NCBI GenBank assembly: GCA_016926135.1
Contig: JAFGPH010000018.1
Span: 1 to 34,077, forward strand
Length of the DNA: 34,077 bases
DNA from: Deltaproteobacteria bacterium
GTDB lineage: Bacteria; Desulfobacterota; DSM-4660; Desulfatiglandales; HGW-15
Direction: 5' to 3'
The translations under genes were made by a program, and so were the position numbers. This document shows positions 1-34,077 of the stretch, piece after piece; position 1 is the first letter of the stretch, and each line of letters starts with the position of its first letter. Below the pieces are notes generated by a model. It did no database searches, was not told the origin of the DNA, and saw only the letters and a list, made by a program, of their open reading frames with translations.

Positions 1-71
1 CCCCCGCTGGAAGCGGCACTTGCCGGAGTTCGCACAGTTCTCATAGGCTCTGTGTGCCCTGCGAGAGATGC

Positions 72-842
72 TCAAGTCTTGTGCTTTTCGAGGTAGGCGT
101 AGGCGTTGTGATTGTGGATCGACTCGAAGTTCTCGGCTTCTACGCTGAACCAGGTGATGTTGGGGTCCCTGTTCAGTTTCTGTGCAATCTCCCGCACCAC
201 GTCCTCCACGAACATGGGGTTGTTGTATGCCCTTTCCGTCACGAATTTCTCGTCCTCCCGTTTCAGCACCGAGTAGACGTCGCTGGAGACGGAGTCCTCC
301 ACCATCTTGATCAGGTCCTCGATCCAGACGAACCGCCTGAAACGCACCCGGAGCCTCACTTCACCGCGCTGGTTGTGGGCGCCGTACTCGCTGATCTCCT
401 TGGAACAGGGACAGAGTGTGGAGATCGGGACGTGGATGATGAGCATCAGGTCAGCCCTTTTATCCAATGATCCCTTAAAGGTACACTGGTATTCCATCAG
501 TCCCTGGCTGCGCGTGACCGGTGCCTTCTTGTTGATGAAGTAGGGGAAGGTGATCTCCATATGAGAGCTTTCCGCATCCAACCGGCGCTTCACTTCCTCC
601 ATGATCCCGATGAGGTTCTGGAGGGAGACGCGACGGCTGTGCTCGTTGAGGATCTCTACGAACCGGCTCATATGGGTCCCCTTGTAGTAGCGGGGCAGGC
701 TCACGTACATGTTGATCCTGGCGATGGTCTGCTGTTCTCCCTCATCCTTGTCCAGCACGGTGATAGGATAGGTGATCCCCTTTACCCCCACCTGATCGAT
801 ATCTATATTCCTGTAATCAGTGTGGTTCTGGATGTCTTCCAT
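72..842 (-). CDS. folE2: GTP cyclohydrolase FolE2 (GTP cyclohydrolase I type B)
   Basis: This 256-aa protein matches the FolE2/MptA family, which converts GTP to 7,8-dihydroneopterin triphosphate, the first step of folate and of queuosine-type deazapurine synthesis, in the cytoplasm. Visible family marks are the TLCPCSKEIS stretch (residues 142-151), whose second cysteine (C146) is the family's active-site/metal cysteine, and the C-terminal ENFESIHNHNAY block (238-249), which carries histidines typical of the metal site. Length is normal for the family. The ATG at 842 follows an AGGGG-like ribosome site. A good promoter lies just upstream (871-899). It stands alone on its strand. The identification is firm; which pathway it feeds (folate or queuosine) cannot be told here. 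Confidence 0.95.
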   Translation of the reverse strand: MEDIQNHTDYRNIDIDQVGVKGITYPITVLDKDEGEQQTIARINMYVSLPRYYKGTHMSRFVEILNEHSRRVSLQNLIGIMEEVKRRLDAESSHMEITFPYFINKKAPVTRSQGLMEYQCTFKGSLDKRADLMLIIHVPISTLCPCSKEISEYGAHNQRGEVRLRVRFRRFVWIEDLIKMVEDSVSSDVYSVLKREDEKFVTERAYNNPMFVEDVVREIAQKLNRDPNITWFSVEAENFESIHNHNAYAYLEKHKT

Positions 843-870
843 AAGCGTTTCCCCTTGTTCTCATGACGGC

Positions 871-899
871 ATTATTGTGGCCGCGGAAGGCCTTGTCAA
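871..899 (-). promoter_or_regulatory. sigma70-type promoter of folE2
   Basis: Read on the minus strand there is a perfect TTGACA (894-899), a 17-base spacer and AATAAT (871-876, five of six consensus bases), ending 28 bases before the folE2 start codon. The match is strong; activity is inferred. Confidence 0.7.
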
Positions 900-945
900 C
901 TGAAACAAAGCCCCTTCCCCCGTCCCCCTTTTTCCGGTCTCCGCC

Positions 946-979
946 CTCAGTACCCCTTTTCATGAAAAGGGGTACTGAG
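946..979. repeat. perfect 34-bp palindrome between the folE2 and tRNA promoters
   Basis: Arms of 15 bases (CTCAGTACCCCTTTT and its reverse complement) flank a central CATG, so the whole 34 bases is self-complementary. It lies upstream of the folE2 -35 box and upstream of the tRNA-Pro promoter, and no gene reads into it from either side, so a terminator role is not obvious. It could be a protein-binding site or a remnant of a small dispersed element. Function unknown. Confidence 0.7.
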
Positions 980-1032
980 TCCTCCGTAGTCCGTCCCCTG
1001 ATCTCTCTTATTTGACATGGCAAATTCGCGCC

Positions 1033-1061
1033 TTGATCTTGCACAATCATAAGGATATACT
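1033..1061 (+). promoter_or_regulatory. promoter of the tRNA-Pro unit
   Basis: TTGATC (1033-1038), a 17-base spacer and TATACT (1056-1061, five of six consensus bases) would start transcription near 1068, just before the broken tRNA copy at 1079. A TTGACA at 1012-1017 is nearby but has no good -10 at the right distance. Confidence 0.6.
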
Positions 1062-1078
1062 GCAGTCCAGTGGGATCA

Positions 1079-1133
1079 CGGGGCGTGGCGCAGTCTGGTA
1101 GCGCATCCCGCCCCACGGGCGGGAGTGTCGGAG
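1079..1133 (+). pseudogene. truncated tRNA-Pro copy (pseudo-tRNA)
   Basis: The first 27 bases (1079-1105: acceptor 5' strand and D arm) are identical to the intact tRNA-Pro that begins at 1188. The anticodon arm is replaced by a GC-rich hairpin (TCCCGCC, loop, GGCGGGA) whose loop does not show a proline anticodon, and only GTGTCGG (1125-1131) matches again. No T arm and no 3' acceptor strand follow. Instead a separate hairpin with arms near ACAAGAAGG (1136-1144) and CCTCTTGT (1153-1160) occupies the gap. It lies between the promoter and the working tRNA, so it should be co-transcribed. Confidence 0.7.
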
Positions 1134-1187
1134 GCACAAGAAGGACCTGTTGCCTCTTGTCCTTTGATGAATTCACCGCGGCATCAT

Positions 1188-1264
<77 letters not shown>

Positions 1265-1278
1265 GAATTGTAAAGTGA

Positions 1279-2376
1279 TCACTGACCCATGAGAGCCATG
1301 GATACCTTCGACTTCTGCCCCTGCCCCTGTGCTTTGATCACCAGTTGCCCTCCATCCTTTTTAAGCTGAAGGACTCCCGTATTTCCCTGGATCATAGCCA
1401 TTCCCAGTTGCCAGCCCTTGGCGGTCAAGGCCTGTTTGTAGAAGTTGACAATCTCCTCCGGGGTGGCAGGAATTTCCAGGTCCACCCTTGTGTTCGGACC
1501 ATAGGTCATTTCCTTGATCACCTTGGCCCCGTCCATGAGTGGTGCCCTGCCGTTCATGACGGCCTCGCTTGAGCCCTGTTGATCACCCGATTCGGAGGGT
1601 GCGGTCCCACCACTCCCCGTTTTCGGTGTCGGGGCTGCCTGCGGTTGTGTTTGAGGAGTGGGAGCCGGAGCGGTCTTCGGTTTCTTAACGGTCGTCCGGA
1701 CCTCCTCTGCCACGGGAAATGCGGCACTGACAGTGATTGTCTTTCCAGACTGGACCTGAATATCTCGAATTTCCCGAACGGACCGATCCTTGCGGTCTTC
1801 CACCTTGGCATAGTAAGCGCCTGGAAGGAGGTTGTATTCGGCCGCCTTGCCGTCCTCCCGCGTCCAGCCGTCCCCCATGTACTTGTCGTCCTGCTGCTGG
1901 TATACCTTGACATAGGCCTTGTATGGAGAACCGTTCTTGTTGGCCGTAACCCCAAGCACGCCCCCCTCCACAAAAGTGGCAAACCTTTCCACAGTCTGAT
2001 CGGCCTTCACCTCCACGTTCTCGATCCAGACCACCGGACGCTGAGCAACGCTTTGGTCTTGAAAAGAGACCTTGTAACGACCAGGGAGAAGCTTGAACTC
2101 GGCCGCCTTGCCGTCCTCCCGCGTCCAGCCGTCCCCCATGTACTTCTCATCGTCCTGGCGGAACACCTTGACGTAGGTCTTGGCCGGAGCATTCTTCTTG
2201 ATCGCCTTTACACGCAGGACCCCTTCCGTCGCAAAATTGGCGATCCGCTCGGTCGTCCGGCCTTCGACGATTTCCACGTCTTGGATGTCCACCGTGGGTC
2301 TCTGGATGACACTGTGATCCTGGGCGCGGATGTCATAGATCCCGGGAAGAAGACGGAAAGCGGCGGGCTTTTCCAC
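1279..2376 (-). CDS. C-terminal part of a frameshifted secreted VWA/repeat protein
   Basis: This frame continues the protein encoded at 2333-3799 and is probably not an independent gene; the ATG at 2376 is only the first in this frame and has no clear ribosome site. It encodes two full beta-sandwich-like repeats of about 87 residues, each with YVKV, KYMGDGWTREDGKAAE and LLPG (carboxypeptidase-regulatory/SpaA-like appearance). A Pro/Thr/Gln-rich linker (about residues 225-270) follows, then a C-terminal domain of about 90 residues beginning near APLMDGAKVIKEMTYG, which resembles small periplasmic domains of unknown function. Removing one C from a GCCC run at 2365-2367 (plus-strand GGG) restores a single frame reading GKAAAFRLLPG, matching the other repeats. 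Either a real inactivating frameshift or a sequence error. Confidence 0.75.
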   Translation of the reverse strand: MEKPAAFRLLPGIYDIRAQDHSVIQRPTVDIQDVEIVEGRTTERIANFATEGVLRVKAIKKNAPAKTYVKVFRQDDEKYMGDGWTREDGKAAEFKLLPGRYKVSFQDQSVAQRPVVWIENVEVKADQTVERFATFVEGGVLGVTANKNGSPYKAYVKVYQQQDDKYMGDGWTREDGKAAEYNLLPGAYYAKVEDRKDRSVREIRDIQVQSGKTITVSAAFPVAEEVRTTVKKPKTAPAPTPQTQPQAAPTPKTGSGGTAPSESGDQQGSSEAVMNGRAPLMDGAKVIKEMTYGPNTRVDLEIPATPEEIVNFYKQALTAKGWQLGMAMIQGNTGVLQLKKDGGQLVIKAQGQGQKSKVSMALMGQ

Positions 2377-3799
2377 ACTGGGTCAGGATCTCCACATAGG
2401 CCTTGAATGGTTTTCCGTCCTTAATAGAGGTCACTTTCAGGCTGACGGGCGGTTTTTCCGCTGCCTTCTTGACCACCTCTCTGGCCGCCAGTTGAAAGTC
2501 TTTGGCCGTCTTAGCTGTAAAATACTCGCCGCCTCCAGCCTTGGCCATGCACTCGAGCTGGGTCCGTTCTTCTTCAGTAACATCAAAACCGATCACGTGC
2601 ATCACGAACCGGATCCCGGCCTCCCTGAGTTCCTTGACCAAGGCGCAGGGATCGCCTTCGCAGGTCTCCTTGCCATCCGAGACCAGGATGATGGCGGTCT
2701 CATCCTCCAAATGTTTGATTCTCTCTGCTGTATTGCGAACGGAAAGGGTAATGGGGGTCTTGCCCTTGGGGCTCAGTTCCTGGATGGTCCTGATGAGTTT
2801 GTTTTTGTTCACTTTGCCCAAAGGGGCCAGTTCCTCTACGTCCTTACAGTCCCCCTTGCGGCGGTGGCCATAGGCCACAAGGCCCACGACGGCATCATCC
2901 GGGAGATCTTTGATAAGACCGGTCAGAACTTCCTTGGCAATGGCGATCTTGGCCTTGCCTTCCACTTGCCCCCACATGGAACCAGAGGCGTCCAGGATAA
3001 ACACGAGATTTCCGGAAGAAGCGGCCGCCGGGTTTGACCCGGCTGTCCCTTGATCCGATGAAGACGCAGGAACCGGGAGGGGTGCGGTGTTTGTCGCTGT
3101 CTGCGCCTTGCCGGTCAGGACCAGCGCAGGTCTGGTTTTTGATTCCAAGGCGGAAGCGGTGGCCGCCTTTTTCGAAGCGGGAGTCGAGGGCCTATCACCC
3201 GCTCCCCTCCCTGTGTCCATCTTGGTATATCCAGCCGGGATCTTAAAGAGAGATGAATCCACAGGCCCTTCCTGAATATTCCTGAGTTCCAGAACCGGGT
3301 TTTCGTTCATTCCGAAACGTTCTTCCCGGACAATGTGGTCGAGTCTTCTTGAGTACCAGACCTTGGCGGCGGGTTCCGATCCGCCTGGCCCTGAATAAAG
3401 GAATGTCTCGCATTCATAGCCGTTGACGGTTTCGATCGAACCCGGCCTTTCGGTCATCCCTTTTCGAGTCATTTTCCAGCCGACCAGTGGGTTCATCATA
3501 GCGGTCTTGTCGATGTCCTTCATTTGCACATACTGGCGAACCTGGTCATTGAGCCCCCATGTGAGGCCCGTATCCCGGTTCACGATGGTCGGATAGGGAG
3601 AAACGTTCATGGGCCCTTTGACCTTTTGGAGACGGTACAGATTGTCCCGGACGTGGAGCTTAAGGGTGTAGTTGCCTCCGGGTCCCGTAATGACAACGTC
3701 GGCAGTGAACTGGGCCGCCGAGGCCATCGTGAGGGCGCCTGTGACTGCCAAGGTTGCTATAGTTGGGGCCACACCGCCAAGAAGTCTCCTGAATTCCAT
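2333..3799 (-). CDS. secreted von Willebrand factor A domain protein (N-terminal part, frameshifted)
   Basis: The start is placed at the ATG at 3799, which has a strong AGGAGGAGGAAGG ribosome site; the upstream in-frame ATG at 3826 lacks one. A signal peptide (hydrophobic stretch, cleavage near ASA-AQF) sends it to the periplasm or beyond. Residues of about 30-200 form a domain resembling LolA/DUF4412-like lipid- or outer-membrane-associated proteins. A VWA domain follows with a MIDAS start DASGSMW, then GLVAYGHR and ILVSDGKETCEGD, so metal-dependent ligand binding is expected. After the VWA domain the first repeat begins (VSLKVTSIKDGKPFKAYVEI) and the frame then derails into unrelated residues. 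The normal continuation lies in the adjacent frame (1279-2376). The joined product would be roughly 840 residues. Ligand unknown. Confidence 0.8.
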   Translation of the reverse strand: MEFRRLLGGVAPTIATLAVTGALTMASAAQFTADVVITGPGGNYTLKLHVRDNLYRLQKVKGPMNVSPYPTIVNRDTGLTWGLNDQVRQYVQMKDIDKTAMMNPLVGWKMTRKGMTERPGSIETVNGYECETFLYSGPGGSEPAAKVWYSRRLDHIVREERFGMNENPVLELRNIQEGPVDSSLFKIPAGYTKMDTGRGAGDRPSTPASKKAATASALESKTRPALVLTGKAQTATNTAPLPVPASSSDQGTAGSNPAAASSGNLVFILDASGSMWGQVEGKAKIAIAKEVLTGLIKDLPDDAVVGLVAYGHRRKGDCKDVEELAPLGKVNKNKLIRTIQELSPKGKTPITLSVRNTAERIKHLEDETAIILVSDGKETCEGDPCALVKELREAGIRFVMHVIGFDVTEEERTQLECMAKAGGGEYFTAKTAKDFQLAAREVVKKAAEKPPVSLKVTSIKDGKPFKAYVEILTQCGKARRFPSSSRDL

Positions 3800-4192
3800 C
3801 CTTCCTCCTCCTGGTTTCAAATCCATGGGTGAGCGACAATTTTAAAGCACTTGTTTACTAACTTATTTCCATGCTGGAGTCCATTTCCAAAAAGCGGAAA
3901 AGGCTTTTTCTCCAGAAAAGAGCTGGCAAAGGATTGGCATGTCCTCCCCCAACACTCCCCTTTTCTTGCACATCTTCACAACGGTATCCATTCGCTTCCA
4001 TCCTCCTACCCCCACCCAATAAAAATAGGCACTTTGCTTGACAACCTCCAAAGCGTGCTTACTTTTTGGCGGTTTCATCTATACAACAAAGATAATCAGC
4101 TGGTTAGCCGGATTGGGGATTGTCCTTTCCGTTTACCCCTGGCTTCAAACCGGACGGTGGTCACTACAATTTTTGGAGGAGGTTTTGGGGAT
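3800..4192. other. intergenic region between the VWA gene and groES
   Basis: This 393-base divergent spacer should hold promoters for both flanking genes. No CIRCE element (TTAGCACTC-N9-GAGTGCTAA) is visible and no convincing sigma32 promoter pair was found. A TTGACA occurs at 4038-4043 but lacks a good -10 box at 17 bases. A hairpin with outer arms CTGGAG/CTCCAG and inner arms AAAAAGC/GCTTTTT spans 3874-3915. No coding potential is evident apart from an in-frame upstream extension of groES that lacks family similarity. Confidence 0.5.
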
Positions 4193-4480
4193 ATGAAGAT
4201 TAGACCATTGAATGACAGGGTATTGGTTCTCAGGATTGAACAGGAAGAGAAGACCTCTGGCGGGATCATTATTCCCGATACCGCCAAGGAGAAGCCCCAG
4301 GAGGGCAAGGTGGTTGCAGCAGGGCCCGGAAAACTCAATGATAAGGGAGAGAGAATTCCCCTGGAGGTGAAAGAGAAAGACCGGGTGTTGTTCGGGAAGT
4401 ATTCGGGTACGGAAATCAAGGTCGACGGGGTGGAGCACCTGATCTTGAGGGAAGAGGATATCCTTGGAATCGTCCAATAA
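4193..4480 (+). CDS. groES: co-chaperonin GroES
   Basis: This 95-aa protein is the heptameric lid of the GroEL folding chamber in the cytoplasm. It begins [12 protein letters not shown], a classic GroES N terminus. It carries the mobile loop [18 protein letters not shown] that contacts GroEL, then the GKVVAAGPG and [15 protein letters not shown] segments, and ends EEDILGIVQ. The frame stays open upstream to 3851, but the ATG at 4193 is the true start: it follows GGAGGAGG and gives the usual family length. It is 21 bases upstream of groEL in the standard bicistronic order. No CIRCE operator is seen, so HrcA control is not supported by the sequence. Confidence 0.97.
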
Positions 4481-6124
<1,644 letters not shown>

Positions 6125-6144
6125 TCGCGAATCGACCTCACAGA

Positions 6145-6184
6145 AAAATTTCGGGCAGGGGACCACCCTGCCCGATTCTTTTGT
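6145..6184. terminator. intrinsic terminator after groEL, probably bidirectional
   Basis: A perfect 9-bp stem (CGGGCAGGG at 6152-6160, CCCTGCCCG at 6166-6174) with a 5-base loop is followed on the plus strand by ATTCTTTT. On the minus strand it is followed by AAATTTTTC, so it can also end the histidine kinase transcript arriving from the other side. Confidence 0.85.
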
Positions 6185-6214
6185 GGCAGATTAATTGGGA
6201 GCAAGGAACCGATT

Positions 6215-7420
6215 TCAGGCAGCTTTGGCTTCTTTCTCCAGGATCTCCCTTACCTTGATCGAGAGGGATTGGACACCGAAAGGCTTCTGGAGGAAATCCT
6301 GTGCGCCCATGTCCAGGATCTCCCGAACCGATCTGTCCATGTCGTAGCCGCTGCAGAGCAGGACCTTGATGTGGGGTCGCGCCTCCCGCAGAAAGAGGTA
6401 TACATCCCTTGCCGTCATATCCGGGAGCTTGACGTCCAGGATGACCAGATCAATGCCTTCCTCAAGGTTCCCGACCTTGTTCACGGCTGCCGCACCCGTT
6501 TCTGCACCCAGAACACGAAAGCCCATCCTTTCCAGGATCTCTCGAAATATGGCCAGAACGGGAGCTTCATCCTCCACCACCATCACCGTCTGCCTTCCCT
6601 CGCCGAACCCGGCCTCCAACTCCATCTGGACAGGGGCACTGACACCCTCCGGAACAGGCAAATAAACCCTTACGGTCGTTCCCCTTCCCGGTTCGGACTC
6701 GATCCCTATCCACCCCTCATGGTTTCTGACGATGCCGTACACGGCGGCCATGCCAAGGCCACGGCCTATCCACTTTGTGGTGAAGAAGGGCTCAAAAACC
6801 CTGTTTCTCGTTTCCCTGTCCATACCCTCACCGGTATCCTCCACCTGGAGACAAACATATTTGCCGGGGATCAGGCCGCGGGGACCCGCGGCCTCGGCCT
6901 CCAGGCTTTCCTGCATCGTCGTTATCCTGATGAGGCCGGAACCCGCCATAGCCTCCTTTGAATTCTCCACGAGGGTGGACAGCACCATTTGCATCTGGGC
7001 CGGATCTGCAACCACCTGGGGAAGACCCGTTTCCAGATGCGTCTCCAGCAGGACAGCGGGTCCCAGTCCCGGCCTGATCTTGGCCAGGAATGTCTCCACC
7101 GACTCGTTCAGGGACACGGCCATGGGAAGGTACTTTCCACCCCTCGCATAGGCAAGCAATTGGTCCGTGAGCTGGGTCATCCTCCCCACGGCGGCCCTCA
7201 TGGATCGACTGTATTTGTCCACGACGGGATTGCCTGGAAGGTCCATGTTGAGCAGTTCTATATTCCCTGCGATCGCCACGAGGGCATTGTTGAACTGGTG
7301 AGCCACCCCGCCGGCCAGGGCGGCAACCGCCTCCAGTTCCTGGCTGTCTTGAAGACATGTCTCAGGGGCGTCCATCCTGAGACGTATCGTGTCACTCATG
7401 TCTTTAATTGACGCGACCAT
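6215..7420 (-). CDS. sensorless hybrid histidine kinase with C-terminal receiver domain
   Basis: This 401-aa cytoplasmic signalling protein autophosphorylates on a histidine and can pass the phosphate to its own receiver. The H box is GGVAHQFNNAL with H41. The ATPase domain shows the N box VENSKEAM (N153), G1 DTGEGM (D195), F box EPFFTTK and G2 GRGLGMAAV. After a linker (about 255-275) comes a receiver with acidic pair E283/D284, phospho-acceptor D329 (VILDVKLP) and K379 (KPF). There is no transmembrane segment and no PAS or GAF input domain; only about 30 residues precede the H box, so the signal must come from a partner. GGAGGAG precedes the ATG at 7420. No cognate DNA-binding regulator is adjacent. 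Confidence 0.92.
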   Translation of the reverse strand: MVASIKDMSDTIRLRMDAPETCLQDSQELEAVAALAGGVAHQFNNALVAIAGNIELLNMDLPGNPVVDKYSRSMRAAVGRMTQLTDQLLAYARGGKYLPMAVSLNESVETFLAKIRPGLGPAVLLETHLETGLPQVVADPAQMQMVLSTLVENSKEAMAGSGLIRITTMQESLEAEAAGPRGLIPGKYVCLQVEDTGEGMDRETRNRVFEPFFTTKWIGRGLGMAAVYGIVRNHEGWIGIESEPGRGTTVRVYLPVPEGVSAPVQMELEAGFGEGRQTVMVVEDEAPVLAIFREILERMGFRVLGAETGAAAVNKVGNLEEGIDLVILDVKLPDMTARDVYLFLREARPHIKVLLCSGYDMDRSVREILDMGAQDFLQKPFGVQSLSIKVREILEKEAKAA

Positions 7421-7896
7421 GACTCCTCCGGAAAGAGGTGCAATAGGAGAGGATCACCTTCACGTGCCGGGCCTGGATCGGTATCCATCGGGAAGGGCGG
7501 ACCGACATGCAAAACGCCAACGGGCTTCAAAAGGATTGCGGGGTTGGGTCGCTGAAACCTTTGTTTTGAGATTATTCGGGTTGTTTAGAAAAAAGCTCAG
7601 AGGATGTCAAAGCGGAATAGGGAAAAGGGCGACTTAGGATCGCTCCCCCGAGAAGAGACTCACAAATACCCATAAATGCTTCAAATTCTGACATATTCCC
7701 GCAACCAACTGGAATAAAAGGGAATTCGACGCAAAGCATTAATTAATAACTTCAATGTGTTATTCCTTCCGGGTCCTCCTCCAGGGGCATTTTAATGTAT
7801 CCATATCTCTACCTTTCTCTCATTTTCTTGGCCTTTCGGTCTTTTTCACTCAATGGGGTTTCCTTTTTCCCGTATCCGGGGCGGATTGTACCCAAT
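7421..7896. other. 476-base intergenic region upstream of the histidine kinase
   Basis: It contains the kinase promoter candidate (7582-7610) and a 160-base untranslated leader. Between 7611 and 7896 lies the 3' region of the bactofilin transcript; the short inverted repeat AATAAC/GTTATT (7745-7750 and 7759-7764) and a CCCG/CGGG pair near 7876-7887 lack U-tracts and are not convincing terminators. No gene is recognised. Confidence 0.5.
7582..7610 (-). promoter_or_regulatory. candidate promoter of the histidine kinase gene
   Basis: On the minus strand a perfect TTGACA (7605-7610) is followed after 17 bases by TAAACA (7582-7587), only three of six consensus bases. The -35 is convincing, the -10 weak. 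Confidence 0.4.
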
Positions 7897-8553
7897 TCAT
7901 TTCTTCGGCCTGAGCTCGAAATTCTGCCTGGTTGTGCCTTCCCCGGAAATATGGATCTTGTTCTTTTCCTTCTTATAGCCCTTTGCCTCGATCTTCAGTT
8001 TCCATTCCCCCTCTTTGAGGCTGATGAATTCGTAGTATCCTGATGCATTCGTTTCGATCTGCTTCTTCTCAGATCCCTTGCATTTGATCTTTGCATTCTT
8101 GACGGGTCTTCCCGACTCCTTGTCGGTCACGATACCGTAGATGGCCGTCAGCCCCACCGGAGGGCCGTCCTTGTATTCATCAGACCCGACGATGGGCGTG
8201 TCTCCTCCCTCAACGATCTCCCGTGCCCGATACATCCGGGTGTGCCCCTCGAAGATCACCCCCTCATCGATCACCACGGCGGGCGCCAGGATATTGCCGA
8301 AAACCTTGGCGGGCGCACGGAGGTCGGCCCGCTGATCGGCCACAATGTTTCCGTGGATCTCGCCGCTGACGACGACGTAAGAGACGTGCATGTCTCCTTC
8401 CACGAGGGCATCCTCACCCACGACCAGATTCCCGTCCGAGATAATTTCACCCTTGTAGTAGCCGTCAATCCTGAGGGTGCCCTCAAAACGGAGTTTCCCC
8501 TCAAACTCCGTATCCTTCCCCAGAAAGGTGATCTCCTTGTCCGCCCTTCTCAT
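7897..8553 (-). CDS. bactofilin fused to a carboxypeptidase regulatory-like domain
   Basis: This 218-aa protein starts with a bactofilin domain (about residues 5-115). Bactofilins are polymer-forming beta-helix cytoskeletal proteins involved in cell shape, envelope or polar organisation. The repeating short beta pattern is visible in FEGKLRFEGTLRIDGYYKGEI, VVGEDALVEGD, VVVSGEIHGNI and ADLRAPAKVFGNI. From about residue 137 a second domain begins, with AIYGIVTDKESGRPVKNAKIK, SGYYEFISLKEGEWKLKIEAKGY and a final beta strand, the pattern of a CarboxypepD_reg/transthyretin-like fold that is usually extracytoplasmic. No signal peptide is visible, so the second domain is probably cytosolic here. It follows the CNBD-HDOD gene by nine bases and is likely co-transcribed. 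Confidence 0.85.
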   Translation of the reverse strand: MRRADKEITFLGKDTEFEGKLRFEGTLRIDGYYKGEIISDGNLVVGEDALVEGDMHVSYVVVSGEIHGNIVADQRADLRAPAKVFGNILAPAVVIDEGVIFEGHTRMYRAREIVEGGDTPIVGSDEYKDGPPVGLTAIYGIVTDKESGRPVKNAKIKCKGSEKKQIETNASGYYEFISLKEGEWKLKIEAKGYKKEKNKIHISGEGTTRQNFELRPKK

Positions 8554-8562
8554 TGGTCTCTC

Positions 8563-9903
8563 TCATCCTTTCACACGACTCTTCAACAACTCCCTGAAGG
8601 CCACCGGCAGGGTTTCGATTCTCTTCGTAAGCGAGGGGTGGAGTTTCTCCTCCACAATGCTTGTCAGGTCGAGCCTTTCCCATCTGAATAACGTCGCGTA
8701 CTCTTCCAAATAAGGAGTGGGCATCTCCTCCACCGGCTTGCCCTGCAAGAAAGCATAGGCGAGATGTGCAAGGTAAAGGGTTGCCACAGGGATCCTCACG
8801 TCCAGAGGGGTACCCGACGGGGGCGAATACTCCGGGATGCACTGCGACTCCACGCTCTTCCAGACGAGATCCGGCAGATTCCATGTCCTGAGCAGGAGGG
8901 ATCCCATCTGGGAATGGTCCACACCTTCCAGGAGCACACTGATCTTGGGATTCTGTTCCTTGAGCAATTCCAGTACTCCCCGACCCAGGTCGTGGAGCAA
9001 CCCTATGGTCGCTGCCTGCGAGGGCTTCCCCACCCCGGAGGTTTGAGAGATCGCAAAGGATATCTGCGAAATGGCATTGGAGTGAGCGTGGAGTTCCCGG
9101 AAGACGGGCGTATCGGGCATGGTCCGACGGACGCCCTCGCTCACCAGAAGCTGGTGGATCTGGTTGAACCCCAAAAGAACCACGGCATGGTTGATATCAG
9201 AAATCTTCTTCTGAAAACCGTAATATGGGGAATTTACCGTTTTGAGGACAACCCCCACAAGGGAGGGATCCCCCTTGACCATGTCGGCGATCTCGGCGGC
9301 GGAAACCTCTTCCTCCAGAAGCTTGACCGCAAGGGAGCTGGCAAAAACGGGCAACTTCGGAATCTTCTTGAGCAGGGTCTGTACCGTCTCGGAACGACCA
9401 TAGTCGACCCTGGTCTGGATTCGACCCAGGACAAGGTTTTCCCGGAGCCTCCTGTTCTTGCCGGCCAGGTCCCGCTCCCTCAGTTCAAGGGATCGTATCC
9501 TCTCAAAGGCGAGATCGTTCAGGCGCTTGAAGAAAAAGAGCTGGGTCTTTTCCTCCAGGGCATCCAGGGTCGCCTTTTCGATCACCATGACCAAAGACGG
9601 CTTGTCCGCAATGGCTGATGCCGTCCTCGGGATCTTCCGGGTAAAGGCGATCTCCCCTATCCAACTGTCCCGCCCGAGTGTGGCGATCACTTCCTCTCCG
9701 TCCTGGACCTTCTTGACGACCCTCAGTTGCCCCTCCAGGACGATATACACAGTCTGGTCCGTGTCGCCCTCCCGGATGAGCACCTCGTCGGGCTGAAGCT
9801 TTCTGATCCTTGCCAGGCTGTACAACCTCTTCAGTTCAGCCTCGCTCAGGCCCTGAAACGAAGGAATCTGATGCTTACCCTCTTTGCTCTTCGTCTTTTC
9901 CAT
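8563..9903 (-). CDS. cyclic-nucleotide-binding domain plus HDOD domain signalling protein
   Basis: This 446-aa protein has an N-terminal Crp-type cNMP-binding domain (about 14-130; DEVLIREGDTDQTVYIVLEGQL, IGEIAFTRKIPRTASAIA) and a long HDOD domain (about 180-380; KLPVFASSLAVKLL, VVLKTVNSPYYGF, AVVLLGFNQIHQLL, GLLHDLGRGVLELL). HDOD proteins are regulatory relatives of HD phosphohydrolases found with two-component and c-di-GMP networks; they usually act as scaffolds rather than enzymes, although an HD pair is still visible in LLHDLG. There is no DNA-binding domain. GGGGGAGG precedes the ATG. Its operon partner is the bactofilin, suggesting signal-dependent control of a cytoskeletal or envelope process (inference). 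Confidence 0.9.
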   Translation of the reverse strand: MEKTKSKEGKHQIPSFQGLSEAELKRLYSLARIRKLQPDEVLIREGDTDQTVYIVLEGQLRVVKKVQDGEEVIATLGRDSWIGEIAFTRKIPRTASAIADKPSLVMVIEKATLDALEEKTQLFFFKRLNDLAFERIRSLELRERDLAGKNRRLRENLVLGRIQTRVDYGRSETVQTLLKKIPKLPVFASSLAVKLLEEEVSAAEIADMVKGDPSLVGVVLKTVNSPYYGFQKKISDINHAVVLLGFNQIHQLLVSEGVRRTMPDTPVFRELHAHSNAISQISFAISQTSGVGKPSQAATIGLLHDLGRGVLELLKEQNPKISVLLEGVDHSQMGSLLLRTWNLPDLVWKSVESQCIPEYSPPSGTPLDVRIPVATLYLAHLAYAFLQGKPVEEMPTPYLEEYATLFRWERLDLTSIVEEKLHPSLTKRIETLPVAFRELLKSRVKG

Positions 9904-9975
9904 AGTCGGCCTCCCCCAGGCATAGGAACGTCAACACCTTGTGCGTGAACAGAAGAGGTCTCTGGCCACCAGGAG

Positions 9976-10004
9976 CGTATACGACAGAAATGCTTTTTTG
10001 TCAA
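9976..10004 (-). promoter_or_regulatory. promoter of the CNBD-HDOD/bactofilin operon
   Basis: On the minus strand a perfect TTGACA (9999-10004) overlaps the stop codon of the RND pump gene. A 17-base spacer leads to TATACG (9976-9981, four of six consensus bases). This separates the operon from the upstream efflux genes. Confidence 0.6.
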
Positions 10005-13000
10005 TGGGTTGGGTCAACCGGAGCCCCGACCTGTTCTGCCCGCTCGCTTGGGAAGCGTTTCAGCAGGCCGTGCTGGAGCGAACATAGAACAGGAACGACC
10101 ACAAGCGTCAACAAGGTGGCAAAGGCAAGGCCGAAGATCACTGCAACGGCCATGGGTCCCCACCACTGGGATGACTCACCCCCGACGTCCCAGCTGAATT
10201 TTCGAAAGTCGAAGCTGACCCCGACCGCCATGGGAAGGAGCCCGAGGATGGTGGTGATCGCAGTCAGCATGACGGGGCGGAAGCGGACGAGTCCGGCCCT
10301 GATGAGGGCATCCCGGGAAGCGATGCCCCGTTCCAGAAGCTGGCCATAGTAATCGATCAAGACGATGGCATTGTTGACCACGACCCCGGCGAGGCTGATC
10401 ACACCGATACCGGTCATGATGACGCCAAAGGGGGTCCCGGTGACCAACAGCCCGAGGAAGACACCGTTCAGGGAAAAGATGACGGAAGCCATCACGATAA
10501 GCGGCGTCGTGAAGGAGTTGAACTGGGTCATGAGAATGATGAGGATGATGAATAGGGCGCCCACAAAGGCCTTGCTCAGGAATGCCTGGGCCTTCTCCTG
10601 CTCTCTCTGCTCGCCGGTGAAACGATAGCTATAGCCCCTGGGCCAGCCGGGTTCCTTGCTCAGGACAGCCTCGATATCCTTGATGATGTCATTGGCCAGT
10701 CTGCCTGAGACATCCCCGGTGATGGTCACCACCCTCTTCTGATCCAGCCGGATGATGGCACCTACCCCGCTTGTGACGGTGACTTCAGCCACACTGGTGA
10801 GCGGTATGGCCTCCCCCCGAGGACCGGATATGGTCACGCGCCTGAGGCCTTCTATGGATCTGCGGTCCTTTTCCGGGAGCCTGGCCAAGATATCGTACTC
10901 GTCCTTTCCTTCCCGGTAGACTCCGACCTTGGCCCCGTTGATGGCCGCCTTCACCGTGTATGCGATGGTGTAGGTATCGAGACCCAGGAGCGCTGCCTTT
11001 TCCTTGTCCACCCGGACCCGGATCTCGGGTTTCCCCTTGACGAAGTTGTCCCTCAGGTCCACCAGGCCCGGAACGTCCCTGATCTTGCCTCTGATCCTGG
11101 CTGCCAGTTCACCCAATACCAGGATGTCCTTGCCGGAGATCTCGAGATTCACAGGGGGGCCGGTGGGCGGACCCTCTTCCTCCTTTTCCACCTGGACCTC
11201 TGCCCCCCGGATGATTCTGAGCAACCGCTGCCGGACCTCCCTGATGATCCCCGAGGAAGATCGTGAGCGATGATGGAGTTCCTTGAAATCCAGCACTACC
11301 CGGTTGATGTGGGTCCCGGTCCCTCCCTGGGAAAAGGGATCTCCTCCCACGGAGCCGATGTTGGAGATGACGTATCGGATGTCCGGGTATTCGGACACGA
11401 CCTTCTCCACCTGGGTTACCAGGGCATCGGAGGCATCCAGGTTCATCCCCTCCGGCCCCTTGATGTGGACATAAGCCCGCTTGGGCTCCACGTCAGGAAA
11501 GAACTCGACCCCTTTTCCGAAACGACCGAACGCGAGGATTGAGCCGATCAGGAGGACGATGCATACGGCCATCACCAGAAGACGATGCCCCAGGGACCAG
11601 GTCAGGAGCCGGAGATAGATCCTCTTTACCAAGGGCTCCCTGCCGGTGGACTCCTGACCGCCCTCCTTTTTTTTCGCCCTCTGGAAGCGGGCCGAGAGCA
11701 CCGGGTTGATGACCAGGGCCACAAAAAGCGATGCCGAGAGTGCCATGATCACGGTCTCCGGGAGAAAGAACATGAATTCCCCCATGATGCCGGGCCAGAA
11801 AAGGATGGGAAAGAACGCCCCCAAGGTGGTCAGGGTGGAGGTGATGACCGGCCAGGCGACCTGATTCGTGGCGATCAGGGCCGCATCTTCCCGGGACTTT
11901 CCCTCCTGCATGTGACGGTAGATGTTCTCCACGATGACGATGCCGTTGTCCACCAGCATGCCGAGGGCCAGGGTGAGCGAGAAGAGAACCACCATGTTCA
12001 GGGTCACTTCGAAGCCGGAGAGCAGTGTGAAGGTGATGAGCATGGAATAGGGAATGGCCAGGGAGATGAATACGGCGGACTGGCCGTTGATGAACGCAAA
12101 GATCACCATGAGGACCAGGAGGAGTCCCGTAATGATGTTATTCTCGAGATCCGAGACCATGAGCCGCACATCCTCGGACATGTCGGAGGTGAGATCGATC
12201 CGCAGGGAAGGCGGCAATTGCTCTCTCATCTCCCTTACCGCGACCTTCACCTCGTCCGTGATGCGCACGATGTTCTCGCCGCTCCGTTTGATCACCGCCA
12301 GGGTAATGCTCTGCCGCCCGTTGAGCCGGCTCCTCGTAAGAGGATCCTTGTAGCTGTCGTTGATGGTGGCCACGTCCCTCAGGTACACCGGCTTCCCGTC
12401 CCTGACAAAGGCCACGATGGAAAAGATCTCCGAGGGGTGTTTGAAATCCTCAGGTACCCTGACCAGGTACTTGGCCTCCCCGATGTCCATGCTGCCGCCG
12501 GGCATGTTGACGTTGCCGCGAACCACTGATTGGATCAGGCTGGAAAAAGGCACATTGTAGGCCGCCACCCGGTCCAGGTCGAATTCCACCTGGATCGCCC
12601 GCTCGATCCCGCCGGTGAGCCTGGCCTCCAGCACCCCTGGAACAGATTCGATCCTGTCCTGCAGGTCCTCGGCGAAGCTCTGGAGTCGCCGGAGGCTGAA
12701 GGGTCCGGAAATCACCACCCGGATGACCGGGATGTCCGAGAAATTCACCTCCTTGATCACCGGATCGTCCTGAAGATCGCCAGGCAGGTCCGCCTTGGCC
12801 TGGTCCACCTTGTCCCGGACCTTTTGCAGGGCGTCGTCAATGTCCACACCGGCCAGGAATTTCACCGCCACGGTAGACAGGCCCTCCGCCGAGGTGGAAC
12901 GGATTTCCTCCAGATCCGAGATCCCCTTGAGCTTTCGCTCGATGGGGATGGTGATCAATTTCTCCATGTCCTCCGGCGCCACCCCTTCGTATGTGGTGGT

Positions 13001-13141
13001 CACGAAGACATAGGGGATGGTAATGTCCGGGAAGGCTTCCCGCGGCAGGGTGACATAGCAGTAAACCCCGGCTATGACGATGAAGACCAGGAGAGCCATC
13101 ACCGTGGCCCGGCGCTTGAGGGCGATCTGGTTGACGATCAT
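10001..13141 (-). CDS. RND efflux pump inner-membrane subunit
   Basis: This 1046-aa protein is a proton-driven resistance-nodulation-division transporter (AcrB/HAE1-like) that expels hydrophobic or amphiphilic compounds through a tripartite complex. Typical marks are the N terminus with the first transmembrane helix and LPREAFPDI, then TTYEGVAPEDMEKLITIPIE, the TM4 segment GMLVDNGIVIVENIYRHM carrying a proton-relay aspartate, and a second-half repeat with LAGVVVNNAIVLIDY and RFRPVMLTAITTILGLLP. Two large periplasmic loops give the normal length, so it looks complete. Its start overlaps the adaptor gene stop (ATGA). No TolC-like outer-membrane factor is in the window. Substrate cannot be read from the sequence. 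Confidence 0.95.
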   Translation of the reverse strand: MIVNQIALKRRATVMALLVFIVIAGVYCYVTLPREAFPDITIPYVFVTTTYEGVAPEDMEKLITIPIERKLKGISDLEEIRSTSAEGLSTVAVKFLAGVDIDDALQKVRDKVDQAKADLPGDLQDDPVIKEVNFSDIPVIRVVISGPFSLRRLQSFAEDLQDRIESVPGVLEARLTGGIERAIQVEFDLDRVAAYNVPFSSLIQSVVRGNVNMPGGSMDIGEAKYLVRVPEDFKHPSEIFSIVAFVRDGKPVYLRDVATINDSYKDPLTRSRLNGRQSITLAVIKRSGENIVRITDEVKVAVREMREQLPPSLRIDLTSDMSEDVRLMVSDLENNIITGLLLVLMVIFAFINGQSAVFISLAIPYSMLITFTLLSGFEVTLNMVVLFSLTLALGMLVDNGIVIVENIYRHMQEGKSREDAALIATNQVAWPVITSTLTTLGAFFPILFWPGIMGEFMFFLPETVIMALSASLFVALVINPVLSARFQRAKKKEGGQESTGREPLVKRIYLRLLTWSLGHRLLVMAVCIVLLIGSILAFGRFGKGVEFFPDVEPKRAYVHIKGPEGMNLDASDALVTQVEKVVSEYPDIRYVISNIGSVGGDPFSQGGTGTHINRVVLDFKELHHRSRSSSGIIREVRQRLLRIIRGAEVQVEKEEEGPPTGPPVNLEISGKDILVLGELAARIRGKIRDVPGLVDLRDNFVKGKPEIRVRVDKEKAALLGLDTYTIAYTVKAAINGAKVGVYREGKDEYDILARLPEKDRRSIEGLRRVTISGPRGEAIPLTSVAEVTVTSGVGAIIRLDQKRVVTITGDVSGRLANDIIKDIEAVLSKEPGWPRGYSYRFTGEQREQEKAQAFLSKAFVGALFIILIILMTQFNSFTTPLIVMASVIFSLNGVFLGLLVTGTPFGVIMTGIGVISLAGVVVNNAIVLIDYYGQLLERGIASRDALIRAGLVRFRPVMLTAITTILGLLPMAVGVSFDFRKFSWDVGGESSQWWGPMAVAVIFGLAFATLLTLVVVPVLCSLQHGLLKRFPSERAEQVGAPVDPTH

Positions 13142-14196
13142 CGAACCTCCACCCTCGTGCCCTCTTCTATCATGCTCTGGCCTGCCACGATCAGGTGATC
13201 ACCGGGGTTCAGGCCCTTGGTGATCTGGATTCGCTCCCCTTCGATGACGCCCAGGGACACGGTTCTCGCATGGACCACACCATCCTTCTCCACGAATACC
13301 ATGCGTTCGCCGCTTTTCTCGACGAGGGCGAAGAGGGGTGCCACCAGGGCTTCTGCGATCACCCTGCGCAGAAACACCACCCTGGCGATCATCCCCGGCC
13401 TCACCCGGTGTTCGGTGTTGGAGATGATCACCCTCACCTGAAACGTCCTGGTGGCCGGATCGGCCTTGTAGGCCACGAAGTCCACCATCCCGGTCAACTC
13501 CAGTTCGGGCAGGGCATCGATCCGGACACCTACCGTCTGACCCACCTTGATATAGCGGACATCCATCTCCGGCACGTCCACCTGGATTTTGATCTTGTCC
13601 AGATCCACCAGATCGGCCACGGGCTTTCCCCGGTCTACGAACTCTCCCTCATCCACATAGAGATAGTTCACGAATCCGTTGATCGGCGCTTGGGTGAACC
13701 CCCGCTCATATTCGATCCGGGCCTGTCTCAGGTTTGCCTCGGCAAGGGTGCGCTCCGTGAAGCTCCTGTCCAGGTCTTCCTGATGGATAATTTTACGCTC
13801 GAAAAGTTGCTTTCGACGCCCATAGAGATCCTCGGCCAGGTTGAAGGCCGCTCGCGCGCGATCCAGGGCAGCCTTCAGGGCCGAGACATCGACCTTGGCC
13901 AGGACCTGACCCTTCTTCACCCTTTCCCCTTCCCGGGGTCCGACCCATTCCACCCGGCCCGGCGCGTCGGAGGCCACCTTCACATCCTGCCAGGCCTCTG
14001 TCTGGGCAGGCAGAGCCAGGATGTCTCGAATGGGTACAGGCCGGACCTCGGTGATTGAAACCTGAACCGTCCTCTGCTCCTCACTCCTGTTCTTCTCCGC
14101 CTGTACGGTACCCTCCGAGCGGCTGCAGCCTGCCCCTGAGAGCGCCCCCAAGAGCAAGAAGACAATCATACCCAGAATGGAAAGCTTCATCCTCAT
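13138..14196 (-). CDS. RND efflux periplasmic adaptor (membrane fusion protein)
   Basis: This 352-aa protein links the RND pump to an outer-membrane channel. An N-terminal hydrophobic signal ending in a lipobox-like SGAGC suggests lipid anchoring to the inner membrane, although the -3 position is atypical. The adaptor order is visible: a lipoyl half-motif (VASDAPGRVEWVGPREGERV, KKGQVLAKVD), an alpha-hairpin with LDRARAAFNLAEDLYGRRKQL, the second lipoyl half (TQAPINGFVNYLYVDEGEFV), then beta-barrel and membrane-proximal domains (RTFQVRVIISN, GMIARVVFL, GLNPGDHLIVAG). A GAGGT site overlaps the TetR stop codon, and the gene is translationally coupled to the pump downstream. Confidence 0.94.
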   Translation of the reverse strand: MRMKLSILGMIVFLLLGALSGAGCSRSEGTVQAEKNRSEEQRTVQVSITEVRPVPIRDILALPAQTEAWQDVKVASDAPGRVEWVGPREGERVKKGQVLAKVDVSALKAALDRARAAFNLAEDLYGRRKQLFERKIIHQEDLDRSFTERTLAEANLRQARIEYERGFTQAPINGFVNYLYVDEGEFVDRGKPVADLVDLDKIKIQVDVPEMDVRYIKVGQTVGVRIDALPELELTGMVDFVAYKADPATRTFQVRVIISNTEHRVRPGMIARVVFLRRVIAEALVAPLFALVEKSGERMVFVEKDGVVHARTVSLGVIEGERIQITKGLNPGDHLIVAGQSMIEEGTRVEVR

Positions 14197-14205
14197 GGGT
14201 CTACC

Positions 14206-14814
14206 TCATTGGCCTCCGATACCCCGGAATGCCAGTTTCAGCAAACGCTCCGGCCTTTCCGGGTCGCTCGATTCAAGGTCAAAGAAATCTACGTGAAGGC
14301 AGAAATCGATCAGGCCCAGCACCAGGCCAGCCACCTCTTCAGCATCCTCCTTCCCGACTTCACCCCTTGCCACGCCCTCCAGGTAGATGGTCTTGATGAC
14401 CTCCGCCATTCCTTTGTGGAAAACCTGGAGGTCGTAGGAAGGCGCCCCCTGGGGTGGGCCGAAGAGAAGGTTGTGGATCAACCGGAAGAGGCTCTGGTGC
14501 TCCATGACCCCCTCATAAATCCTGCGGCAGAGGCCGAGCAATCTCTCCTGCACGGTGCCGGGCACCTCCAGAACCTCCGCCAGAAGCCTACCCTGCATTG
14601 CGGCCGCCGAGTCCAGTATGGCGCAGAACAATCCTTCCTTGCTCTTGAAGTAGTAGTAGAGCACCGGTTTTGTCACACCTGCCTGATCGACGATTTCCCT
14701 TACAGAGGTGCTGGCATAGCCCCTTTCCGCAAAAAGGCCGAGCCCGGCCCTCAGGAGTGTCATCCTCGCAGTCTGTTCATCGAGGGGTCTGGACGGCTTT
14801 CTTCTCAAAGTCAC
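14206..14814 (-). CDS. TetR-family repressor of the RND efflux operon
   Basis: This 202-aa protein has the TetR N-terminal helix-turn-helix (about residues 18-65): GYASTSVREIVDQAGVTKPVLYYYFKSKEGLF, followed by a variable helical ligand domain (given here as positions because the full motif is long: key residues G32 region to F64). The start is a GTG at 14814 with GAGG nine bases upstream. It is first in the operon and ends nine bases before the adaptor gene. A perfect palindrome at the transcription start (14883-14898) is the obvious operator, so it very likely represses its own operon and is released by a pump substrate (known behaviour of the family; inferred here). Confidence 0.93.
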   Translation of the reverse strand: MTLRRKPSRPLDEQTARMTLLRAGLGLFAERGYASTSVREIVDQAGVTKPVLYYYFKSKEGLFCAILDSAAAMQGRLLAEVLEVPGTVQERLLGLCRRIYEGVMEHQSLFRLIHNLLFGPPQGAPSYDLQVFHKGMAEVIKTIYLEGVARGEVGKEDAEEVAGLVLGLIDFCLHVDFFDLESSDPERPERLLKLAFRGIGGQ

Positions 14815-14882
14815 GGCATATTCCTCTTTTTTGCCCGGCGGGCTCCTTTAACATAGCCCATCGGGGAAGGTCAAGGGTATTC

Positions 14883-14898
14883 TACCTACCGGTAGGTA
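14883..14898. promoter_or_regulatory. palindromic operator of the TetR-RND operon
   Basis: A perfect 16-base palindrome, TACCTACCGGTAGGTA, abuts the -10 box and would cover the transcription start. This is the position and symmetry expected of a TetR-family autorepressor site. Confidence 0.75.
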
Positions 14899-14927
14899 AA
14901 TATATGCCCGCAGGATAGCATTGTCAA
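14899..14927 (-). promoter_or_regulatory. promoter of the TetR-RND operon
   Basis: On the minus strand TTGACA (14922-14927), exactly 17 bases, then TATATT (14899-14904, five of six consensus bases). It is one of the strongest promoter matches in the window and is directly followed by the palindromic operator. Confidence 0.8.
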
Positions 14928-14965
14928 CCTTGTGCCGACCCCCTGAAGCCGTGAGATAAGACCCC

Positions 14966-16834
14966 TTACTCCTCGTTCTCAAAGCAGCGCCAGACCCTCA
15001 GGATCCCGTCTTCCTGGATATCCGCCTGATACCGTCCCTTCTTCGCGAAGGTCTTCAGCATGGGCACGTTGTGTTCGAAAAGGTATCCCACGGCCCCTTT
15101 GAATCCCATACGGCGCGCATAGCGTTCCAGGTGGGTCTGAAGAAGGGTACCCAGTCCCAGTTTCTGGTAATCCTCGTGGGTGGTATAGGCCACTTCGACC
15201 ATGCCTGAATGCTCATTTTCGGCAGCGTACCGGCCCACGGCGATGATCCGCTCAATGCCGATTTCCCCCAGGGTGGCCACAAAGGCCATGCGGTTTCGAT
15301 AGTCCAGATTCACCATGGTCTGGGCCGTGGCATGAGGCATGCTCCGGATGCTGCGAAAGTATCGGAGGTAGACGGTCTCCTCCGAATGGGAGTAGAAGAA
15401 ATCCTGAAGTTGCACTTCATCCGTGGGCTTGATGGGCCTGATGTGGACGGATGTGCCGTTCGAAAGGGTCACCGTGGTTTCCTCCTCCTCGGGGTAGGTG
15501 ATGTTCTCCGTATGGATGAGGATCTGATCCGGATAGATATAGGCTTGCCTCTTGGCCTCTTCCAGGAGCCCCTTTCGAAACCTCGGGTGGGCGATGTTGA
15601 TGAGGGCCATGGCCCTTTCCCTCACCGTCTTCCCGTGGAGGTAGGCGATTCCGTATTCGGTCACCACGTACTTCACATCACCCCTTGTCACCACCACCCC
15701 CGCCCCTTCCTGGAGATTGGCCACAATCCTGGACCTCTCCCCGTCCTTGGTGGTTGACGGGAGGGTGATGGCGGACTTTCCCCCTTTGGACATGGCTGCA
15801 CCCCGGATGAAATCCAGCCTTCCCCCGATGCCGCTGTAGAAATGGTGTCCCTTGGACTCCGAGCAGATCTGCCCGCTGAGGTCCACCTCCAGGGCGCTCC
15901 CGATAGAGACCAGGTGATCGTTCTGCGCAATCTGCAAGGGGTTGTAAACCCTCTCCGCCGGATAGAAGGCGATCCGGGGGTTGTCCCTGACATAGTCGTA
16001 GATCCTCCGGGTTCCAATGCAGAAACTGCATACTACCTTGCCGGGAAGGAGGGTCTTGCGCTCCCCCGTGAAGACCCCCTCTTCGATCAGATCAATGAAG
16101 TCATCCGAAATGACCTCCGTGTGGACGCCGAGGGCCTTTTTATCCCCGACGAATTTCAAGACACCATACGGGATATGCCCGTAACCCACATGGAGCGTGT
16201 CGCCGTCATTGATGAGCTTGGCCGCATTCCTGCCGATGTTCCTTCCCACCTCGTCAAGCTCTGGGTAGCGAAACTCCAGCAGGGGGTCGTCCTTCTCCAC
16301 GATATGGTGAATCTTCTCCACGGAGATAAAGGTGTCCCCCAGGGTTCGGGGCATGAAGCGGTTCACCTGGGCGATGAGCACCCTTGCCGATTCGGCCGCA
16401 GCCTTCACGATGTCCACAGAGATCCCGAGGCTCACGAACCCGTGACGGTCGGGTGTTGAGGTCTGAATCAGGGCAACGTCTATGGGTACGATCCTGCTAC
16501 GAAAGAGATCGGGAATCTCGGAGATAAAGACGGGCGTGTAGTCGGCCCTGGCCTGGTTGATAGCATCCCGGGTCGTAGGTCCCACGAAAAAGGCATTGTG
16601 ACGAAAGCGGTTGTCAAAGCGCTCCTCGGTATAGGGCGCCTCTCCCAGGGTGACAAAATGCAGGATCTGAACGTCGTGCAGCCTGCTGCCGCGCTCGATG
16701 AGGCCTTGCACCAGATAGCCCGGCTCTGCGCAGGCGGTTCCAAGAAATACCTTGGAGCCCCTTTTGACGGATTTCAGGGCGTTCTCCAAAGTCGTCTTTC
16801 TCTCATGGTATAACTCTTCCCATCGCTTTGTCAT
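14966..16834 (-). CDS. acetyl-CoA hydrolase/transferase family protein fused to a GNAT acetyltransferase
   Basis: This 622-aa protein joins two enzymes. Residues of about 10-450 are a class I CoA-transferase of the acetyl-CoA hydrolase/4-hydroxybutyrate CoA-transferase type, which moves CoA between carboxylic acids. Family blocks include GTACAEPGYLVQGL, GYGHIPYGVL, LGVHTEVISD (E240 matches the catalytic glutamate position), GSALEVDLSGQICSES and GIGGRLDFIRGA. Residues of about 464-605 form a GNAT domain (SVHIRPIKPTDE, YQKLGLGTLLQTHL, FLFEHN-like end), which could acetylate a lysine or small molecule. The start at 16834 is chosen because GGAGGTGAGG precedes it; an in-frame ATG at 16891 lies inside the terminator hairpin. 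The upstream leader suggests attenuation control. Acyl substrate unknown. Confidence 0.9.
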   Translation of the reverse strand: MTKRWEELYHERKTTLENALKSVKRGSKVFLGTACAEPGYLVQGLIERGSRLHDVQILHFVTLGEAPYTEERFDNRFRHNAFFVGPTTRDAINQARADYTPVFISEIPDLFRSRIVPIDVALIQTSTPDRHGFVSLGISVDIVKAAAESARVLIAQVNRFMPRTLGDTFISVEKIHHIVEKDDPLLEFRYPELDEVGRNIGRNAAKLINDGDTLHVGYGHIPYGVLKFVGDKKALGVHTEVISDDFIDLIEEGVFTGERKTLLPGKVVCSFCIGTRRIYDYVRDNPRIAFYPAERVYNPLQIAQNDHLVSIGSALEVDLSGQICSESKGHHFYSGIGGRLDFIRGAAMSKGGKSAITLPSTTKDGERSRIVANLQEGAGVVVTRGDVKYVVTEYGIAYLHGKTVRERAMALINIAHPRFRKGLLEEAKRQAYIYPDQILIHTENITYPEEEETTVTLSNGTSVHIRPIKPTDEVQLQDFFYSHSEETVYLRYFRSIRSMPHATAQTMVNLDYRNRMAFVATLGEIGIERIIAVGRYAAENEHSGMVEVAYTTHEDYQKLGLGTLLQTHLERYARRMGFKGAVGYLFEHNVPMLKTFAKKGRYQADIQEDGILRVWRCFENEE

Positions 16835-16882
16835 CCTATCCTCACCTCCAAATGCCTCTATGAAGAGGTGCACTGCGTTCCC

Positions 16883-16921
16883 AAAAACCAAGAGGCCATG
16901 AGCTTTTCGCCCATGGCCTCT
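16883..16921 (-). terminator. intrinsic terminator in the leader of the CoA-transferase/GNAT gene
   Basis: Read on the minus strand, AGAGGCCATG pairs with CATGGCCTCT over ten bases, extended inside by a GC/GC pair past one mismatch, with a GAAAA-type loop. It is followed by TTGGTTTTT. It ends 48 bases before the start codon, between the leader peptide and the gene, so it is placed as an attenuator terminator. It could alternatively end transcripts of the upstream cNMP/PilZ gene. Confidence 0.75.
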
Positions 16922-16947
16922 GATCGTTCGATCCCTGAAGGGGGGGA

Positions 16948-17070
16948 TTATCCGCCTCCTCCGGGCCCCGACCAGCGGGCCACGGCCAAGGTAAAGTAAT
17001 AACCCCGCCCTGCAACATTCATAATGTATCCATATGTCTCGTTTCGCGTCATCCGATTCGTCCTATCCAT
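16948..17070 (-). CDS. candidate aromatic-rich leader peptide of an attenuator
   Basis: A short frame of 40 codons runs from an ATG at 17070, with further in-frame ATGs at 17052 and 17022, to a TAA at 16948-16950. It is rich in aromatic residues: Y13, Y15, then the run Tyr-Tyr-Phe (codons at 17001-16993) and a Trp (16974-16972), ending in Pro-Gly-Gly-Gly-Gly. The bases that follow Tyr-Tyr-Phe (minus strand CCGTGGCC, 16985-16978) can pair over eight bases, one of them G-U, with GGCCATGG in the 5' arm of the terminator. Thus a ribosome stalled at the Tyr codons would favour antitermination. AAGGT lies upstream of the 17070 ATG. The coding claim rests on architecture, not on homology; the start choice is uncertain. 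Confidence 0.55.
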   Translation of the reverse strand: MDRTNRMTRNETYGYIMNVAGRGYYFTLAVARWSGPGGGG

Positions 17071-17098
17071 ACCCGAAGGACCTTGAGGATCTTCGGTG

Positions 17099-17127
17099 TT
17101 TCTACTCCTGAAACCCTGTCCTGTCAA
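17099..17127 (-). promoter_or_regulatory. promoter of the leader/CoA-transferase transcript
   Basis: On the minus strand a perfect TTGACA (17122-17127), 17 bases, then TAGAAA (17099-17104, four of six consensus bases). Transcription would begin near 17092, about 22 bases before the leader peptide ATG. A small hairpin, CCGAAG/CTTCGG (17073-17078, 17091-17096), sits at the start of the transcript. Confidence 0.6.
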
Positions 17128-17155
17128 CCTCTCTTTTTCCCGGCATCCTCTCCGC

Positions 17156-17851
17156 TTATTCCTTGTTGATCATAAGCTCCCGGAGATATCTCTTGAAGAC
17201 CTGATCATCCTTCGGGCTCATCTGCATGAACGTGATTCCCATACCTGCGGGACCTGCCTCACCCTGTCCCCCGGGCTTCCTAGTCCAGGCCACCTGACAC
17301 TGGATCATGAGGGAGTCCGGGATGTCCGGGAGTTGAAGCTTCAATTGAAATTTCTCCCCCTTGGCTAGGGGTTTCTCCGTCTTGATGAAAAGACCGCCGA
17401 GACTGACATTGACCGTGTACGCCTTCACAAAAGACTGGCGATCCTTGTATGCGAGGGAGAGCGTATTCGGGAGACGGGGGTCCATCCGGTAGGAAGTCTC
17501 GGATATCTGGTCGATCATCTTCTTGAATCTCTTGACGACCGCCACCAGAATGGATCTGAAGTCGGTGGAGAGCTTGTTGAATTCATGGTCCAGGAAGGTC
17601 CGATCGATCACCCCCAGGGTTGTCTCCCCCTCGGCCCGGGCTCCAGCCGTCCTCCTGATCCCTCCCAGGAACCCAAGCTCCCCGAAGACCTCTCCCTCCT
17701 TCAGCACCTCGATGACGACCTCCCTCCCCTCCACGCTCTTGGTGATCTCCACCGATCCCGAAAGGATGATGTAGACCCAATCCCCCGGGCTACCCTCCCT
17801 GAAGATCAACTGGCCATCCGAGTAAGTCTCTTCCGAGGCAACGGTATGCAT
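17156..17851 (-). CDS. cNMP-binding domain plus PilZ domain protein
   Basis: This 231-aa cytoplasmic protein combines a Crp-type cyclic-nucleotide-binding domain (about 8-110; GQLIFREGSPGDWVYIILSG, GEVFGELGFLGGIRRTAGA) with a C-terminal PilZ-type domain (about 118-228; NVSLGGLFIKTEKPL, QCQVAWTRK, GMGITFMQM). PilZ domains often bind c-di-GMP using an RxxxR motif and D/NxSxxG. The NxSxxG part is present, but upstream only DRQSFVK is seen, so the second arginine is missing, as in many PilZ-like domains that do not bind the nucleotide. No DNA-binding domain follows. It could integrate a cyclic-nucleotide signal with motility or surface functions (inference). It has its own promoter. Confidence 0.88.
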   Translation of the reverse strand: MHTVASEETYSDGQLIFREGSPGDWVYIILSGSVEITKSVEGREVVIEVLKEGEVFGELGFLGGIRRTAGARAEGETTLGVIDRTFLDHEFNKLSTDFRSILVAVVKRFKKMIDQISETSYRMDPRLPNTLSLAYKDRQSFVKAYTVNVSLGGLFIKTEKPLAKGEKFQLKLQLPDIPDSLMIQCQVAWTRKPGGQGEAGPAGMGITFMQMSPKDDQVFKRYLRELMINKE

Positions 17852-17937
17852 ATCATCATCCCTTTCCCTTGATCGCGGCTGGTGGTTCGCGCATCATCCC
17901 CTTTTACAAGAACATTTTGGTTCCATCGTTACAATTT

Positions 17938-17966
17938 ATATTAATACAAATCCTTCAGCCAGTCAA
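17938..17966 (-). promoter_or_regulatory. promoter of the cNMP/PilZ gene
   Basis: On the minus strand TTGACT (17961-17966), 17 bases, then TAATAT (17938-17943), in an AT-rich patch absent from the surrounding genes. It lies between the end of tonB and the start codon at 17851. Confidence 0.6.
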
Positions 17967-18016
17967 CCGGCCTGCAACCTTTGCCATGGGAAGTCGATCT
18001 TGGACTGCCCAAGGCT

Positions 18017-18736
18017 TCACTTCAGTTCGAACCGGATGGGCACCTTCACCCACATCTCTGCCGGCTCGGCGCCCCTGGTGGCTGGTTCGAAAAACCAGCC
18101 CTTGACCGCAGTCATAGCGGCCCTGTCCAGCAGGGGGAATCCGCACGAGCGGGAAAGACGAACATCCGACACCCTCCCCTCCCTGTTTACAAGGAGGTCC
18201 AGCATGACCGTTCCCTCATACCCCCTCCGCCTTGCAACCTCCGGGTATTCAGGCGCAGGATTCCTCCGGTACATGGGGATAGCCTCCCGGAGCGTGGGGG
18301 GCAAGGAAGCCTCCGGAATCGCCGGCCGGCCGGTCTCCGACGGTATGCGGACCGTCCCAGGCATGGGCGTCTCTTTTCTGGGATCCTCCTCTGAACGCGA
18401 AGGAAGGGCGGGCTGCACCGGAACCGGGGCAGGCTCCGGAGCAGGCGCAACGTCCTTTTTGGCAGGCCTTGTTCGGACCCTCGCCTCTGGCGCGATCTTC
18501 TTCTGAACAGTTTCCGGCAGGGCCGGCGCCGGTTGCGGGGCGGGAACCGGTGTCTCCTCCGGCCTCGAAACAGGTACCTCGGGCTTCCGCACGGGTCTCG
18601 CCGCCACGAGAAACACATCCATGGCCTTGAACACCGGCCCCGCAACCTCCTTCCTCACAGTCCTCCTCAACTCCACGCTGAAGAGCAAGGCGTGAAGGCC
18701 GATAGCCATCGCCGCAGCCATGAGAAGCCGCTTCAC
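18017..18736 (-). CDS. tonB: TonB energy-transducing protein
   Basis: This 239-aa protein carries inner-membrane proton-motive energy to outer-membrane receptors. An N-terminal transmembrane helix (about 5-20, LLMAAAMAIGLHALLF) precedes a long Pro/Ala/Glu/Lys-rich periplasm-spanning region. The C-terminal TonB domain of about 85 residues shows YPEVARRRGYEGTVML, VSDVRLSRSCGFPLLDRAA and VKGWFFEPA. Its ATG overlaps the exbD stop codon. It is the last gene of the cobalamin operon, so it is probably dedicated to the receptor encoded first in that operon. No clear terminator with a U-tract follows. Confidence 0.93.
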   Translation of the reverse strand: MKRLLMAAAMAIGLHALLFSVELRRTVRKEVAGPVFKAMDVFLVAARPVRKPEVPVSRPEETPVPAPQPAPALPETVQKKIAPEARVRTRPAKKDVAPAPEPAPVPVQPALPSRSEEDPRKETPMPGTVRIPSETGRPAIPEASLPPTLREAIPMYRRNPAPEYPEVARRRGYEGTVMLDLLVNREGRVSDVRLSRSCGFPLLDRAAMTAVKGWFFEPATRGAEPAEMWVKVPIRFELK

Positions 18737-19143
18737 GGCCCTGGCCGCGCCTCGGCCTGAAGCGAGATCCGGTGGATGCCCGCCAGGCGGATCTGATCCA
18801 GGACGCCGTAGAGAACCTGATAGGGAAGGTCCCTGTGGGCAAAGAGGAGCACGCCGGGTTCCCGGGCGCCGGCCGCCTTTTCACGGAGACGCCGTCCCAG
18901 ATCCTCCAGGGGAACCCCTGCCTTGCCAAGGCTCACCCTTCCATCCCGGTCCACGGTAACGGTGATGGTGTCCTGCCTGTCGATCGGGGCCGCGGAAGAG
19001 GTGGGGAGGGCCACGTGCAGGCCCCGGTGAACGGCCATGGAGAGCATGCCATAGGTGAAGCAGACCAGCACCAGGAAAATCATGTCGATGACAGGGATCA
19101 TCTCGATGCGCGATCGGTGGGGCTTCTCAACCCTGACCTTCAT
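18733..19143 (-). CDS. exbD: ExbD/TolR-family biopolymer transport protein
   Basis: This 136-aa protein is the single-helix partner of ExbB in the TonB motor. The start at 19143 is set by GGGAGGAGG just upstream; the longer frame to 19218 lies within exbB. The helix has the family signature EMIPVIDMIFLVLVCF, whose aspartate is the proton-carrying residue of ExbD. The periplasmic part follows (TITVTVDRDGRVSLG, LLFAHRDLPYQVLYGVLDQIRLAG). It overlaps exbB by 17 bases and tonB by four. Confidence 0.93.
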   Translation of the reverse strand: MKVRVEKPHRSRIEMIPVIDMIFLVLVCFTYGMLSMAVHRGLHVALPTSSAAPIDRQDTITVTVDRDGRVSLGKAGVPLEDLGRRLREKAAGAREPGVLLFAHRDLPYQVLYGVLDQIRLAGIHRISLQAEARPGP

Positions 19144-19774
19144 CCTGCCTCCTCCCGGGCGTTGGACCCTGAACCAGTTTCTCGTACACGATCTCGAGGC
19201 TTGTGGCGTACTTTTCAATGGCCAGCACGGCGTTCTCGACCCTGGAATGGAAGTAGTTGAAGAAGCAGACCGATGGAATGGCGATCCCCAGGCCTGCCAC
19301 CGTGGTGATCAGGGCCTCTGCGATGCCTCCCGTCACCGCCTCCGGATGGTGGATGGCCACGGCGCCCTGGCCCACGATCTCAAAGGCCTTCACGATGCCG
19401 GTGACCGTGCCGAAGATCCCCAGAAGGGGCGCCACCGTGATCATCGTGTCCAACACGCCCAGATGTCTGCGCATTCTTTTCACCTGGTCGGCTGCCGACG
19501 CCTCCATGGCCTTGGCCATGGAGAACTCCCTGTGCAAAATCCCGCTGATGAGGATTCGGATCACGTAATCCCTGGACCCCGCGGCCCGATTCCTGATCGC
19601 CTCCCAGTCCCCCTTTCGGCAGAGTTCGAGCACCTCGTCCACCAGGGGCTGGTTCCGGACCCAGTCCTCCCTGATCCAGAAGAGAAGTCTTTCCAGAATG
19701 ACGGTGAGCGAGATCAGGGAGCAAAGGAAAAGCGGAAACATCACCGGTCCTCCTTTGAAAAAGAACTCCATCAT
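19127..19774 (-). CDS. exbB: ExbB/TolQ-family proton channel protein
   Basis: This 215-aa inner-membrane protein forms the pentameric proton channel of the TonB motor with ExbD. Three hydrophobic helices are visible: about 11-31 (VMFPLFLCSLISLTVIL), about 115-135 (APLLGIFGTVTGIVKAF, the conserved MotA/TolQ/ExbB block) and about 150-172 (ALITTVAGLGIAIPSVCFF). A cytoplasmic loop lies between the first two. The start overlaps the ATPase stop codon (ATGA), so it is translationally coupled to the ABC transporter genes. Confidence 0.94.
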   Translation of the reverse strand: MMEFFFKGGPVMFPLFLCSLISLTVILERLLFWIREDWVRNQPLVDEVLELCRKGDWEAIRNRAAGSRDYVIRILISGILHREFSMAKAMEASAADQVKRMRRHLGVLDTMITVAPLLGIFGTVTGIVKAFEIVGQGAVAIHHPEAVTGGIAEALITTVAGLGIAIPSVCFFNYFHSRVENAVLAIEKYATSLEIVYEKLVQGPTPGRRQDEGQG

Positions 19775-20667
19775 ATTGATTCCTCCCGTTTCAAGGATTC
19801 CCCATCCGGGGCGTCTTCTGTTCTCTTCCTCCCGCCCTTTCCCTTTTCGCCCGTCTCCCGTGAAAGCGCACCCTCCATGGTCTCGCCGGTCACCAGGAAC
19901 ACATGGGGCTTTCCGGAGAGGGGACTCCTCTCCACCACCACGACGGTACGATAGGTCTCTTCCACGGCCTCATAGGTGAGGACCTCTTCGGGAGTGCCCT
20001 TGCCCACCAGGAGCCCCTCCCGGAGAAGGAGGACCTTGTCACAGTATTCCCCGGCCAGATTCAGATCGTGGAGCACGACAAAGACCGTGAGCCCGAGCCG
20101 GCGATTCAGGCCCTTGATGAGATCCAGGATACGAACCTGGTGCGCGATATCCAGATGAGCCGTCGGCTCGTCCAGGAGCAGGAGCAAGGGCTCCTGGGCC
20201 AGGGCCCTTGCAATGGACACCAGTTGCCTCTCACCCCCGCTGATCTCGTTCATCATGGCCTCCTTCAGATGAAGGACGCCGGTAAGTCCCAGGTAGCGCC
20301 GTGCGATCGCCTCATCGTCACGGGTCTCAAACATCTGATAGCGGCTGTAGTGGGGGAGTCTCCCGAGGAGCACATATTCTTCAACGACCATGGAAACGGG
20401 CTCCACGATCTGGGGGACGACGGCCACCTTCCTCGCAAACTCCTTGAGGCCCATGCTCCAGATGTCGCCCCCCTCCAGCAGAATCCTTCCCCTGTGAGGC
20501 TTTAGAAGCCGCGTGACAGCCCGAAGGAGCGTGGTCTTCCCGGAGCCGTTCGGACCGATGAGGCCCATGAGTTCACCGGGGGCAATGGTGCAGTGGATCT
20601 CCCGAAGGACGAGGGTTTTCCCGTAGCCACAGGAAAGGTCATGGATCTCCAGAAGCGATTCTCTCAC
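19771..20667 (-). CDS. btuD: ABC transporter ATP-binding protein, cobalamin/siderophore type
   Basis: This 298-aa protein powers the inner-membrane importer. It has Walker A GPNGSGKTT (38-46), signature SGGERQL (143-149), Walker B LLLLLDEP (161-168) and an H-loop near FVVLHDLN. It belongs to the FecE/BtuD group that partners FecCD-type permeases. A C-terminal tail of about 55 residues, highly charged (GEKGKGGRKRTED), exceeds the usual family end. It overlaps the permease gene by four bases. The cobalamin assignment rests on the riboswitch at the head of the operon; a haem or siderophore substrate is possible on homology alone. Confidence 0.9.
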   Translation of the reverse strand: MRESLLEIHDLSCGYGKTLVLREIHCTIAPGELMGLIGPNGSGKTTLLRAVTRLLKPHRGRILLEGGDIWSMGLKEFARKVAVVPQIVEPVSMVVEEYVLLGRLPHYSRYQMFETRDDEAIARRYLGLTGVLHLKEAMMNEISGGERQLVSIARALAQEPLLLLLDEPTAHLDIAHQVRILDLIKGLNRRLGLTVFVVLHDLNLAGEYCDKVLLLREGLLVGKGTPEEVLTYEAVEETYRTVVVVERSPLSGKPHVFLVTGETMEGALSRETGEKGKGGRKRTEDAPDGESLKREESI

Positions 20668-21671
20668 AGCGCCAGCCGCCTTTTGCTCAGGGCAACAATG
20701 AAAATGGTCCCGCCGATGAACCCCGTGATCACCCCGACCGGCAGTTCCAGGGGGGCGATGATCGTGCGGGCGAAGGTATCACAGAGGATCAGGAAACATC
20801 CCCCGGCGAGGAAGGAACCGAGGAAGAGGATGCGGTGGTCCATCCCCGTGAAAATCCGAATCAGGTGAGGAACCACAAGGCCCACGAACCCGATCAGTCC
20901 CGCCACGGCCACGCTGACACCCGCCAAGAGCGATGCGATCAGGAAAAGGGCCCGTTTCGTTCGCTCGACCCGGACGCCCAGGTGGACAGCCTCTTCCTCG
21001 CCCAGGGCGAGGGCGTTCAGATCCAGAGAGTAAGGATAGGAGAGAAGAAGCCCCGCCACCGAACCCCACGCGGCCACATTCACGAGAAAGGGGTTCGGCT
21101 CGTCAAGGGATCCCATAATCCAGAAAACGATGCTGTGGAGATCCTCGGTCCGGGAGACGGCCATCATGAGCATCACCAGAGAGGAGGAGATGAAACTGAT
21201 CATGACCCCGATCAGGAGCATTCCCTGGGTCTTCAGCATCCCCTTACGGAGGCTCAGGGTGTAGACCGAGAAGACGACGAGGACCGCTCCCAGGAACCCC
21301 GCCGCCGGGACAAGCATGGGACCGACAAAGGTTTGAAGCCTGAAGACCACCACGATGCACACCCCCAGCGAGGCTCCTCCCGAAATCCCCAGGGTATAGG
21401 GCTCTACCAGGGGATTCCGAAACATCCCCTGGAGGATCGTGCCTGCGAGGCTGAGGGCGCCGCCAACGGCAAAGGCCAGAAGAATTCTCGGTATACGGAT
21501 ATACAGAAGGATGCTGTGCTCCCCTGTGCCTCCTCCTTCCATGAGGATCCGGGGGATACTTCGGAAAGGGATGGCCGCAGGCCCCACGGCCACTGAGACC
21601 ACAAAGGCGCAGAGGATGAGGAAGGAGAGGAGGCACAGCAACAGGAACCATCGGGCCCTTCTCGATCCCAT
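20664..21671 (-). CDS. btuC: FecCD-family ABC transporter permease, cobalamin type
   Basis: This protein of about 335 aa is the multi-helix channel of a type II ABC importer. The start at 21671 is chosen for the AAGGAG site that overlaps the upstream stop codon; the longer frame to 21755 would run into the upstream gene. Family marks are FAVGGALSLAGTILQGMFRNPLVEPYTLG (key positions in the third helix region), GVSVAVAGLIGFVGLVVPHLIR near the coupling helix, and a conserved end PLELPVGVITGFIGGTIFI. It begins two bases after the binding-protein stop, consistent with tight co-translation. Confidence 0.92.
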   Translation of the reverse strand: MGSRRARWFLLLCLLSFLILCAFVVSVAVGPAAIPFRSIPRILMEGGGTGEHSILLYIRIPRILLAFAVGGALSLAGTILQGMFRNPLVEPYTLGISGGASLGVCIVVVFRLQTFVGPMLVPAAGFLGAVLVVFSVYTLSLRKGMLKTQGMLLIGVMISFISSSLVMLMMAVSRTEDLHSIVFWIMGSLDEPNPFLVNVAAWGSVAGLLLSYPYSLDLNALALGEEEAVHLGVRVERTKRALFLIASLLAGVSVAVAGLIGFVGLVVPHLIRIFTGMDHRILFLGSFLAGGCFLILCDTFARTIIAPLELPVGVITGFIGGTIFIVALSKRRLAL

Positions 21672-21673
21672 AA

Positions 21674-22582
21674 TCACTCCTTCAGAAGGCCGGGGTGGAT
21701 GATCTCCGTGATCTCTCTCAGCACATCCACAAACGTGACGGGTGTTGGACTGCATATGGTGTCCGCCTCCACCACATGGATATTGTTCGCCTTCACGGCG
21801 CTGATGCTGGGGTAGCGCGTCCAGATGGCCTTTTCCTTTTCCCCCGCAATCCCCATGCTGGCAATGATGATGACCTCGGGGTCTCCCAGAAGAACCTTCT
21901 CCCTGCTGTATATGCCGGAACTCTCATGAAAAGCAATATTGATCCCTCCGGCAAACCGGATGAAGTCGTTCACAAAGGAATCTCGTGTGACCGTGTAAAG
22001 GGGCCTGGCCCCGATCTGCACGAAGACCCGCTTCCGGGTGAGATCACGGGTCCTTTCTCGTATGGCCTTAACCTCCTCCCGCATGGTGTACACCACCAAC
22101 CGGGCCTTCTCCTCCCTTCCGACGATTCTGCCGAGTTCCAGGACCTGGTTGCAGATGGCGTCGAAGCCCTGGGGGGTCTTGAAGCGGGCCACACGGATGC
22201 CCAGATCCTCGATACTTTTCAACTGATTCTTCCTGGAGAGGGGTATGGCGAGCACCAAATCGGGGCGGAGGCTCAGGATTCTTTCCGTGCTGGCCTGAAC
22301 CACCGTTCCGATCTTCGTCTTCTGCCTGGCGGCAGGAGGGCTGTTGCAGTAAACCGTGTTCGCGATCAGGCGTTCTTCGGCCCCGAGGAGATAGATGATC
22401 TCCGTCAGGGAAGGACCCAGGGAGATGATCCGCTGGGGGATTTCCTCCTCTGCCAACGCCGTTCCCGATGTTCGAGACACAAACAGGAATCCGAAGCACA
22501 GGACAGCCACATATAGGCCCTTGGCCCGACGCCTTCTCCGGCCGGCCTTTTTTCCTGTCATGGCCTTTGTCTTGGCAATCAC
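21674..22582 (-). CDS. btuF: periplasmic corrinoid/metal-chelate binding protein (first BtuF-like)
   Basis: This protein of about 302 aa is a helical-backbone binding protein (BtuF/FhuD fold) that hands the ligand to the permease. An arginine-rich n-region and hydrophobic core with cleavage near ALA-EEE mark export. Family blocks are RIISLGPSLTEIIYLLGAEERLI, ERILSLRPDLVLA, FVNDFIRFAGGINIA and VLLGDPEVIIIASMG. The frame opens at a GTG (22582) with AAGG upstream; an ATG at 22561 is an alternative start. It is followed immediately by the permease, so this is the binding protein most tightly linked to the transporter. Confidence 0.88.
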   Translation of the reverse strand: MIAKTKAMTGKKAGRRRRRAKGLYVAVLCFGFLFVSRTSGTALAEEEIPQRIISLGPSLTEIIYLLGAEERLIANTVYCNSPPAARQKTKIGTVVQASTERILSLRPDLVLAIPLSRKNQLKSIEDLGIRVARFKTPQGFDAICNQVLELGRIVGREEKARLVVYTMREEVKAIRERTRDLTRKRVFVQIGARPLYTVTRDSFVNDFIRFAGGINIAFHESSGIYSREKVLLGDPEVIIIASMGIAGEKEKAIWTRYPSISAVKANNIHVVEADTICSPTPVTFVDVLREITEIIHPGLLKE

Positions 22583-22679
22583 TTCGTACGCCTTTTGGTA
22601 AATACGATCACGAATACGGGGCTTGTGACGGGCCGCCCTGGGGGTGGTCTCTCAGGAGCGCAACTGATCTTTACCAAGG

Positions 22680-23597
22680 TCAATCGGGGTAGAGGAACCT
22701 GGAAAGGACCTCAACCACCTCAACGATCCTGAAATTGGGGTGACAGATCTGCCTGCAGGGCATCACCCGAATCCTGCCCTCCCGCACAGCGCGAAGATCC
22801 TTCCACCCGTCCATTGCGGCAAAATTCCTCTTTACCGCCACCTCGTCGTCACCGTTCAACACGATCACCTGCGGATCCAGGGTTCTTATTCTGGATAAAT
22901 CCACCCTACCGTAGTGCACGAGGAAATCCTCCATGACCCCTCTTCCCCCTGCCTGGACCAGCACGTCGTGCTGAAAGGAATATCTCCCGGCAACGATCCC
23001 CTCCCTGGGCGATATGAGGCGCAGGAAGGTGACCTGCTCCTCCGGCGCAACCCGGAGGATCCTCTCCCTCACGCCCCTCAGCCTCTCCCCAGCGGATCGC
23101 ACAAGATCGTCGGCCCTCTCTTCAGTGCCGGTGATCCGGCCGACGCGTCTCAACTGGTCCAAGGTCTCAGCCACGGTCCTCGGCGAAAAGCAAAAGGTGG
23201 GGATCCCTGCCCGATCCAACCGATCCACAAGGGGGACTTGAAGCCCGCCGAAGGCAAGTACCAGGTCAGGCTTTAGAGACCTGACTTTCTCCACATCGAG
23301 GGTAGACCACCCTGCCAGAACCCGTTTTCCCGTAACATCGCAGGTGAGACCGCAATGGCTGGTGACCGCTATCACCCGCTCGCTCAGGCCCAGGTCATAG
23401 AGGATCTCCGTGTTGGAAGGCACGGCGGAGACGATTCGTCGTGGCAGACTCGATACGACGACCTCCCTCCCGAGACCATCCATGACCTTTACCGGAAAGC
23501 GCCCATCCCCCGCCAGGCAGGTGGAGGAGAAAAACCCCGGGACGAGAAAGAGTGCGAAGATGACCCTCTTGATGTTCCGGTGAACGGCCGGAAGCAC
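22680..23597 (-). CDS. second periplasmic BtuF-like binding protein
   Basis: This protein of about 305 aa has the same fold as its neighbour but low visible identity to it. The start is a GTG at 23597, set by an excellent GGAGGGAGG site; an ATG at 23651 overlaps the receptor gene but lacks such a site. A signal peptide ends near CLAG-DGRF. Blocks are VSSLPRRIVSAVPSNTEILYDLG, EKVRSLKPDLVLAFGG, DVLVQAGGRGVMEDF and RTLDPQVIVLNGDDEV. Why the operon holds two binding proteins is unknown; they may bind different corrinoids or act at different steps. A 97-base gap separates it from the next gene. Confidence 0.87.
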   Translation of the reverse strand: MLPAVHRNIKRVIFALFLVPGFFSSTCLAGDGRFPVKVMDGLGREVVVSSLPRRIVSAVPSNTEILYDLGLSERVIAVTSHCGLTCDVTGKRVLAGWSTLDVEKVRSLKPDLVLAFGGLQVPLVDRLDRAGIPTFCFSPRTVAETLDQLRRVGRITGTEERADDLVRSAGERLRGVRERILRVAPEEQVTFLRLISPREGIVAGRYSFQHDVLVQAGGRGVMEDFLVHYGRVDLSRIRTLDPQVIVLNGDDEVAVKRNFAAMDGWKDLRAVREGRIRVMPCRQICHPNFRIVEVVEVLSRFLYPD

Positions 23598-23640
23598 TGC
23601 CCTCCCTCCTTGTGCCGTACACCTTGCGCCATGAGCCCTT

Positions 23641-25668
23641 TCAGTACTCATAGCTCACCCCGAAGAAAAAGGATCTCCCGGCCCCTGGATAGCCGGCCAC
23701 CGAGGACCGTCCCGTTTCCATATCGGTGAAGCTGGACAGGTAGGTGTCATAGTCCCTGTCAAAGATATTGTTGCCCCGGAAGGAGAAGACCCAGTGGTTC
23801 CACAGACGCTGCTCCACCCGGAGATCCACCGTCCAGTATGATTCCAGGGTATGGGTGGGTACGGATATGGTCCTGTCGCCGCCGTAGTAAAACCTCTTTC
23901 CTGTGTGCCTCACGGTCGCGCCGGCGCTGAAACCGATCCCGCTCTCGTATCCAACGCTTCCCTTGAACAGGTCCTTCGGGGTGTAGGTGGCGTCTCGGTT
24001 CGTAAACTGGTTCCGTTCCTCGGCATCAAGCATGGTATAGCTGAGGGAAAGGCTCATTCCGTAAAAGGGACCGACCCGTCCCCCCATCTCCCACCCGCTC
24101 GCCTCGTAGGTGTCCAGATTTTGGGGTGTGTAAACCCAGCCGGCATCCGGGGCCCACTGGATCTTGTCCTCCAGGTTCCAGAAGAAGTAACTGAAGGCAA
24201 AAAAGACCTTGTCCTTCAGAAGAGACTGCTCCATCGTGACATCCGAATGCCAGCCCTTCTCGGGCCGCAGTTCCGCATTCCCCCTGGAGTAAGGTCCGGC
24301 AGGCCAGTAAAGATCATTGGGCGTAGGGGCCAGAAAGTGTTTCCCCTGGGTGAATTTTATGGAGGTCGTGTCAGTGGGATTTACAATCATTCCGAAACGG
24401 GGGAGGTTCTCGGAGCCGAACTGGGAATGCTCCTCACGCCTGATGCCGGCAAGCACCTTGATGGAGGGGACCGGTTTGAACTGGGCCTCCAGAAAGGAGC
24501 CCGTGCTGTGGAGGTCCGCCTCGGTGGAGGACCTCGACCCCGCAACCTGCGCGCCTGCCGTGTCCAGGGAAACGGACTCGTTTTCCCAACCGTAGTCCTT
24601 GTGTTCCACCCCGACAAGCAGGGTCGCTTCTTCCACAGGTCGCAACTCCAGGTTTCCCTCCGCTCCCAGGACCCTGTTGGTGACCCAGGTCTCGGCACCG
24701 GTGCCGGAAAAACTGTAACGGCTCCGATTGAAGCTTTCCATGCGGGTGTAGTCCCCTCGCAGGGTGTACCCGAGCCACCCCAGAGGCCTGCCCTTGACCC
24801 CGAGGATCACGTGGCCGTCCTCATCCGCCCCCCGGTTGAGCAGGCTATTCGACTCAGCATTGTAGAACATCGTCCCGTTGACGGAATACGGCTGGGTTCC
24901 CACAGGCGGCCTTACGCCCGGGAGACCGTACTTTCGGTCAATGTAGTCGCAGTACAGGTTAACCTCCAGGGCATCCCCTCTGTCAAGCAGGAGCTGTAAC
25001 GTGACGTCCTGATGGGTAAGGTCGCTGTTGTCTCGAAAGCCGTCCGTCTCCTGCCGGCCAGCAGTGATGTAGTACCCCAGATCCCCCGATGCGAACATCC
25101 CGTGTTGGGCCAAAAGGCGGTATGTGTTCTCCGTTCCGTACCCGGCCTCGGCCTTGAAATCCGTCTGGTTTCGTTTGGGTCTTTTGGTAAAGAGATGGAT
25201 CGTGCCCCCCATGGCGCCTGAGCCATAGAGCAAAGAGCCTGATCCCTTGACCACCTCGATCCGTTCGATGATTCCCAGGGGGAGCTTGGCCAGATCCGCG
25301 GAACCCAAAGACGGCGAGTTCAGACTCGCCCCGTTCAGAAAGACCTGGGTTCCGTTCGCTCCCATCCCGCGGATCTGAATTTCCTCGGATGCACCGCCGT
25401 AGTTGCCGTAGGTCCTCCAGTCCAGTCCCAGCTCATTGGACAGGAGTTCTCCGACAGTCTTTGCAGACGAGGATTGGATGTCCAGCTCATCCATCACGAT
25501 CACGCTGTTGGGGATGTCCCGGCGCTTCTCCTCGGTCTTGGTCGCCGTAACAACCACCTCCTCCATAATGACCGGCTGCCCTTTCTTTGTTTCCTCACCC
25601 GTGGCCTGTCCCACTGCAGTTAAAGACAGGAGCAGCGAACACAGAAAGACCTGCTTCGTTCTTTTCAT
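23641..25668 (-). CDS. btuB: TonB-dependent outer-membrane receptor, BtuB-like
   Basis: This protein of about 675 aa is a 22-strand outer-membrane receptor with a plug domain. A signal peptide (FLCSLLLSLTAVGQA) is followed by a TonB box-like segment (MEEVVVTATKT). The plug domain shows SVIVMDELDIQSSSAKTVGELL, EIQIRGMGANGTQVFLNG and IERIEVVKGSGSLLYGSGAMGG. The barrel ends in a C-terminal aromatic strand (FFFGVSYEY). The start is placed at the ATG at 25668; GGAGG lies 12 bases upstream, so a GTG at 25671 is also possible. Cobalamin as ligand follows from the B12 riboswitch directly upstream and the operon content. Confidence 0.93.
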   Translation of the reverse strand: MKRTKQVFLCSLLLSLTAVGQATGEETKKGQPVIMEEVVVTATKTEEKRRDIPNSVIVMDELDIQSSSAKTVGELLSNELGLDWRTYGNYGGASEEIQIRGMGANGTQVFLNGASLNSPSLGSADLAKLPLGIIERIEVVKGSGSLLYGSGAMGGTIHLFTKRPKRNQTDFKAEAGYGTENTYRLLAQHGMFASGDLGYYITAGRQETDGFRDNSDLTHQDVTLQLLLDRGDALEVNLYCDYIDRKYGLPGVRPPVGTQPYSVNGTMFYNAESNSLLNRGADEDGHVILGVKGRPLGWLGYTLRGDYTRMESFNRSRYSFSGTGAETWVTNRVLGAEGNLELRPVEEATLLVGVEHKDYGWENESVSLDTAGAQVAGSRSSTEADLHSTGSFLEAQFKPVPSIKVLAGIRREEHSQFGSENLPRFGMIVNPTDTTSIKFTQGKHFLAPTPNDLYWPAGPYSRGNAELRPEKGWHSDVTMEQSLLKDKVFFAFSYFFWNLEDKIQWAPDAGWVYTPQNLDTYEASGWEMGGRVGPFYGMSLSLSYTMLDAEERNQFTNRDATYTPKDLFKGSVGYESGIGFSAGATVRHTGKRFYYGGDRTISVPTHTLESYWTVDLRVEQRLWNHWVFSFRGNNIFDRDYDTYLSSFTDMETGRSSVAGYPGAGRSFFFGVSYEY

Positions 25669-25719
25669 CACCCGATCATGCCTCCTTTCTTCCTTTTGGG
25701 CAACTGATCCGGGTGGAAC

Positions 25720-25754
25720 AAAAAAAGATCCCCGGATCATCCGATCCGGGGATC
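25720..25754 (-). terminator. intrinsic terminator of the B12 riboswitch expression platform
   Basis: Read on the minus strand, a perfect 12-bp stem GATCCCCGGATC/GATCCGGGGATC with a four-base loop is followed by seven T. It lies between the aptamer and the btuB start codon, where ligand-triggered termination would switch off the whole operon. Confidence 0.9.
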
Positions 25755-25814
25755 CCCCATTTTCATCCACGGAAATCCTGTGGGAGCCTCGTTCCACGGA
25801 GACTGCCACCCAGC

Positions 25815-25997
25815 ATCCAGGCAGGTCTTCTGACTTCCCCGCCCTTCCGGCAGCCTTCCCATTCCTGGTACGGGCAACAGTGGCGTTTCACGGCCGAAAG
25901 GGTTCCCTTTCACCTTGTCAGGCAAAAGGGCGGGGTTACAGCGGCGGGTCCGTCCCCGACTTACACGGGGTTCCCTATTAAGCAACTGCACCTGGAT
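25815..25997 (-). ncRNA. cobalamin (adenosylcobalamin-type) riboswitch
   Basis: The minus strand contains the B12 box AGTCAGAAGACCTGCCTG (near 25819-25836) and the other conserved core pieces: AATAGGGAA, GGGACGGACCCGCCGCTGTAA, GTGAAACGCCACTG and GGGAAGG. The ends pair as P1 (ATCCAGG at 25997-25991 with CCTGGAT at 25821-25815). It is followed by a strong terminator and then by a TonB-dependent receptor gene, the classic arrangement for repression by cobalamin. Confidence 0.95.
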
Positions 25998-26003
25998 AAG
26001 GGT

Positions 26004-26032
26004 ACGCTAGGCGAAAAGCCTTAGCCTGTCAA
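26004..26032 (-). promoter_or_regulatory. promoter of the cobalamin uptake operon
   Basis: On the minus strand TTGACA (26027-26032), 17 bases, then TAGCGT (26004-26009, three of six consensus bases). Transcription would start near 25997, exactly at the first base of the riboswitch P1 stem, which supports the assignment despite the weak -10. Confidence 0.6.
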
Positions 26033-26060
26033 GCACAAATCGGTTTCTCTCTGCCGACCC

Positions 26061-26100
26061 AAAAAACGAAAACCCCACTCTCCTGCAAGGGAAATGGGGT
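26061..26100 (-). terminator. intrinsic terminator of the gntR-type gene
   Basis: On the minus strand ACCCCA pairs with TGGGGT (26095-26100 and 26072-26077), with inner pairs AGG/CCT, followed by TTTCGTTTTTT. It lies 157 bases after the regulator stop codon and before the B12 operon promoter, so it insulates the two units. Confidence 0.75.
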
Positions 26101-26257
26101 CCCGGTCTTCCATCCATGGCTGTCTCTGCGATGGGTGAACAGATAGAGCCGATTTCTAACCCAGACTACATCTCCAGGCACTTTTGTCAAGTAATTTGAT
26201 AGGTTATGATTTGGACAATACAGTCGCCATTTCAGGGAGGGGGCGTCAAGAGGTGCA

Positions 26258-26920
26258 CTAGAGGGATTTGTTCATGTACTTGATGAGACGATTCTTAGCA
26301 CGCAGGAGGTGGCTCCGCATCAAGCGCTCGGCTTCCACGGACCTCCCCTGCTTCATAGCCTGCAGGATCTTTCTGTGATCGATCCTGGATTCCTGAATCT
26401 GTCCGGGGCTCAAGAAACTGTGCGTGGCGTAACGTTTCTGGTTGCGCCTCAGAATATCGGTGAACTTGATCAGCCGGTCGTTTTCACTCAGGCTCGTCAG
26501 CACAAAGTGGAATTCGTGGTTGTACTCAAGGAACAGGAGGGGGGTATCCGTGACCTCCATCGTGTTCACGAGAACCTCCAACCTCTCCAACTGTTGGGCC
26601 GAGACAAAAGGGGTAATCACCCGTACAGCCAATCCTTCAAGCACACCGAGCAGGTCATAGGTGTGCTCAATCTCCTTTTGAGTCAGGGGGGCCACCGTGG
26701 CACCAACGTTCGGAATGATCCTAACGAACCCGTCTCGCTCAAGCTGCCTCAGGACCTCTCTGATCCGTGTTCTCTTGGTCCCGAAACGCTCGCAGAGATG
26801 GCTTTCCACAAGTCTCTGTCCGGGCTTCAACATGCCAGAGGCCACATCCGCCTGGAGGGACTCGACGATGCGATGATGCTCCAAAAAGCCGTTGTCCGAT
26901 GTCGTTCCTTTTTTTTCCAT
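26258..26920 (-). CDS. GntR-family transcriptional regulator, FCD subgroup
   Basis: This 220-aa DNA-binding protein starts at the ATG at 26920, set by CGGAGGT; the frame stays open further upstream but across the divergent promoter. The winged helix (about 15-85) contains LVESHLCERFGTKRTRIREV and RQLERDGFVRI. The C-terminal all-helical FCD domain (about 95-215) has YNHEFHFVLTSLSENDRLI and RIDHRKILQAM, with histidines typical of the metal/ligand pocket. FCD regulators commonly sense organic acids or CoA-linked intermediates. It is divergent from the beta-keto acid cleavage operon, with two inverted repeats between them, so it probably represses that operon and possibly itself. Confidence 0.93.
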   Translation of the reverse strand: MEKKGTTSDNGFLEHHRIVESLQADVASGMLKPGQRLVESHLCERFGTKRTRIREVLRQLERDGFVRIIPNVGATVAPLTQKEIEHTYDLLGVLEGLAVRVITPFVSAQQLERLEVLVNTMEVTDTPLLFLEYNHEFHFVLTSLSENDRLIKFTDILRRNQKRYATHSFLSPGQIQESRIDHRKILQAMKQGRSVEAERLMRSHLLRAKNRLIKYMNKSL

Positions 26921-26972
26921 CCAGACCTCCGGGCAGAATATACAGGGAACCGACAGATTTGTCCACAGAAAT

Positions 26973-27005
26973 ATTGTTGACAATGTATCTATTGTCTGCG
27001 ACAAT
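26973..27005. promoter_or_regulatory. two palindromic operators overlapping the catabolic operon promoter
   Basis: ATTGTTGACAAT (26973-26984) and ATTGTCTGCGACAAT (26991-27005) are inverted repeats with ATTGT/ACAAT half-sites, the type bound by FCD-group GntR regulators. TTGACA (26977-26982) in the first and GACAAT (27000-27005) in the second are 17 bases apart and form a plus-strand promoter. Repressor binding would therefore block both boxes. A perfect TATAAT at 27011-27016 is an alternative -10 but lacks a well-spaced -35. Confidence 0.65.
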
Positions 27006-27086
27006 TGCTTTATAATTGTTGGCGCTTTGATGCTGGTTTGATATCCGAGGCAAAGTCCTTGGTATGGACGAATCAGAGGAGGCGAC

Positions 27087-27953
27087 GTGGAGAAGGCTAT
27101 CATCACAGTGGCTGTGACCGGTGGTTTGACCACCAGAAAGCAGAACCCCAATCTACCCCATACGCCAGCGGAGATCGCAAAGGCAGCGGTTGAGGGTTGG
27201 AAGGCAGGGGCGTCCATAGTTCATCTGCACGTCAGGGACCCCTTGACCGGAGAGCGCGTTCACAAGGCGGAACTGTTCAGGGAGGCGATCAAGATCATCA
27301 GGGGCGAATCGGATATGATCATCAACGTCACTACGGGCGTTGGACCGGATACGCCTCTGGCCGAAAGGATCGGCGTTATTCCCGAACTCTGTGCCGATCC
27401 CGGGGTAAAACCGGAGATGGCGTCCCTAAACTGTGGATCCCTCAATTTCGGCATGCTCAATCGAAAGACCAGAGAATTCGTCCTGAATGACGTCCAGATG
27501 AATCCCTGGGCCAGCCTGCTCCATTTTGCCGACACCATGAAGCAGTGCGGGGTAGTCCCTGAACTCGAGATTTATGACGCAGGCATGATCCATAACGCCG
27601 AGGTTCTCAAATCCCTGGATGCCCTGACGCCACCGCTCCATTTTCAGTTCGTGCTTGGGGTTCTTGGAGGGATGCAGGCCACGGTCGAAAACCTTGTCTT
27701 TCTCAAGAACTCGATCCCACAAGGTTCCACGTGGTCTCTCTGCGCCATCGGCCTGAGCATCTATTCCATCGGCCCGGTGGCCCTGGCTGCAGGCGGGAAC
27801 GTGCGGGTGGGCTTTGAAGATTGCGTTCACATCTCAAAAGGCGCGCTGGCGGAGAGCAACGCCCAGATCGTAGCGAAGATGGCACGCTTTTCCGAGGAGA
27901 TGGGCCGCGAAATCGCAACGTCCGCCGAGGCAAGGAAGATGCTCAGCCTGTAA
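27087..27953 (+). CDS. beta-keto acid cleavage enzyme (BKACE, DUF849 family)
   Basis: This 288-aa enzyme belongs to the family typified by 3-keto-5-aminohexanoate cleavage enzyme (Kce). It condenses a 3-keto acid with acetyl-CoA and cleaves it to acetoacetate and a new acyl-CoA. Zinc ligands are visible at H46 and H48 in HLHVRD and E244 in RVGFED. R240-E244-D245 keep the spacing of the Kce catalytic arginine, metal glutamate and aspartate. The early IITVAVTGG strand and GLSIYSIGP segment also fit. The start is a GTG at 27087 after AGAGGAGG. As first gene of the operon under GntR control, it probably performs the carbon-carbon cleavage step. The side-chain substrate is unknown. Confidence 0.93.
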   Translation: MEKAIITVAVTGGLTTRKQNPNLPHTPAEIAKAAVEGWKAGASIVHLHVRDPLTGERVHKAELFREAIKIIRGESDMIINVTTGVGPDTPLAERIGVIPELCADPGVKPEMASLNCGSLNFGMLNRKTREFVLNDVQMNPWASLLHFADTMKQCGVVPELEIYDAGMIHNAEVLKSLDALTPPLHFQFVLGVLGGMQATVENLVFLKNSIPQGSTWSLCAIGLSIYSIGPVALAAGGNVRVGFEDCVHISKGALAESNAQIVAKMARFSEEMGREIATSAEARKMLSL

Positions 27954-28037
27954 GTTCGCAAACGTGCAGCACCACGACATCCGAGATTGATTCTTTTCCT
28001 GAACGCCGGGTTCGCCCGTAACCGAAGGGGGGGGTGT

Positions 28038-29006
28038 TTGAGCGCAGCCAAGACCCGACTGGTGGCCGTCATCGGTGCAGGACTCATGGGGCATGGAATC
28101 GCCCAGGTTTTCGCCCAAGGCGGATACCGGGTCACGATGCACGATACCAGCACGTCCCTGCTTCAGGCAGCGGAAGACCGCATAGAATCCAACCTGCGAT
28201 TTCTCTCCGAGGGCCTGCCCGATGACGAAGCAGGCATCGAGGAGACAATGGCCCGGATCAACACCACCGTCGATCTGGAGGAGGCCGTGGGAGAGGCGCA
28301 CTTCGTCACGGAGTCTGTTCCGGAGAACCTGCAACTCAAGACCGAACTGTTCAACGCCATGGAGGCCCTTGCACCCAGGGACGCAATACTGGCAAGCAAC
28401 ACCTCCATGCTCAAGATCACGGACATCGGGAAGGGGGTCCGAGACAAGGAAAGACTCGTGACCACCCACTGGTTCAACCCCCCCTATCTCATTCCCGTGG
28501 TGGAAGTGGTCAAAGGGGCACACACGTCGCCGGAGACGGTGGAAAGGACCGCTTCCCTGCTGCGGGGAATGGGAAAGGTGCCCGTTCGCTTACTGAGGGA
28601 AGTGCCCGGGCATTTGATCAACCGCATCCAGTTTGCCCTCTTTCGGGAAACCCTTGCCCTTCTTGATGCCGGTGTGGCCGCACCGGAAGAGATCGACAGG
28701 GCTGTCTCCGGGAGCCTGGGTTTGAGGCTTGCCGCCATCGGTCCCTTGCGGAGCATTGACCTTGCCGGCCTGGACCTGTTCTGGTTCGGCATGAAGGATA
28801 TCTTCCGGTCCCTGGACACATCCCCTGCGCCGCCCGGAATCATCAAGGAAAAAGTGGATGCGGGCCATGTGGGCAAAAAATGCGGCAAAGGTTTCTTCGA
28901 ATACCGGTCCGGCGGCCGGTTGGATGACGTGGAAAGGGAAAGAGACGAGAAGCTGATCGGGCTTCTCAAGATCCTCCATCCGGGGAAAGGAGAGAGCGGT
29001 GCCTGA
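28038..29006 (+). CDS. 3-hydroxyacyl-CoA dehydrogenase family protein (3-hydroxy acid or carnitine dehydrogenase-like)
   Basis: This protein of about 322 aa has a Rossmann fold at the very N terminus (VAVIGAGLMGHGIAQVFAQGG), SNTSMLKITDI, the catalytic-region motif HWFNPPYLIPVVEVV, EVPGHLINRIQFAL and a helical C-terminal domain with CGKGFFEY. It should oxidise a 3-hydroxy group with NAD(P). Size and context resemble stand-alone members such as carnitine dehydrogenase or L-gulonate 3-dehydrogenase, which act on free acids, not only CoA esters. The start is uncertain: a TTG at 28038 with AAGGGG seven bases before it fits the Rossmann N terminus; a TTG at 27987 is possible. It lies after the cleavage enzyme and overlaps the next gene by eight bases. 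Confidence 0.88.
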   Translation: MSAAKTRLVAVIGAGLMGHGIAQVFAQGGYRVTMHDTSTSLLQAAEDRIESNLRFLSEGLPDDEAGIEETMARINTTVDLEEAVGEAHFVTESVPENLQLKTELFNAMEALAPRDAILASNTSMLKITDIGKGVRDKERLVTTHWFNPPYLIPVVEVVKGAHTSPETVERTASLLRGMGKVPVRLLREVPGHLINRIQFALFRETLALLDAGVAAPEEIDRAVSGSLGLRLAAIGPLRSIDLAGLDLFWFGMKDIFRSLDTSPAPPGIIKEKVDAGHVGKKCGKGFFEYRSGGRLDDVERERDEKLIGLLKILHPGKGESGA

Positions 29007-29961
29007 GACCATTCTGATCACGGGAGGTTCGGGTTTTCTGGGGCTGCTGCTGGCGAGGGATCTAATTGCCGAGGGGAAGAGGATCGTCGTCTTCGATCTC
29101 AAATCTCCCGATTCCCTGATGCGCGCATGGGCCGATCGCGTGATCTACCGGCGTGGAGACATCACCGACTTTTCGCAGGTGCTCAACGCGGTGCGCGATT
29201 GCAGCGTGGAGGGCATCATCCATCTCGCAGCCCTTCTTTCGGAACCCTCAGAGGCCAATCCCTGGGCCTCCATCAACGTCAATGCCATGGGAGCCTACCA
29301 CGTGTTGGAGGCGGCACGCCTGTTCGGGGTGAAAAAGGTGCTGATCACGAGCAGCCTGGCCGTCTACGTGAACAACCTCTGCAAGTTCGATGTGATCACC
29401 GAAGAGACATTGCAGAGGCCTCAGATCATCTATGGGGTGACCAAGGTCTTTACGGAACTGCTCGGGCTCTATTATCAACGCAAATTTGCGTTGGATGTGC
29501 GAGGCATCAGGCTCCCGGTGATCATCGGGCCAAATGTGGAATCGCCCGGGTTCGGGCAGTACCATTCACAACTCATCCAGTCTGCGGTCCTGGGAAGACC
29601 TTTTGAAGTGAAAGTCCCCGAGGATACAGCCGTCCCTCTGCTCTACGTGAAAGACGCCGTCGCGAGTCTCAGGACGCTCTTTCATGCGTCCGCGGAAGGG
29701 CTTGTCACGCGCATCTACAATGTGGGCCAGATCATGCCTCCTCCCACCGTTGGGGATGTGGCGCGTACGGTCAGGAAGCACTATCCAGAAGCGCAGATCA
29801 CCTTCAGACCGGATCCGGTCCTTACGGAGGTAGCCAGGAACACACCCCGGGAAATACGCTGCGATGAGGCCCGCGAGGAGTGGGGGTGGCGCGTCTCCTA
29901 TTCTCTCGATGAAATGGTCAAAGACTTCATAGCGACATTTGCTGAAAACGTAGACGAATGA
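28999..29961 (+). CDS. NAD-dependent epimerase/dehydratase family SDR (threonine dehydrogenase-like)
   Basis: This 320-aa extended SDR binds NAD through TGGSGFLG (8-15) and D33 after a second strand. It has the catalytic pair Y145/K149 (YGVTK) and a serine in TSSLAVY (118-123). The stretch YGVTKVFTELLGLYY and DVRGIRLPVIIGPN resemble SDR-type L-threonine 3-dehydrogenases more than sugar epimerases, but the assignment to a reaction is not secure. The start is a GTG at 28999 inside the previous gene's end, after AAAGGAGA. No sugar genes are nearby, and the operon suggests a role in oxidising or epimerising an amino- or hydroxy-acid. Confidence 0.8.
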   Translation: MPETILITGGSGFLGLLLARDLIAEGKRIVVFDLKSPDSLMRAWADRVIYRRGDITDFSQVLNAVRDCSVEGIIHLAALLSEPSEANPWASINVNAMGAYHVLEAARLFGVKKVLITSSLAVYVNNLCKFDVITEETLQRPQIIYGVTKVFTELLGLYYQRKFALDVRGIRLPVIIGPNVESPGFGQYHSQLIQSAVLGRPFEVKVPEDTAVPLLYVKDAVASLRTLFHASAEGLVTRIYNVGQIMPPPTVGDVARTVRKHYPEAQITFRPDPVLTEVARNTPREIRCDEAREEWGWRVSYSLDEMVKDFIATFAENVDE

Positions 29962-30833
29962 CGGCCTATTCTTTTGACATCTATCTTGTCCAGGGTCTCC
30001 ACGGCCTGGTGTACGGGATGCTGCTCTTTCTGGTGGCCTCAGGGCTGACGCTGGTATTCGGAATGATGGGGGTTCTGAACCTGGCGCATGCGGGGTTTTA
30101 CATGCTGGGGGCGTATGTCGCCTATTCGGTGGTTGCCTGGTCCGGGAACTTCTGGCTTTCCCTGATCATTGCGCCCATCGGCGTGGGACTTGCAGGGGCA
30201 CTGGTAGAGCGGTTTCTGCTCAGGAAGATTCACATACACGGGCACGCCTACGAGTTGCTTCTGACCTTCGGGGTTTTCCTGGCCATTGGGGAGATCGTCA
30301 AGTGGTTCTGGGGCAATTCGCCTCTTCCAGTGCCGGTTCCGCCGTCTCTTTCCGGAACTCTCCACCTTATGGGGATCACGTATCCCTATTATCGGCTCTT
30401 CATTCTCTGCTGCGGCGTGGTGGTGCTCCTGCTGATGGCACTTCTCCTGATGAAGACCCGGATCGGCATCACCATCCGGGCTGCGGTCTCGGATGCGGAG
30501 ATGGTCGATGCCCTGGGCACCAACGTGCCGGTGGTGTTCCTGGGGGTTTTCTCCATCGGCTCCGCACTGGCAGGGCTCGGAGGGGTGATTGCCGGGCCTT
30601 TTCTGACTACCTACCCGGGCATGGGCTTTGACATCCTGCTGGATACCTTTGTGGTCATTGTGGTTGGAGGGTTCGGAAGCCTCCTGGGGGCGCTCGTGGC
30701 ATCCGTCATGATCGGGGAGCTGCAGTCTTACGGGATACTCATCCTGCCAGATTTCGCGCTGGTGTTTCAGTTTCTCCTGATGGCCGTCGTCCTGATCGTA
30801 AGACCTACCGGTCTTTTTGGAGAGAAAGAGTGA
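29958..30833 (+). CDS. livH: branched-chain amino acid-type ABC transporter permease (LivH family)
   Basis: This 291-aa inner-membrane protein has about eight hydrophobic helices and the LivH pattern: GLVYGMLLFLVASGLTLVFGMMGVLNLAHAGFYMLGAYV at the N terminus (residues about 13-51), the central ITIRAAVSDAEMVDALGTNV near the ATPase-coupling loop, and GGFGSLLGALVASVMIGELQ near the end. Together with LivM it forms the channel of a HAAT-type importer for amino acids, amides or short organic acids. Its ATG overlaps the SDR stop codon (ATGA). Confidence 0.93.
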   Translation: MTAYSFDIYLVQGLHGLVYGMLLFLVASGLTLVFGMMGVLNLAHAGFYMLGAYVAYSVVAWSGNFWLSLIIAPIGVGLAGALVERFLLRKIHIHGHAYELLLTFGVFLAIGEIVKWFWGNSPLPVPVPPSLSGTLHLMGITYPYYRLFILCCGVVVLLLMALLLMKTRIGITIRAAVSDAEMVDALGTNVPVVFLGVFSIGSALAGLGGVIAGPFLTTYPGMGFDILLDTFVVIVVGGFGSLLGALVASVMIGELQSYGILILPDFALVFQFLLMAVVLIVRPTGLFGEKE

Positions 30834-31819
30834 GTCGCTCCGCATTCAAGGGGATCCTGATTGTCATTGGCCTGGGCTTTATCGGTCTGCTGCCCCATGT
30901 CCTTCCGGTCATACACATCAACATGTTGATTGAGGTGGCCTTCTACTCCCTGTTCGCGGTGAGCTTCAACCTGCTCTTCGGGTATGGGGGTTTGCTTTCC
31001 TTCGGGCACGCCGCCTACTTCGGGATCGGCGCCTACACGGTGGCCCTCCTAATCAAATACGTGGCAGGTTTCCCGCTTCTTCCGGCGCTGCTCCTGGGAG
31101 GCGTGGCCGGGGGCCTGGGCGGGCTCCTGGCCGGGTTTTTCTGCGTCCGGCTCAAGGGGGCCTATTTTGCGCTGCTTACCCTGGCCTTCAACCAGTTCTT
31201 CTTTGCCATCGCGCTGAAGTGGAGATCGCTTACAGGGGGAGACGACGGAATGAGCCTGAAGCGCCCCGATTTGTATTTGCCGGGCATCGGTTCCGTCCCC
31301 ATGAACAACGCCGTCCACATCTACTATCTCGTGGTGGCGATCGTGATCATCTGTGTCCTGATCCAGTGGTCTCTGACACGAACCCCTCTGGGAAACGCCA
31401 TGCGGGCCGTGAAGGAGAACGATGAGAGGGCCGGTTTCATCGGCTACAACGTCTTTCTCACCCGGCTCACTCTCTATACGGTGGCGGCCTTTTTTGCTGG
31501 CATGGCGGGGAGCCTCTTTGCCCTGTTCCAAGGATTTGTTTCCACGGGGTGTATCGACGCTGCATCGTCCATGCACGTGGTCTTCATGGCCTTTATCGGA
31601 GGGGTGGGCTCCTTTCTGGGTCCCGTGCTGGGCGCCGGGGTTTACCTCTATTTTACGGACTGGGTGAGCCGGATTACGGACCGGTGGGAGTTTGTGCTAG
31701 GGGTGCTCTTCATCCTGCTGGTCCTGTACGCGAGGACGGGTCTTGTCGGGCTGATCTCCAGCCCGAGGTTGAAAGCCCTTGTCGGATTGAGCGGCCACGC
31801 GAAGGGACAGAGGCCATGA
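30830..31819 (+). CDS. livM: branched-chain amino acid-type ABC transporter permease (LivM family)
   Basis: This 329-aa membrane protein is the second channel subunit. LivM marks are NLLFGYGGLLSFGHAAYFGIGAY, FCVRLKGAYFALLTLAFNQ, the coupling loop SLTRTPLGNAMRAVKENDERA and FIGGVGSFLGPVLGAGVY. The start is a GTG at 30830 that overlaps the LivH stop codon. Its stop overlaps the LivG start (ATGA). Length and helix count are normal. Confidence 0.93.
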   Translation: MSRSAFKGILIVIGLGFIGLLPHVLPVIHINMLIEVAFYSLFAVSFNLLFGYGGLLSFGHAAYFGIGAYTVALLIKYVAGFPLLPALLLGGVAGGLGGLLAGFFCVRLKGAYFALLTLAFNQFFFAIALKWRSLTGGDDGMSLKRPDLYLPGIGSVPMNNAVHIYYLVVAIVIICVLIQWSLTRTPLGNAMRAVKENDERAGFIGYNVFLTRLTLYTVAAFFAGMAGSLFALFQGFVSTGCIDAASSMHVVFMAFIGGVGSFLGPVLGAGVYLYFTDWVSRITDRWEFVLGVLFILLVLYARTGLVGLISSPRLKALVGLSGHAKGQRP

Positions 31820-32571
31820 AGATCCTGGAACTGAAAGACGTGCACAAGGAGTTCAAGGGGCTCAAGGTGTTGAGGGAGGTGAACCTCTCCATTCAGGAGG
31901 GGGAATGCCATGCCGTCATCGGGCCGAACGGGGCCGGCAAGAGCACCCTTTTCAACGTGATCACGGGAAAGTACAGGCCGTCTCAGGGGAAGATCTTTTT
32001 TTGCAGTGAGGATATCACGGGGATGGCCCCGTACCGGATATCCCGCATGGGGCTGGCACGCTCCTTTCAGATCATCAATGTGTTTCCCCACATGACGGTG
32101 TACGAGAATCTCAGAAACGCTGTTCTCTGCAAGAAGAAAGTCAGGCTCCACCCGTTTGTACGGCTCCGCCGGCTGGAGGACGTACACCGGGAAACGATGG
32201 AACTTATCGGCACCCTGGGGTTGACGGAGATCCGGGACACCCCTGCCAGCGAGCTCTCTTACGGCCGGCAGCGGGCCCTGGAGATCGGCATAGCCCTCGC
32301 CACGGACCCGAAGCTCATCCTGCTCGATGAGCCTTCGGCGGGGATGACGAGGGAGCAGACACGGGAGGCGGTGGCGCTCATCAAGAACGTGACCAGGGGA
32401 AAGACCCTGATGGTGGTCGAACACGATATGGAGGTGGTCTTTCACCTGGCCGAGCGGATTACGGTGCTCTCCTACGGTGAAGTGCTGGCATCGGGGACCC
32501 CTGAAGAGATCCGGGCTAACGAAAGGGTCAGGGCGGCCTATCTGGGGAAAAAGGCAGATGCTCGAACTTAG
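31816..32571 (+). CDS. livG: branched-chain amino acid-type ABC transporter ATP-binding protein (LivG family)
   Basis: This 251-aa ATPase has Walker A GPNGAGKST (36-44), a LivG-type signature LSYGRQRALEIG, Walker B LILLDEPSAGM and the H-loop MVVEHDME. The frame is open further upstream inside LivM, but the ATG at 31816 overlapping the LivM stop is the natural start. LivG and LivF form the heterodimeric motor of HAAT importers. Confidence 0.94.
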   Translation: MKILELKDVHKEFKGLKVLREVNLSIQEGECHAVIGPNGAGKSTLFNVITGKYRPSQGKIFFCSEDITGMAPYRISRMGLARSFQIINVFPHMTVYENLRNAVLCKKKVRLHPFVRLRRLEDVHRETMELIGTLGLTEIRDTPASELSYGRQRALEIGIALATDPKLILLDEPSAGMTREQTREAVALIKNVTRGKTLMVVEHDMEVVFHLAERITVLSYGEVLASGTPEEIRANERVRAAYLGKKADART

Positions 32572-33268
32572 CAACATCAATACATTCTACGACAAGAGCC
32601 ATATCCTTCATGACGTGTCCCTGGAGATCAAGGAAGATGCGGTGATCGGGCTTCTGGGCAGGAACGGCGTGGGAAAGTCCACCACCCTCAAGAGCATCAT
32701 CGGTATCGTGCCGCCTCAGACCGGTTCGATTCGGTTTCAAGGTCGGGAGATCCGGGGACTCAGGCCCTATCGGATCGCGAGGCTCGGCATAGGTTACGTC
32801 CCCGAGGATCGGAGAATATTCCCCACCCTTACCGTAAGGGAAAACCTTCTCATGGGGATGAAGTCGGGCGGGAAACCGGATCAGGGCAGGGGCTGGAGCA
32901 TTGAAAGGGTCTATGAGTGCTTTCCGCGCCTGGGGGAACGGGACTCCTTCAAGGGAGGCTATCTCTCAGGGGGTGAGCAGCAGATGCTCACCATCGGCCG
33001 CACCCTCATGGGAGATCCGAAGCTCATTCTCCTGGATGAACCCACGGAAGGCCTTGCTCCGCAGGTAGTTGAAACCGTTGCCGAAGTGATCCGGGAGATC
33101 CACCGCTCGGGGGTGTCCGTGCTGCTGGTGGAGCAGGCCATGGAGGTGGTGCTGGAACTGGCCCAGGGTGTCCTGATCATGAACAAGGGAGAGATCGTGT
33201 TCCGTGGGACCCCCGAAGGGCTGAAATCCAGGCCGGACATACGGGAACAATACATCGAGGTATCGTAG
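32558..33268 (+). CDS. livF: branched-chain amino acid-type ABC transporter ATP-binding protein (LivF family)
   Basis: This 236-aa ATPase begins MLELSNINTFYDKSH, a typical LivF start, at an ATG 14 bases inside the end of livG. It shows Walker A GRNGVGKST (34-42), the LivF block IGYVPEDRRIFPTLTVRENLLMG, signature YLSGGEQQML, Walker B LILLDEPTEGLAP and H-loop LLVEQAME. It is the partner ATPase of LivG. A 141-base gap follows before the binding-protein gene. Confidence 0.94.
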   Translation: MLELSNINTFYDKSHILHDVSLEIKEDAVIGLLGRNGVGKSTTLKSIIGIVPPQTGSIRFQGREIRGLRPYRIARLGIGYVPEDRRIFPTLTVRENLLMGMKSGGKPDQGRGWSIERVYECFPRLGERDSFKGGYLSGGEQQMLTIGRTLMGDPKLILLDEPTEGLAPQVVETVAEVIREIHRSGVSVLLVEQAMEVVLELAQGVLIMNKGEIVFRGTPEGLKSRPDIREQYIEVS

Positions 33269-33409
33269 GGCGTGAGGCGCAGGGCACAAGGTGCACGGCG
33301 CAAGCGAAACCAAGGAATCATTGGGCAACCTGCGAGCTGGGTGTTTTTGAGAAACCGGCTTGCCGGCGCCCGGGGCTGAACCCTTTTACCTTGAAATGAG
33401 AGGAGGCTT
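33269..33409 (+). other. 141-base spacer between livF and livK genes
   Basis: It holds a GC-rich segment (33283-33304) related to one at 23609-23630, and a short inverted repeat CCGGC-TT-GCCGG (33355-33366) without a U-tract. No promoter with good -35 and -10 boxes was recognised, so livK may be transcribed from the operon promoter. Confidence 0.4.
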
Positions 33410-34077
33410 ATGATGAAGAATCGAAAAGGCGTATGGATTGCACTTGTGGCTTTGATCGTGTTGTCTGTGGGCTGCCCTTCCGGGGCAGAGGCCCAGGGAA
33501 AAAAGGAACCCATTGTGTTCGGACTGATTGAGCCCCTGTCCGGGCCTTTCAAGGACGTGGGCACCGAAGTCGTTGCTTTTGTCGAATATGGGGTTGAACA
33601 ACTGAATGCAAAGGGCGGGCTTCTCGGAAGGCCTGTCAAGCTCCTTCAGTACGACAACCAGATGAAGCCGGATATTGCCGTCCGCCAGGCCCGGAAGGCG
33701 GTCCTGGAGGATAAGGCCAAGGTCCTCTTCACCCATACAAGCAGCGCCGTTGGTCTTGCCATATCCAAGATCGCCAAGGAACTCGATGTCGTCCATGTCA
33801 TCCTTCACCAGGAAGCCGATGAAATCATGGGCAAGGACTTCCAGTCCAATTCCTTCAGGTTGTGCCTCAGCACCTCCATGCACTCGGGGATCCTGGCAAA
33901 CTACTTTGCCAAGACTCCCCACAAACGGTTCTATCTCATCAATATGGATTACGCCTTCGGGCACGCGGTGGCCGATTCCTTCAGAAAGGCCTTCGATCGG
34001 GTCAAGAGCCCCGGGCAGCAAATCGTCGGGGACGACTACCACCCCATGGCCACCAAGGACTTCGGCCCCTATGTGAC
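33410..34077 (+). CDS. livK: LIV-type periplasmic substrate-binding protein (partial, runs off the end)
   Basis: The frame starts at an ATG at 33410 (a second ATG follows at once) after GAGGAGG and stays open to the window end, giving 222 codons. A signal peptide is clear (VWIALVALIVLSVGCPSGAEA), with either a lipobox-like SVGC or a type I site after AEA. The mature part shows the type I periplasmic binding fold of LivK/AmiC relatives: IVFGLIEPLSGPFKDVG, EYGVEQLNAKGGLLGRPVKLL, KAVLEDKAKVLFTHTSSAVGLAI and RFYLINMDYAFGHAV. It should determine the substrate of the importer encoded upstream. The C-terminal half is missing. Confidence 0.92.
   Translation, partial: MMKNRKGVWIALVALIVLSVGCPSGAEAQGKKEPIVFGLIEPLSGPFKDVGTEVVAFVEYGVEQLNAKGGLLGRPVKLLQYDNQMKPDIAVRQARKAVLEDKAKVLFTHTSSAVGLAISKIAKELDVVHVILHQEADEIMGKDFQSNSFRLCLSTSMHSGILANYFAKTPHKRFYLINMDYAFGHAVADSFRKAFDRVKSPGQQIVGDDYHPMATKDFGPYV

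Follow-up and report, generated by a model that had tools for sequence, protein, structure and literature searches.

The enterobacterial phe (pheL-pheA) and trp (trpL) attenuators have a leader peptide in which the sensed amino acids are abundant, and an intrinsic terminator before the regulated gene. The principle of ribosome-mediated attenuation is stated in PMC3766115, which, in the part available to us, describes the amino acid attenuators studied as mostly preceding biosynthesis genes and Phe attenuators as lying outside Rfam at that time. We analyzed a stretch of 34,077 nucleotides of deltaproteobacterial DNA (the window) in which such a leader stands before a gene for a CoA-transferase fused to a GNAT domain. 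The mechanism is of the classical phe/trp type and the target is new. We count the target as new because Rfam 15 gave no match at positions 16800-17200 up to E 1, and because we found no description, in literature outside subscription, of an attenuator before a CoA-transferase or of aromatic leaders in Deltaproteobacteria. The literature searched likewise yielded no described member of the 4-hydroxybutyrate CoA-transferase family with amino acid attenuation, and the part of PMC2965389 available to us holds nothing on these genes. For 16 other leader loci, the sole Rfam 15 match was a weak one, at 36 bits versus a gathering score of 100, and the sRNA family concerned is unrelated; the Rfam leader families were rejected as candidates for lack of a match.

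The leader region, on the minus strand, is flanked by a cNMP-binding/PilZ gene and the CoA-transferase/GNAT gene and is composed as follows:

17156-17851, minus strand: gene for a cNMP-binding and PilZ protein, 5' of the leader
17099-17127, minus strand: promoter-like site read from the sequence, TTGACA (17127-17122), a 17-base spacer and TAGAAA (17104-17099)
16948-17070, minus strand: leader reading frame of 40 codons, MDRTNRMTRNETYGYIMNVAGRGYYFTLAVARWSGPGGGG, ending with a stop
16993-17001, minus strand: putative sensing codons Tyr-Tyr-Phe (TAT-TAC-TTT)
16955-16991, minus strand: protector hairpin (segment 1:2) directly 3' of the aromatic codons, a predicted fold
16978-16985, minus strand: segment 2, the antiterminator strand, CCGTGGCC, from the sequence and a pairing computation
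16909-16918, minus strand: segment 3, GGCCATGGGC, in the terminator 5' arm, the partner of segment 2
16882-16921, minus strand: intrinsic terminator with a 13-pair stem, a 5-base loop and the tail TTGGTTTTT
14966-16834, minus strand: gene for the CoA-transferase with a Pat-like GNAT domain, from domain search and structure matches

The Tyr-Tyr-Phe codons are followed, in this order, by CCGTGGCC, the stop, the terminator and the CoA-transferase/GNAT gene. The start of the leader frame is ambiguous, with in-frame ATGs at 17070, 17052 and 17022, the last two of which would give a shorter frame. A first reading of the letters alone (the sequence-only reading) had already pointed to the promoter, the short frame with Tyr-Tyr-Phe, the hairpin before the gene at 16834 and the segment able to pair with it, and we recovered all of these parts. 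The frame was confirmed at 16948-17070, the stem (16921-16891) counts 13 pairs, 8 of them G-C, where 10 had been noted, and the computation reproduced the pairing of segment 2 with the terminator 5' arm, inside which GGCCATGG occupies 16918-16911. The promoter-like site is readable at 17127-17099, with a weak -10 (4/6 consensus matches), and is absent from the list given by a promoter scan of the region. A gene for a cNMP-binding and PilZ protein also lies 5' of the leader in genomes G001 and G072, and a gene for a TIGR02266 (PilZ-type) protein does so in G002. The window further contains a cobalamin riboswitch (RF00174, 91.5 bits; 25803-26010, minus strand), ahead of the frame 25809-23641 and near a FecCD/ABC and TonB/ExbBD cluster.

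From this arrangement, we infer translation of the frame, stalling and readthrough. With ample Phe and Tyr, the ribosome would pass the aromatic codons, and segment 2 would be covered or held in the protector hairpin, so that the terminator could form and transcription would stop ahead of the CoA-transferase gene. If charged Phe- or Tyr-tRNA ran short, the ribosome would stall on the aromatic run, covering the protector hairpin's 5' arm; segment 2 would then pair with the terminator 5' arm, and the CoA-transferase gene would be transcribed.

Taken alone, the window provides modest evidence against chance. Runs of at least three Tyr/Phe codons appeared, in any frame, in 41/2000 dinucleotide shuffles of the 89-base leader piece, the antiterminator pairing was matched in strength by 5/300 shuffles, and the leader folded better than 200/200 shuffles. 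Terminator-like sites in the region showed no excess (1 observed versus a shuffle mean of 1.0). The recurrence of the leader among orthologues is weightier than these single-window statistics.

Relatives were gathered through the downstream protein alone, and L058 (in G080) through a covariance model; protein clusters at 67% identity or more number roughly 80. The same layout was found in 5/5 full or long orthologues (72-80% identity) and in L058: a run of Phe/Tyr codons is followed, after 7-9 bases, by a segment that complements the terminator 5' arm, and then come a stop and a terminator. The equivalent frames are given below with the identity of the protein to that of the window, the aromatic run, the distance from the last Phe/Tyr codon to segment 2 and the leader peptide:

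Window: YYF; 7 bases; ..GRGYYFTLAVARWSGPGGGG
L001: 80%; FFYF; 7 bases; ..CGFFYFIRLPAAGRSWTGGGG
L002: 75%; YFYF; 8 bases; ..RGYFYFRKLPWPGAGGGA
L011: 78%; YFYCFF; 7 bases; MPASATTYFYCFFSTPWPRAGGGG
L012: 72%; FFYFY; 9 bases; ..YGFFYFYGLLCPWPGGG
L013: 74%; FFYFY; 9 bases; ..EVFFYFYADPCPWQGGG
L058: 76%, over a 132-residue contig-end piece; FYYF; 8 bases; ..TNFYYFCTLPWPGAGGGA

The seven peptides have in common their aromatic character and the stretch whose codons coincide with the RNA segments; the remainder is unlike. Given the size of its footprint, a ribosome stalled on the aromatic run would extend forward by about these 7-9 bases. A hairpin right behind the aromatic codons was predicted in all six leaders that were folded, with a different sequence in each. 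Aromatic runs were present in 6/6 CoA-transferase leaders tested (Fisher p 0.0007 versus shuffles, any frame), three U-rich leaders being uninformative singly, as 696, 315, and 230 of their 2000 shuffles yielded an aromatic run. The antiterminator strength of the seven leaders was reached by 5, 4, 31, 13, 1, 0, and 8 of 300 shuffles.

In a protein tree of 26 rows (with L058 present in 21% of the columns, L013 truncated by its contig, and long branches for L007 and L024), the seven leader-bearing genes formed one clade with support of 99/97. Leader presence on this tree amounted to one change, and 0/500 label shuffles gave a number as low. No leader was found, by scan or by covariance model, in the 11 orthologues of 60-71% identity (the scan covered 420 bases upstream, 217 in L038). 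The 41-49% homologues L005 and L014-L024 and the 34-36% homologues L006-L008, when read, showed none either. In L035, which is sister to the leader clade, there is a frame rich in Phe (DFFFAFSFRPP), near which we looked for a terminator and found none, and the short frame of L015 (NWYFYYKRS) likewise has no terminator. TTGACA occurs 117-122 bases before the leader anchor only in the window, L011 and L058 (3/7); L001 and L002 are without a TTGACA promoter, and their leaders, close behind the PilZ stop, may be read from upstream.

We built a covariance model from six CoA-transferase leaders and searched 85 genomes of the class, 53 of which gave some match. The top six matches (94-105 bits) were all CoA-transferase leaders, five of the model's own and a seventh. 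Further matches scored 22-48 bits in these genomes and up to 56 bits in a phylum sample, and the weak ones are not all leaders, some being the other hairpin strand, trp-type or frameless. From 38 loci (L059-L082 and L119-L132), we left out the trp-type L065, L069 and L079 and read 35, in 31 of which an aromatic frame was present. L089 stayed outside the analysis, and L134 entered it through a list of its frames alone. Classified by gene start, the genes behind these 35 non-CoA-transferase loci were shikimate kinase-like (14), DAHP synthase-like (5), DhnA-type aldolase-like (3), MBL-fold (3), aminotransferase (2) and AMP-ligase (1), and seven were unclear or false. In samples, family scans confirmed shikimate kinase, chorismate synthase, DAHP synthase, aldolase, aminotransferase and CM-PDT, as well as the MBL-fold and ligase genes. 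Most genes read behind the attenuator class serve Phe/Tyr supply, and many of its leaders read ..NQSWQGFYFYFYGRGLPMD up to the stop, with TCTGCCCATGG set against CCGTGGGCAGA. Genomes with the CoA-transferase leader are among those carrying class leaders on aromatic genes: before aroK-aroC-DAHP synthase in G072, before aroK-aroC and before a DhnA-type aldolase in G057, and before aldolase-pheA in G028, with another aromatic leader and terminator after the first. Therefore, the same switch is apparently common to aromatic biosynthesis and the CoA-transferase. The model also matched ahead of trpE in G028 and, in G057, behind a frame rich in Trp.

In each of the seven CoA-transferase leaders, segment 2 and the terminator 5' arm could form 8-11 pairs, with an internal mismatch in L001, and one base of segment 3 varies among them. 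For a comparison of own with swapped pairing partners, 38 leaders were collected (7 CoA-transferase, 20 of L059-L082, 5 from L083-L088 and 6/14 from the phylum sample). The script found no hairpin or run in four of them (L083, L088 twice and L122), which were dropped. For four of the 34 leaders retained (L011, L121, L080 and L075), we placed the end of the aromatic run manually. Across these 34 class leaders, with relatedness left in, own partners paired at a mean of -22.8 versus -20.5 kcal/mol for swapped ones, and 0/2000 permutations reached the own-partner pairing; the shuffle scores of class leaders are biased upward, because the leaders were picked by a model containing segments 2 and 3. 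The seven CoA-transferase leaders alone showed no excess (1368/5040 permutations reached the own pairing), because the terminator arm is nearly invariant there. Covariation holds for the class, kinship included, and not inside the CoA-transferase clade alone. The sequence-only reading had named loss of the frame or of the competing pairs among relatives as its refutation; the comparison did not refute it, and aromatic run, spacing, segment 2 and terminator are kept in 7/7 leaders of the clade.

Given the recurrence of the class, the competing pairs and the aro targets, we therefore conclude that an unexpected target, the CoA-transferase/GNAT gene of the window, is very probably controlled by a ribosome-mediated transcription attenuator with Phe-tRNA and Tyr-tRNA as its signals, a member of a class common to shikimate/prephenate genes. 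The trp/phe-type attenuation proposed from the letters is supported, the same class standing before aro/phe genes in the same genomes.

Several loci deserve a description of their own. At L085 (G028:C1, ~9640-10140, minus strand), tandem aromatic leaders, ..WEGWNFYFWGCGGLPMD with its stop and MNQFWFHYWRGPPVAL.., each followed by a terminator-like hairpin, stand ahead of the aldolase-pheA operon. The trp-type leaders (NWWWR.., WLWWR..) of L065, L069, L079 and L088 (10571-10691, plus strand) apparently have two tandem intrinsic terminators. Genomes G394, G429, G357 and G275 (L119, L121, L122 and L131) carry Phe/Tyr leaders before DAHP synthase-like genes and have their own CoA-transferase orthologue without a leader. 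At L135 (G078:C123, 4105-7492), the aromatic leader LYYYFYYFYGRGLLMV is followed by an MBL-fold gene, then by a BadF-type ATPase and a 2-hydroxyglutaryl-CoA dehydratase component, which makes it another acyl-CoA operon behind the Phe/Tyr attenuator class. Aromatic leaders also precede MBL-fold genes at L136 (G077:C61, 4220-7500, minus strand) and L137 (G015, 6033-8800, minus strand); at L136, the MBL-fold gene is followed by a 3-hydroxyacyl-CoA dehydrogenase/enoyl-CoA hydratase, and the antiterminator pairing of the leader (L071) is weak, being reached by 56/300 shuffles.

We then considered the enzymes. The window protein has the N and C domains of the acetyl-CoA hydrolase/transferase family (PF02550, 125.6 bits, and PF13336, 208.2 bits), both over the curated cut-offs, and contains a GNAT domain too. 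Its best equivalog, TIGR03948, remains far below the cut-off (280.3 versus 674.8 bits). The nearest solved kin are 4-hydroxybutyrate CoA-transferases, and the best matches are 4-hydroxybutyrate and butyryl-CoA:acetate CoA-transferases. No aromatic pathway gene was found among the scanned neighbors of the CoA-transferase/GNAT genes; an EPSP-synthase-family gene close by in G028 was rejected as a candidate, since it is MurA. A family III CoA-transferase also has the class leader, in G001 (..QGFFFFSFRNG..) and, as an orthologue, in G065 (..QTFFFSFRKWSA..). The model detected leaders at 2/5 family III loci, the query's own included; L141 was positive by aromatic frame only, and L140 and L142 showed no leader by model or aromatic frame. 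In the G001 leader (L138, G001:C54, ~1270-1465), the possible extra pairing segments TCTGCCC, GGGCAG, CTGCCCATG and CCATGGG stand between the frame and the terminator, as if one more switch step had been inserted.

An AMP-forming ligase in G073 is preceded by a class leader with six Tyr codons, and 1/20 ligase loci fetched, out of matches in 55 genomes, has a leader. In 5/6 leader-bearing genomes (G001, G002, G028, G072 and G080), 54-224 bases separate the ligase orthologue from a match to the alpha subunit of indolepyruvate oxidoreductase (IOR). The adjoining IOR alpha is over the family cut-off in four of these, the match in G002 being partial and under it; the ligase frame of G072 holds a stop, and in G057 ligase and IOR are on different contigs. 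IOR alpha was found over the cut-off in 6/6 leader-bearing genomes searched versus 2/14 control genomes. At the IOR loci, which reach 1500 bases upstream and end short of the start of the ligase-IOR operon, the model found a leader in 0/20 (best E 0.51), and the aromatic-frame scan, covering 18/20, found none either. A genome-wide model search of six genomes gave no match on the ligase-IOR contigs, and the window CoA-transferase is not adjacent to IOR in the loci read. From its place in the genome, the ligase may act on arylacetates. PMC13285125, in the part available to us, places a Bacteroides IOR beside an arylacetate-CoA ligase and gives this IOR a possible role in making aromatic amino acids, as is the case in methanogens.

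Could the parts of the leader have been misread? The PilZ gene ends at 17156 and runs in the same direction as the CoA-transferase gene, so the hairpin might be its terminator, the short frame a product of chance and the CoA-transferase promoter further down. A PilZ-type gene also lies 5' of the leader in G001, G002 and G072, the -10 is weak, and the count of terminator-like sites in the region does not exceed shuffles. However, the same leader and terminator follow a ComEC-like gene in G028, with no PilZ gene at that place, which led us to reject this account, and an aromatic run with segment 2 recurs in 7/7 leaders belonging to a class that serves aro genes; we consider it extremely improbable. 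The sequence-only reading had left room for an arrest peptide, whose nascent chain would stall on a small molecule (e.g., acyl-CoA or an aryl acid) and not at empty Phe/Tyr codons. This would suit a target that is no classical biosynthesis gene and the Gly-rich tail (GGGG, GGGA or GGG) that ends 7/7 leaders, but most aro leaders read have the same RNA layout without a Gly tail (ends such as GLPMD before the stop). Apart from Phe/Tyr and the tail overlapping the RNA, the peptides show no alignment, and Phe and Tyr interchange freely (YYF, FFYF, YFYF and FFYFY). We disfavor the arrest peptide, and rejected it, because the peptide is unconserved beyond "aromatic" and the RNA-encoded tail, and we regard it as very unlikely. 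A TGG codon also follows the Phe/Tyr run in 7/7 leaders, but in five it lies inside segment 2 itself (CCGTGG or CCATGG), and in the other two, the window and L001, it comes further down. Stalling of a ribosome at this codon would mask segment 2 and promote termination, and the trp-type leaders of these genomes have Trp clusters (NWWWR, WLWWR). Because TGG belongs to the RNA segment in 5/7 leaders, Trp is probably not a sensed residue, and we rejected additional Trp sensing, to which we give next to no weight.

With the attenuator taken as real, Phe/Tyr scarcity might act as a growth signal for an acetate/fatty acid CoA-transferase, or the GNAT might be the regulated activity, a view whose chances of being right we put at about even. 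It agrees with the short-chain best matches of the window enzyme, the lack of an aromatic gene among scanned neighbors, the IOR loci without a leader, and the presence of the class before MBL-fold genes, one with a BadF-type ATPase and a 2-hydroxyacyl-CoA dehydratase component downstream and another followed by a 3-hydroxyacyl-CoA dehydrogenase/enoyl-CoA hydratase. Yet three unrelated kinds of CoA-activating enzyme (CoA-transferase/GNAT, family III CoA-transferase and AMP-ligase) stand behind the class, and ligase orthologues pair with IOR. Because of these CoA-activating enzymes, the ligase-IOR adjacency and the Bacteroides precedent, the data suggest that the window enzyme feeds aryl-CoA to IOR. 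Aryl acids (e.g., phenylacetate) would be converted into aryl-CoA, and Phe and Tyr would be salvaged by IOR working in reverse. That the control serves aryl acid activation for such salvage is a possibility we put forward tentatively and with more doubt than confidence. Desulfatiglandales-like anaerobes might then, with the same reservation, possess a salvage regulon in which arylacetate-activating CoA-transferases and ligases are placed under shikimate's Phe/Tyr attenuator class. In that regulon, aryl-CoA would be reductively carboxylated by IOR, and the window enzyme could perhaps be an acyl-CoA:arylacetate CoA-transferase of unassigned kind. Against salvage, 0/20 IOR loci and 1/20 ligase loci have a leader, the ligase-IOR contigs of the six genomes gave no model match, the scanned neighbors include no aromatic pathway gene, 11/11 more distant orthologues are leaderless, and the sequence kin are short-chain CoA-transferases. 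The link between aromatic supply and acyl-CoA metabolism, a hint in the sequence-only reading, is sharpened, still as a hypothesis.

Few clues to gene function are as specific as an amino acid attenuator, since its codons name the signal. The Phe/Tyr-sensing leader would tie the unassigned CoA-transferase/GNAT family, the family III CoA-transferase and the IOR-linked ligase to Phe/Tyr supply and offers a substrate clue (arylacetates) for enzymes commonly labelled "acetyl-CoA hydrolase" or "acyl-CoA hydrolase." It also brings to notice the class of Phe/Tyr attenuators found in these anaerobes.

Like pheL-pheA and trpL, the window leader has aromatic codons, competing protector, antiterminator and terminator structures and a terminator just before the gene; unlike them, it mixes Phe and Tyr and precedes a CoA-transferase/GNAT fusion, which is no amino acid biosynthesis enzyme. 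The CoA-transferase leaders share with the aro/phe class leaders (aroK-aroC, DAHP synthase and aldolase-pheA) the core TGCCC[AG]TGG with CC[AG]TGGGC or close variants, as well as the segment order, and one covariance model finds both. What sets them apart is a Gly tail, often PW..GGG, where the others have GLPMD-like ends, together with their model scores (94-105 bits versus 22-56 bits for other class leaders). As with the Bacteroides arylacetate-CoA ligase and IOR described in the part of PMC13285125 available to us, the AMP-ligase adjoins IOR in 5/6 leader-bearing genomes, whereas the window enzyme departs from that module in being a CoA-transferase that is not next to IOR in the loci read. 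In its domain make-up and its match to solved structures, the window enzyme resembles the 4-hydroxybutyrate CoA-transferase family with a Pat-like GNAT domain.
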